Positions 1 to 64,000 of a DNA stretch of 64,000 nt are shown here, piece after piece. Made by a program: the position numbers and the translations under genes. The DNA comes from Serripes groenlandicus (lineage: Eukaryota; Mollusca; Bivalvia; Cardiida; Cardiidae), in the NCBI GenBank assembly GCA_031761405.1, contig JASEVX010000013.1, positions 43,852,704 to 43,916,703 on the forward strand, written 5' to 3'. The stretch's first letter is position 1; every line of letters starts with the position of its first letter. The notes under the pieces are model-generated. The model saw only the letters and a program-made list of their open reading frames with translations, was not told the DNA's origin and did no database searches.

Positions 1-470
1 AAAAAAAAGGTTCACATTTGTGGCAGTTATTGCACGGAAACGGCAAGAAACAACATATTTTGTTAAATAAGGGGCCATAACTCCACCAAATAAAGTCCGC
101 CGAAAGTGATATTCAAACTTGGCCTAGCCCTTAAGGCATTTAACGTTGTTACCAAGTTTGAAAAAAAAAGGTTCACATTTGTGGCAGTTATTGCACGGAA
201 ACGGCAAGAAACAACATATTTTGTTAAATAAGGGGCCATAACTCCACCAAATAAAGTCCGCCGAAAGTGATATTCGAACTTGGCCTAGCCGTTAAGGCAT
301 TTAACCTTGTTACCAAGTTTGAAAAGAAACGGTTCACATTTGCGGCAGTTATTGCACGGAAACGAAGTGTGACGGACGGACAGACGGACAGACGGACAGA
401 CGGACGAACAGACGGACGGACGGACAAACCGAAATTAATAACCCCCCTTTTTTTCTTCGAAAAAGCGGGG
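1..470 (+). repeat. Tandem array, ~163 bp unit, with GGAC-rich end
   Basis: About three units containing AAGTCCGCCGAAAGTGATAT and GTGGCAGTTATTGCACGGAA, ending in a (GACG/GACA)n run at 368-425 and a CCCCCC...GGGGGAT hairpin. The left part is outside the window. Confidence 0.85.
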
Positions 471-880
471 GATAAAAAGAAATTGCATGATTATAATAAC
501 AAACAGATGACTACATTGTAGCGCGTAAAACATTCAATATAGTGCATGATTAACACTTTCTGATGCCTTTTCAGCAGACGACGTTTGAAAACATTGTGGC
601 AAAAGGAGAAATTGCTCATGTTCATGTTCAATCAGGTATTAAATATTTTATGTATATTTATTATTATTTTCCTTACATCATAATAGACCACCGCAAAATG
701 AATTTCAGTGGTCATGCCAAAAAACATGAATTGAACATTATCATCAATTGGTCAACCACTCCAATATTCAATATTTATGGCCGTAGTGTGCTGTATAATT
801 TTCAGTCACAAACATTTCACATTTGTTTTCGTAAAAAGGTAGCACAATAGATATATTAATTAATGATATGTTAAACTGAC

Positions 881-998
881 CGAAATCTATTTCATCCTCA
901 TTCATCACTATGACCTCATCCGACTCGGGCTCGACGGCCATTTCTATGTTACACAGATGTAAAATGGACGCAAGCAGGGCAAAAACCACATCCATGTC
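881..998 (-). CDS. Myosin motor exon (LLASILHLCNIEM block)
   Basis: Sixth and last recognised myosin exon before the left window edge, 118 bp. It reads DMDVVFALLASILHLCNIEM and then an acidic run up to DEIDFG. This is the helix and beta strand before the loop that leads to switch II. Acceptor TTTGCAG follows a poly-T tract; donor GTCAGT lies at 875-880. Phase 0 in and phase 1 out. Switch II, converter, neck and tail must lie outside the window to the left. Confidence 0.82.
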
Positions 999-1565
999 CT
1001 GCAAAAAAAAAATTAAATCTAATCTGATGATGGTTTGAACAACTTATGAAGAAGCAACCTGCAGTGGAACAATTCAGTGAATATATTTTGAGATTGTATC
1101 GGTATTTCAGATGAGAAGATTTACCACATAAAACAAATTAGCAGCAAACGACTTTGAAAATATGAGTTAACATATATAAGAACTTTCTATAAATGAAAAA
1201 AACAGTTATTTAATAAAGTTGAAAACATTGTGGCAAAAGGAGTAATGTTTTCAAAAGTAGCAGCTGCGAAGGTGTAAGAAAGTGTCTATATGTGGTAAAA
1301 GGTCCAGACGTTTTCTTCCCTTCTTGCATGATTCTTCATGACATAACTTAATCAAATATTATACCTTTGAAACTTATACAATGGTTAACGTTTTTTTAAC
1401 CCTGTCCGACACACTTTCTGATTCATTTTCTCTTTTTACCACAATGTTTTCAACTCATACTTGTGGAGATATTTCACGTTTTTGCCAATATATTTTCAAA
1501 GTCAACAGCTGCAGATTTGTTGTATATAGGAAAGGGTCAGAGTATTACGGTAGGTAAAATTGATT

Positions 1566-1812
1566 GTTTGGTGTTTTAGACTAGTTTAAAAAAAAATCTC
1601 AGTTATATCGCTGCGTTTCCTGGGTAAATACTATTACTTCTGCTCCATTTATCTTGACACAAGCCAATCAGTCGTAATGCTAACCCTTCAACCCTGTGGG
1701 CCAAGGAAGGAAGCCATCACTGCCACTTTTAAAGTCGTTGGAATGACCCGGCAGGAGATCGAACCTGCAACCTTCTGCACCCAGGGCAGACAATCTACCA
1801 CTACTCCACCAA
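1566..1812 (-). mobile_element. Second SINE family, near full copy
   Basis: On the minus strand, a tRNA-like head (TGGTGGAGTAGTGGTAGATT, GGTTGCAGGTTCGATCTCC) followed by a body with TGTCAAGATAAATGGA and a tail near TAAAACACCAAACA. Distinct from the AATC-tailed family. Confidence 0.75.
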
Positions 1813-1891
1813 AGCATGATGAGCAATTTCTATTGCCACACTATTTTAAAAAAGGTAGTCTGCTGCAGAGGCATCTGTTTGATGGAGAGGC

Positions 1892-2121
1892 TTAACCCTT
1901 TCCCTCATACGACAATTCTGCTGCATACGACTTTGAACATATTTTGTCAAAACATAGAAAATCTCCATAATTGAATGGATAACCTATGACAAAAATTGGA
2001 AAACATTGTGGCAAAAGGAGAAATTGCACGTTTTGTGCAATTTCTTCTTTTGTCACAATGTTTTCAAAAGGCTGTCTGCTGCAGAGGCGTCAGAAAGCGT
2101 CTATATGAGGGAAAGGCTTAA
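1892..2121 (-). mobile_element. TTAA element type 1
   Basis: Full length; right end reads GGCTTAA. It lies directly beside myosin exon 2,155-2,272. Confidence 0.85.
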
Positions 2122-2154
2122 ACTCCAATACATTTATCAACCTTCTGATTGTAC

Positions 2155-2272
2155 CTGAGGTGTAAAGCCAACGACATGCATGATACGTCGCAGGTTCTGC
2201 ATGGCTTCGTTGTAACCGGCAAAGTCAATGTCTGTTGATATCACAGGGTCACCATTTCCTGGGTCTATGATT
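2155..2272 (-). CDS. Myosin motor exon (upper/lower 50K region)
   Basis: Fifth exon of the myosin, 118 bp. It reads RIIDPGNGDPVISTDIDFAG then YNEAMQNLRRIMHVVGFTPQ. The ID-D-F--AM--M-V-GF pattern is the usual segment between the NFHIFY block and the helix HALASILH. Acceptor TTTCAG at 2273-2278, donor GTACAA at 2149-2154, phase 2 in and phase 0 out. Confidence 0.83.
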
Positions 2273-2384
2273 CTGAAAAAGAAATGAAACAAAAGAGTGT
2301 TTGTATGGTGTTTTACGCCGCTTTCAACCATGACATTTCCTGTGCAAACTAGAACTATCACTGAAGATAATAAATACCCCCTAA

Positions 2385-2815
2385 ACAGCACCTTGACCTA
2401 CACCATAACTTAATTAGTAAAAGGGGCCATAACTCTGTTAAATATCATGCAATTGTAACTCCTTTAGGATATGCACATCTCCTCTTGATATGGAAGCTTC
2501 ATGTGAAATTTTATTGAATTCCACCCAGTGCTTTGTAAGAAATAGGCCGGACAAAATACCCCCTAAACAGCACCTTGACCTTCACCATAACTTAATTAGT
2601 AAAAGAGCCATAACTCTGTAAGATATCATGCAATTGTAACCCCTTAAAGATATGCACATCTCCTCTTGGTATAGAAGCTTCATGTAAAATGTTATTGAAT
2701 TCCACCCAGTGGTTTGTAAGAAATAGGCTGGACAAAATAAGGCTTCCGACCAACAGACTGGCCGACACAGTGACTCCTATATACCCCCTCTTCTTCGAAG
2801 GGGGTATACTTACCA
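2385..2815 (+). repeat. Tandem array, ~175 bp unit, two copies
   Basis: Two units starting CACCTTGACC, both containing GCCATAACTCTGT and ATATGCACATCTCCTCTTG, closed by a palindrome TACCCCCTCTTCTTCGAAGG. Same architecture as the array at 1-470. Confidence 0.8.
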
Positions 2816-2943
2816 GTAAAACGGATCCATTTATCCTGACAATATAAAGTCAGTGGCAATGCTAACCCCACAATCTTGAGGAGGAAAAGCCAATACTACA
2901 ATTGTTTAAGTCTTTGGTATGGCCCAGCAAGGGAGAAAATCTG

Positions 2944-2970
2944 TGACCCCCCCCCCCCCCCCCCCCCCTC
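2944..2970 (+). repeat. Poly-C tract
   Basis: An unbroken run of about 25 C followed by TCC and poly-A, at the end of a SINE-like remnant; length may be an assembly estimate. Confidence 0.9.
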
Positions 2971-3020
2971 CAAAAAAAAAGGGGTTATAAGTCTTCTATG
3001 AGATTTATTAGAAAAACTGT

Positions 3021-3250
3021 TTAACCCTTCCCCTCATATAAACGCTTTCTGACGCCTCTGCAGCAGACGGCATTTTGAAAACATAGTGACAAAAGAAGAA
3101 ATTGCTCAAGATGAGCAATTTCTCCTTTTGCCACAATGTTTTCCACTTTAAGTCATAGGTTATCCATTCAATTATAGAGATTTTCTATTTTTTTACAAAA
3201 TATGTTCAAAGTCCTCTGCTGCAGAATTGTCGTATGAGGGAAAGGGCTAA
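3021..3250 (+). mobile_element. TTAA element type 1
   Basis: Full length, right end GGGCTAA. Centre hairpin loop CAAGATGAG. Confidence 0.87.
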
Positions 3251-3628
3251 ACTAATGACTTTTGAAGACATTGTGGCAAAATAACCAATTTTTCTGTTTT
3301 TAACTCAATTAAAAATTGAACTTACATTTATAGAGATTTTCCAAATGTTTCCAAAGACTGTTTCAAAGTCATCTGCTGCAGATTTACTGTAAGTGGGAGA
3401 GGGTTGAAATGGTTGCTGTAACAGAAGACATCTGATGCTGCATAAGCCAACACGTTTTGAAAACAATGTTGGAAAGGGAGAAATTGTTCAAAACTATAAA
3501 AGCGAATATGAATTAACCTTTTCTCATATGCAGTCACATTTTGACACACTTGCAAAAAGAGAAAAAAGGTGACAGACAAATGATCCCTAAGCGTCTCCTC
3601 GTAGGCGGGCGACACAAAAACTACCAAC

Positions 3629-3776
3629 CTGTATTTTTCTAGAGCTTCGAGAAAGTACCGTTTCCTCTCATCTTCCGTGAAACCGCACATCATGTTATAA
3701 AATATGTGGAAATTCTTCTCTCCCGGTGACTGCCTTACAATCCGGCTTTTCTCCAACATATGCTCAGTTATTATTG
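3629..3776 (-). CDS. Myosin motor exon (LEKSR..GEKNFHIFY block)
   Basis: Fourth exon of the myosin. It completes GAIITEHMLEKSRIVRQ and continues GEKNFHIFYNMMCG, the conserved stretch after switch I, ending at EALEKYR. Length is 148 bp, acceptor TTACAG, donor GTTGGT at 3623-3628, which is a weaker but acceptable GT site. Phase 1 in and phase 2 out match the neighbouring exons exactly. Confidence 0.88.
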
Positions 3777-4135
3777 CTGTAAGTGAACAAGTAAAACATC
3801 TGTGAGCTGTGCTGGACTAAACCCTTTTTCACATACAACAAATCTACAGCAGATGACATATCTAGGCAAAAACATGTTTTCAACTTTATTCAAGAATTGT
3901 TCAATTAATTATAAAAAAAAAAATCCATATTTTTAACAAAATGTTTTCAATGTCTTCTGCTGCAGATTAGTTGTATGTGGGAAATGGTAAAATCCTTTTA
4001 CACAGTATTTATGCTACTTCTGTAAAGTAGCAGGTGTAATCTGGTTTGGAAGATGCAATCAATTTAACTTTTTTCCCAGATGCAGACATGTTTTTTCGCC
4101 GTTTAAGCTCGGGTTTTGTAATGTTTCTGTATCCC

Positions 4136-4365
4136 TTAACCCTTTCCCTCATACGACATTTCTGAAGCAGACGACTTTGAACGTATTTTGTCAAAACATA
4201 GAAAATCTCCATAATTGAATGGATAACCTATGACAAAAAGTGGAAAACATTGTGGCAAAAGGAGAAATTGCACGTTTTGTGCAATTTCTTCTTTTGTCAC
4301 TATGTTTTCAAAAAGCCGCCTGATGCAGAGGCGTCAGAAAGCGTCTATATGAGGGAAAGGGTTAA
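4136..4365 (-). mobile_element. TTAA element type 1
   Basis: Full length with both TTAA ends; loop CACGTTTTGTG gives a longer perfect stem. Confidence 0.88.
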
Positions 4366-4587
4366 GCAGGCGTAAAACATAGATTTTATGCAATAATAAC
4401 CATTCAACCATAAAAACAAAAAATTCAGGTAAATGGTAAAAATTAAAGTCCTATCTGAGGACAGAGATGTAACAAGAATGTGTGTTGACTGCCAATCTGT
4501 CAGTAAGTGAAAGCCTGGCAGACGTCAAATAAGTGATCCCTTTGTATTATACCTGTCAGGGCAGGCAACGCATAATTAAATACCTAC

Positions 4588-4702
4588 CACCAATTATCTC
4601 CCCTGTGTCTGTAAAAATCAGCTCAATCAACTTTCCAAACCGGCTGGAATTATCGTTGATCGCGGTCGTGGCATTTCCAAAAGCTTCAAGTAGAGGATTC
4701 AC
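4588..4702 (-). CDS. Myosin motor exon with switch I
   Basis: Third exon of the myosin. It reads [20 protein letters not shown] then [18 protein letters not shown]. The NDNSSRFGK block is switch I, which contacts nucleotide and magnesium. Length is 115 bp, acceptor ACAG just above 4702, donor GTAGGT at 4582-4587, ending in phase 1. All switch I residues are intact, so there is no sign of decay here. Confidence 0.9.
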
Positions 4703-4754
4703 CTGTAAATGCGACCACAGAGAATAAATAGTACAGAAAGTGTTATGAGTCTGT

Positions 4755-4986
4755 TTAACCCTTTCCAAGCTGCAGACGCATTTCGACGCAATTGCAGCAG
4801 ACGACTTTTGAAAACATTGTGGCCAAAGGTGAAATTGATCATAATGAGCAATTTCTCCTTTGGCAACAACGTTTTCAACTTTATTTAACAATTAAGCTAT
4901 TTTTTATGAAGATATTTCAGGTTTTTGTCACCATGTTTTCAAAGTCGTCTGCTGCATATTTATTGTATGTGGGAAAGTGGGGTTAA
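4755..4986 (+). mobile_element. TTAA element type 2 (GGCCAAAGG subtype)
   Basis: Type 2 has CCCACATA or similar after the TTAACCCTTT end, and GTCGTCTGCTGCAGATTTGT then TATGTGGGAAAGGG on the right. This copy has the CCACAATGTTTTC arm changed to GGCCAAAGGTGAAATTG. Confidence 0.85.
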
Positions 4987-5166
4987 GCCTTTGCCAGATA
5001 AGGCAAATCTGTAGCAGACAACCTTGAACACTTTTAAACAAAAATAGGGGAGATCTCTATAGTATAAAAGTCTAAACATAGAAAAGAAAAGTATATTTTC
5101 AAAAGCTATCTACTGCAAGTGTGTCAAAAGGCGACAGTTTACCTATATCATTATATTTGTCTACTT

Positions 5167-5368
5167 TTAACCCTTTCCCTCATATAGACGCTTTCTGACG
5201 CCTCTACAGCAGACGGCTTTTTGAAAACATAGTGACAAAAAAAGTAATTGCACAAAACGTGCAATTTCTCCTTTTGCCACAATGTTTTCCATTTTTTGTC
5301 ATAGGTTATCCATTCAATTATGGAGATTTTCTATTTTTTGCTGCAGAATTGTCGTATGAGGGAATTAA
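5167..5368 (+). mobile_element. TTAA element type 1, internal deletion
   Basis: About 28 bp missing from the right arm between TTTTTTG and CTGCAGAATTG; both TTAAs kept. Confidence 0.82.
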
Positions 5369-5458
5369 AGGGGGTTGTCTACTTTAACCACATCATTCTG
5401 AAGAAATAATTAAACGTCAATATGGGTCTGCATGTGGGAGAGGGTTAACATGGTATAT

Positions 5459-5680
5459 TTAACCCTTTCCCATTTGTAGACGCATTTTAATGCATCCGCA
5501 ACAGACAGCATTGCAGCAAAAGAAGACATTGCTTAAATGAGCCATTTCTCCTTTTGCCACTATATTTTCAACACTATTCAACAAATATACTTTGATTTCA
5601 AGAGACTGAGTTTATTTAATTTTTTACTAAATGTTTTCAAAGATGTCTCCTGCAGCCTTGTTGTAAGTGGGAAAGGGTTA
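5459..5680 (+). mobile_element. TTAA element type 2, diverged
   Basis: TTAACCCTTTCCCATTTGTAG to GTGGGAAAGGGTTA. Right TTAA reads TTAG. Confidence 0.75.
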
Positions 5681-5689
5681 GTTCACTTA

Positions 5690-6320
5690 GAAGTCAAGTT
5701 CTGAAATACGCTATTTTATTTGTTGAGAGTATCTTTGTATATTTATTTTATTTAGATGCAACTTATTTATTATACATCGACTGCGAAACAAGCTTTCAGC
5801 TCATATTTTACACTTTCGGTTTCTGCTTCCTGGACACTTACCCAAATACTCACACTGTTGGTGTGAAAGAATTCCAAAGGCAGAACCCTACCATTAATTG
5901 GATTGGTAACATAACCTTTTCCAATGCATCACTGTGTTTATTTGTTAAACACAGTAAAAGTTTGTTTGAATGTTTTTTTACACCTCAAAATAGTTTTTGA
6001 TTGGCGATTTATTTTTACCTCAAAAGAATGTTTGATTGGTATTTTACAATTCTTTCAAGATCTTGTTAATAATAAACAAGTGTTTCCTTGATGTATTTCC
6101 AGAATCACCGTAACTTCATCCTGGCACTGGTGAACAAGTCAAAATGCTACAACCCTAATTGCCAAGAAGAGAATTCATTACAACCAATTTAAATGTCTTT
6201 GGCATGGAATGACTGGGGATCAAAGCCCGAGCATTTTATCCTATTTCAACAACACATTCGAAAGATGTCTGCTGAAGAGGCATCAAAAGTCATTGGCGTT
6301 TTTGGAAAGTTTAAAACAAA
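5690..6320. other. Intron sequence without recognised genes
   Basis: Low-copy AT-rich DNA between myosin exons; one SINE-like scrap at ~6,195-6,230 (GGGGATCAAAGCCCGAGC). Confidence 0.5.
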
Positions 6321-6330
6321 GAAAACTTAC

Positions 6331-6422
6331 TTCAATAATTTTATCCTGTAAGAAGAAATCTCCATCACATTGCGATAACCTCACTATCTGGGCGATCAGC
6401 ATTTTAGTGATCTCGGTTTTAC
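6331..6422 (-). CDS. Myosin motor exon, P-loop lysine and following helix
   Basis: Second recognised exon of the same myosin. With the final G of the preceding exon it completes GKTEITKMLIAQIV, giving the catalytic lysine and threonine of Walker A, then runs to LQDKIIE. It is 92 bp, with acceptor CAG at 6423-6425 and donor GTAAGT at 6325-6330, ending in phase 0. The 3.7 kb intron before it contains the SINE-derived minisatellite and many TTAA elements. Confidence 0.88.
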
Positions 6423-6700
6423 CTGGAAATCAAATCAAAGCAGACTCAATGTAGGATTGATTATTTGTAATAAATCCTTTGTCACCTGCAGACGCAATAG
6501 CAGCAGACGACATTTGAAAATATTGAGGCCAAAGGTGTAATTGCTCATGATGACTTTTTCAACTTTATTATACAATTAATTAAACTAATTTTTATGGAGA
6601 CTTATAAGGTTTTTGTCACCATGTTTTCGAAGTGGTCTGCTGCATAATTTTTGTAAGAGGGAAAGGCTTTATGAAATGTTCAACATTTTTTCACAGATAT

Positions 6701-8095
6701 CATGGCTGCCAGTTCACATATCCCTGGTTTCCTTGCAATCTCACATCAGTACTTCACTCAGCATTGCTACCAAACAACTGTATGGCAGCCAGTTCACCTA
6801 CCCCTGGTTTCTTTACAATCTCACATCAGTACTTCACACAGCATTGCTACCAGACAACTGTATTGCAGCCAGTTCACCAGTAACCCTGGTTTCCTTACAA
6901 TCTCACATCAGTACTTCACACAGCATTGCTACCAGACAACTGTATGGCTGCCAGTTCACCTACCCCTGGTTTCTTTACAATCTCACATCAGTACTTCACT
7001 CAGCATTGCTACCAAACAACTGTATGGCAGCCAGTTCACCTACCCCTGGTTTCCTTACAATCTCACATCAGTACTTCACTCAGCATTGCTACCAAACAAC
7101 TGTATGGCAGCCAGTTCACCTAACCCTGGTTTCCTTACAATCTCACATCAGTACTTCACACAGCATTGCTACCAAACAACTGTATGGCAGCCAGTTCACC
7201 TAACCCTGGTTTCTTTACAATCTCACATCAGTACTTCACACAGCATTGCTACCAAACAACTGTATGGCTGCCAGTTCACCTACCCCTGGTTTCCTTACAA
7301 TCTCACATCAGTACTTCACTCAGCATTGCTACCAAACAACTGTATGGCAGCCAGTTCACCTACCCCTGGTTTCCTTACAATCTCACATCAGTACTTCACA
7401 CAGCATTGCTACCAAACAACTGTATGGCAGCCAGTTCACCTACCCCTGGTTTCCTTACAATCTCACATCAGTTCTTCACACAGCATTGCTACCAAACAAC
7501 TGTATTGCAGCCAGTTCACCAGTAACCCTGGTTTCCTTACAATCTCACATCAGTACTTCACACAGCATTGCTACCAGACAACTGTATGGCAGCCAGTTCA
7601 CCAGTAACCCTGGTTTCCTTACAATCTCACATCAGTTCTTCATACAGCATTGCTACCAGACAACTGTATGGCTGCCAGTTCACCTACCCCTGGTTTCCTT
7701 ACAATCTCACATCAGTTCTTCATACAGCATTGCTACCAAACAACTGTATGGCAGCCAGTTCACCTACCCCTGGTTTCCTTACAATCTCACATCAGTACTT
7801 CACTCAGCATTGCTACCAAACAACTGTATGGCAGCCAGTTCACCTACCCCTGGTTTCCTTACAATCTCACATCAGTACTTCACTCAGCATTGCTACCAAA
7901 CAACTGTATGGCAGCCAGTTCACCTACCCCTGGTTTCCTTACAATCTCACATCAGTTCTTCATACAGCATTGCTACCAGACAACTGTATTGCAGCCAGTT
8001 CACCTAACCCTGGTTTCCTTGCAATCTCACATCAGTACTTCACTCAGCATTGCTACCAGACAACTGTATGGCAGCCAGTTCACCTACCCCTGGTT
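6701..8095 (+). repeat. 80 bp minisatellite, ~17 units, derived from a SINE body
   Basis: Unit of 80 bp, with a few 81-82 bp variants that read CACCAGTAACC instead of CACCTACC. Units differ at only a few positions. The unit matches the middle of the tRNA-derived SINE seen at 11.6 and 27.0 kb (GCCAGTTCACCTAC, CCTGGTTT, CACATCAGTACTTCACACA, CAACTG-TGGC). Since 80 is not a multiple of 3 and no frame has a stop, long overlapping reading frames appear; I regard them as non-coding. Lies in the intron between the 10.1 and 6.4 kb myosin exons. Confidence 0.9.
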
Positions 8096-8166
8096 TTGTA
8101 TGACATGGCTGACATGTCACTTACCCACTAAATGTAGAGCTCCTGCAGTCCAGTCTGGACATACAT

Positions 8167-8400
8167 TTAACCCTTTCCAACATACGACAAGTCTACAGCA
8201 GACGACTTTGAAAACATATCCGAAAAAAAAAAATTGGAAACTCCCTTTAAATGAAAGTACAATAATTGAAAAGAGGTGAAAACATGGTGACAAAAGGAGA
8301 TTTTGCTTGTTTTGAGCAATTTCTTCTTTTTTTGCCATGTTTTCAAAAAGCCGTCTGCTACAGAGGCATCAGAAAGCGTCTATATGAGGGAAAGGGTTAA
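8167..8400 (-). mobile_element. TTAA element type 1/2 hybrid at left border of duplication
   Basis: Both ends TTAA. Copy 2 of the block begins inside this element (48,551), losing the left ~20 bp. Confidence 0.85.
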
Positions 8401-8609
8401 GGCTTTCATTCCGAGGCTGTGAGTTCAATTCTAGCTAGGCAAACAATTTGGCCGATGAATGACAATAGCAAGAAGTCGTTTCTGTTATTTGCAATTCATG
8501 ATTAGCAATTTCGTCTTTTGCCGAAATGTTTTCAGAAGTTGTTTGCTGCAGATGCATCAAAACACTACTGCAAGTGGGAAAGGGTTAATACTCTTTACAA
8601 TACAGAGGA

Positions 8610-8815
8610 CTTGCTAAGTTGGGGAAAACTAGTCTGTTCACAACAATATCTCTCTCTTATGACCCATCTAAACCTTATGTTGTGGGCGCTCAAAAGAATC
8701 GTCTCACTGAGACGATTTCTTTTGAGTACCCACAACATAGGGTTTGTTTGATGGTGATATAAAGATTTGGGAGTGTATAAAAACCGTTCTTATCTTATCT
8801 AGAGTTCTGACAATA
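8610..8815. mobile_element. CAGAGCTC palindromic MITE
   Basis: Central hairpin 8,671-8,745; right end ATCTAGAGTTCTG. Copy 2 equivalent at 48,955-49,148, where the hairpin tip has lost ~6 bases. Confidence 0.8.
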
Positions 8816-8844
8816 TTATCCCACCTCAACAATGAAACTATTTC

Positions 8845-9068
8845 TTAACCCTTTCCCTCATATAGACGCTTTCTGACGCCTCTGCAGCAGACGGCTTTTT
8901 GAAAACAGAGTGACAAAAGAAGAAATTGCTCAAAACGTGCAATTTCTCCTTTTGCCACAATGTTTTCCCACTTCTAGTCATAGGTTATCCATTCAGAGAT
9001 TTTCTATTTTTTGACAAAATACGTCCAAAGTTGTCTGCTGCAGAATTGTCATATGAGGGAAAGGGTAA
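8845..9068 (+). mobile_element. TTAA element type 1
   Basis: Right end reads GGGTAAA. Counterpart 49,183-49,406 keeps GGGTTAA. Confidence 0.85.
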
Positions 9069-9169
9069 AATGCAAAACATGACCTCAGACTGAAATAGAT
9101 TATGTGATCCTAAGGGAGGGGGGGGTCTTTTGTAATAACACAACTATTGATCTAAATTGAGTGTAAATA

Positions 9170-9728
9170 TCAGATCTCACTGCGATAAAAAGTAATAAAT
9201 TACAACTTCACTAAACAATCTTGGTAGAGGGTCAACTAAGAAACATTTGTGCGAAATTGTTTTCAAATTTGACCAATACCTTTTTACCAGAAGATTTTCA
9301 AAGTTTTCGTTATATATAAGGAAAACAAGCATCCCCATGTTTTTCAATAGATCAGAATAATGTAAACAATCTTGGAAGAGCCCCAAGGAACATTTGTCAA
9401 ATTATTTTCAAATTAGGTCAGAACTTTTGGACAAGAAATCTTATTAAGTTTTTGACTATACACATAAAGGGAAAACAAGCTCCGACCCCTAGCTGCTATG
9501 TTTTCAATGGATTGAAATAATTTTGTCATTCTTGGTAGTATTTGTGCTAAAAAAAATTCTAATAAGGGCCTGTACTTTTGGACAAGAAGATTTCTAATGT
9601 TTTGGCATTTTTCTCTCTTTTTGATGATGCAGCACCCAAAGTTCTATGAATTCAATTCTTTTAACAATTTTGAAAGAGGAACACCTAAGGAGCATTTCTG
9701 CTTAATTATTTTGAAATTGGTTCATTGT
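9170..9728 (+). repeat. Diverged tandem array, ~150-200 bp unit
   Basis: Three degenerate units with CTTGGTAGAGGGTCAACTAA, ACTTTTGGACAAGAA and GGAAAACAAGC. Repeated at 49,505-50,345 and 50,690-50,915 in copy 2, where it is longer. Confidence 0.7.
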
Positions 9729-9729
9729 T

Positions 9730-9959
9730 TTAACCCTGTCCCTCATATAGATGCTTTCTGATGCCTCTGCAGCAGACAGCTTTTTGGAAACATAGTGACA
9801 AAAGAAGAAATTGCACAAAACGTGCAATTTCCCCTTTTGCCACAATGTTTTCCACTTTTTGTCATAGGTTATCCATTCAATTATGGAGATTTTCTATTTT
9901 TTGATAAAATACGTTCAAAGTCGTCTGCTGCAGAATTGTCGTATGAGGGAAAGGGTTAA
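9730..9959 (+). mobile_element. TTAA palindromic element, type 1 (reference copy)
   Basis: Family description. About 230 bp, TTAA at both ends followed by CCCTTTCCCTCATA. One arm continues TAGACGCTTTCTGACGCC, the other CGACAATTCTGC; both then have CTGCAGCAGACG-CTTT and ACAT. The centre is hairpin GAAATTGC...GCAATTTC. No ORF. TTAA ends and a CCC start fit a piggyBac-type MITE moved by a transposase elsewhere. Plus means the TAGACGCTTTC arm is on the left. At the matching site in copy 2 (50,369-50,598) the element is inverted. Confidence 0.9.
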
Positions 9960-10079
9960 GAGAAGTCGATTGTAAGAAAATGTGAAGATGAAGGCAGACA
10001 CTGGACAGTGATTGACGATAATAGCTCATCCAGCAGTTTGTGCTTAGGTGAGCTGAAAAGATGACAACATTCCACCTAC

Positions 10080-10287
10080 CAGATCCTGATTCACCACTAA
10101 CCAGCAAACACTGGTTCCCCTCATTTCTCTGTACATTGTGATACACTCTGGAACCCAGCGCATAGACATGGGGCTTCAACTCTGTCAGCGTCTGGGGCCT
10201 ACCATATGCCCGACCGATTTCATCTCCATATAGATTTGGAATCACTGTATATGGGTTGACAGTGATGAGAATATCTCCAATGTATGT
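10080..10287 (-). CDS. Unconventional myosin motor exon with P-loop start
   Basis: Exon of a myosin heavy chain, an actin-based ATP-driven motor. The translation begins TYIGDILITVNPY and ends LLVSGESGSG, which is the first part of the Walker A loop GESGSGKT; the lysine and threonine come from the next exon at 6.4 kb. The exon is 208 bp, in phase 0 at the start and phase 1 at the end, with acceptor TTTCAG at 10288-10293 and donor GTAGGT at 10074-10079. The IGDILI-VNPY block and the exact P-loop make the family assignment firm. The class is not certain. The short loop and later [10 protein letters not shown] block fit class III-like animal myosins, but molluscs also carry chitin synthases with a myosin head, which cannot be excluded. 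The N-terminal motor exon that should precede this one was not found at higher coordinates. A near-identical second copy lies at 51,037-51,244. Confidence 0.9.
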
Positions 10288-10486
10288 CTGAAATGAAATA
10301 ATCAAATTACTGAAAGTACCGACTGCTTGCCCCTTTTAAATAATTATACTTTCTTTCATTGAGAGTTTCAATGTTTTGCCTACATGTTATTATAGTTCTT
10401 TGCTATAAATTTATTGTATATGGAAAACGGTTAAAGATACAGTAATTTATGGCAACTACTGCACATTTGAAAGTTGAAAGTTTTAC

Positions 10487-10713
10487 TTAAACGTTTCCTA
10501 TATAGAAACCGGTCCCGACACCTCTGCAGCAGACAACTATTGAAAACATTGTGGCAAATGTAGAAGTTGCTCATGATGAGCAATGTCTCCTTTTGCCAAA
10601 ATGTTTTCAACTTTATTCAATAACTGTTATTCATTTATATAGAGTTTCAATATTTCGCCTACAAGCTTTCAAAGTCGTCTGCTGCAGATTTGTTCTATGT
10701 GGGAAAGGGTTTA
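10487..10713 (+). mobile_element. TTAA element type 2
   Basis: TTAAACGTTTCC to GGGAAAGGGTTTA; upstream of the myosin P-loop exon. Counterpart 51,447-51,673. Confidence 0.78.
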
Positions 10714-11268
10714 CACAAATACCATATCAATCAAATTGTTCATCTAGATAACTGATCAAATCAACTCCATTTGATTTATGATTGGTTTTACTGAATAAAA
10801 ACATAGTGCAAGAATGTTTTATATGTAACCAATATTGTGCAAAGATGTGGTATTATAAATGCTATAAGGACATTTTTTAAACCATTTACCTGATATGATA
10901 TCTTAATGAAAGTCATCTGTATTGCAACAAAAACTTTGATAGAGAAGAAATCGCTCACAATGAGCAGGGCATATTTACAAGTTCTCCTTTTCCCCGCAAT
11001 GTGACTAGGAAGCCACTCATTGCGAAGGTGTCAAAAATGGTCAGTTACATAAGGGAGAGGAAAAGAAGGTATTTGCGATACAATATCTATTGAAGAAATA
11101 CTTTTTTCCATCACAGAAAAAGGAATAACTGCCAATCTTGAAATTGAAAACATTGTCAGGAAACAACAGTGGCACAATTTTTATTGTTTGGTGTATTATG
11201 TCGCTTTCAACCCGTTCATTGTTATATCAAAGCGTTTCCTGGGTAAGTTATCAGTACTACTGGTCTGT

Positions 11269-11496
11269 TTAAACCTTTCCCACATATAATCGCTCTCTGA
11301 CGCCTCTGCAGCAGACGACTTTTGAAAACATTGTGGCAAAAGAAGAAATTGCTGATAATGAGCAATTTCACCTTTTGCCACAATGTTTTCAACTCAATTT
11401 AATGATTAAACTTGCATTTATAGAGATTTTCATGTTTTTGTCGAGATGTTTTCAAAGTCGTCTGCTGCAGATTTGTTGTATGTGGGAAAGGTTTAA
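11269..11496 (+). mobile_element. TTAA element type 2
   Basis: Full length in copy 1. In copy 2 only the first ~65 bp remain (52,811-52,876). Confidence 0.85.
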
Positions 11497-11560
11497 TCCA
11501 GACACCAACAAGTGAGTCGTAATAATATACCCACAATTCTGATTGCCATGGATGGAATCG

Positions 11561-11850
11561 ATTGATTGATTGATTGATTGGGGTTTAACGCCGTTTTTAA
11601 CAATTTCTCGGTCATATCACGGCGGCCAGTTCACCTACTCATGCATTTCCTGGTTTTCTAACACCAGTACTCCACACAACAATCTTCACAAGCAACTGGC
11701 TGCTTTTCCACATAGACTTAGCCCATTGGTGGAAGACGAATGACGCATGTTGCATTGACTTTTGTCAATGGTCGGAAAGAAAGTTGGCCGAGCCGGGATT
11801 CAAACTTACAACCCCTGGATTGACAGCCCGCGTCGCTACCGGGGCTCGGC
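11561..11850 (-). mobile_element. tRNA-derived SINE, full length
   Basis: Read on the minus strand, the head GCCGAGCCCCGGTAGCGACG and the B box GGTTGTAAGTTTGAATCCC are tRNA-like and should bind polymerase III factors; the body ends in a GTTAAACCCC(AATC)n tail. Reference copy of the family for this window. Absent from copy 2, where a ~540 bp deletion removes it with half a TTAA element. Confidence 0.88.
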
Positions 11851-11901
11851 TAAAGCCAATACATGTACAGTATGCTTATCCATAATCCCTTGATGCATGA
11901 C

Positions 11902-12131
11902 TTAACCCTTCCCCGCATATAGACACTTTCTGACGCCTCTGCAGCAGACTGATTTTTGAAAACATACTGCCAAAAAAAGAAATTGCTCAAAACAAGCAAT
12001 TTCTCCTTTTGCCACAATGTTTTCCACTTTAGTCATAGGTTATCCATTCAATTATAGAGATTTTCTATTGTTTGATAAAAAATGTTCAAAGTCGTCTGCT
12101 GCTGAATTGTTATATGAGGGAAAGGGGTTAA
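11902..12131 (+). mobile_element. TTAA element type 1
   Basis: Full length. Counterpart 52,920-53,150. Confidence 0.87.
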
Positions 12132-12830
12132 ACTACTCGTCTAGAAGCTAAGCCTTGTCCAAGGACACTCCACCATAAATGCTACAACGGGAATATGAAC
12201 CTTGGCCTCAAATCCCGACATGCTAATCACTCAACAATGGCAATTCTTTTTTCATCAACTTATTTTTGTTATCACCATTATTTTACCATTTCCCAAATAC
12301 AGACACATATGCATGCCTCTGCAGCAGACAGCCTTTGAAAACAGTGTGGCAAAAGGATAAATTGTTCAAAACCACTCCTTTAACCTCACTGTTTTCAAAT
12401 CTATTCAACATCTACACTTTCATTTATAGAGATTTTTCATAGTTTTTCCTTGATGTGTTCGAACCATTGTACTGCAGACTTATAAATATACCTTGTATAC
12501 TACCACAAATGCTGCATGAGGGATTGAACTTGAGACAACCGTTTCAAATCCTGCATATGGTTTTTTTTTTCCTTTTGTTATCACCTTTATCTATAGGGGG
12601 TAGGATTTGTTTAACATTAACATATATGTTAATCTCTCATTACAATTTTATTTCTAACCATTTACCTAAAACAGACAGTTAAAGAAATCTTTGCAGCATA
12701 CAACTTTTGAAAATATTGCGAGAACTTAATTGCTTCTTTTCTCTCAAGAGTTTTCAATTGGTATCTCAATTAGAATTTCAAATTGCCATATCACATTTTA
12801 TTCAGATGATGTTTTCAAAGCAGCCGACCA

Positions 12831-13063
12831 TTAACCCTTTCCCTCATACGACAATTCTGCAGCAGACAACTTTAAACATATTTGGTCAAAAAATAGAAAA
12901 TCTCTATAATTGAATGGATAACGTTACTATGTCTAAAAGTGGAAAGCATAGTGTCAAAAGGAGGAATTGCTCGTTTGAGCAATTTCTTCTTTTGTCACTA
13001 TATTTTCCAAAAGGCGTCTGCAGCAGAGGCGTCAGAAAGCGTCTATATGAGGGAAAGGGTTAA
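12831..13063 (-). mobile_element. TTAA element type 1, shares TTAA with its neighbour
   Basis: The right TTAA (13,060-13,063) is also the left end of the next element. Confidence 0.88.
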
Positions 13064-13256
13064 CCCAACAAACAGACGCTTTCTGACACCTCTGCAGCAG
13101 ACGACTTTTGAAAACCTTGTGGAAAAAGGGGAAATTGCTCATGGTGAGCAATTTCTCCTTTGTCCACAATGTTTACATCTCCATTTAATAATTTTTACAA
13201 GGATGTTTTTTAAGTTGTCTGCTGCAGTTTTGTTGTTGTATGTGGGTAAGGGTTAA
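13060..13256 (+). mobile_element. TTAA element type 2, abutting
   Basis: Starts TTAACCCAACAAACAGACGC, so the CTTTCCCACAT part of its end is replaced. Ends GGGTAAGGGTTAA. Confidence 0.82.
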
Positions 13257-13317
13257 AATAACACATGAGCTAAATGGGCGGCCTATCACCATTAGAAATG
13301 ATACAATCAGATTAATT

Positions 13318-14190
13318 TTACCCTTTCCCATATACATCAAATCTGCAGCAGACGGCTTTGAAAACAGTTCCATGTTGACAAATATGAGGTTATAATCTAT
13401 AGCTATAACTGAAAGTATACAATTGATAAGAGTTGAAAATCTTGAACGGTAACCTAATGTCAGTTATCATTACTTTGGAACAGAGAGTATAATTGCCATA
13501 CAACAATTTCTTTTTAGAACAATCATTTTTTCCACACATTAACCGTTTCTGATGCCTCCTGAGCAGACGACTTTGGAAAAGATCGCATCAAAAGGACAAA
13601 TTGCTCATAATAAGCATTTTCTCCATTCATAATAACGTTTACAAGCATATTCGATTGTTATATATAATTAAACATAATCATTTAAAGAGATATAATCAAT
13701 ATTTTGTCAGGGCATTTTCAAAAGCGTCTGCTACAGATTGCTTGTATATGGGAAAAGGTTAAAAAGTCACCTGTTCCCACATATAGACGCTTTCTGATGT
13801 CTCTGTAGCAGGCAACTTTTTGAAAACTTTGTGACAAAAGAAGAAATTGCTCAAAACGAGCAATTTCTCCTTTTGACACAATGTTATCAACTCTATTCAA
13901 GTATGTCTTCATTTAGGGAGATTTTCCATTAAATTGTTGAGATGTTTTTTTTGAGAGGGTAAATAAGGTTTATCCTAATACAGTTCATGTACAGTTTAAC
14001 CATTTACCCACTTTCAAAAAGTTTACAACAGACAACTTTGAAAATATCTTTGCAGAAATATGGAAAAACGAAAGCATAACTGTTAAATTTAGTTGTTAAC
14101 GTTGCAGCAAATGTAACAATTTCTCATGAGAAGCAATTTCTCCTATTTCCACAATATGTTTTCATAATGTGTCCAAATGTCAGAGAGGGC
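13318..14190. repeat. Cluster of four degenerate TTAA elements
   Basis: Old, eroded type 2 copies at about 13,318-13,530, 13,539-13,762, 13,772-13,965 and 13,996-14,188, recognisable by GCAGACGACTTTG, AATTGCTCATAAT-AGCA and GTCTGCTACAG. Counterparts at 54,583-55,470. No gene seen. Confidence 0.65.
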
Positions 14191-14290
14191 AAATTTCAGA
14201 GTATTACTTTCATATGTATTAAATTGCCAATCCTTCACCTAAAACACCAAACTTCAGACATCACCATAAAAGATAACATTTGAAAACATT

Positions 14291-14519
14291 TTAACCCTTT
14301 CCAACTTGTAGATGCTTTCTGATGCATCTGCAGCAGACAACTTTTGAAAACATTCTGGCAAAAGAAGAAATTGCTCAAAACAAGCAATTTCTTCTTTTGC
14401 CACAATGTTTTCAACTCTTTTCAGTAATTATACCTCCAATTATAGAGCTTTTCCATGTTTTTGTCCGGATGTTTTCAACGTCGTCTGCTGCAGATTTGCT
14501 GTATGTGGGAAAGGGTTAA
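14291..14519 (+). mobile_element. TTAA element type 2 (reference copy)
   Basis: Complete, with TTAACCCTTTCCAACTTG to GTATGTGGGAAAGGGTTAA and hairpin GAAATTGCTCAAAACAAGC. Counterpart 55,578-55,739 has lost ~65 bp of the left arm. Confidence 0.88.
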
Positions 14520-14809
14520 GAAAGGAGTCACATTTTTTCATCCGTTGCAGATGACAACTTTTAAAATATCGTAATTGAGAACATCATATCATATCAAAAG
14601 TCGTCTGCTGTAGAGAAAGCATCTGTATGTGGGAAAGGCTTAACGAAAGGTCTGATATAATGACAATTAACTCTTTCCCACTTAAAAACACTTTCTGACA
14701 CCTCTGCAGCTGACGACATTTGAAAACAAAGTGGCTAAAAGAGAAATTGCTCATAATGAGCAATTTCTCTGTTCGCCACAATGTTTTCAACTCTATACAA
14801 TAATAATTA

Positions 14810-16261
14810 CAAGAGAAAGTTGATGCAAGGCATCAATGTCGCCGGAAAAGACTTCATTGATTTATTTTTTAACACACATGTATTCTTGACTTTCATTAGT
14901 CTAAACATACACATAATGTTTTCATAAGGACTAATTCCAGGATTTTTGAAATTCCACATAGGTCTACAAATTTCAGGATTTATTTTGGTCAGGATTTTGG
15001 ATGTTTTGTATTTGTCAATAAAACCACAACAAATTAATAAATTTTGGGATTTAAATCTACATGCAATAAAAAGCTATTTAACCCTTTCCATGTCTGAACC
15101 AACAATGAAAACCTTTAAAGGCTTAAAACATTGAGAAAACGGTTAAATTGCTGAAGACATGAACTTCCTCCTTTTTAATAATAATTATTTCACAAGTAGA
15201 CCACACTTGTAACAATATATCAGCTAAATTGTTTATCTAAATCGTTGATGCATACAATATATGTGGCAAGTATGAAATTAATTGGGTGCGAAAGAGCAGA
15301 TTTTCTTTATTTCTAAATCTATTGTTTATCAGAGTTTGTTCTTCTCTTAATTTGTTTCAAGCCAAATAAACATTTAATATAACATATATTTAATTATTTA
15401 AGTGTGTAATATTAGCTATCTATCTGTAATAAGGTGTTTGAGCATTCTTTCGAAATGCTGACCCTCGTGTCAGGCTTCATCGAGTCGTAGTGTCAGACAT
15501 CGAAGAAAGTGAATAAAAAATCAGGCAAAGCTTTAGTGCATGTTTTATTCCACTGCATTCGAGAGAAAAAAGCATTTCTATATTATCTTTCTTTCTCCTA
15601 CACTCGTTTTGCGACGTTTAAGAAATCAACTTGTCGTGCGACATTTTTTGTCTGCATAACCAAGTCACTTTTCTAAGTTTACATTTTATTTCGCTTTGTT
15701 TACATTTTGGCAATATGAAACTAGGTCACGCACTGAGGAAAAGGCGTTTCGACGTTCACGACCGATCATAAAACAGGCTTATATTTGAGACATATTTTCA
15801 CAAATGATTTCTTATTTGTGTTTCTGTTACCAGTTTATGTTGATACTTATCTATTAAAAGGAGAATTCGACGTGATTTTTCATTTCGATAGTCTACAAGC
15901 AGGTGCGCGTATGTAAACAAATTATAGACTGTGCGACGTAAAGGTTTGTAGTTATCGCCTTTTGATTACATAGTTTATGAAAATAAAGTATCGCAGTCTA
16001 GCTAATAGGGACTGTTTTGTCTTCGTAAATAAAATACAAAAACGTAAATGCCAGTCAAAATAAAGAAACTGCACATACTTAAAACATCGGAATATTTATT
16101 TCATTTTAGATGTGTCATAACTTAGTGTTTTTAAACAAACGCAATTGTAATATGTTCAAGACATTTAAAAAAAAAAAAATCTAATAATAACCCCCCCCTC
16201 CCATGTGATTTCCGAAAACCTATTAAAAATAGAAGTCGCGGGCTTCTGCCCGGCGACTTAT
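14810..16261 (+). mobile_element. Hairpin-ended element, ~1.45 kb
   Basis: Present in copy 1 and cleanly absent in copy 2 (55,990-56,010), so its borders are visible. Left end CAAGAGAAAGTTGATGCAAG contains hairpin TTGATGC-AAG-GCATCAA; right end is a stable hairpin GTCGCGGGC-TTCT-GCCCGGCGAC. Interior AT-rich, no ORF of note. Flanks are TTA/TAA-rich, so a 2-3 bp target duplication cannot be resolved. Other copies at 22,039-23,071 and 23,356-24,893. Confidence 0.75.
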
Positions 16262-16339
16262 AATGTTCTCTCATTCATAGAATGTTTCATTATCTTTGAG
16301 TAAATGTTTTCAAAGTTGTCTGCTGCAGATTTGTTGTAT

Positions 16340-16735
16340 ATATGGGATTAATTGTTTGGTGTTTTACGCCGCTTTCAACAATATTTCAGTTAGATCACGA
16401 CGTTCCCCGGGTTATAGTTACCAGTACAGCTGGGGTCCATTTATCAGATTTCCAGATAAGAAGGGGTATTCAGCTCTTTTTCCAACAATTTCTCTTATTA
16501 CTAAAGCAAACCCTATGTTGTGAGTACTCAAAAGAATCGTCTCACCGAGACGATTCTTTTAAGTACCAACAACATAGGGTTAGAGGGTCAAATAAGGATT
16601 TTAGAACATGTAAAACGCCCCTTATCTAGAGCTCTGATTTATCCTGACACACCAGCTTGTCAGTCGTAATGCTAACCCCCACAACCCTGAGCACCAAGTA
16701 GGGCACCCATTACTACCATTTTTAAATTCATGTTG
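16340..16735 (-). mobile_element. Second SINE family, split by a palindromic MITE
   Basis: SINE parts 16,340-16,445 and 16,637-16,735 join across ATTTATC to give GGGGTCCATTTATCCTGACA. Same arrangement in copy 2 at 56,097-56,480. Confidence 0.75.
16446..16636. mobile_element. CAGAGCTC palindromic MITE with 7 bp TSD
   Basis: Ends GATAAG near-inverted, right end CAGAGCTCTAGATAAGGGGC when reversed. The centre is a perfect hairpin around AAGAATCGTCTC. Target duplication ATTTATC at 16,439-16,445 and 16,637-16,643. No ORF. Type copy of the family. Confidence 0.85.
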
Positions 16736-17239
16736 CATGTGGGAAAGGGTTTTGAGCATAAGTCGTGATGAACATTATTGTAAATAACATGTCATGTCAC
16801 TTTTTTTTTTATTAATGTGTATGGATCTATTTTTAGAACTACCCGTTCAAATCATGATATAGCGAGATATTTTTAGTTTCTTTTGTTAAATATGACAAAC
16901 AAAAAGAGAAGAAATTTATTTGTTAGATGTTTTTTTAACATACAACCAAATTTGCTGTAGACAACCCTTAGGAAAATCTCTTTAACCCTTCCTTTCCCAC
17001 ATACAACAATTCTGCAGCAGACGACTTTGAAAATATCTAGACGAAAATTGCTAAATTCTCTTTAAATTAAAGGATATTTTTTTTTTATAGAGTTGAAAAC
17101 ATTGTAACATAACTGGAAATTGCTTGTTTTGAGCAATTTCCCCTTTTGTCACAACGTTATAAAATAGAAAATCTCTATAATTGAATGGATAACCTAAAAG
17201 TGGGAAAACATTGTGGCAAAAGGAGAAATTGCTTGTTAT

Positions 17240-18170
17240 TCTTTTGCTTTGTTTTTAATAATCTGACTTTAATGTTCAGTATAATATCTTCCTATGTTTC
17301 TATGTTGCGTGACGATCATCTGTCATTTTCATTCATTCATTTATGCATTTTGTTTTTTCGCAAATATCACTAAAAGTTTCGTCTATGATTGCACATACTT
17401 GATTCAAAGTTAACTTTGAGTACAATTGTCATCACAAAATGTAGACATAAAAAGATTTAAACCACAGAGATATCCGTTTCAAGAAAAATTTCGCCATCTA
17501 GTTGATTCGTTCTTTTTCGCTGTTGCGGTGTCATCTTTATGAATATCGCGGTAAACACGATTTCAGTGTATCAACATGTTTTATCACGGATGCGATGTGA
17601 ACTTCCAGAAAACTTAAATGAAATGAAATATTCTGGTAATCTTACAAACAAAGTGTGATCGGATTAACTGAACTGTATTTAACTTATCACTGCAACATTT
17701 CAACTCTTATATCAACTGGTTGATTCCTTTTTAAATTGGAACGACTCATGCTAAAGGTCAAAATCGGAAATCTTGCTAAATGAAGGTATAATTTATGGAC
17801 ATAAAGTAAAAAACATTGTAGCAAAAGGATAAATTCCTCGTGAGAAATTTTTCCTTTTGTCACAATGTTTTCAAAAGTCATCTGCTGCAGCAGCTATAAA
17901 ATACATGTAAGGAAATGGTTTACAAAATATTGACTTTACCCACCACCCATTGAATTGTACATTGATTGTTTCACTGAAAGACTTACCAGTGTAAGATTGG
18001 CTTCTTTAGAATTAATGTTGACTGTACGAACATTGTAGATGTGCCCACATTTTCTCTCTTGTCAGTCTTTCGGATTACATGAACATTGAAATATGTTTCC
18101 TTGAATTTCTGAATGCTAATCACGACACGAGTTCACATCATTTTCGTCCACTCGAGATTGTATTTTAAAC
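17240..18170. other. Mostly unique DNA shared by both blocks
   Basis: Low-copy sequence, equivalent to 59,240-60,280, with one degenerate TTAA element at 17,778-17,922. In copy 2 a plus-strand frame (59,546-59,806, HCKCGQHFNSSYQLVDS) and a minus-strand frame (60,046-60,205, ENDVISIQKFKETYFNVHVI with donor GTAAGT) are open. Copy 1 has indels in both, so coding is doubtful. Confidence 0.4.
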
Positions 18171-18901
18171 TTTTTTCAATTATCTTACTATCATGCATTT
18201 ATAGAGATTTTCTATGTTTTGTACTTGATGATTTCAAAGTCTGTCAGGTTAAACATCATTGAAATCATTGTGCAAAAGGAAAAATTGCTCATAATGATTA
18301 ATAACTGCATTTGCCACAATAATTTCAACACTTTTCAATTATCATACTATCATTTATAGAGATGTTTTATATTTTGTACTTGATAATTTCAAAGTCGTCT
18401 GCTGCAGATTTGTTTTATGTGGGAAATGGTTAAACCCTTATCCACTATCATGACTTACTGATAAACCAAAAACAGGTTTTCTGTGTGTCAGCATTATTTG
18501 ACAAAATATTATCACAACAGGGCGTGCGTTCAATACAAATAGTAGATTGTTTTGGTACAAATTGAAATTTATCATAACCTCTTGTCCATTATATCTTTCG
18601 TATTATAAGTCACTTTTTATGATCAGTTTAACTCTAAATCAACTCATTCAATTAAAACACAGACCCTGCCAGGTTAAATATCTTACATAAAACTTACATC
18701 TTCAAATACTAATATCAGCATTACTGACTACAGATTAAAAAATAATTCTTATGTTTGTGGATTTAAATGTTCTTATTTCTACATGTGCAACGAAATATTG
18801 CGGCTTCTCTTTGATGCTTTGCGTCAAACATTCGTCTTGTATTATTTGTCACGATGATTCTGAAGTCATCTACTGCAGATTTCTTGTACATGTACATGTC
18901 C

Positions 18902-19136
18902 TTGACCCTTTTCCACGTACAATAAATTTGCTGCAGATGATTTTGATAATATCTAGGCAAAAACACAGAAAATCTCTATCAATGAAGGTTTAATTTCTGA
19001 AAAAATTGAAAACAGTGTGGAAAAATTAAAAATTGCTTATTATGAGCAATTTGTTCTTTATAATATAGCCACACTGTTTTCAAAAGTTGTCTATAGCGGA
19101 TGCGTCAGAATGCGTCTATAAGTGGGAAAGGGTTAA
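18902..19136 (-). mobile_element. TTAA element type 2
   Basis: Left end TGACCCTTTTCCACGTAC, right end GTGGGAAAGGGTTAA; inner stem ACAGTGTGG / CCACACTGT. Confidence 0.78.
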
Positions 19137-19160
19137 AGGTGACATTTTTTTTTTTTGCAG

Positions 19161-19365
19161 TTAACCCTTTTCCCACATGCAACAAACTTGCAGCAGACGA
19201 TTTGGAAAACATAAAAGTAAACAAACGGTAAATTATTTATCAATGAATGTATATATATATAGTTATTGAATAGAGTAGAAAAAATTGCGGCTATAGGAGA
19301 AATTGCTCGTGTTGATGTTTTCCAAGTCGTCTGCTGCAGAATTGTTGTATGTGGGAAGGGGTTAA
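19161..19365 (+). mobile_element. TTAA element type 2, AACATCAAAGTAAAC subtype
   Basis: Ends GTGGGAAGGGGTTAA, with the TTAA shared with the next element. Confidence 0.8.
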
Positions 19366-19591
19366 CCCTTTCCCACCTGCAGACGCATTTTAACGCAATA
19401 GCAGCAGACGACTTTTGAAAACATTGTGGCCAAAGGTGAAATTGCTCATAATGAGCAATTTCACCTTTGGCCACAATGTTTTCCACTTATAGTCATTGGT
19501 TATCCATTCAATTATAGAGATTTTCCATTTTTTGACAAAATATGTTCAAAGTCGTCTGCTGCAGAATTGTTGTATGTGGGAAGGGGGTTAA
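19362..19591 (+). mobile_element. TTAA element, chimera of two subtypes
   Basis: Left arm is the GGCCAAAGG subtype of type 2, right arm is type 1 (TAGTCATTGGTTATCCATTC). In copy 2 the same site (61,364-61,593) has a type 1 left arm. Confidence 0.85.
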
Positions 19592-19767
19592 GGTCATTTG
19601 AGGGTAGCAGGTTTTTTTTTTAAAGTTAACCCTTTTCCTACATACAACAAATCTGCAGCAGACAACTTGGAAAACATCAAAGTAAACATATGGTAAAATA
19701 TCTTTCAATGAGTGCATAATTATTGAACAGTAGAAAACATTGTGGCCGTAGAAAAAAATTACTCATG

Positions 19768-19996
19768 TTAACCCTTTCCCACATACAAGAAATATGCAGC
19801 AGACGACTTTGAACATATTTTGTCAACAAATTAAAAATCTCTATGATTGAATGGATAACCTGTGACTAAAAGTGTAAAATATTGTGGCAAAAGGAGAAAT
19901 TGGACGTTCTATGCAATTTCTTCTTTTGTCACTATGTTTTAAAAAAGCTGTCTGCTGCAGAGGAGTCAGAAAGCGTCTATATGAGGGAAAGGGTTA
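19768..19996 (-). mobile_element. TTAA element type 1
   Basis: Left TTAA shared with a half element (19,626-19,771). Counterpart 62,007-62,236. Confidence 0.86.
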
Positions 19997-20432
19997 AGCC
20001 CAATTTCTCGTTTAGTCACAACGTTTTCAAAAGGCGGCTACTGAGAAAGGGTTATCTAACACGATATCTGTACCATTGTGTAGATATGGGCAAAGATTAT
20101 TTTTCTTACAATGGCTGCCCATATACAACAACCTAACAGCAGACAGATTTGAAAATATCCTGATAAAATCTCAAAATGAACCTGCTCACTGATCACCAAT
20201 GTGGGGCTTTGAAACCTTTGCCACATACAGACCCTCTCTCACGCCTCTGCAGAAGACAACTTTTGAAAACAATGTGACAAAAGGAGAAATTACTCATGAT
20301 GACCAATTTCTCCATTTGAAACAAGTTTTTCAACTTGATTCAATAATTATTCTTTCATTTATAGAGAATCCATATTGTTTATCAAATGTTTTCAAAGTCG
20401 TCTGCTGCAGATTTCTTGTAAGTGGGATAGGA

Positions 20433-20670
20433 TGAACCCTTTCTCTCATACGACAATTCTGCAGCAGAAGACTTTGAACATATTTTGTCAAAAAACAGAA
20501 AATTTCTATAATTGAATGGATAACCTATTACTAAAAGTGGATAACATTGTGGCAAAAGGAGAAATTGCTCGTCTTGAGCAATTAATTCTTTTGTCACTAT
20601 GTTTTCTAAAAGCCGTACATGACTCCACTGCAGAGTCGTCAGAAAGCGTCCATATGAGGGAAAGGATTAA
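20433..20670 (-). mobile_element. TTAA element type 1
   Basis: Left end TGAACCC, right end GGATTAA. First of three in a row, all in the same orientation; counterparts 62,909-63,140, 63,152-63,378 and 63,390-63,836. Confidence 0.85.
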
Positions 20671-20681
20671 CAGCCTTATAC

Positions 20682-20914
20682 TTAACCCTTTCCCTCATAC
20701 AACAATTCTGCAGCAGACAACTTTGAACATATTTTGTCGTAAAATGGAAAATCTCTATAATTGAATGGATAACCTAAGACTAAAAGTAGAAAACATTGTG
20801 GCATTAAGGAGAAATTGCTTGTTTTGAGCAATTTCTTCTTTTGTGACTAAATGTTTTCAAAAAGCTGTCTGCTGCAGAGGCATCAGAAAGCGTCTATATC
20901 AGGGAAAGGATTAA
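20682..20914 (-). mobile_element. TTAA element type 1
   Basis: Second of the row; the ~12 bp spacer CAGCCTTATAC is like the next spacer TAGTTTTATAC, suggesting a local tandem duplication of element plus spacer. Confidence 0.85.
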
Positions 20915-20925
20915 TAGTTTTATAC

Positions 20926-21454
20926 TTAACCCTTTCCCTTATACGATAATTCTGCAGCAGACGACTTTGAACATATTTTGTCAAAAAATGGAAAATGTCA
21001 ATAATTGAATGGTTGATTGATTTATTGATTATGGTTTAACGCCGTTTTTAATAATTTCTCAGTTATATCACGGCGGCCAGTTCACCAACTCATGTGTTTC
21101 CTGGTTTTCTCACGCCAGTACTCCACACAAAATTCTTCCCAAGCAACTGGCTGCTTTTCCACATAGACTTAGCCACGAATGACGCATGTCGCAATGACTT
21201 TTGTCAAACGTCGGAAAGAAAGTTGGCCGAGCCGGGATTCGAACTCACAACCCTTGGATTGACAGCCCATGTTGTTACCGACTGAGCTACCGGGATATAA
21301 TTGTATGGATAACCTGTATGACTAAAAGTGGAAAACATGGTGGCAAAATGAGAAATTGCTTGTTTTGAGCAAATTACTTCTTTTGTCACTATGTTTTCAA
21401 AAAGCCGTCAGCTGCAGAGGCGTCAGAAAGCGTCTATATGAGGTAAAGGGTTAA
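20926..21454 (-). mobile_element. TTAA element type 1 split by a SINE
   Basis: Third of the row; arms 20,926-21,012 and 21,297-21,454. Confidence 0.88.
21013..21296 (-). mobile_element. tRNA-derived SINE inside a TTAA element
   Basis: Flanked by a 12 bp target duplication, ATAATTGAATGG at 21,001-21,012 and ATAATTGTATGG at 21,297-21,308. Head shows GGTAGCTCAGTCGGTAACAA and GTTCGAATCCC. Orthologous copy at 63,477-63,699. Confidence 0.9.
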
Positions 21455-21715
21455 ATACCAACAATATAGGGTTTGGAGGTCATATAAGGATCTAAAATAT
21501 CAAATATCGGTATTTATAAGAGAAAAGTGTTCGTCGCGGTATTTGATTTACCGAACAGACCTGCTATTTTGCAAACTCTTAAAATGTGGATAAAACCTGT
21601 AATTTTCAACACATAACCCCAACATCTATCCTCCCAAATATTGTCACATCCCTGAGATTGATAATTTCTTTCAAACTTAAACCATGTTTTTATAGTAAAT
21701 AATCAATCCTTTCCC

Positions 21716-21945
21716 TTAACCCTTTCCCTCATACCACAATTCTGCAATAGACGACTTTGAACATATTCTGTCAAAAAATGGAAAGTTTCTATAATTAAAT
21801 GAATAAACTATGACGAAAAGAGGAAAACATTGTGACAAAAGGAGAAATTGCTTGTTTTGAGCAATTCCTTCTTTTGTCACCATGTTTTCAAAAAGCTGTC
21901 TGCTGCAGAGGCGTCAGAAAGCGTCTATATGAGGGAAAGGGTTAA
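21716..21945 (-). mobile_element. TTAA element type 1
   Basis: Shares TTAA 21,942-21,945 with a type 2 element that is itself split by the 22,039-23,071 insertion. Confidence 0.87.
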
Positions 21946-22038
21946 CCCTTTCCCATATACAGTCCCTTTCTGATGCCTGTGATGTAGACACCTTCGAAAA
22001 TATTTTGGCAAAAGAAGAAATTACACATTATGTCCATT

Positions 22039-23071
22039 ATTAGTCGCCGGGCAGAAGCCCGCGACTTCTATTTTTAATAGCTTTTCGGAAATCACATGGG
22101 AGGGCGGCTTATTATTAGAATACTAGAAACAAATCTAGATGATTTGAACATATTACAATTGTGGTTGTTTACGAACACTAATAAATGACACATCTAAAAT
22201 GAAATAAATATTCCGATTTTTTAATGTTTGCAGTTTTTTTTTATTTCACTCGCATTTAAGTTTTTTGTCTTATTTACGAAGACAAAAGTTGTCCCTTCAA
22301 GACGTGAACCAACACCCCCTAATGCAGACTCTTATGTGTCATCATTGAGGTCAATTTCGGATTCTCATTTTAATAGCAATTTTAACTTACTAAATGTTGT
22401 TTTCATGTTCAAAGAGATGTCTTGATTTGTGTAGAATTCATTTAATAATGTTAATCCATGAATATCTAGTAGTAAAGTAGGAACTGTTTCTAAGCTAAAT
22501 ATAGACCCTATTCTGTTGTGTAGTTTCGTGACCTTTAACATCGATTTTCGCGCATGCGCATTTCGATATGAAAAAGCGAGTGATATTATTTTATTTTAGA
22601 CAAGTACAAGACGAATGTTTGACGCAAAGCGTCAAAGAGAAGCCGCAATATTTCGTTGTACATGTAGAAATAAGAAAAAAAGAACATTTTTAAATCCACA
22701 AACAATAGAACAATTTAAACTGTAGACGGTAATGCTGATATATTTCTGCTTTTGAAGACTTTTGTTTTCTTCAAATTACCTCCCTTTAAAGCAATACCAG
22801 GATATTTACCTTGTGATTCGAATAAGATTGACAAACATTGAAATTATATGAATGAATACTATTATTTAAATAAGTAACAACAGCAAAATTAAATTTAAGC
22901 CAAGATAAATGTGTACACATTTCGTTAATTTTTTATAGATACCCTAATGTATAGGTATGAATATAAAATTTATAAGCAAATGTTTGAATAGACTAAGGAA
23001 AGTCAAGAATACATAAATAAATCAATGCAGTCTTTTCCGGCGACATTGATGCCTTGCATCAACTTTCTCTT
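22039..23071 (-). mobile_element. Hairpin-ended element, ~1.03 kb
   Basis: Inverse orientation: starts with AGTCGCCGGGCAGAAGCCCG and ends CATCAACTTTCTCTTG. Shares only the terminal ~250 bp with the other copies. Its interior includes an inverse match to 18.76-18.86 kb (GACGCAAAGCGTCAAAGAGA). Inserted in a TTAA element. Confidence 0.75.
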
Positions 23072-23355
23072 GTTTCTTCATTTTACACAATGTTTTCAAC
23101 TCTACATGTATTTAAGCTATTTCCCACATACAGGTACTTTTTGACGTCTATGCAGCAGACGACTTTTGAAAACATTGTCACCAATGGAGAAATCTATTTA
23201 ATAACTATACTTCCCTTTTACACTTTCCCTCATACTGAAGCTTTCTGACGCCTCTGAAGCAGATGACTTTTGAAAACATTGTGGCAAAAGAAGAAATTGA
23301 TCATGATGAACAATTTCTCCTTATGTTAAATGTTATCCACTTTTAGTCATTGGTT

Positions 23356-24893
23356 ATTAGTCGCCGGGCAGAAGCCCGCGACTTCTATTTTTAATAGGTT
23401 TTCGGAAATCACATGGGAGGGGGGATTATTATTAGAAAGAAACACATTTAGATGTCTTGAACATATTACAATTGTGTTTGTTTAAAAACACTAAGTAATA
23501 ACACATCTAAAATGAAATAAATATTCCGATGTTTTAGGTATTTTCAGTTTCTTTATTTTGACTCGCATTTATGTTTTTTTGTTTTATTTACGAAGACAAA
23601 ACAGTCCCTATATTAGCTAGACTGGTATACTTTAATTTACACTATATACTACATGTACTCAAAAGGCGATAACTACAAACCTTTAAGTCGCAGTCTAATT
23701 TGTTTACATACGCGCACCTGCTTGAAGCGTGACTCGCGAATACCAACTGCGTAGATCAATCTCCTTTGCAGAGAGCCGTCTCTTTACACTCACTTACAAA
23801 TAGTAAATCGTAGGCGATTTAAAATGTTTATTTGGTTCGAAACAAATGAAGAAAAGAACAAACCGAGATAAAACTAGTTTTAATAGAAAAATTACTTTGA
23901 ACGAACACTCTCTGCCTATAAAGAGAGTTTCAAGAACGACACCTCTGCGAATAAGAAAGAATCGGGTCTTTCGTACAAAATTAGTTCGTCCTTGACAATT
24001 TTAAATGTGTCATTTAATTCCCTAAAGGCATATTGCTTCCGATCTGTATATTGTTATGCATCATTGACACAAGGGCGCTCATCATAGTATAATTTTAAAA
24101 CATGAGTAGTTTGTTATTTTCGTTATAAAAAAGGAAGGAAAGAATTAAAATAAATTAACATGTTGTAGGGCTCAGTTTATGTTCGAAATTAAGTTTAAAT
24201 TATACAACAATTTCAATGAGATTTAACTGTTTAGTTGATATTATATTTCGAAGGTGGTCTTATTTATAAATATTGGACTACATTTCAACATTTGTTAAAG
24301 TATGATATAATTAGAATGCCAAGCTAATATCATTTTGAGAAAATGTCTTCAGTGATTTAACCCTTAACTCATTGTTTTAAAAATAGATTGCTGCAAAGGT
24401 GTCCACTGTTGACTTTAATAGAGGAAAGGTAAAATGACGTGCTATTGCATGCAAATCCTAAATTTCCTTTTTGGTGGTTTTATTGAAAAATAATAGAATT
24501 CAAATATTCTGACAAACACCTTGAAAAGGATTTGTGGAATTCACAAATCTTATAATTATTCCTTAATGAAAGCACTGTATACATACTAAGACTAATGATT
24601 GGCAAGATTTCTCATTTCCATTACTGTTTATGATCAATAATTAGTTGGTTGTGTGTATGGTCAACCTACTTTGGAATGGAGATTGATCATAAACAATGAA
24701 AGGCTTCAATTATCATTCACTTCGTTGACAAAACAATGCAAGTTATGATACATTTTCACTTGACCCCACCCCTGATGTTCCAATATGCCCCTCAGTTGAT
24801 AACTGTTTATTCAACTACTATAATGTTAGTGTTATGCATAACTGCACTATGGATATCCGGCGACATTGATGCGTTGCATCAACTTTCTCTTGT
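23356..24893 (-). mobile_element. Hairpin-ended element, ~1.54 kb
   Basis: Same two hairpin ends. It splits a TTAA element at GGTTA/TCCATTC: left flank ...CATTGGTTA, right flank TTTATCTAATTATAGAG, consistent with a TTA duplication. Contains GCAGGTGCGCGTATGTAAAC in inverse, shared with 14,810-16,261. Confidence 0.78.
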
Positions 24894-25321
24894 TTATCTA
24901 ATTATAGAGATTTTCCATTTTTTTAACAAAAGATGTTCAAAGTCGTCTGCAGCAGATTTTCTGTATGTGGCAAAGGGTAAAAGAGATTTCCCACAACTTT
25001 GCCAGTATGTTTTCAAAGTCCTATGCTGCAGATATGCTGTATGAGGAAAAGTTAAGAGTTAAAATACGAATCCTTAAAAAAGCATGTACAGTATTTTTGA
25101 AAATGTATTGACTTCATGCAGGGATATGGATACATACGATCATTCGGTTCACTACACATGATGAACAAAATGTACAAAGTACCCTCGTGAATGTTTGTAG
25201 GTCAGTTTGCGTAGTTTGACTGAGTAATACAATGATTTACAAAAGTTACCGTGTCCACCCATTTCCATGTGCAGTCATATGAATAATGCATTTCCATGCC
25301 TTTGGTCAATTAATTTTCACT

Positions 25322-25551
25322 TTAACCCTTTCCCTCATACAAAAATTCTGCAGGAGACAACTTTAAACATATTTTGTCAAAACTTAGAAAATCTTTATAA
25401 TTGAATGGATAACGTATGACGAAAAGTTGAAAACATTGTGGCAAAAGGAGAAATTGCTCGTCTTGAGCAATTTCTTCTTTTGTCACTATGTTTTCAAAAA
25501 GCTGTCTGCTGCAGCGGCGCCAGATCGCGTCTATATGAGGGAAAGGGTTAA
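25322..25551 (-). mobile_element. TTAA element type 1
   Basis: Full length; GCGGCGCCAGATCGCG replaces the usual GAGGCGTCAGAAAGCG. Confidence 0.86.
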
Positions 25552-25743
25552 CAACTGGAAAGTAAAATTTTATAGTATAGTTTTGTTTGTTTTGTTTTAT
25601 TGGGATTTTACGGTGCTTTCAACATTATTTCTGTTATATCATGGCGACAGTTCACTTATCCATGATCCCTGGGTCAACTAGTATAATTTTGACTCCAGCA
25701 TGAAATATTGTTAGGATTATCTTTTTTTTAATGAATTTGCTCT

Positions 25744-25922
25744 TTAACCCTTTCCCTCATATAGACGCTTTCTGACGCGTCTGCAGCAGACGGCTTTTTG
25801 TTGCAACAATGTTTTCCACTTTTAGTCATAGGTTATCCATTCAATTATAGAGATTTTCTATCTTTTGACAAAATATGTTCCATGTCGTCCGCTGCAGAAT
25901 TGTCGTATGAGGGAAAGGGTTA
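25744..25922 (+). mobile_element. TTAA element type 1, centre deleted
   Basis: The central hairpin is missing: GGCTTTTTG joins directly to TTGCAACAATGTTTTCC. Confidence 0.83.
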
Positions 25923-25988
25923 TGAGCAAATTTATCCCTTCAGTCATCTGCTGCAGAGACATCAAAATGATGTTACAGCAGAGCTCTA

Positions 25989-26174
25989 CAGATAAGGGGA
26001 GTTTTATACTTTTTAAAATCCTCGTTTTACTCTCTAGCCCTATCATGTGGGTACTCAAAAGAATCGTCTCAATGAGGAGATTCTTTTGAGTACCCACATC
26101 ATAGGGTTTGGTTGGACAATTAGAGAGATATTGTGGGGAAAAGAGCTGTATAGTCCTCCTTATCTAGACCTCTG
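25989..26174. mobile_element. CAGAGCTC palindromic MITE
   Basis: Hairpin 26,036-26,107 with TATCATGTGGGTACTC in place of TATGTTGTGGGTACTC in both arms; compensating changes in both arms suggest a sub-lineage or gene conversion. Confidence 0.8.
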
Positions 26175-26241
26175 CTGTAAGTATAAGTTAGAACTACATG
26201 TATAACCTTTTCAAACTTAAAGACGCTTTCTGACTACATTT

Positions 26242-26487
26242 CGAGGGCTTGGCGTGAAACCGTTGTAACTTAAATTGGTATTTTTTTCCCAAGGTAAATC
26301 ACCTCGCCATAAAGTCTTTATAAGCGTTAAATCATTTTACTTGGTAAACAATGGAAATTTGGGTGCCATTGCTCGTTCTGAGCAATGGCACCTGAATTTG
26401 CATTGTTTACAAAGTGGTCAAAATTGATCCTAAACCAGGGATTTCAAAATAGGTTTTTAGTTACAACCGTTTCACGCCAAGCCCTCG
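26242..26487. mobile_element. CGAGGGCTTGGCGTG palindromic MITE, 4 bp TSD
   Basis: 28 bp inverted ends starting CGAGGGCTTGGCGTGAAACC; centre GGTGCCATTGCTCGTTCTGA then its inverse. ATTT duplicated at 26,238-26,241 and 26,488-26,491. It splits a TTAA element. Confidence 0.87.
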
Positions 26488-26927
26488 ATTTGTTCTCTGC
26501 AGCCGAAGGCGTTTGAAAAGCATTGTGGCAGAAGGAGAAATTGCTTCTTATCAGAAATGTTTCTCCTTTGCTACAATGTTTTTAATGTTATACCTTAAAG
26601 ACAACCTCACATTTACTACAGTTTCTTTATTTTTTGCATAGATTATCAAAGTCATCTGCTGCAGAATTGTAGTTTGGAAATGATTTGGGGTATAAGTTGA
26701 TAGCCTATCTACTGATAGAGGAAAGCCTTTGAAAATACAATTAATCAATTTCACCTTTTCGTACGAACTCGTCTATGTTATCTTAGAAAACTTGAATTCT
26801 AACGCTTTCCCAGATGCAGTCACTTTTGAACACATCTGCAGCAGACAACCTTTGCAAACATTGTGGGTAAGGGAGAAAATGCTGAAATTACCAGCATAAA
26901 AAAAGCCTTATCTCTATAAACCATTTT

Positions 26928-27385
26928 TGCTGCCACAGTGGTGAAGTGGTAGAGCACCCGCCTCGAATAAGGGTTGATTGATTGATTGATTGATTTGGGT
27001 TTAACGACGTTTTTTAACAATTTCTCAGTTATGTCATGGCTGCCAGTTAACCTACACATGCATTCCCTGGTTTTCTCACACCAGTACTCCACACAACAAT
27101 CTTCCCAAGCAACTGGCTGCTTTTCCACATAGACTTAGCCCATTGGTGGAAGATGAATGACGCATGTCGCATTGACTTTTGTCAATCGTCGGAAAAAAGT
27201 TGGCCGAGCCGGGATTCGAACTCACAACCCCTGGATTGACAGCTTGTGTCGCTACCGGGGCTTAGAGTGAGGGAGTGCAAGTCAATCCCGCATTGGGTCA
27301 TACCAAAGACTTGATAACGACTTTCCCTCCTTGGCGCTCAAGAATGTGGGGTTAGCATTACAACTGATAAGCTGGTTGAATGGAC
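26928..27385 (+). mobile_element. Second SINE family, split by another SINE
   Basis: Head GTGGTGAAGTGGTAGAGCAC with an A box; after the nested insertion, GTGCAAGTCAATCCCGC is the B box region, then GACTTGATAACGACTTTCCC and GGGGTTAGCATTACAACTGA. Confidence 0.75.
26974..27262 (-). mobile_element. tRNA-derived SINE inside another SINE
   Basis: Same family with GAGTTCGAATCCCGGCTCGG. It splits a second SINE family copy (26,928-26,973 and 27,263-27,385). Confidence 0.87.
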
Positions 27386-27438
27386 CAGCAGTATGTATAA
27401 CTTACTGAAGAAACGTCGTGATATAACCCAACACTTGT

Positions 27439-27666
27439 TTAACCCATTCCCACATACAGACGCTTTCTATCGCCTCTGTAGCAAACAAACTTTAAAAACA
27501 CCGTGGCAAAAGAAGAAATTGCTCATGATGAGCAATTTCTCCTTTTGCCACAATGTTTTCAACGCTTTTCAATTGTAGTTCTTTATTTTAAAGAGAGTTT
27601 TCCCATTGTTGTCTACATGTTTTCAAAGTCGTCACAGCAAATTAGTTGTATGTGGGAAAAGGTTAA
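27439..27666 (+). mobile_element. TTAA element type 2
   Basis: Both TTAA ends; hairpin AATTGCTCATGATGAGCAAT. Confidence 0.86.
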
Positions 27667-27825
27667 AGCAGTGTTACACCATACAAACAAACAAACTTAC
27701 ATAAATGAGGTCCCTTGAATATCGGGTCCGTAGTTCCTCCAATAAACCCTGATCATCCAGATCCCCTAGGGATGCGAGATCATGGGTGTTCCCTCTTTGG
27801 GGGCCCATGGTCAACCGATGAGAGA

Positions 27826-28156
27826 AACTACACCATGGGTCCAGCCAAGTGTGTTTTTATGTAAATCAAAACTGTAGGTTCTCGTGTGTGTCTAAATGGT
27901 ATGGTTACGGTATATTCTAGCCAGTCTGTAATACAAATGGAAGCAATTAGTGAATGAGAGAGTCGGTCAACCATTATGTCAAACTACATCATGGGTCCAG
28001 CCAAGTATGTTATTATGTCACTCTAAACAGTAGGTTCTCATTTGTTCCTAAATGGTATGGTTTATTCATTCAAGCCACTCTGTAATTCAAATGCATCCAT
28101 GAGAAAATGATAGAGTTTGTTTCTGCCAATCAATGTGTCAAACTATACCATGGGTC
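27826..28156 (+). repeat. ~155 bp minisatellite, left part
   Basis: Three starts of a unit marked by CCATGGGTCC at 27,835, 27,992 and 28,147, with TCTGTAAT-CAAATG inside. Continues at 32,182-32,660 beyond the 4 kb element. Confidence 0.75.
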
Positions 28157-28743
28157 CTATATGAGGGAAAGGGTTAATAGGTCTGTAGGAATTTTCTGTA
28201 CGGGCCCTATTTAAGGAGGAACCCCTACCGGAAGTATAACAAGCCGATTTTGGTGTTTTTTAGTAGGTTAATACCTGCTTCATATTAGGTAAGTTCTCGC
28301 ATAAAAATCGCGGTCTTAGAAATACCGACATTTTGAGCTTTTCCAAGAGGCCCAATTTTGTATTATTTTTTTTAGATAAAATTTAAAAAAGTTGAAGTCG
28401 TCAATTGCATTTAAATAAAAAGAAAAACATATATTTTTAATAAATGTTTTTTTATGTACAGACGAAGCCATGATGTTCAAAATTTGTTATTTATGTGTTT
28501 TTACGTTAATTTCTTCTGCGCATGCGCAAATTTAGTTAAACGAGTACGGTTTAAATCGGTAAATAAGTTAATTAACACATATATCATGTTATTTCTTTAC
28601 AAAAATCATTTCAACATACACTTCCGAAGCAAGACACACATTCAGGGGTTACTTGTGCTTTTCATATTTTCACCCATCCTTTTATCCGTCTGTTCGTTCA
28701 TTAATTCAACGTTTCGATCAACACATTTATTTATTTATTTTTT

Positions 28744-29552
28744 TAGCTCACCTATGTACGAACTGCAAGGTGAGTTATTGTGATTACATTTTGTCCGCCG
28801 TCCGTTCGTCGTCAACATTTGCTCTTGTGAACACTCTACAGTCTATTCTTTGCATCAAATCATCATGAAAGTTTATCAGAACATTCATCTCGATGATTTC
28901 TTGGACAAGGATGAAACTGGGTCATGTCTGGTCAAAACTAGGTCACTAGGTCAAATTTAAGGAATATATTGTTAACACTCTGGAAGATAAATTTTGGGCT
29001 TGAGCATGTTGAAACTTTGTCAGAAGGTATGTTTTAGTGATATTTAGGCCAAGTTTGAAACTGGGTCATGTCCGGTCAAAACTAGGTCACTTGGTCAAAT
29101 TTAAGGAAAATCTTGTTAACACTCAGGAACTGTTAGTGATATCTAGGCCAAGTTTGAAACTGGTCATTTCAAGTCAATAACTAGGTCACTTGGTCAAGTT
29201 TATAAAGAAACTCTTTTTAACACTCTGGAAGTCACATTTTTGGCTTGAGCATGTTAAAACTTTGTCAGAATGGTTCTCTTAGTGATATCTAGGGCAAGTT
29301 TGAAAATGGGCCATATCCGGTCAAAAACTTGGTCAATCGATCGAATTTAAGGAAAATCTTGTTAACACTCTGGAAGTCACATTTTTGGCTTGAGCATATT
29401 GAAACTTTGTTAGAATAGTTGTCTTAGTGATATCTAGGCCAAGTTCGAAACTGGGCTATGTCCGGTCAAAACTAGGTCACAAGGTCGAAATTAAGAAATA
29501 TCTTGTTAACACTCAGGTGAGGAATCAAAGGCCATCATGGCCCTCTTGTTTG
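28744..29552 (+). repeat. Tandem array, ~160 bp unit, AGCTCACC element
   Basis: Starts AGCTCACCTATG...AAGGTGAGTTATTGTGAT and ends GGCCATCATGGCCCTCTTGT. Four to five units with AAACTGGGTCATGTCCGGTC, ACTAGGTCAC and TTGTTAACACTC. It is a widespread repeat type in bivalve genomes as I recall it. Confidence 0.88.
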
Positions 29553-29894
29553 TTATAACAATAAACACAATTTTGATTGTGATTTGATGTCCCTTTTTTA
29601 TTAGGGTCCACTATTACACGTTTGGAATGAAATATTGAAGAACTGAAGTATATTTAGTTTACTGATTGAAAGTTATGAAAATTTCCAATTATATAAAACG
29701 ATAATTAGTCACAAAGTTACGGTAAAAATAAATGATTATCACAATGAAAATTATATTTATTGAGCGCAGCATTGAACAGACTCCATGAAGGTATTCTTTT
29801 TATTTAAGCTTTATTGAAATATCGGGACAATATCCAAAGAAAATCTTTCATTTCTTTGTTTCTGATAATAAGTAAATCTTGTTTCGTTATTCGT

Positions 29895-31261
29895 TATTAA
29901 TCAAGCTATGGACTCTGTGCCTTTAAGAAACCGTTCGGTAAGTCGTTTTATTCGAGAAAACGTTGTCACACTGTCACTTCGTTCGTATTTTACCATAGCC
30001 ATAGCATGTGTAGCAGATTTTCCATCAATGTTTTCCTTGTTTTGGTCAAAGTTATCGATTGATGCATCAATCATTGGTCCAGTAGAGTCAACATGTTCTA
30101 ACCCAAAGAACATATCTTTCAATACTGACTGTCAGGCAATGTTTTGCTGCAGAACTCAAAAACATTCGCACCTCATTTAAGTTACACATACGCCTAGGCT
30201 TTTCAGAGTGTCAATTAAGATTCTACAACCAAAGTCATGGTGAAGTTGAACAGTCAACCCAAGAATCAGGGGCCTCTTCATATTTCGAATGATTGATTGG
30301 GGTTTAACGCCGTTTTTAACAATTTCTCAGTCATATAACGGCGGCCAGTTCACCTGCTCATGTGATTCCTGGTTTGCTCACACCAGTACTCCACACAACA
30401 GTCTGGCTACTTTTTCACATATACTAAGTCAATTGGTGAAAGACACATGGCGCATGTCGTATTGACTTTTGTCAATCGTCGGAAAGAATGTTGGCCGAGC
30501 CGGGATTCGAACTCACAACCCCTGGATTGACAGCCCGCGTCGCTACCGACTGAGCTTTTGGGGCTCGTCTTCATATTTCGACAGATGGACACTATTTGGT
30601 GACACATAAATATAGACTTGATTGACCGTTTGTTATCCCTTGTTATATTTGAAAGAGACAATGCCTTGTTAAATGCCTTTTCATCCAGCAGCCAAAAGAT
30701 AAAATCTGCCAAGTCCTGGGGAATAAACTCTTTAACGGCATGAAGATTGAATTCTGAAGGCGCAACATACTCATCCTTGTCGTCGGATGTACATACCATC
30801 GACTCTCTAAGTATTCCAGTCGCTGCTTGTACTTTGTATCGGGTACTCTCTCCTGTCCCAGTTGCAATGCAAGTTAGCATTTCTTTCCATGTATTACCCT
30901 TGTCACATATAAGGCAACACTCTCTGCCATTGAATGAGACACATGGATCTCTTACTGAATGACGTTTACTAGTTGATGGACTGTCGTGTGTCGTCTCATC
31001 TTGATCAATCCATGGGTAACGCCGGGTGTATATAGATATACATTTGGTATGAAACCTTGCTTTGAGATGAAATCACAATATAGCCTCTCTATATTGGTTC
31101 AATTGGGTGTGAACAGTGTCACGTTTTTTATCAGCAATGAATAAAATTGCATGAAGACCCTTTTTTGATGGATTTTTTTTATAACCACGCCAAATCGCCA
31201 AATTAGAGTCTGTTAAACTTTTGTAACAAATAATGCATAAACTATAGCATTGAAAGTACAA
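29895..31261 (-). pseudogene. Decayed gene with C2HC-like zinc site, unknown function
   Basis: A nearly continuous minus-strand reading frame with breaks. From the top: a CIICYKSL motif, then in frame after one TGA (near 31,085) FHTKCISIYTRR, together resembling a C-x2-C ... H-x3-C metal site; then a second cysteine cluster ECCLICDK, followed by YKVQAATGILRE and VKEFIPQDLADFIFWLLDEK. A SINE at 30,289-30,568 interrupts the frame, which resumes as RPLILGLTVQLHHDFG. Frameshifts near 30,180 and 30,120 precede a final block DNFDQNKENIDGKSATHAMA. From memory, similar hypothetical proteins occur in many copies in mollusc and cnidarian genomes; I cannot name a function. It lies inside a probable 4 kb TIR element and may be its cargo or transposition gene. 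Confidence 0.65.
30289..30568 (-). mobile_element. tRNA-derived SINE in the C2HC pseudogene
   Basis: Flanked by a perfect 13 bp duplication CTTCATATTTCGA (30,276-30,288 and 30,569-30,581). It cuts the pseudogene between ICRNMK and RPLILG. Confidence 0.92.
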
Positions 31262-32181
31262 TCGTCAATGACTAGTGAAGCCATCGTTTGGTTAATAAAA
31301 TAAATGTTTAACACAGATTTAGAACAATCTTGATCTATTCAATACAAGAGCTTACTAGTATTATTTATCTTGGACATTTTCTTAGGCAGAAATTTGATAA
31401 AACTGCGTCACTGCTTATGCCAGAGCAAATGACACCCATTGTCCAGTTAATAAATAACACGCTGACATTTATAATTTACCTGTAAACTATATCAGTTGAT
31501 TCAAGCTCTATATTCAACTGATAAATTAAACAACACATATGTTTTTAAAATAGTATTAAGACCGTTTATATGTCGACTGAATGTAGATGTACTTGCTTTA
31601 AATAAAATTATCCAGTTATCATTTTAAATTAACACGCTTACATTTATAATTTATTACGTTGATATATAAAGCAATTGATTTCAGATTAATTCATTTAATA
31701 AACATTGTATTAATATTGAGCATTCAGAACGATCATACTTTATTTGCTTAACAATTAGTAAACTGTTAATTAGACAGTGTTATGTACACATTTTAAATTG
31801 CTTTAAACACCGATTACATGGATTCATTTGCATGTTTACGAACACAATCATTGATAAATTCAATACATTAAACGTCTTCAATAAAAAAAAAAATAGCAAT
31901 AAACCTGATAAAGCATATACTTTTGGAAAATATCCGAAATATACGTATTATCCGAATTACTCTGTTTTCCTATATAACATAAAGCAAAATTTTCCTAGTT
32001 TGAAGCGTAAATAACTTTTTCTGTAGGCTTATAATTAATTAATTAACTGAGACGGATTTCTATGCGATTTTCTTTTGTTAACATGTACATCAATACCTTC
32101 CGAAAAATATTAAAATCGCTTTGTTATACTCCCGGTAGAACCTTTCAAAAACACCAACCCGTTTTCTACAGGTCTATAAAA

Positions 32182-32660
32182 GCAATCTGTAATTTAATAC
32201 AAATGTACCCATGAGTAAATGAGATTTTTTCGGGGTCAACCAATATGTCAAACCCCACCATGGATCCTTTAAAGTTGTGTCACTCTTAATCATCCATTCT
32301 CATGTATGCCATTAATAGTATGGTCTTTTCAAAGCAATCTGTAATTTAATACAAATGTACCCATGCATAAATGAGAGAGTTTGTTAAGCTCTGGATAAGG
32401 GGCATTTTGCATGTTCTAAAATCCTTATGTGACCCTCTAACCCTATGTTGTGGATACTCAAAAGAATCCTCTCAGTGAGACGTTTCTTTTGAGTACCCAC
32501 AACATAGGGTTTGCTTTAATAATACAAAAGAAATTGTGGGAAAAAGAGCTGAATACCCCTTCTTATCTGGCCCTATGGACTCAACCAATGTGTCAAATTA
32601 TACACAATAGGTCCTTTCAAGTTGTGCCACTCGAAACCATTGGTACTTGGGTCTGTCTAA
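32182..32660 (+). repeat. ~155 bp minisatellite, right part
   Basis: Units with AGCAATCTGTAATTTAATAC and CACCATGGATCCTTT, same family as 27.8-28.2 kb, interrupted by a CAGAGCTC palindromic element (32,383-32,580). Confidence 0.7.
32383..32580. mobile_element. CAGAGCTC palindromic MITE
   Basis: Left AGCTCTGGATAAGGGGCATT, right TTCTTATCTGG. Inserted in the ~155 bp minisatellite. Confidence 0.82.
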
Positions 32661-32707
32661 ATATAGCACAAATAACATATGCTGCGAAGATTTATAGAAT
32701 TCATTGT

Positions 32708-32708
32708 T

Positions 32709-32748
<40 letters not shown>
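32708..32748 (+). repeat. (TA)n microsatellite
   Basis: About 20 uninterrupted TA units. Confidence 0.95.
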
Positions 32749-32750
<2 letters not shown>

Positions 32751-33320
32751 ATATATATTTTACATACCATTGAACTTTGAATACAGGAATTCTCATCCCT
32801 TGTGATTACATTACGTGATTAGGGAAAATTACTCAAATAAAATAAATTTCTCCTTTTCCCATAATGTTTTTGGGAGTAGTCCCCTGCAGTGGAATCAGAG
32901 TTTGTCTGTATCAAGTTAAACCCCCCTTTCCTGCATTAAAGAAATCTTCAGCAGACGACTTTAAACACATCTCAGTTATAATGTGGAAAATGTCAAGAAA
33001 AGAAAAATATATAATATTTAAAAGAGTTGAAAATATTGTGGCAAAATGAGAAATTGCTCATTACGGGCATATCAGTTTCTCCTTTTCCCGCAATGTTTTG
33101 TAATTTCATCAGCTGCAGCGGCATAAGGGCAATAAACACAGACTGATTTACTTATAGAAATGATTTTGATCCAACAAAAGTTAAAACAGGAAACAATACA
33201 TCATCCACAGTATTTTATAAAGATTATTTGCAGCAGACTTGGCAAAGGTCCCGAGTTTGAATCCCATAATAAGCTGGTTCTGCCATAGGGATTTTTCCGC
33301 GCAAATAACACGAGTACTGG

Positions 33321-33550
33321 TTAACCCTTTCCCTCATATAGACACTTTCTGACGCCTCTGCAGCAGACAGCTTTTTGTAAACATAGTGACAAAAGAAGAA
33401 ATTGCACAAAATGAGCAATTTCTCCTTTTGACACAATGTTTTTCACTTTGAGTCATAGGTTATCCATTCAATTATAGAGATTTTCTATGTTTTGACAAAA
33501 TATGTTCAAAGTCGTCTGCTGCAGAATTGTTCTATGAGGGAAAGGGTTAA
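33321..33550 (+). mobile_element. TTAA element type 1
   Basis: Full length, both TTAAs. Confidence 0.88.
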
Positions 33551-33835
33551 GTATCCAGGCAGCAGACATCATATAGGCTAAAAGCTTGTTTCGTGATCGA
33601 TGTAAAACAAATAAGTTTAAACTAAATGCCCTCTCTGTACTATGAGGGTAGGGGTTATCTGGACCTTTTAAAGACTTGATAACATTATATATTTAACCCG
33701 TTCTCACAGAAGAGGACTTGTGGAAAAGTATTGTGGCAAAAGAAGAAATTGCCTACAATGAGCAGTTTCTCCTTTTGTCACAATGATTTTAAACTTTCAA
33801 TCATTGAAATATTTCATATTTTAGCCAGGGGCGTA

Positions 33836-34004
33836 GCCTGGCAATAATCAATGTGTATAGGCCCGTTGATCTAGGGGGTTCCGGGGGCATGCCCCCCCCC
33901 CTGAATTTTTTTAAAATCCTATATCACCGCAGCTGCATTTTGGGGCATTTTGAGAAAAATGTGTAGGCACGTGCCTACAGTGCCTAAAGGAAGCTACGCC
34001 CCTG
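33836..34004. mobile_element. CAGGGGCGTAGC MITE (hAT-like ends)
   Basis: Ends CAGGGGCGTAGCCTGG and AGCTACGCCCCTG. Flanked by TTAGC on both sides (33,831-33,835; 34,005-34,009). Carries a poly-C tract and an inner palindrome TAGGCACGTGCCTA. Inserted into a TTAA element. Confidence 0.82.
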
Positions 34005-34160
34005 TTAGCCAATATGTTTGCAGATTTGTCTACTCCACATTTGTTGTATGTGGGCAAGGGTTAAGCTTGAATCTATTTTATTGACTGTACATCAGTGTAG
34101 AGTGAATCAACACAGTTGAATGTAATGTTATAATTATCTCTATGTATTGATTGCTTTGGG

Positions 34161-34406
34161 TTAACCCTTTCCCTCATATAGATGCTTTCTGATGCCTCTG
34201 CAGCAGACGGCTTTTTGAAAACATAGTGACAAAAGAATAAATTGCTCAAAATGAGCAATTTCTCCTTTTGGCACAATGTTTTCCACTTTTAGTCATAGGT
34301 TATCCATTCAATTATAGAGATTTTCTATATTTTCTTTATTTCTATATTGCAAAAAGCCGTCTGCTGCAGAGGCGTCAGAAAGCGTCTATATGAGGGAAAG
34401 GGTTAA
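34161..34406. mobile_element. TTAA element with two identical arms
   Basis: Both ends carry the TAGACGCTTTCTGACGCC arm (left with two A/G changes), so it is a perfect-TIR form. The usual CGACAATTCTGC arm is partly kept before the second arm. Confidence 0.85.
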
Positions 34407-34486
34407 AGGTGTGGGGACCAATATCATCTTTCCTGTCTGCAGTGATATGACCTTAGCTGTTGTATTAACGACCCAAAACAAACAAA

Positions 34487-34721
34487 TTAACCCTTTTCCA
34501 CATACAGACACATTTTGACACAATAGCAGCAGACGACTTTTGAAAACATTGTGGCCAAAGGTGAAATTGGTCATGATGAGCAATTTCTCCTGTGGCCACA
34601 ATACAATGTTTTCAACTTTATTTAACAATTTTAAAAGCTATCTGTTATGGAGATTTTAAGGTTTTTGTAACTGTTTTAAAAGTCGTCTGCTGCCGATTTG
34701 CTGTATGTGGGAAAGGGTTAA
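34487..34721 (+). mobile_element. TTAA element type 2 (GGCCAAAGG subtype)
   Basis: Full length; ends GTATGTGGGAAAGGGTTAA. Confidence 0.86.
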
Positions 34722-35208
34722 TGTTGGAATTTATTGTATGAGGGGAAAGGGGAATCTTGATAAGGTTATAATATCTGCCACTGACAATAAAACAATGACA
34801 TTTAATAATCATTGTTTCAAAAATGTTTTTCCCCAATGATAGACTGTTTTTTGAACTTCAACCCTTCACCTTCATTGCACATTGAAAACATTTAGGCAAA
34901 TTTATGGAAATTCTCTGTAAACAAAATTATGATAATATGAATTAAATTGAAAACATTGTAACAAAAATAGAAATTACTCATATTCATAATGAGCAATAAT
35001 TGCTTTTATCATAATGTTTTCAAAAGTTATCTTCTGCAGATGAGTCTAAATGTATCTGCAAGTGGGAAAGAGTTAAATCCTTATATTAACTGTACTCAAT
35101 AGCATTGGGCCCTTTTCCCTCATATACAAGACGTGTTTTGACGCCTCTGCAGCAGATGCCTTTTTTTTTTAAAAAAAAAGCCTATACTAGAAAATAGTAA
35201 TACTTTTA

Positions 35209-35420
35209 TTCAACCCTTTCCTTCATATATATACGCTTTCTGACGCCCTCTGCAGCAGACAGATTTTTGAAAACATAGTGACAAAAGAAGAAATTGCTCA
35301 AAACGAGCAATTTCTCCTTTCGCCACAATGTTTTCAATTATAGAGATGTTCTACTTTTGACAAAATATGTTCAAAGTCGTCTGCTGCAGAATTGTCGTAT
35401 GAGGAAAAAGAAAGGGTTAA
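35209..35420 (+). mobile_element. TTAA element type 1
   Basis: Left end ATTCAACCC; right end extended GAGGAAAAAGAAAGGGTTAA. Confidence 0.83.
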
Positions 35421-35538
35421 AGAGATTTTCTATATTTTGGATAGAAAGTTTAAATGTCAACTGTTGCAGATTTGTTGAATGTGGAAAAGGGATTAAGACT
35501 CTTTAATACTGTTAAGGTAAACATTATTGTAATATATA

Positions 35539-35615
35539 TTAACCCTTTCCCCCATACGACAATTCTGCAGCAGACGACTTTGAATGCAGATTTGTTGTAT
35601 GTGGGAAAGGGTTAA
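35539..35615. mobile_element. 77 bp mini TTAA element
   Basis: Only the two tips remain: type 1 left (CATACGACAATTCTGCAGC) joined at GACTTTGAA to type 2 right (TGCAGATTTGTTGTATGTGG). Both TTAAs are intact. Confidence 0.85.
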
Positions 35616-35714
35616 AACATAACGGCATCCTAAATTTTGGGTACTGCATGCACAGAAAACATGTCTCATTTAAAAAGATTCATTTGAGTACCAACAACAC
35701 AGGGTTTAAGCATA

Positions 35715-36262
35715 ATAAAACAAGAAAATGTGTCCATGGAACACGGATGCCCCGGTTGTTAACTATATTTTAAAACAAAACTTTTATCTAAAAAATCTAA
35801 CTTGACCAAAAACTTTAACCTGAGAATGGAATTGACGAACAGACAGACGAACAGACGAACGGACGGACGAACAGTTGGTCCAACCTCAAATTGATACAAT
35901 TTTTTAAACAATGATATGTTGATTGTCATTTGTGTGAAGTTTCATAATGATAGCACATCAGGTTCACTAAAATCTAACTTGACCAAAAACTTTAACCTGA
36001 GAATGGAATGGACGAACAGACAGACGAACAGACGGACGAACAGTTGGTCCAACCTCAAATTGATACAATTTTTTAAACAATGATATGTTGATTGTCATTT
36101 GTGTGAAGTTTCATAATGATAGTACATCAACTTCACTAAAATCTAACTTGACCAAAAACTTTAACCTGAGCGGGACGGACGGACGGACGAACGGACGGAC
36201 GAACGGACGGACTAACAGACCGGAAAACTATATGCCCCTCATACTTCGTATGCCGGGGCATA
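35715..36262 (+). repeat. Tandem array, ~190 bp unit, with GACG/GACA runs
   Basis: Units carry AAATCTAACTTGACCAAAAA, a GACGAACAGACGG run and ATGATATGTTGATTGTCATT. Opens ...ATGCCCCGG and closes ATGCCCCTCATACTTCGTAT then GCCGGGGCAT, so the ends are complementary. Confidence 0.85.
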
Positions 36263-36299
36263 AAAAGGATTTATTAAGGCATGTTATAAAATAACCCCT

Positions 36300-36529
36300 T
36301 TAACCCTTTCCCTCATATAGACGCTTTCTGACGCCTCTGCAGCAGACGGCTTTTTGAAAACATAGTGACAAAAGAAGAAATTGCACAGAACGTGCAATTA
36401 TTCCTTTTGCCACAATGTTTTCCACTTTTATTCATAGGTCATCCATTTAATTATAGAGATTTTCTATTTTTTGACAAAATATGTTCGAAGCCGTCTGCTG
36501 CAGAAATGTTGTATGAGGGAAAGGGTTAA
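36300..36529 (+). mobile_element. TTAA element type 1
   Basis: Full length, both TTAAs. Confidence 0.88.
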
Positions 36530-36629
36530 ACCTTCAGAACTCCATAGCTGTAACCGGTTGTTACTCACTAGAAGATCTCTAGATAACGGACATAAATCAT
36601 GTTCTTAACCTTTTCCCTCATATACAGGT

Positions 36630-36930
36630 CGAAAATAATAAAAGAATAACAAATTTAAGATACCTGAATCACCTGTTGAATTAGAACCCTTCTTTTTTCA
36701 ATAAGCGTTTCACCGACCGAGATCAATTTTGTCAATTAGGAAGTGGAATATTTAACAAAATCCGGACAAATACGATGAAACACAAACTTCCGATACTGTT
36801 CAACGGTTCTGCGTAACTTTTTGATTATAATCTACTATTTTCAGTTATCAAAAGAAGTTAACTATGCATACTATCACTTAAACATCACATCCATTCGTAA
36901 GCACAAACTGTTTACATAGTTACATAGTCG
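36630..36930. other. Unique stretch left of the foldback
   Basis: Low-copy. A short minus-strand open segment (ISVGETLIEKRRVLIQQVIQ, then GTATCT) is protein-like but has no start codon or acceptor, so I leave it uncalled. Confidence 0.35.
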
Positions 36931-36935
36931 TCGTC

Positions 36936-37741
36936 TATGGCAAGCCAATTGTCCAATAATTACGTGAACCCAGGTTCACGTTCGAAAAACTAGGATTAAC
37001 GATCGATAAACTAGGTTTTTCGAACGTAAAACCAGGTTTATCGAATACTAACTTATATTTTCGAGCGAAAACATAGGATAACGGGCGTAAACCATAGTTT
37101 ACGCTCGTGAACCCATGTTCACGCTCGATAAACTAGGTTTCTCGATTGAACTAAGAATTTTGGTCGTTATCCTAAGTTCACGAGCGTGAACCTATGTTTA
37201 CGGGCGTGAATCTGGGTTCATGAGCGTGAACCATAGTTTACGAACGTGAACCTAGGTTCACGGTCGTAAAGATAGGTTCACGTTCGTAAACTATGGTTCT
37301 CGCTCGTAAACATAGGTTCACGGTCGTAAACCTAGGTTCACGCCCGAAATTCATAGTTGATTTGATAATCCTAGTTTATCGACCGTAAACCATGGTTTAC
37401 GTTTGATAAACTAGGTTTCTCGATTGAACTACGAATTTCGGTCGTTATCCTATGTTTACGTGCGTGAACCGGGGTTCACGAGCGTGAACCTATGTTTACG
37501 AGCGTGAACCATAGTTTACGAACGTGAACTTATGTTTACGACCGTGAACTCGGGTTTACGAGCGTGAACCTACGTTTACGAGCGTGAACTATGGTTTACG
37601 ACGTTATCCTATGTTTTCGCTCGAAAGTATAGGTTAACATGGTTTTACGTTCGAAAAACCTAGTTTATCGATCGTTAATCCTAGTTTTTCGACCGTAAAC
37701 CTAGGTTCACGTAATTATTGGACAATTGGCTTGCCATAGTC
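36936..37741. mobile_element. Foldback element built of palindromic 20-mers
   Basis: About 806 bp. Ends are inverted repeats of at least 36 bp beginning CTATGGCAAGCCAATTGTCC. The interior is ~34 tandem units near 20 bp, consensus GCGTGAACCTAGGTTTACGA, each itself an imperfect palindrome of CGTRAACC/GGTTYACG. In addition the left ~200 bp is the inverse of the right ~200 bp, so the whole forms one long hairpin. Two internal blocks (37,117-37,170 and 37,400-37,460) are direct copies. Flanks share GTCGTC, a possible 4-6 bp target duplication. No ORF. I do not recognise the family. Confidence 0.8.
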
Positions 37742-37948
37742 GTCTGCTAAATTATTAGTGGTTTCCGGTTTTGATGTGTTGTGTAAATAATACAGCGAGA
37801 ACCAATCAAAATTGGATCGGTATGAGTAATAAAACTTTAAACCATTCTGTTTGATTTAGCTGGTGCCCCCTTTATACAATAGTGTCCGTGCATTGCAGAA
37901 CACCAATTTGCCGCGCAACTGTCCTGCAAGAAAAGCACGTGCAACGAA

Positions 37949-37951
37949 ATG
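37949..37951 (+). CDS. Candidate start codon exon of a micropeptide gene
   Basis: ATG at 37,949 lies directly before a strong donor GTAAGTG, so the exon would contribute only the initiator methionine, as in many short housekeeping-type genes. The 5' leader would be 37,800-37,948; a CCAAT motif sits near 37,803. The joined partner is 40,928-41,032. No transcript evidence is available here, so the pairing is an inference from splice phase. Confidence 0.3.
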
Positions 37952-38426
37952 GTAAGTGAGCTTTGATTTAAAAAAAAAATGAATTGATATATAGACTTAG
38001 AAAAATATATTTTTAAGGAACCTGTGTATTTTATGCAGTGTTTGTTGTTCTATTTTCGCAACTAAATTGAGAAAGAAAAGACTTAGTTATCTAAGATTCT
38101 TGTTCAGGTTGCGGTTTTATTGTCTAGAACCGGTTCTGACCGTCCGAATTGGTGTTTTCCGAGCTCTATCGAATTCAGCAAAAGCCCGTATACACACACC
38201 GCTTCATAAAAACCATTGTTCTGAAGAGCATTTCTTCCGTTTGTCACAATGTTTATATATATGTTAAAATTGTCCATAATTACACGTTGTTTTATCTGCC
38301 AGACACAGGAACTAGTCCGTGTAACTGTGGACGTATTTTAAACAAACAATTTTTGAAAGCACTGTGGCAAAAAGGAGAAAATTATCAAAATAAACAATAT
38401 CTCCTTTTGCTACAATGTTTTCTTCT

Positions 38427-38660
38427 CGTAACCCTTTTCCCCAATACCACAATTTTACAGCAGACGACTTTGAACATATTTTGTCAAAAAGTAGAAAATC
38501 TCTATAATTGAATGGATAACCTATGACTAAAAGTGGAAAACATGGTGGCAAAAGGAGAAATTGCTTGTTTTGAGCAATTTCTTTTTTTTGTCACCTTGTT
38601 TTCAAAAAGCCATCTGCTGCAGAGGCCAACAGAAAGCGTCTATATAAGGTAAAGGGTTAA
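38427..38660 (-). mobile_element. TTAA element type 1
   Basis: Left end CGTAACCC, overlapping the truncated right end of another copy (38,339-38,430). Confidence 0.84.
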
Positions 38661-38708
38661 TTAATCATTTTGTGTAAAGTAATTGGCTGGGATTCTAAAT
38701 ACATTATT

Positions 38709-38937
38709 TCGAGGGCTTGGTGTGAAACAGTTGTAACTAAAATTGGTATTTTTTTTTACCAAGGTTAATCACCTCGCCATAAAGTCTTTATAAGCGTTAA
38801 ATCATTTTTTCTTGGTAAACAATGGAAATTTATGTGCCATTGCACGTTCTGAGCAATGGCACCTAAATTTACATTGTTTACAAAGGGGTCAAAAATTGCC
38901 CCTAAACCAGGGATTTCAAAATAGGTTTTTCAATCAA
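38709..38937. mobile_element. CGAGGGCTTGG MITE, right end missing
   Basis: Same family as 26,242-26,487, with left end CGAGGGCTTGGTGTGAAACA, but it stops after AAAATAGGTTTTTCAA. Confidence 0.8.
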
Positions 38938-39189
38938 TTGGTAGACATAGATAGTACCGTTGTGAATGTTCATATGTGGGAAAGGGTATGATAAGAATAA
39001 GACTGCAGCAGACTAATTTGAAAACATCAGTTTAAAAATATGACAAACCTCTTTACATCTCTCTTTGTAAACCAACCCTTGAAAATTAAATAAAAGTACC
39101 ATGTCTACCAATTTTTCAATTGATGTACTGTGGTCAATTATTTTTTTATAATTGTCTGCTGCAGGTTTGTGTGTATATGTGGGAAAGAA

Positions 39190-39401
39190 TTAACTCTTGC
39201 CCTCATACGACTTTGAACATATTTTGTCAAACAATAGAAAATCTCTATAATTGAATGGATAACCTATGACTAAAAGTGGAAAACATTGTGGCAAAAGGAG
39301 AAATTGCTCGTTTTGAGCAATTTCTTCTTTTGTCACTATGTTTTCAAAAAGCCGTCTGGTGCAGAGGCGTCAGAAAGCATCTATATGAGGGAAAGGGTTA
39401 A
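39190..39401 (-). mobile_element. TTAA element type 1, left arm deletion
   Basis: The CAATTCTGCAGCAGACG segment is missing after CCCTCATACGA. Confidence 0.84.
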
Positions 39402-39469
39402 GTAAAACTGACACGTCCATGAAGTTGCTTTTTTCGTATTGATTAAGATTTTCTGTCTGCACAATTTCT

Positions 39470-39681
39470 TTAACCCTTTCCCTCATATAGACACTTTCTG
39501 ACGCCTCTGCAGCAGACGGCTACACATAGTAACAACATAAGAAATTGCTCAAAACGAGCAATTTCTACTTTTGCCACAATGTTTTCACTTTTATCCATTC
39601 AATTATAGAGATTTTCTGTTTTTTGATAAACTATGTTTAAAGTCATCTGCTGCAGAATTGTCGTATGAGGGAAAGGGTTAA
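39470..39681 (+). mobile_element. TTAA element type 1
   Basis: Small deletions in the left arm (GGCTACACATAG); ends intact. Confidence 0.85.
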
Positions 39682-39753
39682 TGATCTTTAAAGGCTCGAG
39701 TTATTTGCTGTCAAAAAAGGCATATAATGCATATTTAGATCTGCTGGACACTT

Positions 39754-40885
39754 TTAACCCTTTACCTCTCGCAGCAGACGGCATTTAAAGACATTGAGAC
39801 AAAAATAAAATTTTGTTCATTAAACAGGCAGTTTCTCCTTTTGCCACAATGTTTTAAACTTGCATCAATATTTCATGTTATTTTTAGCTCTACTGGCCAA
39901 AGGCCAGAAGAGCTTATGCCGTGGTGTGGTGTCCTTCGTGGTGTGGTGTCCTTCGTCCGTGCGTCAGTAAACAATTGCTTGTGAACGCGATACAGTCTTT
40001 AGTTTTGATTGTATCTCAATCAAACTTATACAGTAGTTAGATATCCATGAGAGCTCGGTTCCTTTCGCAAACCAGCCAGACCATGCAAGACGGGATTATG
40101 GCCCTTGGAATTGTCAAAATTGCTATAATAAAGCATGTGAACACAAAAGAGGCTCCATTTACTATCTGATCTTCACCAAATTTACACAGTAGTTAGGTAT
40201 CCATGAGAGCTCGGTTCCTTTTGCAAACCAGCCAGATCCGCCCATGCAAGACTGGATTATGGCCCTTGAAATTGTCAAAATTGCTATAATTGAGCTTGTG
40301 AACACAATAGAGGCTCCATTTACTAACTAATCTTCACCAAGCTTATACAGTAGTTCGATATCCATGAGAGCTCGGTTCCTTTCGCAAACCAGCCAGATGT
40401 GCCCTTAATGACTGGATTATGGCCCTTGAAATTGTCAAAATTGCTATAATAGAGCTTGTGAACACAATAGAGCCTCGATTTACTATCCGATCTTCACCAA
40501 ACTTAGATAGTAGTTGAATATTGATGAGAGCTTGGTTCCTTTTGCAAACCAGCCGGATCCGCCAATGCAAGACTGGATTATGGCCCTTAAAATTGTCAAA
40601 ATTGCTATAATAGAGCTTGTGAACACAATAGAGGCTCCATTTACCATCCGATCTTCACCATACTCTGTATTGAAAATGACCAAAGAATCATACCTGAGTA
40701 GAGCATAGGCCCTCATGGGCCTCTTGTCTTATTGAAAATATAGAAATTTATATAATTTTTCTTTCTTAAAATTTTGACTAGGTATATAATCATTATAATT
40801 AGCAAATTCTCTATTTGCCACAATGTTTTCAAAAGTCGTCTGCTGCAGATGCCTCCAAACTTGTTTGTATGTGGGAAAGGGTTAA
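39754..40885 (+). mobile_element. TTAA element type 2 split by a tandem array
   Basis: Left 39,754-39,886 and right 40,736-40,885 flank the AGCTCTACTGGCC array. Confidence 0.78.
39887..40735 (+). repeat. Tandem array, ~155 bp unit, AGCTCTACTGGCC element
   Basis: Opens AGCTCTACTGGCCAAAGGCC and closes GGCCCTCATGGGCCTCTTGT. Five units with GAGCTCGGTTCCTTT, AAACCAGCCAGAT and TTGTCAAAATTGCTATAAT. It is inserted in a TTAA element whose halves are 39,754-39,886 and 40,736-40,885. Confidence 0.87.
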
Positions 40886-40927
40886 ACTTTGTATTAAGAA
40901 ATTTATTTTAATTTTGTTTTTCTTTAG

Positions 40928-41032
40928 CTCCTGCAATTCTGTTCTATTCTGCTGCTGCCCTTCGGTTTGGCAGCCTTGAAAGCAATAAAGCCACAGTTTC
41001 AGTTCAAACAAAGACTCATTGACAAACACTAA
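40928..41032 (+). CDS. Candidate micropeptide, main exon (34 codons + stop)
   Basis: After acceptor TTTCTTTAG (ends 40,927), the frame in phase with the upstream ATG reads LLQFCSILLLPFGLAALKAI then KPQFQFKQRLIDKH and stops at TAA 41,030-41,032. The product would be 35 residues: one hydrophobic segment of about 17 residues followed by a basic tail, the shape of a small membrane microprotein. The polypyrimidine tract and phase agreement are good. I do not recognise a family. A LINE remnant starts directly after it, in what would be the 3' UTR. It could instead be chance. Confidence 0.35.
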   Translation, partial: LLQFCSILLLPFGLAALKAIKPQFQFKQRLIDKH

Positions 41033-41039
41033 ATGGTAA

Positions 41040-41700
41040 CATTGAATCATCTCCAAAAGCGTTATCATATAAACTGTATAAAAGTGCCTTAAATCCTGAA
41101 AAATACATATCTGTATCGTTACCATATCAGTATAAGAACCTATTATCAAATTTCAGATGTTCAGGGCATAACTTAATGATTGAAAAGGGTCGGCATCTAC
41201 AAATTGACAGAGACCTACGGCATTGCCAATATTGTCTGGGAAATAATAACTATGCTATTGAAGACGAAAAACACTTTCTGCTTTGGTGTCCGCTATATGA
41301 AGAATTGAGGAATGCTCTTTTCTTACAAGAATGGTTAAATTACAATACATGTGATAATCTATTTGTGATTATTATGTCAGACACTCGTTACCAGGGCATC
41401 ATTGCACTTGCAAAATATTTGAACCTGGCATTCGACAAAATAAAGCAGTATTAGAGCATTTAACTGTTAAGATAGTCTCGTATGTACATGTATATAGAAA
41501 TGGATCTTGTATAAAACATTGATCCACCAAGTAAAGTGATTTTTTCAGAAAACTCCACCATATTAAAACTACTTGTATAATGTTAACTTAAATCATTTTC
41601 ACAATTACTTTTATGTTCCTTGGTAAAAATAATAGTGTATCTTGGGCCGGAGGCCTTGTATTACTGAATAAAACTATTTGTATTTGTATAGTGTAGAATA
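41040..41700 (+). mobile_element. LINE 3' end: reverse transcriptase C-terminus and tail
   Basis: From ~41,050 the + frame reads SPKALSYKLYKSALNPEKY and later HCQYCLGNNNYAIEDEKHFL then LWCPLYEELRNALF, ending at TAG 41,452-41,454. The C-x2-C ... H-x4-C pattern with EDE-HFL--CP-Y is the C-terminal zinc site of many non-LTR retrotransposon ORF2 proteins. A 3' UTR follows, ending with an AATAAAACTATTTGTATTTG tail near 41,690. Endonuclease and polymerase parts are missing, so this is a 5'-truncated dead copy. Confidence 0.75.
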
Positions 41701-41705
41701 AACAG

Positions 41706-41775
41706 TGCCGGCGATGTCAATGTCCAGTACAACGGCGACAGCGTCCATATAGCATTCCCCGCAAGTTCAAATGAG
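41706..41775 (+). CDS. Candidate isolated exon, unknown gene
   Basis: A 70 bp open segment between AATAAACAG and GTAAGTTC. In phase 1 it reads AGDVNVQYNGDSVHIAFPAS then SNE. The residue mix looks like a real protein and base composition is more GC-rich than its surroundings. No partner exon was found; the upstream one would lie left of the LINE remnant. Confidence 0.4.
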
Positions 41776-41793
41776 GTAAGTTCAGAGCTCTAG

Positions 41794-42022
41794 ATAACCC
41801 TTTCCCTCATACGACAATTCTGCAGCAGACGACTTTAAACATATTTTGTCAGAAAAAAGAAAATCTCTATAATTGAATGGATAACCTATGACTCAAAGTG
41901 AAAAACATTGTGTCAAAAGGAGAAATTGCTCATTTTGTGCAATTTCTTCTTTTGTCACTATGATTTCAAAAAGTCGTTTCGCAGAGGTGTCAGAAAGCGT
42001 ATATATGAGGGAAAGGGATAAG
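41794..42022 (-). mobile_element. TTAA element type 1
   Basis: Ends ATAACCC and GGGATAAG; starts 19 bp after the candidate exon at 41.7 kb. Confidence 0.83.
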
Positions 42023-42090
42023 GGGCGTGTGTAAGTACTCAAAAGAATCGTCTCAATGAGAACCCACAACATAAGATTTTGGTTGGAAAA

Positions 42091-42283
42091 ATTTCCCTCA
42101 TACTGCAATTCTGCAGCAGACGACTTTGAACATATTTTGTCAAAAAATAGAAAATCTCTATAATTAAATGGATAACCTAGGACTAAAAGTGGAAATCGTT
42201 GTGACAAAAGGAAAAATTGCACGTTTTGTGCAATTTCTTCTTTTGTCACTATGATTTCAAAAAGTCGTTTCGCAGAGGTGTCA
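42091..42283 (-). mobile_element. TTAA element type 1, truncated
   Basis: Lacks both tips. Shares with 41,794-42,022 the unusual GTCGTTTCGCAGAGGTGTCA, so the two are close relatives. Confidence 0.8.
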
Positions 42284-42309
42284 GTTTGGTTAGACAATAA
42301 GTGAGATAT

Positions 42310-43295
42310 ACTAACGGAAATTAAAAACTGTGCATGCCTTTAATTTGAATATTTTTTAAAATACCATTCTGATTATCATAAATTTTAGTACACGTTATCA
42401 ATATGCTATGCGAAACCTGTGTACTACTTTTCGCTCAAATTGCACGTGCGGTTCGTGTTTACATGTTTATTGGGTCTCGCACTTTACACAGTTGAAAGTT
42501 TACACTTTTAAAAGCCTTAAACATTTGTTAAAGATTCAATCAATCGGAAAAACATCGATTTTTTTTGTTTTGTTGGATTTTTACGATGCCACGGCTTACC
42601 GAAAATCAGCGTTTGCGTGCCATTGGGATGCTGCAAGCTGGAAGGCAGCAAAACGAGGTCGCTCAACAATTTGGTGTGCATAGGAACACTTTAAGTTCAC
42701 TGTATAGACGTTACCAGCACACTGGCAGTACTCGGGACTACCCTCGACCTGGGGCACCGCGTGTGATGTCACATCTACAAGACAACCATATTCGGCTCAC
42801 TCATCTTCGTAACCGTTTCCAATCTGCAAGTTTGACGGCTAGAACTATTCCTGGACACCAAATAATTAATCTGAGAACTGTTCGGAACCGTTTGCGTGCC
42901 GTTAACATACGCCCGCGACGTCCTGCAATACGTCCAGTTTTGACAAGACGTCACTGTGTTGCACGCCTAGGATGGTGTCGAATTCGCCTAAGGTTTACCC
43001 ATAGACTATGGGGGGAAATACTCTTCACGGACGAGTCACAACCAATATTTGCAACATTAGTTGGGTCTATGAGACGAAGGTTACGTGCAGTCATCAATGC
43101 ATTAGGCGGACATACCAGATATTGAGTTTGTAACTTTGGATTTCACCCCACCAGTCTTTGAAGCGATGCCAAGATTAAATGAGTAACATTTTTTGTGATT
43201 TCTTTTTGTGATTATGTAAAAGATAGATTGATTAAAATATGTACCATGTGATGAAATAAAAAAATTACAAACATTTTCCCGATGCACAGTTTTTG
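42310..43295 (+). mobile_element. Tc1-like transposon, internally deleted
   Basis: Left end CTAACGGAAATTAAAAACTG with a TA before it; the right end carries the inverted match GATGCACAGTTTTT at 43,281-43,295 but its outer ~15 bp are gone where a tandem-array element begins. Between them lies the shortened transposase. Non-autonomous because the catalytic core is lost. Confidence 0.8.
42586..43125 (+). pseudogene. Tc1/mariner transposase with core deletion
   Basis: Starts MPRLTENQRLRAIGMLQAGR, a helix-turn-helix that binds the TIRs, then a second DNA-binding unit with a GRPR-like turn. The first catalytic Asp is present in LWGEILFTDESQ. Immediately afterwards the frame jumps to the family's C-terminus, SMRRRLRAVINALGGHTRY. 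About 150 residues holding the second Asp and the final Glu/Asp are missing, so the 179-residue product cannot catalyse cut-and-paste. The frame itself is open, so the deletion is in phase. It might still bind TIRs as a repressor, which is speculation. Confidence 0.82.
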
Positions 43296-43622
43296 TGTCA
43301 CCTGCGTAGCATGGTAGGCACTTAGGGATTACATTTTTTTTTGTCCGGCGTCTGTTCGTCCGTGCGTCTGTCCGTCCGTCACACTTTTTTGTCACACTTT
43401 TTCGTCACGTTTTCAAATAACTTTTGTTCTACTCAAAGGATTGGATTGAAACTTCTGACAAATGTTTATATCAATGATATATCAGTGATGGGTTCACAAA
43501 AGGGGGATAATCCAAATATTCTTTATATCAGAGTTATTGCCCCTTTTCTGTCAAACATTAAAATTTTCTGACAAGGTGCCGGCAGGTGACACACATGCTC
43601 CGGGGAGCACTACATTCTAGTT
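43296..43622 (+). repeat. GTCACCTGC element with CGTCCGTC run
   Basis: Opens GTCACCTGCGTAGCATGGTA and closes GCCGGCAGGTGAC...GGGGAGCACTACATTCTAGT. Holds one full unit with TTATATCAGAGTTATTGCCC. Truncates the right end of the Tc1-like element. Inverted relative at 58,252-58,676. Confidence 0.8.
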
Positions 43623-44186
43623 GATTTCTGTTAATATATTTGGAGGGAAAGACCTGGATACCCAGGCTATTTATCTAGACCTCTGTTTTATTAACCCTTT
43701 CCCTCAAATAGACCCTTTCTGATGCCAGCTTTTTGAAAACATAGTGAGATGGAATGTGTCGGCTGACCTGGGTTGATACATTACCCAGAGGCCATAATGT
43801 TGGTTTTCTAGCGGGACGGCCCATGTTTTCTTATGCATTAAACCCTTTCTCACTTGCTGACACATATTTGACTCAATTGATAACTCCCACTGTCCATAAT
43901 TGACACTTAATAAAACACAATACACAGTGGCTGCAGAATAATTACACGCAATTTCAAGTGGACGTATACGTCCTGTGTTTTGATTGTCGGCGTACGGGAT
44001 CGATTTTTGGGCACCTAATACGTCCATTAACGTGAGCGCTGTAATTATATTGAAAGAATTGTTTAATGGTGTAAAAATGACTATTGATATCTATGATAAC
44101 GCTACATTTGTGAAGGAAAAAATGTTGGTGGTGCGTTTATACGGAGGTATACTGTATTGTCTTAAACGGGTATTTTAGGGCCTTAC

Positions 44187-44333
44187 TTGTAATTTGTTCT
44201 TCAGATGTTTCAACTACACTGTCTTCTGAAACATGGACCTCTTCTGAACTGGCATCACTGTCTACTATCTCTCCCATTTCCTCCCACACGTCATCTAGCA
44301 GCTCCAGATCCTCAAGTGTGAGGTCTAATTGTC
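44187..44333 (-). CDS. Unknown-function gene, exon 4 (acidic)
   Basis: Acceptor TTCACAG, donor GTAAGG at 44,181-44,186. Reads QLDLTLEDLELLDDVWEEMG then a Glu/Ser-rich stretch to EEQIT, strongly acidic. The phase (2 bases in, 1 out) joins the EQSDENE frame of exon 3. No later exon was recognised down to 43.7 kb. Confidence 0.55.
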
Positions 44334-44562
44334 CTGTGAAAACAGAAAATATTTTAATAAAAGGATGATCAATTTTTTTATGTAAACAATTGTATATGAA
44401 CGCTTGAATTAAGAACCAGTTTTGTTATTATAGCAATCTATCAATCAATCTTGAACGTTAATTTTATATGTATACAAAAGAAGCACTCGCAGTTATTTGT
44501 GTTTCAAATTGAGAGTCATATATTGCAATATTGAGCAATATTGACCAATTCATGGCAGCGAA

Positions 44563-44797
44563 TTGACGCCGTTTTTAACAATTTCTCAGTCATAATCCAT
44601 TCAAAACGGTTCACCGACTCATGTATTTCCTGGTTTTCTCACACTAGTACTCACACAAGAATCTTCCCAAGCAACTGGCTGCTTTTCCACATAGACTTCG
44701 ACCATTGGTGGAAGTCGCATGTATCATTGACTCTTGTCAACGGTCGGAAAAAGGTTAGCCGAGCCGGGATTCGAACTCACGACCCCTGGATTAAAAC
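44563..44797 (-). mobile_element. Degenerate tRNA-derived SINE
   Basis: Keeps GAGCCGGGATTCGAACTCAC and TTTCCTGGTTTTCTCACA but has several indels and no clear tail. Lies in the intron between exons 3 and 4 of the unknown gene. Confidence 0.75.
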
Positions 44798-44866
44798 AGT
44801 CCTGTCAGCAAACACAAAATATTGAGGCAATACCGTTTATAAACACATATAAATTATTATTTTTAC

Positions 44867-45012
44867 CTTCATTCTCATCACTTTGCTCTGTTTGTTATGT
44901 TTTCCTTCCACTGTAACACTTTCGCATCGAATTCCATTCTAATGCCATCTACACGTTTTCGGGTGGCCTCTATAGTCTGGCACCAACCAAGGCGATTGAA
45001 GCTTCCAAAAAC
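44867..45012 (-). pseudogene. Unknown-function gene, exon 3 with frameshift
   Basis: Acceptor ATTAG at 45,013-45,017; reads VFGSFNRLGWCQTIEATRKR then DAKVLQWKENI, continuing the previous exon in phase. The same frame reaches a TGA at 44,878-44,880. The 3' end, in another frame, reads EQSDENEG and splices cleanly (donor GTAAAA) into the acidic exon below. A one-base shift near 44,890 is therefore likely, either real decay or an assembly error. Confidence 0.5.
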
Positions 45013-45237
45013 CTAATATATAATAATTTTTTTAGAGTATGTTTATTTCTTGCCAGCTAGTAAATTAGTTTGTTATAAATGTATTAATGCAATGCGTTTT
45101 AAAGTGAAAGGGATACACAGCAATCTTGTTTGCGTGCAAAGTCGAAAAAACGTAACCAATGCTGACTAGCTCAGCATTCTTTCTAAAAATGTATCTAAAA
45201 AGTCGAAAATACAATGAACTATGTAGATTTAACTTAC

Positions 45238-45699
45238 TTTTCTCTTACAGCCACCAATCCACATCATCAGTGATACCATTAATTGTAATATACCGCTGTG
45301 TCTGTTCCTCAACTGGCATAATACACTTAGTACTGATCCGATTACCGGCAACAGTGACACGACTTTATTCCCTCTCTTCTTGGATGCCGACTTGTGAGCA
45401 TGTTTCTTGGTCAGAGAAGCTGTCAAAAATTCTAGCATACTGGGACATGTTCTCCTAGCATCTCCAATACTGTTCTCCCATGTAAAGTTTAATAAGGATG
45501 GCAACGTTGTGTCCTTCTTTCTCATTAACTTTCCAAATGTCACCATTTCCCGCCTGACAATGTCGCCAATCACAATGACTGCTGCTTTTCGAGCCGTGGA
45601 ACTAGAGCCAAACAGAAGTCTGAATGCCCGTAAATACTTGGACTGGCTGAGTAGTTGTATGGCCCTTCCTATGTCTGTCTTGTTTATGGTCAAGGATAT
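45238..45699 (-). CDS. Unknown-function gene, exon 2 (154 codons)
   Basis: Open for all 462 bp with acceptor TTTTAG above and donor GTAAGT at 45,232-45,237; phase 0 at both ends. It reads from KTDIGRAIQLLSQSKYLRAF through LRNRHSGILQLMVSLMMWIG to GGCKRK. The LRNRHSGILQLMVS stretch followed by a GG turn and, in the next exon, FNRLG, resembles multi-copy hypothetical proteins in fish, cnidarians and bivalves that I recall as repeat-associated; function unknown. Predicted soluble, with a basic KKHAHKSASKKRG patch. Confidence 0.6.
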
Positions 45700-46756
45700 C
45701 TAAAATATTCATACATTGACATTAACATGGAAACATTACATAAGTAATGCTGACCGTACATGTGTCAGTCCTTCCGCCGGTCAGTGCATTTAAAAATAAA
45801 ATGTGTTTGTGAAACGCTATTGTTGAGAACCTGCTTCTGCTGATCAGTTTTCACAGGGTTCTTCGATAAAATGATTAAGTTAATTACGAGAAAAACAAGG
45901 AAACACATGTAAAGGTGAACTTGCCGCCGTGATATGACTGATAAATTGTTAAAAACGGCGTTAAACCCAAATCAATCAATCAAGGACCGTAAAATTCCAA
46001 TTAGGGACTATCAAAGCTAGTCAATGTCAATATTTCTATAAGTGTCCGAATAATCAAAAGATAAAATGCATATTTGCAGTCAGTTTCATATAATCATTAA
46101 AATGAGCCCAAACACTCTTCATGTTCTTACAATGTTAATGATTTTAGGTGTATGCCTTATGATAAAACCATTAACGTACATCTTTATGAAAACTATAAGA
46201 AAAATTAATAAATTACAATCAATCTATATATCCTATCAACCACTAGAACATATTGAACATGTTAATGTGACAAACACAAGAAAGGTGCTACTCTGATAGC
46301 ACATAGCAATAGGGTCTAATATTTCCTTAGGTCTATTATTGTACGGGTTTTAGAAGTCATAATCTGTAATGATTAGTTGACCCTGGGAAGACGAATCTTT
46401 GCACAACTTGCATATCAACAGAGAGAATTGCATAAGAATGAATGTTAACATATCCTGTTAAAAGGAAACATAAAAATTAAGGTAATCAATGGGGACTAGT
46501 TTATTTTACCTAACCCAATCAGGAAAGTGGATACACAGAGAAACTGACACATTCAGTTATTAAAGATAGAAAGAATAAGAAAGTAAAAGTGTGGCTAGAG
46601 ATGGCCGAGTCAAACATGTTAGTACAACACACATATGGAGGAGAGGGTACTGGTCCCTTTGAAGGCAAACGGTCACCGCAGGGTGTCAAAGCAGTGAGAT
46701 GAGTGTTATGCAACATATCTCTGTTAGCACTAGATGGCATAGTCAACGCTTCGCCT

Positions 46757-46978
46757 GAACCCTTTCCCCTCATATGACAAATGCAGCACTTTGAACATGT
46801 TTTGACATAAAATGGAAAATTTCTATAATTGAATGGATGCATTATTACTTTAACAAAAAAACATTGTGGCAAAAGGAGTAATTGCACGTTTTGTGGAATT
46901 TCTTCTTTTGTCGATATGTTTTCAAAACGCCGTTTGTTGCAGAGGCGTCCGAAAGCGTCTATATGAGGGAAGGGTTAA
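46757..46978 (-). mobile_element. TTAA element type 1
   Basis: Left end TGAACCCTTTCCCCTCATAT, right end GAGGGAAGGGTTAA. Confidence 0.83.
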
Positions 46979-47042
46979 TTGTCAGTCTGATTACATATTT
47001 AGAAAGGAGTTTAAATTCCAGGAAATGCATGAGTCGGTGAAC

Positions 47043-47107
47043 TGGCCGCCGTGATATGACTGAGAAATTGTTAAAACGGCTTTAATTCCAATCAATCAAT
47101 CAATCAA
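47043..47107 (+). mobile_element. SINE 3' tail fragment
   Basis: Plus-orientation tail with GTGATATGACTGAGAAATTG and (AATC)n. A sister fragment is at 45,930-45,983. Confidence 0.7.
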
Positions 47108-47838
47108 GGACCGTTAACTTCCAATTAAAATCTAAACTAGTCAAAGTCAATATTTATTATAAAAGGAAGCATTACGGTAATCCATTTAATGGGGAACATT
47201 TTATTCTACCTAACCCACTCAGAAAGTGGATACACAGAGAAACTGATACTATCAGTTAATTAAAGATAGAGATTAAGAAGATGGATAGTGTGGCTAAGGA
47301 TGGCCGAGTCAAACATGTTAGTACAACACACATATGAAGGAAATGGTACTAGTCCCTTTGAAGTCAAAATGTTACGCATGGTGACAACGCAGGGAGAGTA
47401 TTGCTATGAAATATTTCTCTGTAAACCAGATGGGCCTAGCCAACCCTTCGACTTAACCCTTTCCGTCATATGACACTTCTGCAGTCGACGACATTGAAGA
47501 TATTTTTTCCCAACAAAAATGAAAATCTCTTTAATTGAATAGTTGACCTATGATTTAAGAGGAACCCATTGTGGCAAAATGAGAAGTTGCAATTGCAGTT
47601 GAAAGCAAGTGATTTGTAGAAAAGACATACAAGTAATCATATGCCTTCTCTGACCCTAACACAACCCTTTTTTCTAAGCCGCAAAAAAAAAAATGCTTTC
47701 GGTGTCGGAGAAGTCTCGGATTAGTATACAAGTATCAATGGTAGAGTGTCTAAGTTAAATGGACCAACTTTTATAGAAAATTATCGATATCAATAAAACA
47801 GATAACGGTCAAACGTTAACCGGCCTCAAATAGATTAC

Positions 47839-48219
47839 CTTTTCTGTTGAAGTTGACTTTCTAGGCGATGTGGATGTATGGAGGGTTGAAGACATAACCC
47901 TTAACTTCTTGTTAGCTTGTCTGTGCTGTGGTGTGGCGGGTAACTTCATCGCCAAATACGATCCAGGCTTCCGAACCTTGCGAAACTTCTCCTCAACTTC
48001 TTCCAGTTGCGTCTTTTTAACACGAACGGACCGTATGGTTCTGGTACAGTCATCGCATATAAATGCTGCTTTTCCAGGGGTAAAACTAATGTTGAAATTC
48101 TTGGTAAGTGTCTAAGCAGCACTCGGACCTCCTTTAAACTTACTTGACAGACTTACTCGCTTAAATCCTTTGCCTTTTTGCTTAAAAATTCCCCCACAAC
48201 ATGAACAATTTGTTGCCAT
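47839..48219 (-). pseudogene. Broken gene of unknown function, exon 1
   Basis: Frame from ATG at 48,219 reads MATNCSCCGGIFKQKGKGFK, then FTPGKAAFICDDCTRTIRS, so two C-x2-C pairs (CSCC and CDDC) may form one metal site, followed by a basic tail ending STSTEK at donor GTAATC (47,833-47,838). Codon 36 (48,112-48,114) is an in-frame TAG. A 45 bp GT-AG segment spanning that stop would restore the frame, but it would be an unusually short intron. Phase 0 exit matches the exon at 45.2 kb. I do not recognise a named family. Confidence 0.55.
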
Positions 48220-48350
48220 TCTGTTCTGTACATAAACACTCCTAATTTGGATTAATACACTCCCAATAATTGGACACCACGCTTTAAAGAGCTGATAAGA
48301 CCAATTTAAGGTAATTTCTATAATTAAAGGGTGACAACTCTTGATTGACT

Positions 48351-48550
48351 NNNNNNNNNNNNNNNNNNNNNNNNNNNNNNNNNNNNNNNNNNNNNNNNNN
48401 NNNNNNNNNNNNNNNNNNNNNNNNNNNNNNNNNNNNNNNNNNNNNNNNNNNNNNNNNNNNNNNNNNNNNNNNNNNNNNNNNNNNNNNNNNNNNNNNNNNN
48501 NNNNNNNNNNNNNNNNNNNNNNNNNNNNNNNNNNNNNNNNNNNNNNNNNN
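48351..48550. other. Assembly gap, 200 N
   Basis: Exactly 200 unknown bases. A fixed-size run like this is what scaffolding programs insert between contigs, so true distance and even adjacency are unknown. Confidence 0.99.
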
Positions 48551-48743
48551 AACAAGTCTACAGCAGATGACTTTGAAAACATACCCGAAAAAATTAGAAA
48601 CTGTCTTGAAATTAAAGTACAATAGTTGAAATGAGGTGAAAACATGGCAACAAAAGGAGAAATTGCTTCTATTGTTGCCATGTTTTCAAAAAGCTGTCTG
48701 CTACAGAGGCATCAGAAAGTGTCTATATGAGGGAAAGGGTTAA
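48551..48743 (-). mobile_element. TTAA element, cut by the N gap
   Basis: Counterpart of 8,167-8,400, with an additional ~25 bp central deletion. Confidence 0.8.
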
Positions 48744-48954
48744 GGCTTTCATTCCAAGGCTGTGAGTTCAATTCTAGCTAGGCAAACAATTTGGCCGATG
48801 AATGACAATAGCAAGAAGTCGTTTCTGTTATTTGCAATTCATGATTAGCAATTTCGTCTTTTGCCGAATTGTTTTCAAAAGTTGTTTGCTGCAGATGCAT
48901 CAAAACACTACTGCAAGTGGGAAAGGGTTAATACTCTTTACAACACAGAGGACT

Positions 48955-49148
48955 TGCTAAGGTGGGGGAAAACTAGTCTGTTCACAACAATATCTCTCTC
49001 TTATGACTCATCTAAACCTTATGTTGTGGGCACTCAAAAGAATCGTCTCAGTGATTTCTTTTGAGTACCCACAACATAGGGTTTGTTTGATGGTGATATA
49101 AAGATTTGGGAGTGTATAAAAACCGTTCTTATCTTATCTAGAGTTCTG
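48955..49148. mobile_element. CAGAGCTC palindromic MITE (copy 2)
   Basis: Counterpart of 8,610-8,815 with a shortened loop (GTCTCAGTGATTTC). Confidence 0.8.
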
Positions 49149-49182
49149 ACAATATTATCCCACCTCAACAATGAAACTATTC

Positions 49183-49406
49183 TTAACCCTTTCCCTCATA
49201 TAGACGCTTTCTGACGCCTCTGCAGCAGACGGCTTTTTGAAAACATAGTGACAAAAGAAGAAATTGCTCAATACGAGCAATTTCTCCTTTTGCCACAATG
49301 TTTTCAACTTCTAGGTTATCCATTCAATTATAGAGATTTTCCATTGTTTGACAAAATACTTTCAAAGTCGTCTGCTGCAGAATTGTCATATGAGGGAAAG
49401 GGTTAA
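49183..49406 (+). mobile_element. TTAA element type 1 (copy 2)
   Basis: Intact TTAA on both sides. Confidence 0.87.
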
Positions 49407-49504
49407 ATGCAAAACATGACCTCAGACTTAAATAGATTATGTGATCCTAAGGGGGGGGGTCTTTTGTAATGACACAACTATTGATCTAAATTGAGGGTAA
49501 AACT

Positions 49505-50960
49505 CTCAATGCGATAAAAAGTAATAAATTACAACTTCACTAATCAAGACTGAAAAAACTAGAGGACCCTGAAATAGTTTCCAATGTACTTACTTAATAC
49601 AAATAAAGAAAACCAGCTTTCTGGCGGCCATAGCTTTTCAACAGAACTGAACAATTTTCACTATCTTGGTAGAGGGTCAACTAAGAAACATTTGTGCGAA
49701 ATTGTTTTCAAATTTGACCAATAACTTTTTACCAGAAGATTTTCAAATGTTTGTTAGATATAACATGCATAGTGTTTTAAGGACCCCCATGTTTTTCAAC
49801 AGATCAGAATAATTTAAACAATCTTGGAAGAGGGTCCCCCAAGAAAAATTTGTCAAATTATTTTCAAGTTAGGTCAGTACTTTTCGACAAGAATTAAGTT
49901 ATTAAGTTTTGACTATACACATAAAGGGAAAACAAGCTCTGCCCCCTAGCTGCTATGTTTTCAATGGATAGGAATAATTTTGACATTCTTGGTAGTATTT
50001 GTGCTAAATTATTTTCAAGTAAGGGCAAGTACTTTTGGACAGGAAGATATCTAATGTTTTGTCATTTTTCTCTCTTTCTGATGACGCAGCGACCAAAGTA
50101 TTATGAATTAATTGATTGAACAATTTTGAAAGAGGAATGAATGTATATTGTTTTATGGCGCATCGACAGCTAAGGTCATTTAGTGCGCAATTAAATTTAA
50201 TTATTCATGATCCCTAGGTAAACAAACCAGTACTAGGCTAGAAAATGTGCCTTGCCCAAGGGCACTCCACCATGACATGAAAGAGGAACGAACACCTAAG
50301 GAGCATTTCTTCTTAATTATTTTGAAATTAGTTCATTGTTGGACAAAATATTTCAACTTTGTTTAACAGTCAACCCTTTCCCTCATACGACAATTCTGCA
50401 GCAGATGACTGAATGTATTTTGTCAAAACATAGACAATTTCCATAATTGAATGGATAACCTATGACAAAAAGTGGAAAACATTGTGTCAAAAGGAGAAAT
50501 TGCACGTTCAGTGCAATTTCTTCTTTTGTCACTATGTTTTTTAAAAAGCCGTCTGCTGCAGAGGCGTCAGAAAGCGTCTATATGAGGGAAAGGGTTAAGA
50601 GAAGATGATTGTAAGAAAATGTGAATGCTGGTGGAAAAAAAGATGAAGCCAGACACCGAACAGTGAGTGACCATAATAGCTCAACCAGCACATTATGTTT
50701 TGTCGTTCTTGGTAGTATTGTGCTAAATTATTTTTAAATAAGGGCCAGTACTTTTGGACAGGAAGATTTCTAATGTTTTGGCATTTTTCTCTCTTTTTGA
50801 TGACACAGCAACCAAAGTTCTATGAATTCGATTCTTTGAACAATTTTGAAAGAGGAAGACCTAAAGAGCATTTCTTCTAAAAATTGATTCATTGTTTTAG
50901 GAGAAGTTGATGGAAAGAAAATGTGAAGGCTGGTGGGAAAAAAGAAGAAGCCAGACGCTG
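49505..50960 (+). repeat. Copy 2 of the diverged array, with a local duplication
   Basis: Same array as 9.17-9.73 kb. Here the segment after the TTAA element (50,599-50,690, ...AGACACCGAACAGTGAGTGA) is repeated at 50,905-50,985, with more array units between, so copy 2 has a ~300 bp tandem duplication not in copy 1. Confidence 0.7.
50369..50598 (-). mobile_element. TTAA element type 1, inverted relative to copy 1
   Basis: Left end eroded to GTCAACCC. Flanked by the same unique DNA as 9,730-9,959 but in the other orientation. Confidence 0.85.
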
Positions 50961-51036
50961 GACGGTGAGTGACCATAATAGCTCAACCAGCACTTTGTGC
51001 CCAGGTGAGCTGAAAAGATGACAACATTCCACCTAC

Positions 51037-51244
51037 CAGACCCGGATTCACCGCTAACCAGCAAACACTGGTTCCCCTCATTTCTCTGTACATTGTGATA
51101 CGCTCTGGAACCCAGCGCATAGACATGGGGCTTCAACTCTGTCAGCGTCTGGGCCCTTCCATATGCCCGACCGATTTCATCTCCGTATAGATTTGGAATC
51201 ACTGTATATGGGTTGACAGTGATGAGAATATCTCCAATGTATGT
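51037..51244 (-). CDS. Second copy of the myosin P-loop exon
   Basis: Same 208 bp exon as at 10,080-10,287, with the same splice sites and open frame. I count seven base differences (about 3.4%). Five are silent; two change residues (GRPQTL to GRAQTL and GSRVYH to GSRAYH). The excess of silent changes shows that both copies have been under protein-level constraint. The partner exon carrying the P-loop lysine would fall to the left, where the sequence stops at the N gap. It is either the other allele retained in the assembly or a real tandem duplicate. Confidence 0.88.
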
Positions 51245-51446
51245 CTGAAATGAAATAATCAACTTACTGAAAGGACTGACTGTTTGCCCCTTTTAGATAA
51301 TTATACTTTCATTCATTGAGACTTTCAATGTTTTTGCCTACATGTTATCATAGTTGTTTGCTATAAATTTATTGTATATATGGAAAACGGTTAAAAATAC
51401 AGTAATTTATGGCAACTACTGCACATTTGAAAGTTGAAAGTTTTAC

Positions 51447-51673
51447 TTAAACGTTTCCTATATAGAAACGGGTCCTGACACCTCTGCAGCAGACGACTAT
51501 TGAAAACATTGTGGCAAATGTAGAAGTTGCTCATGATGAGCAATGTCTCCTTTTGCCAAAATGTTTTCAACTTTATTCAATAACTGTTATTCATTTATAT
51601 AGAGTTTCAATATTTCGCCTACAAGCTTTCAAAGTCATCGGCTGCAGATTTGTTGTATGTGAGAAAGGGTTTA
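51447..51673 (+). mobile_element. TTAA element type 2 (copy 2)
   Basis: Counterpart of 10,487-10,713. Confidence 0.78.
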
Positions 51674-51840
51674 CACAAATACCATATCAATGAAATTGTT
51701 CATCTAGATAAATGATCAAATCAACTCCATTTGATTTATGATTGATTTTGCTGAATAAAAACATAGTGCAAGAATGTTTTATATGTAACCAATATTGCGC
51801 AAAGATGTGGTATTATAAATGCTATAAGGACATTTTTTAA

Positions 51841-52081
51841 CCATTTACCTGATATGATATGATGTATATTGTAGTAATTACGTCCCATTAATGAAATGGA
51901 CTATAGTTTGCCTTATTTGTAATACACATGCTCATTAACTCATATAAATACGAGCAAGTTACAGATGATATTTATATGAGTTAATGAGCATGTGTATTAC
52001 AAATAAGGCAAACTATATATAGTCCATTTCATTAATGGGGCGTATACTATCATATACATCATATCATATCAGGTAAATGGT
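51841..52081. mobile_element. Foldback of ~110 bp arms, copy 2 only
   Basis: Arms 51,841-51,950 and 51,969-52,080 are near-perfect inverses with an 18 bp loop. The outermost CCATTTACCTGATATGATAT also occurs singly in copy 1 (10,886-10,905), so the flank itself is inside the inverted repeat. Either a MITE or an inverted duplication of the locus. Long near-perfect stem. Confidence 0.8.
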
Positions 52082-52180
52082 CTATCTTTCTTTTCATGAC
52101 GTTTAAGTCATTCTATATTGTTGAATAAAGTTGCAGAAACATCACATTTGTGTTAGCTAATAATCTCATCAGAGAACTGT

Positions 52181-52416
52181 TTAACCCTTTCCCTCATACG
52201 ACAATTCTGCAGCAGACGACTTTGAACATATTTTGTCAAAAAAAATAGAAAATCTCTATAATTGAATGGATAACCTATGACTAAAAGTGGAAAACATTGT
52301 GGCATAAGGAGAAATTGCTCGTTTTGAGCAATTTCTTCTTTTGTCACTATGTTTTCAAAAAGCAGTCTGCTGCATTAAGAGGCGTTAGAAAGTGTCTATA
52401 TGAGGGAAAGGGTTAA
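52181..52416 (-). mobile_element. TTAA element type 1, copy 2 only
   Basis: Intact. Lies in a ~550 bp segment of copy 2 that has no counterpart at 10,905 in copy 1. Confidence 0.88.
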
Positions 52417-52919
52417 CTGTACATTAGTACAACATCGACAATACAACAATATCTTAATGAAAGTCATCTGTATTGCAACAAAAACTTTGATAGAGAAGAA
52501 ATCGCTCACAATGAGCAGTTCTCCTTTTCCCCACAATGTTACCTGGAAGCCACTTATTGTTAAGGTGTCGAAAATGGTCAGTTACATAAGGGAGAGGAAA
52601 AGAAGGTATTTGCGATACAATATCTACTGAAGAGATACTTTTTTCCATCGCAGAAAAAGGAATAACTGCCAATCTTGAAATTGAAAACATTGTCAGGAAA
52701 CAACAGTGGCACAGTTTTTATTGTTCAGTGAGTTATGTTGCTTTCAACACATTCATTGCTAAATCAAAGTGTTTCCTGGGTAAGTTATCAGTACTAGCTA
52801 CTCAGGTCTGTTTAAACCTTTCCCCCCATATAATCGCTCTCTGACGCCTCTGCAGCAGACGACTTTTGAAAACATTCCATACCATTCAGTATGCCTATCC
52901 ATAATCCCTTGATGTATGA

Positions 52920-53150
52920 CTGAACCCTTTCCCTCATATAGACACTTTCTGATGCCTTTGCAGCAGACGGCTTTTTGAAAACAAAGTGACAAAAAAAGAA
53001 ATTGCTCAAAACAAGTAATTTCTCCTTTTGCCACAATGTTTTCCACTTTTAGTCATAGGTTATCCATTCAATTATAGAGATTTTCTATTTTTTGACAAAA
53101 TGTGTTCAAAGTCGTCTGCTGCAGAATTGTCGTATGAGGGAAAGGGTTAA
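52920..53150 (+). mobile_element. TTAA element type 1 (copy 2)
   Basis: Left end eroded to TGAACCC; right end intact. Confidence 0.86.
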
Positions 53151-53620
53151 GCAACTCGTCTAGGAGCTAAGCCGCTAAGCCTCGTCCAAGGACACTCCAC
53201 CATAAATGCTACAAGGGGGAAATGAACCTTGGACTCCGACATGCTAATCACTCAACAATGGCAATTCTTTTTTCATAAACCTTTTTTTTGTTATCACCAT
53301 TATTTTACCATTTCCCACATACAGACACAGATGTATGCCTCGATCTGTAGCAGACAGCCTTTGAAAACAGTGTGGCAAAAGGATAAATTGCAATATCTCT
53401 CATTTAACCTCTATTTCAACTCTATATTCAACATCTACACTTTCATTTATAGAGATTTTTCATAGTTTTTCCTTGATGTGTTCGAACCATTGTACTGCAG
53501 ACTTATAAATATGCCTTGTATACTACCACAAATGCTGCATGAGGGATTGAACTTGATCGAGACAACTGTTTCAAATCCTGCATATGGTGGATTTATTTTT
53601 CCTTTTGTTATCACCTTTAT

Positions 53621-53850
53621 TTAACCCTTTCCCTCATATAGACGTTTTCTGACGCCTCTGCAGCAGACAGCTTTTTGAAAACATAGTGACAAAAGAAGAA
53701 ATTGCACAAAACGTGCAATTTCTCCTTTTGCCACAATGTTTTCCACTTTTCGTCATAGGTTATCCATTCAAGTATAGAGATTTTCTATTTTTTGAGAAAA
53801 TACGTTCAAAGTCGTCTGCTGTAGAATTGTCATATGAGGGAAAGGGTTAA
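53621..53850 (+). mobile_element. TTAA element type 1, copy 2 only
   Basis: Between CACCTTTAT and GGGGTAGGATTTG. Copy 1 reads CACCTTTATCTATAGGGGG there (12,586-12,601), so it is either a fresh insertion or an excision scar. Confidence 0.88.
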
Positions 53851-54104
53851 GGGGTAGGATTTGTTTAACACTAATACATGTATAATATATGTAAATCTCA
53901 CATTACAACTTTATTTTAACCATTTACCAAGAACAGACAGCTAAAGACATCTATGCAGCATACAACTTTTAAAAATATTGCGGGAAATTATTTTGAGCAA
54001 TAGCTCCTTTTCTCTCACGAGTTTTCAATTGGTATCTCAATTAGAATTTCAAATTGCCATAATATCACGTTTTATTCCGATGATGTTTTCAAAGCAGCCG
54101 ACCA

Positions 54105-54333
54105 TTAACCCTTTCCCTCATACGACAATTCTGCAGCAGACGACTTTAAACATATTTTGTCAAAAATAGAAAATCTCTTTAATTGAATGGATAACGTTAC
54201 TATGTCTAAAAGTGGAAAGCATTGTGTCAAAAGGAGAAATTGCTCGTTTTGAGCAATTCTTTTGTCACTATGTTTTCAAAAAGCCGTCTGCTGCAGAGGC
54301 GTCAGAAAGCGTCTATATGAGGGAAAGGGTTAA
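54105..54333 (-). mobile_element. TTAA element type 1 (copy 2)
   Basis: Counterpart of 12,831-13,063; also shares its right TTAA with the next element (54,330-54,523). Confidence 0.87.
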
Positions 54334-56191
54334 CCCAACAAACAGACGCTTTCTGACACCTCTGCAGCAGACAACTTTTGAAAACCTTGTGGCAAAAGGG
54401 GAAATTGCTCATGGTGAGCAATTTCTCCTTTGTCCACAATGTTTCCATCTCCATTTAATAATTTTTACAAGGATGTTTTTTAAGTTGTCTGCTGCAGTTT
54501 TGTTGTATGTGGGTAAGGGTTAATATAACACATGAGCTAAATGGGCGGCCTATCACCATTAGAAATAATACAATCAGTTTAATTTTACCCTTTCCCATAT
54601 ACATCAAATCTGCAGCAGACGGCTTTGAAAACAGTTCCATGTTGACAAATATGAGGTTAATCTATAGCTATAACTGAGGTTAATCTATAGCTATAACTGA
54701 AAGTATACAATTGATAAGAGTTGAAAATCTTGAACGGTAACCTAATGTCAGTTATCATTACTTTGGAACAGAGAGTAGAATTGCGATACAACAATTTCTT
54801 TTTAGAACAATCATTTTTTCCAGACTGTTTCTGATGCCTCCTGAGCAGACGACTTTGGAAAAGATCGCATCAAAAGGACAAATTACTCATAATAAGCATT
54901 TTCTCCATTCATAATAACGTTTACAAGCATATTCGATTGTTATATATACATTCATTTAAAGAGATAATCAATATTTTGTCAGGGCGTTTTCAAAAGCGTC
55001 TGCTACAGATTGCTTGTATATGGGAAAAGGTTAAAAAGTCACGCTTTCCCACATATAGACGCTTTCTGATGCCTCTGTAGCAGGCAACTTTTTGAAAACT
55101 TTGTGACAAAAGAAGAAATTGCTCAAAACGAGCAATTTCTCCTTTTGACACAATGGTATCAATTCTATTCAAGTATGTCCTCATTTAGGGAGATTTTCCA
55201 TTAAATTGATGAGATGTTTTTTTTGAAAGGGTAAAAAAGGTTTATCCTAATACAGTTCATGTATACAGTTTAACCCTTTTCCCACTTTCAAAAAGTTTAC
55301 AACAGACAACTTTGAAAATATCTTTGCAGAAATATGGAATAACGAAAGCATAACTGTGAAATTTAGTTGTTATAATATATAACGTTACAGCAAAATTTAA
55401 TGGAAAAATTGCTCATGAGAAGCAATTTCTCCTATTGCCACAATGTTTTCATAATCTGTCCAAATGTCAGAGAGGGCAAATTTCAGAGTATTACTTTCAT
55501 ATGTATTAAATTGCCAATCCTTCACCTAAAACACCAAACTTCAGACATCACCATAAAAGATAACATTTGAAAACATTTTAACCTTTTCCCACTTTCAAAA
55601 CAAGCAATTTCTTCTTTTGCCACAATATTTTCAACTCTTTTCAGTAATTATACCTACAATTATAGAGCCTTTCCATGTTATTGTCTGGATGTTTTCAAAG
55701 TCGTCTGCTGCAGATTTCCTGTATGTGGGAAAGGGTTAAGAAAGGAGTCACATTTTTTCATCCGTTGCAGATGACAACTTTTAAAATATCGTAATTGAGA
55801 ACATCATATCATATCAAAAGTCGTCTGCTGGAGAGAAAGCATCTGTATGTGGGAAAGGGTTAACGAAAGGTCTGATATAATGACAATTAACTCTTTCCCA
55901 CTTACAAACACTTTCTGACGCCTCTGCAGCTGACGACTTTTGAAAACAAAGTGGCTAAAAGAGAAATTGCTCATAATGACAATGCTTTCAACTCTATACA
56001 AAAATAATTATTGTTCTCTCATTCATAGAGTGTTTCATTATCTTTGAGTAAATGTTTTCAAAGTTGTCTGCTGCAGATTTGTTGTATATGGGATTAATTG
56101 TTTGGTGTTTTACGCCGCTTTCAACAATATTTCAGTTAGATCACGACGTTCCCCGGGTTATAGTTACCAGTACAGCTGGGGTCCATTTATC

Positions 56192-56382
56192 AGATTTCCA
56201 GATAAGAAGGGGTATTCAGCTCTTTTTCCAACAATTTCTCTTATTATTAAAGTAAACCCTATGTTGTGGGTACTCAAAAGAATCGTCTCACTGAGACGAT
56301 TCTTTTGAGTACCAACAACATAGGGTTAGAGGGTCAAATAAGGATTTTAAAACATGTAAAACGCCCCTTATCTAGAGCTCTG
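56192..56382. mobile_element. CAGAGCTC palindromic MITE (copy 2)
   Basis: Same site as 16,446-16,636. The centre is a cleaner palindrome: GTACTCAAAAGAATCGTCTC then its inverse. Confidence 0.87.
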
Positions 56383-56735
56383 ATTTATCCTGACACACCA
56401 GCTTGTCAGTAGTATATAATGCTAACCCCCACAACCCTGAGCACCAAGTATGGCAGCCATTACTTCCATTTTTAAATTCATGTTGCATGTGGGAAAGGGT
56501 TTTGAGCATAAGTCGTGATGAACATTATTGTAAATAACATGTCATGTCACTTTTTTTTTGATTAATTTGTATGGATCTATTTTTAGAACTACCCGTTTAA
56601 ATCATGATATAGCGAGATATTTTTAGTTTCTTTTGTTAAATATGACAAACAAAAAGAGAAGAAATTTATTTGTTAACAACCAAATTTGCTGTAGACAACT
56701 TTTATAAAATGTAGGTAAAATTAAGGAAATTCTCT

Positions 56736-56948
56736 TTAACCCTTTCCCTCATACGACAATTCTGCAGCAGACGACTTTGAACATATTTTGTCAAAACATA
56801 GAAAATCTCCATAATTGAATGGATAACCTATCACTAAAAGTGGAAAACAATGTGGCAATTTTGTGCAATTTCTTCTTTTGTCACTATGTTTTCAAAAAGC
56901 CGTCTGCTGCAGATGGGTCTGAAAGCGTTTATATGAGGGAAAGGGTTA
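56736..56948 (-). mobile_element. TTAA element type 1, clean insertion in copy 2
   Basis: Copy 1 has CTCTTTAACCC at the site (16,977-16,987); copy 2 has CTCTTTAA, the element, then TTAACCC. This is a precise TTAA duplication with no other change. Confidence 0.92.
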
Positions 56949-57176
56949 ACCCTTTCCCACATACAACAATTCTGCAGCAGACAACTTTGAAAATATCTAG
57001 ACAAAAATTGCTAAATTCTCTTTAAATGAAAGGATATTTTTTATATAGAGTTGAAAACAATGTAACATAAGTGGAAATGTCTTGTTTTGGGCAATTTCCC
57101 CTTTTGTCACAACGTTATAAAAAGTTGTCTGCTGCAAAGGCGTCAGAAAGCAACTCAATATGTGGCAAAGGATTAA
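56945..57176 (-). mobile_element. TTAA element type 2, older, at the same TTAA
   Basis: The pre-existing element whose left TTAA served as the target. Its copy 1 counterpart starts at 16,980 and is cut short at ~17,163. Confidence 0.82.
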
Positions 57177-57315
57177 ATGAAAGTATAATCACTGAATAGA
57201 ATGGAAAACCTTGTGGTAAAAGGAAAAACTGCTCATGATCAAAAGTCATCGGCTGAAGATGTGTCAAAATGTGTCTGCATGTGGGAAAGATCGAGTTAAA
57301 AAATCTCTGACGACT

Positions 57316-57545
57316 TTAACACTTTCCCTCATACAACAATTCTGCAGCAGACGACTTCGAACATATTTTGTTAAAAAATAGAAAGTCTCTATAATTGAAT
57401 GGATAACCAATGACTAAAAGTGGAAAACATTGTGGCAAAAGGAGAAATTGCTTGTTTTGAGCAATTTCTTCTTTTGTCACTATGTTTTCAAAAAGCCATC
57501 TGCTGCAGAGGCGTCAGAAAGCGCCTATATGAGGGAAAGGGTTAA
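57316..57545 (-). mobile_element. TTAA element type 1
   Basis: Full length. Part of this element survives in copy 1 as a 70 bp chimera at 17,164-17,233. Confidence 0.86.
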
Positions 57546-58251
57546 AAGAGCTGTCTATTTTAAAAACATGGACTTTACCTTTTTTCAACATACAACTAAA
57601 CATTGCAGAAGATGGCTTTGGTATGTCTAAGTAAAAATATGAAAAATCTCTCCAAATAAATGAATAATCGTTTAATAGTAATTGCACATACTATGCAATT
57701 TCTCCTTTTTCCACAATTTTTTCAAAAGTTGTCTGCTGAAGATGTGTTAAAATGTGTCTACAGGTGGGAAAAGGTTAAGTCACAATTTAGTATGATCTGG
57801 AAATCAGTACTATAATTATCCATGTTACGATGTAAACGAACCAAGGTGGGCTGTAATGTTTTTGGAAGAGATAGGGTATCACACCCAGATTCCCTTGTAT
57901 CAAACTTTATCTCTTGAAATTATTTGAACCTGTCAAAATGTCCAATCAAATATAGGACTGTGAAAGCTAAAAAGCTTAAACTCAATCAGATAATTTGGTC
58001 TTTACAAGAACATGAACTAATACATGAACTAATACATGAGCATTAATTGTTACAAAGATGAAAGATATTTTCCATTTTCCAGTGTTAAAGATTTTTCAAA
58101 GCTGATGACAAAAAATTAAAAAAGGTTCATATCAGGCAAAGGTAAAACCCTTTTCCTACATACAACAAATCTACAATAGACAACTTAGAATTATTAAGGC
58201 AAATCTATAGAAAAATCCCTATAAACGAATGTGAAATGATATATATAACTA

Positions 58252-58676
58252 GAATGGAGTGCTCCCCAGAGCACGTGTGTCACCTGCCAGGGCCTTGTCA
58301 GACAATTTTAATTTTTGACAGAAAAGGGGCAATAACTCTGATATAAAAAATATTTGGATTATCCCATTTTTGTGAACCCATCACAAAGATTGATATAAAC
58401 ATTTGTCATAAGTTCAATCCAATCCTTTGAGCAGAAAAAAAGTAATTTGAATATTTGACAGAAAAGGGGCAATAACTCTGATATAAAAATATTTGGACTA
58501 TCCCCCTTTTGTGAACCAATCACACACATTGATATAAACATTTGTCAGAAGTTTCATTCCAATCCTTCGAATAGAAAAAAAGTTATTTGAAAATGTGACG
58601 AAAAAGTGTGATGGACAGACAGACGCCGGACAAAAAAAAAGTAATCCCTAAGTGCCTACCATATGCTACGTGGGTG
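58252..58676 (-). repeat. GTCACCTGC element, two units
   Basis: Inverse of 43,296-43,622: opens ACTAGAATGGAGTGCTCCCC and closes with the GACAGACGCCGGAC run and CACTTAGGGATTAC-type end. Two units, with AGGGGCAATAACTCTGATAT repeated. Inserted in a degenerate TTAA element and found only in copy 2. Confidence 0.8.
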
Positions 58677-58786
58677 ACATTATAAGAATTGTAATCAGTG
58701 TGGAATCAGCAATTTCTTCTTTTGCTACAATGTATTCAAAAGTTGTCTGTTGCTTATGCATCAAACATTGGAAAGTCTTATGTATA

Positions 58787-59010
58787 TTAACCCTTTCCCA
58801 CATACAGAAAATCTGCAGCAGATTTTGAAAAGATATTGACAAAAATCTGAAAAATCTCATTAAATGAGGGTTCTACTATGAAATAAGAGTTAAAAACATT
58901 GTGGCACAAGGAGAAAATGCTTGTTTTGAGCAATTTCTCCTTTTGTCACAGTGTTTTCAAAACTCTGCTGCAGAGGTGTCAGAAAGCGTCTATATGTGGG
59001 AAAGGGTTAA
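58787..59010 (-). mobile_element. TTAA element type 2
   Basis: Both TTAAs; in the copy 2 segment missing from copy 1. Confidence 0.85.
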
Positions 59011-61363
59011 TGTAGGTAATTTAAGACTCCGCTTATACAGCTTATGTAATGGAAACTACCAATTGTAAAAGTCGTAAGCGGCCGCGCACCGACTCTGGTT
59101 CCCGAATAAGAACCAAAGTTAGGAGCTAAAATAAAAGACAGTACCATTCATCTATAGTCTATTTATAGATTTTCATTTCTTTTCTTTTTATTATCGTAAT
59201 TTCACATATATGGCATTTTAACTTTTTAATCATCCTAACTATTCATTTGCTTTGTTTTTAATAATCTGACTTTCATGTTCAGTATAATATCTTCCTATTT
59301 TTCTATGTTGCGTGACGAAAACTTCGTTTGTCACTCTTCCTATAGTTGTTTTTTGTCGTTTTTGATCATCTGTCATTTTCATTCATTTATGCATTTTGTT
59401 TTTCGAAAATATCGCTGAAAGTTTCGTCTATGATGCACATACTTGATTCAAAGTTAACTTTGAGTACAATTGTCATCGCAAAATGTAGACATAAGAAGAT
59501 TTAAACCACAGAGATATCTGTTTCAAGATAAATTTCGCCATCTAGTTGATTCGTTCTTTTTCGCTGTTGCAGTGTCACCTTCATGAATATCGCGGTAAAC
59601 CGGTTTCGGTGTATCAACACGTTTTATCATGGATGCGATGTGAAATATCAGAAAACTTAAATGAAATGAAATCTTCTGGTTCTTACAAACAAAGTGTGAT
59701 CGGATTGACTGATCTGTATTTAACTTATCACTGTAAATGTGGACAACATTTCAACTCTTCATATCAACTGGTTGATTCCTTTTTAAATTGGAACAACTCA
59801 TGCTAAATATGTAGCACATAAGGTCAAAATCGGAAATCTTGCTAAATGAAGGTATAATTTATGGACATAAAGTAAAAAACATTGTAGTAAAAGGATAAAT
59901 TCCTCATGAGAATTTTTTTCTTTTGTCACAATGTTTTCAAAAGTCATCTGCTGCAGCAGCTATAAAATACATATAAGGAAATGGTTTACAAAATATTGAC
60001 TTTACCCACCCATTGAATTGTACATTGATTGTTTCATTGAAAAACTTACCAATGTAAGATTGGCTGCTTTAGAATTAATGTTGACTTTACGAACATTGTA
60101 GATGTGCCCACATTTTCTCTCTCGTCAGTCTTTCGGATAACATGAACATTGAAATAGGTTTCCTTAAATTTCTGAATGCTAATCACATCATTTTCGTCCA
60201 CTCGAGATTGTATTTGTAATCTGACAGCTTTGATTTTCAATTGCTCCATTTGCCACAATAATTTAAACTTTTTTCAATTATATTACTATCATTTATAGAG
60301 ATTTTCTATGTTCTGTACTTGATGATTTCAAAGTCTTTCAGGTTAAACATAATTGAAATCATTGTGCGAAAGGAAAAATTGCTCATAATGATTAATAACT
60401 GCATTTGCCACAATAATTTCAACACTTTTCAATTATTATACTATCATTTATAGAGATGTTTTATATTTTGTACTTGATAATTTCAAAGTCGTCTGCTGCA
60501 GATTTGTTTTATGTGGGAAATGGTTAAACCCTTATCCACTATCATGACTTACTGATAAACTAAACAGATTTTCTGTGTGTCAGCATTATTTGACAAAACA
60601 TTATCACAACAGGGCGTGCGTTCAATACAAATAGTAGATTGTTTTTGGTACAAATTGAAATTTATCATAACCTCTTGTCCATTATATCTTTCGTATTATA
60701 AGTCACTTTTTATGATAATTTTAACTCTAAATCAACTTATTCACTTAAAACACAGACCCTGCCAGGTTAAATATCTTGCATAAAACTTATATCTTCAAAT
60801 ACCAATATCAGCATTATATAATTATACTGACTACAGATTAAATTTTTCTAATGTTTGTGGATTTAAATGTTCTTTTTTCTTATTCCTACATGTGCAACGA
60901 ATTATTGCGGCTTCTCTTTGATGCTTTGCGTCAAACATTCGTCTTGTATTATTTGTCACAATTATTCCAAAGTCATCTACTGCAGATTTCTTGTAAATGT
61001 ACATGTCCTTAACCCTTTCCCACCTACATTAAATTTGCAGCAGATGATTTTGATAATATCAACAAAAACACAGAAAATCTCTATCAATGAAGGTTTAATT
61101 TCTGAAAAAATTGAAAACAGTGTGGCAAAATTAAAAATTGCTTATTATGAGCAATTTGTTTCTTTATAATATAGCCACACTGTTTTCAAAAGTTGCAGCA
61201 GACGACTTGGAAAACATCAAAGTAAACAAATGGTAAATTATCTATCAATGAATGTATAAGTATTGAACAGTAGAAAACATTGTGGCCATAGGAGAAATTG
61301 CTTGTGTTGATGTTTTCCAAGTCGTCTGCTGCAGAATTGTTGTATGTGGGAGGGGGGGGGGGG

Positions 61364-61593
61364 TTAACCCTTTCCCTCATATAGACGCTTTCTGACGCCT
61401 CTGCAGCAGACGGATTTTTGAAAACATAGTGACAAAAGAAGAAATTGCACAAAACATGCAATTTCTCCTTTTGCCACAATGTTTTCCTCTTTTTGTCATA
61501 GGTTATCCATTCAATTATGGAGATTTTCTATGTTTTGACAAAATACGTTCAAAGTCGTCTGCTGCAGACTTGTCGTATGAGGGAAGGGGTTAA
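61364..61593 (+). mobile_element. TTAA element type 1 (copy 2)
   Basis: Preceded by a poly-G run (GAGGGGGGGGGGGG) that grew from the left neighbour's GGGG end. Confidence 0.86.
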
Positions 61594-62006
61594 GGTCATT
61601 TGAGGGTGGCAGGGTTTTTTTTAGTTTTAAAAGTTAACCCTTATCCCACAAGCAACAAATCTGCAGCAGACGACTTGGAAAACATCAAAGTAAACATAAA
61701 TGGTAAAATATCTTTCAATGAATTTATGATTATTGAACAGTAGAAAACATTGTGGCTATAGGAGAAATTACTCGTGTTGATGTTTTCCAAGTCGTCTGCT
61801 GCAGATTTGTTGTATGTGGGAAAGGGCAGGGATAGGGTCATTTAAGGGGGGCATTTTTTTTTAGTTAACCCTTTTCCAAGATACAACGAACTTGCAGCAG
61901 ACGACTTGGAAAACATCAAAGTAAACATATGGTAAAATATCTTTCAATGAATGCATAATTATTGAACAGTAGAAAACATTGTGGCCGTAGAACAAAATTA
62001 CTCATG

Positions 62007-62236
62007 TTAACCCTTTCCCACAAACAAGAAATATGCAGCAGACGACTTTGAACATATTTTGTCAACAAATTAAAAATCTCTATGATTGAATGGATAACCT
62101 GTGACTAAAAGTGTAAAATATTGTGGCGCTAGGAGAAATTGGACGTTTTATGCAATTTCTTCTTTTGTCACTATGTTTTAAAAAAGCTGTCTGCTGCAGA
62201 GGAGTCAGAAAGCGTCTATATGAGGGAAAGGGTTAA
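62007..62236 (-). mobile_element. TTAA element type 1 (copy 2)
   Basis: Counterpart of 19,768-19,996; GGCAAAAGG is changed to GGCGCTAGG. Confidence 0.85.
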
Positions 62237-62457
62237 GCCCAATTTCTCGTTTAGTCACAACATTTTCAAAAGTCGTCTACCGAGAAAGGGTTATCTGACT
62301 TTATCATCGTGCCGATATGGGCAAAGATTATTTTTCTTACAATGGCTGCCCTTAACTCCATTCCCATATACAACAACCTAACAGCAGACAGATTTGAAAA
62401 TATCCAGATAAAATCTCAAAATGAACCTGCTCATTGATCACCATTGTGGGGCTTTGA

Positions 62458-62685
62458 AACCATTCCATCATATAGACGCTTTCGGACGCCTCTGCAGCAG
62501 ACGCCTTTTTTGAAAACATAGTGACAAAAGAAGGAATTGCACAAAACGTGCAATTTCTCCTTTTGCCACAATGTTTTCCACTTTTAGTCATAGGATATCC
62601 ATTTAATTATGGAGATTTTCCATTTTTTGACAAAATACGTTCAAAGTCATCTGCTGCAGAATTGTCGTACGAGGGAAAGGGTTAA
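62458..62685 (+). mobile_element. TTAA element type 1, copy 2 only
   Basis: Absent at 20,212 in copy 1. The left end is eroded (AACCATTCCATCATATAG). Confidence 0.84.
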
Positions 62686-62908
62686 ACCTTTGCCACATAC
62701 AGACCCTCTCTCACGCCTCTGCAGCAGACAACTTTTGAAAACATAGTGACAAACGGAGAAATTACTCATGATGACCAATTTCTCCATTTGAAAGAAGTTT
62801 TTCAACTTGATGCAATAATTATTCTTTCATTTATGGAGTTATAATCCATATTGTTTATCAAATGTTTTCAAAGTCGGCTGCTGCAGATTTCTTGTAAGTG
62901 GGATAGGA

Positions 62909-63140
62909 TGAACCCTTTCCCTCATACGACAATTTTGCAGCAGATTTCTTTGAACATATTTTGTCAAAAAACAGAAAATTTCTATAATTGAATGGATAAC
63001 CTATTACTAAAAGTGGAAAACACTGTGCCAAAAGGAGAAATAGCTTGTTTTGAGCAATTTATTATTTATAGTCACTTTGTTTTCAAAACGCCGTCTGCTG
63101 CAGAGGCGTCAGAAAGCATCTATATGAGGGAGAGGATTAA
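62909..63140 (-). mobile_element. TTAA element type 1 (copy 2)
   Basis: Counterpart of 20,433-20,670. Confidence 0.84.
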
Positions 63141-63151
63141 CAGCCTTATAC

Positions 63152-63378
63152 TTAACCCTTTCCCTCATTCTACAATTTTGCAGCAGACGACTTTGAACAT
63201 ATTTTGTCATAAAATGGAAAATCTCTATAATTGAATGGATAACCTATGACTAAAAGTGGAAAACATTGTGGCAAAAGGTGAAATTGCTCATCTTCAGTAA
63301 TTTCTTCTTTTGTCACTATGTTTTCAAAAAGCTGTCTGCTGCAGAGGCATCAGAAAGTGTTATCAGGGAAAGGATTAA
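63152..63378 (-). mobile_element. TTAA element type 1 (copy 2)
   Basis: Counterpart of 20,682-20,914, with a deletion in the right tip (GTGTTATCAGGG). Confidence 0.84.
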
Positions 63379-63389
63379 TAGTTTTATAC

Positions 63390-63836
63390 TTAACCCTTTC
63401 CCTTATATGATAATTCTGCAGCAGACGACTTTGAACATATTTTGCCAAAAAATGGAAAATCTCTATAATTGAATGGTTGATTGATTTATTGATTATGGTT
63501 TAACGCCGTTTTTAACAATTTCTCAGTTATATCACCGTGGCCAGTTCACCTACTCATGTGTTTCCTGGTTTTCTCACACCAGTACTCCACACAACAATGA
63601 CTTTTGTCAAACGTCGGAAAGAAAGTTGGCCGAGCCGGGATTCGAACTCACAATCCCTGGATTGACAGCCCGCGTCGTTACCGACTGAGCTACCGGGATA
63701 TAATTGAATGGTTAACCTATGACTGGAAAACATGGTGGCAAAATGAGAAATTTCTTCTTTTGTAACTATGTTTTCAAAAAGCCGTCTGCTGCAGAGCATC
63801 AGAAAGCGTCTATATGAGGAAAAGGAAAAGGGTTAA
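63390..63836 (-). mobile_element. TTAA element type 1 split by a SINE (copy 2)
   Basis: Counterpart of 20,926-21,454. Confidence 0.86.
63477..63699 (-). mobile_element. tRNA-derived SINE (copy 2 equivalent), shortened
   Basis: Same target site and 12 bp duplication as 21,013-21,296, so the insertion is older than the split of the two blocks. About 60 bp of body missing after CTCCACACAACAAT. Confidence 0.88.
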
Positions 63837-64000
63837 ATACCAACAAAATAGGGTTTGGAGGTCATATAAGAATCTAAAATATCAAATATCAAATATCGGT
63901 ATTTATAAGAGAAAAGTGTCAGTCACGGTATTTGATTTACCGAACAGACCTGCTAATTCACCCTTAAAATGTGAATAAAACCTGTAATCACATAACCCAA

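Follow-up and report, generated by a model that had tools for sequence, protein, structure and literature searches.

Introduction

According to the family descriptions in PMC10045372, complete families of the IS3EU superfamily of transposons have TA..TA ends and usually generate 6-bp target-site duplications, and GingerRoot elements likewise combine a 6-bp duplication with ends that are mostly TA..TA. The IS3EU families of rust fungi are described as carrying TAYGG..CCRTA ends, a 6-bp duplication and inverted repeats of more than 30 bp (PMC12730594, family descriptions). The superfamily is also on record in a bivalve: in a survey of oyster satellites, two entries are classed as IS3EU-related (PMC8268682).

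As generally summarized, Drosophila FB, Galileo and Tetris have tandem repeats inside their long inverted repeats, and why foldback elements have long repetitive ends is a long-standing question. Galileo belongs to the P superfamily, for which target duplications of 7–8 bp are typical. Two of the four tandem repeats in the long inverted ends of Galileo bind the THAP domain of the transposase (PMC3688188). Miniature inverted-repeat transposable elements (MITEs) are short and non-coding, with terminal inverted repeats and many copies. Tandem dimers of MITEs occur. Polinton/Maverick elements usually have long terminal repeats, end in AG..CT and carry polymerase and integrase genes. Among the matches listed in a search of the open-licence literature, by titles and abstract openings, none describes a transposon made of 20-bp palindromes. 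Term searches in the accessible text of a hard-clam genome paper (PMC8905726; foldback, IS3EU, Ginger, palindrom) and of a paper on bivalve transposons (PMC10294476; IS3EU, foldback) gave no occurrence of any of these terms.

Here we describe a foldback element from the bivalve Serripes groenlandicus, found in the 64,000-nucleotide stretch of DNA that was analysed (hereafter, the window). The signature of its ends and target sites indicates that it is probably a non-autonomous IS3EU/GingerRoot transposon, with an 803-bp foldback body of 20-bp near-palindromes that are predicted binding sites for the transposase of another element.

Results

Borders and architecture of the element

The complete foldback element occupies positions 36936–37738 of the window (+ strand, 803 bp), as delimited by its ends, its target duplication and the matches of its end at 40 scored places, and is flanked on each side by GTCGTC (36930–36935 and 37739–37744, neither assigned to a strand), recognized from the sequence and from end pairing. 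Self-alignment reveals perfect 35-bp terminal inverted repeats, TATGGC..GCCATA, which thus exceed 30 bp: the left one spans 36936–36970 (+) and starts with TATGGCAAGCC, and the right one spans 37704–37738 (−) and ends with GGCTTGCCATA. With up to three mismatches allowed and a chance expectation of 0.04, TATGGCAAGCCAATTGTCC has two matches in the window, each of them exact (36936–36954, +; 37720–37738, −), and the 64-kb window holds no further occurrence of the element ends at this tolerance. The first-pass annotation of this DNA had recognized a block bounded by inverted ends, and both termini are indeed exact inverted copies; it had set the right border at 37741, but the leading C of the end that it gave is part of the flanking 6-bp duplication, and the element stops at 37738.

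The outer 200 bp or so on each side had been considered inverse copies of each other, in agreement with the arms of ~190 bp obtained by gapped self-alignment of the window copy. The left arm (36936–37127, +) pairs with the right arm (37553–37738, −), the inner borders of both being approximate, with interruption by one 11-bp gap and small mismatches. Without gaps, the outer segments 36925–37038 and 37636–37749 are 93% complementary, the outermost 11 nt on each side lying outside the element. A long central palindrome (~37345–37440, +, borders approximate), also apparent from self-alignment, has one array on either side: the first (37165–37342, +) consists of 20-bp near-palindromes with CGTRAAC half-sites on alternating strands, and the second (37443–37619, +) of 20-bp near-palindromes. 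The nested symmetry noticed at first reading is, accordingly, that of unit dyads and outer arms, to which the central palindrome is to be added. The element is only imperfectly symmetric, as the segments 37106–37322 (+) and 37384–37600 are direct copies of each other with 77% identity, a feature absent from the first description; the former segment repeats half of the central palindrome.

Long inverted repeats that are themselves tandemly repetitive mark the sequence as a foldback element, self-folding being a prediction: single-stranded DNA of the element is predicted to form one hairpin of −329 kcal/mol, compared with a mean of −99.7 kcal/mol for 20 shuffled sequences. The observed/expected CpG ratio is 2.03 in the element versus 0.65 in the window. 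No open reading frame of at least 110 codons overlaps the element, and no Rfam match was found within the window.

An array of 20-bp units with alternating half-sites

A 27-base unit pattern has 32 matches in the window at up to three mismatches, every one of them within the element, and none in 100 shuffles. About 34 palindromic 20-mers had been reported; the array of 20-bp units is real, whereas the count comes down to 25 recognizable 18-mer units, with steps mostly of 20 bp. Half-sites of the form CGT[AGT]A[AT]C number 42 in the 803 bp of the element versus 22 in the remaining 63.2 kb. In 32 of the 41 intervals, adjacent half-sites lie on opposite strands and 11 or 9 bp apart, which yields the 20-bp period; they are oriented both towards and away from one another, rather than facing apart as first described.

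The constant length of the unit had been taken to suggest selection or copying. It finds a counterpart in insertions and deletions of whole units (8 of 15 are 20 or 40 bp long). For selection on how symmetric the individual unit is, the evidence points both ways. In the window copy (n = 25 units), 20 units have a symmetric central dinucleotide versus 10.9 in shuffles, and bases 4 and 8 are symmetric in 7 each versus 10.1 and 11.1, respectively. The same holds for two diverged or longer relatives: in L059 (n = 62), the centre is symmetric in 44 units versus 24.7, base 4 in 14 versus 24.6 and base 8 in 13 versus 24.4, and in L058 (n = 40), the corresponding values are 29 versus 15.9, 5 versus 15.0 and 7 versus 15.6. 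Because the units share descent, neither the excess nor the deficit of symmetry amounts to independent evidence. Recent tandem copying alone could suffice for the conservation of the half-sites. L059 (G000:C1296:453105-454803) is a diverged relative with 103 half-sites, in which the CGTRAAC motif and the 20-bp spacing are as in the window element.

Copies, target duplications and target preference

The 1.76-Gb genome of the same species was searched with a 136-base query that takes in bases 1–125 of the element, and 40 of the 391 candidates, the window among them, were scored. All 40 places, on 14 contigs, match 127–136 of the 136 query bases at 98%–100% identity. End pairs were accepted only with at most one mismatch in the target duplication; on this basis, both ends and a 6-bp duplication are present at 36 of the 40 places (34 perfect, two with one mismatch), and all 36 paired copies have TATGGC..GCCATA termini. 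Independent sites are slightly fewer, since L012 and L013 are one insertion in a duplicated segment and the flanks of L056 and L057 are similar; L017 and L057 are one locus. The remaining four places did not pair cleanly: L028, L049 and, apparently a single locus present on two contigs, L025 and L026. The genome-wide check of the end suggested with the first description came out in its favour, and the defined ends, the many copies and the target duplications uphold the reading as a foldback element.

The target duplications are of the type NACGTN. Since a target logo pools both strands and is symmetric by construction, we relied on unpooled base counts: among the 34 perfect duplications, bases 2–5 are A in 28, C in 32, G in 31 and T in 32. 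CGT occupies bases 3–5 in 27 and ACGT is present in 22 of them, compared with 0.7% and 0.18%, respectively, of window positions. At the L028 insertion, the paralogous segment lacking the element has GACGTC once.

How copies differ

Twenty monomers of 746–843 bp, ten of exactly 803 bp, share pairwise identities of 98.2%–99.9%, and the family is, most likely, young. They differ by the 15 insertions or deletions mentioned above; 8 of these measure exactly 20 or 40 bp, and another 2 measure 21 bp. The other 16 of the 36 paired copies exceed 900 bp: one is of 1124 bp, thirteen are of 1472–1640 bp, and two are of 2391 and 4346 bp. In these 16 long copies, pieces matching at 94% or more all have one orientation, although some stretches match less well than this. 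In the unpaired L028, by comparison, both orientations occur.

Of the 15 copies longer than 1300 bp, 12 have a joint at one of the two end palindromes, GGACAATTGTCC or the outermost array unit, and the other three (L018, L020 and L057) have neither; most dimer joints lie at the palindromes CAATTG and CGTRAACCNRGGTTYACG. All 11 dimers that were split carry one base variant in the first unit that is absent from the second, and in 10 of the 11 the first unit has a 20-bp insertion at the same place of the alignment. This pattern suggests, without proving it, one head-to-tail dimer lineage that has likely moved as a unit and inserted at many sites; the inference is not strict, given that the first-unit variant is also present in 9 of the 20 monomers.

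Copy number likely also changes in place. At one duplicated locus, an 808-bp copy resides in one segment and a 1574-bp copy in the other, with near-identical flanks (99.4% over 311 bp on the left and 99.5% over 649 bp on the right, but only 97.2% over 1.5 kb on the left). On two contigs holding apparently one insertion, the array differs by gaps of 14 and 19 bp. Conversion between arms was considered and discarded: in all 20 monomers, the left and right arms differ at the same two sites, which speaks against copying of one arm from the other. The 4346-bp copy (L057, G000:C1518:58560853-58565198) contains nested ends with a sub-repeat period of 732–757 bp and may be a transposon on its way to becoming a satellite-like array.

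Longer relatives and the search for an autonomous partner

Longer relatives whose arrays enclose or adjoin unique DNA were found at G000:C1296:213823-215424 (L058), and at G000:C535:115575 and C402:23998 (L025 and L026). C402 and C1195 are apparent duplicates of the C535 locus, and the C535 and C1296:213823-215424 loci have ~150–190 bp of unique DNA beyond the array in common. The C535 locus continues into exon-like frames. No integrase was recognizable at these loci, a six-frame scan of C535:118500-128400 giving no Pfam match above the curated cut-off, and no transposase with the ends of the element was encountered among the loci examined. The 22 kb examined at C535 contain no intact right end but only a broken one at 116355, and on these grounds the locus was rejected as the autonomous partner. 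Three C535 frames likewise have no Pfam match above the cut-off, the nearest being an Ssb-like OB fold (22.3 bits versus 24) near 137 kb, and a 164-residue query assembled from the exon-like frames retrieved no homologue at an E-value of 0.01. The unique DNA at the C535 and C1296 loci may represent remains of a longer or autonomous element, or captured pieces of genes.

Another candidate for an autonomous copy, L028, turned out to be a rearranged insertion within a duplicated gene-like region. In this region (L028/L060, G000:C1:71544000-71556554), the element is present in one of two duplicated gene-like segments and absent from the other. A nearby open reading frame (~71551604-71552615) has a motif reminiscent of secreted phospholipase A2.

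Discussion

Relationship to known elements

We file the element in IS3EU/GingerRoot because its termini and 6-bp duplication fit the published signature. The duplication and the TA..TA ends are common to IS3EU and GingerRoot as described in PMC10045372, and the more specific TAYGG..CCRTA ends, together with inverted repeats exceeding 30 bp, are shared with the rust IS3EU families, for which PMC12730594 gives these two features. By contrast, a body made of a palindromic array is not mentioned in the relevant parts of either source (PMC10045372; PMC12730594), and no transposase was found in the element itself. The initial statement that no described family with this build was known is not supported: the ends and the duplication fit IS3EU/GingerRoot, and Foldback and Galileo also have long inverted repeats that are internally repetitive. 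Most likely, a known superfamily is represented here by a new, young variant whose body is an extreme array.

The likeness to FB, Galileo and Tetris lies in the tandem repeats within the long inverted repeats; the difference is that here the repeat unit is a 20-bp near-palindrome and the units fill most of the length. Furthermore, the duplication of the element is 6 bp long, rather than the 7–8 bp of Galileo and the P superfamily. MITEs resemble the element in being non-coding, with terminal inverted repeats and many copies, but the element is larger, grows by units and has its joints at end palindromes. A further match is to the repM plasmid iterons of Acinetobacter, to which 59 query bases (7% of the query) are 85% identical and which consist of tandem units of ~22 bp with AAACTAGGTTTATCGA; in the one record examined, the iterons (L001, 1470–1565) adjoin repM. 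We take this resemblance to be due to chance or convergence. A prokaryotic or viral origin was rejected: the exact 19-bp end has two matches in bacterial contigs, one per contig and with no inverted partner within 8 kb, and none in viral contigs, where the exact 18-bp unit is likewise missing; the element has no match among phages, and the plasmid matches lie, in the one record examined, at repM iterons.

A proposed model of transposition and growth

It had been proposed that the array binds a protein, which is plausible, and the 42 alternating half-sites are likely the docking points of the predicted transposase. A DDE transposase would recognize TATGG..CCATA, dock on the half-sites that are repeated every two helical turns along both arms, pair the two ends through synapsis of the two arrays and insert the element with a 6-bp stagger. 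The binding of repeats by the THAP domain of Galileo makes such docking reasonable, by analogy only. Since a palindrome within inverted ends counts as a direct repeat and as an inverted one at the same time, direct-repeat exchange can raise or lower the number of units as well as of whole elements. Slippage or recombination would join the right end to the left end at a shared palindrome and thereby produce dimers, the predicted junction being where 12 of the 15 long copies have their joint; dimers retaining both outer ends would then likely transpose as one element. More tentatively, the whole length of the element might be a helically phased lattice of half-sites which, growing by 20-bp steps and by concatemers, would likely outcompete an autonomous IS3EU-type parent for the transposase, which we consider less likely than not.

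Other readings of the same observations fare less well. Spread mainly through hairpin-primed replication or template switching of extrachromosomal foldback DNA, instead of cut-and-paste, would accord with the single predicted hairpin, with the frequency of tandem multimers (16 of the 36 paired copies) and with the two orientations in L028, and a model of this kind has been reported for MITEs (PMC8268682, section concerned); nevertheless, it is unlikely, considering that 34 of the 36 paired copies have exact 6-bp duplications with fixed ends, that the pieces in the long paired copies share one orientation and that the same two arm differences persist in every monomer. The element could also be a non-autonomous member of another superfamily with 6-bp duplications, such as a Polinton/Maverick relic, in which case the array would be neutral filler. 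Polintons do make 6-bp duplications, according to the overview in PMC10045372, but the ends here are TA..TA, not AG..CT, and no polymerase or integrase gene is in evidence, be it as a domain in C535:118500-128400 or as an open reading frame of at least 110 codons over the element, which renders this assignment improbable.

Still less probable is a regulatory or chromatin function of the array in the host, maintained by selection and with mobility as a secondary trait: CpG richness, the regular half-sites and the candidate first exon which the first-pass annotation placed ~200 bp away, at 37.95 kb, would suit this role, and near-identical copies on 14 contigs argue against it. A minisatellite or satellite with incidental borders, finally, would account for the 20-bp tandem period and for the growth of L057 to 4346 bp with repeated sub-elements, but satellites have no fixed ends or target duplications. 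Occurrence as one copy only, or as a satellite whose borders are random, had been named in advance as the outcome that would refute the first reading; instead, the end of the element recurs at 40 places at least, 36 of the 40 having identical paired ends and target duplications, so that random borders are ruled out and a satellite origin is extremely improbable. The observations are best explained by the IS3EU/GingerRoot assignment.

The family offers many near-identical natural variants with single 20-bp unit differences, a likely dimer lineage and a sharp target preference. With these variants, and with a monomer and a dimer at one duplicated insertion, the effects of site number on mobility become measurable. 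The growth of copies also suggests a route by which a transposon seeds satellite-like arrays.

Other features of the window

Myosin head exons (Pfam PF00063) were recognized at 3331–3816, 9880–10335 and 50900–51292, all on the minus strand; the last two, separated by 41 kb, resemble each other closely and thereby point to duplication of a myosin gene. A transposase-like frame with helix-turn-helix matches lies at 42532–43122 (+), and an 80-bp tandem repeat of 17.4 copies with 95% matches at 6702–8096. A dispersed repeat occurs at 20435–21012, 36370–36530 and 62911–63476, in two of these places as a tandem with a unit of ~244 bp (beginning AACCCTTTCCCTCATACGAC); by eye, one inverted piece of it lies to the left of the foldback element.
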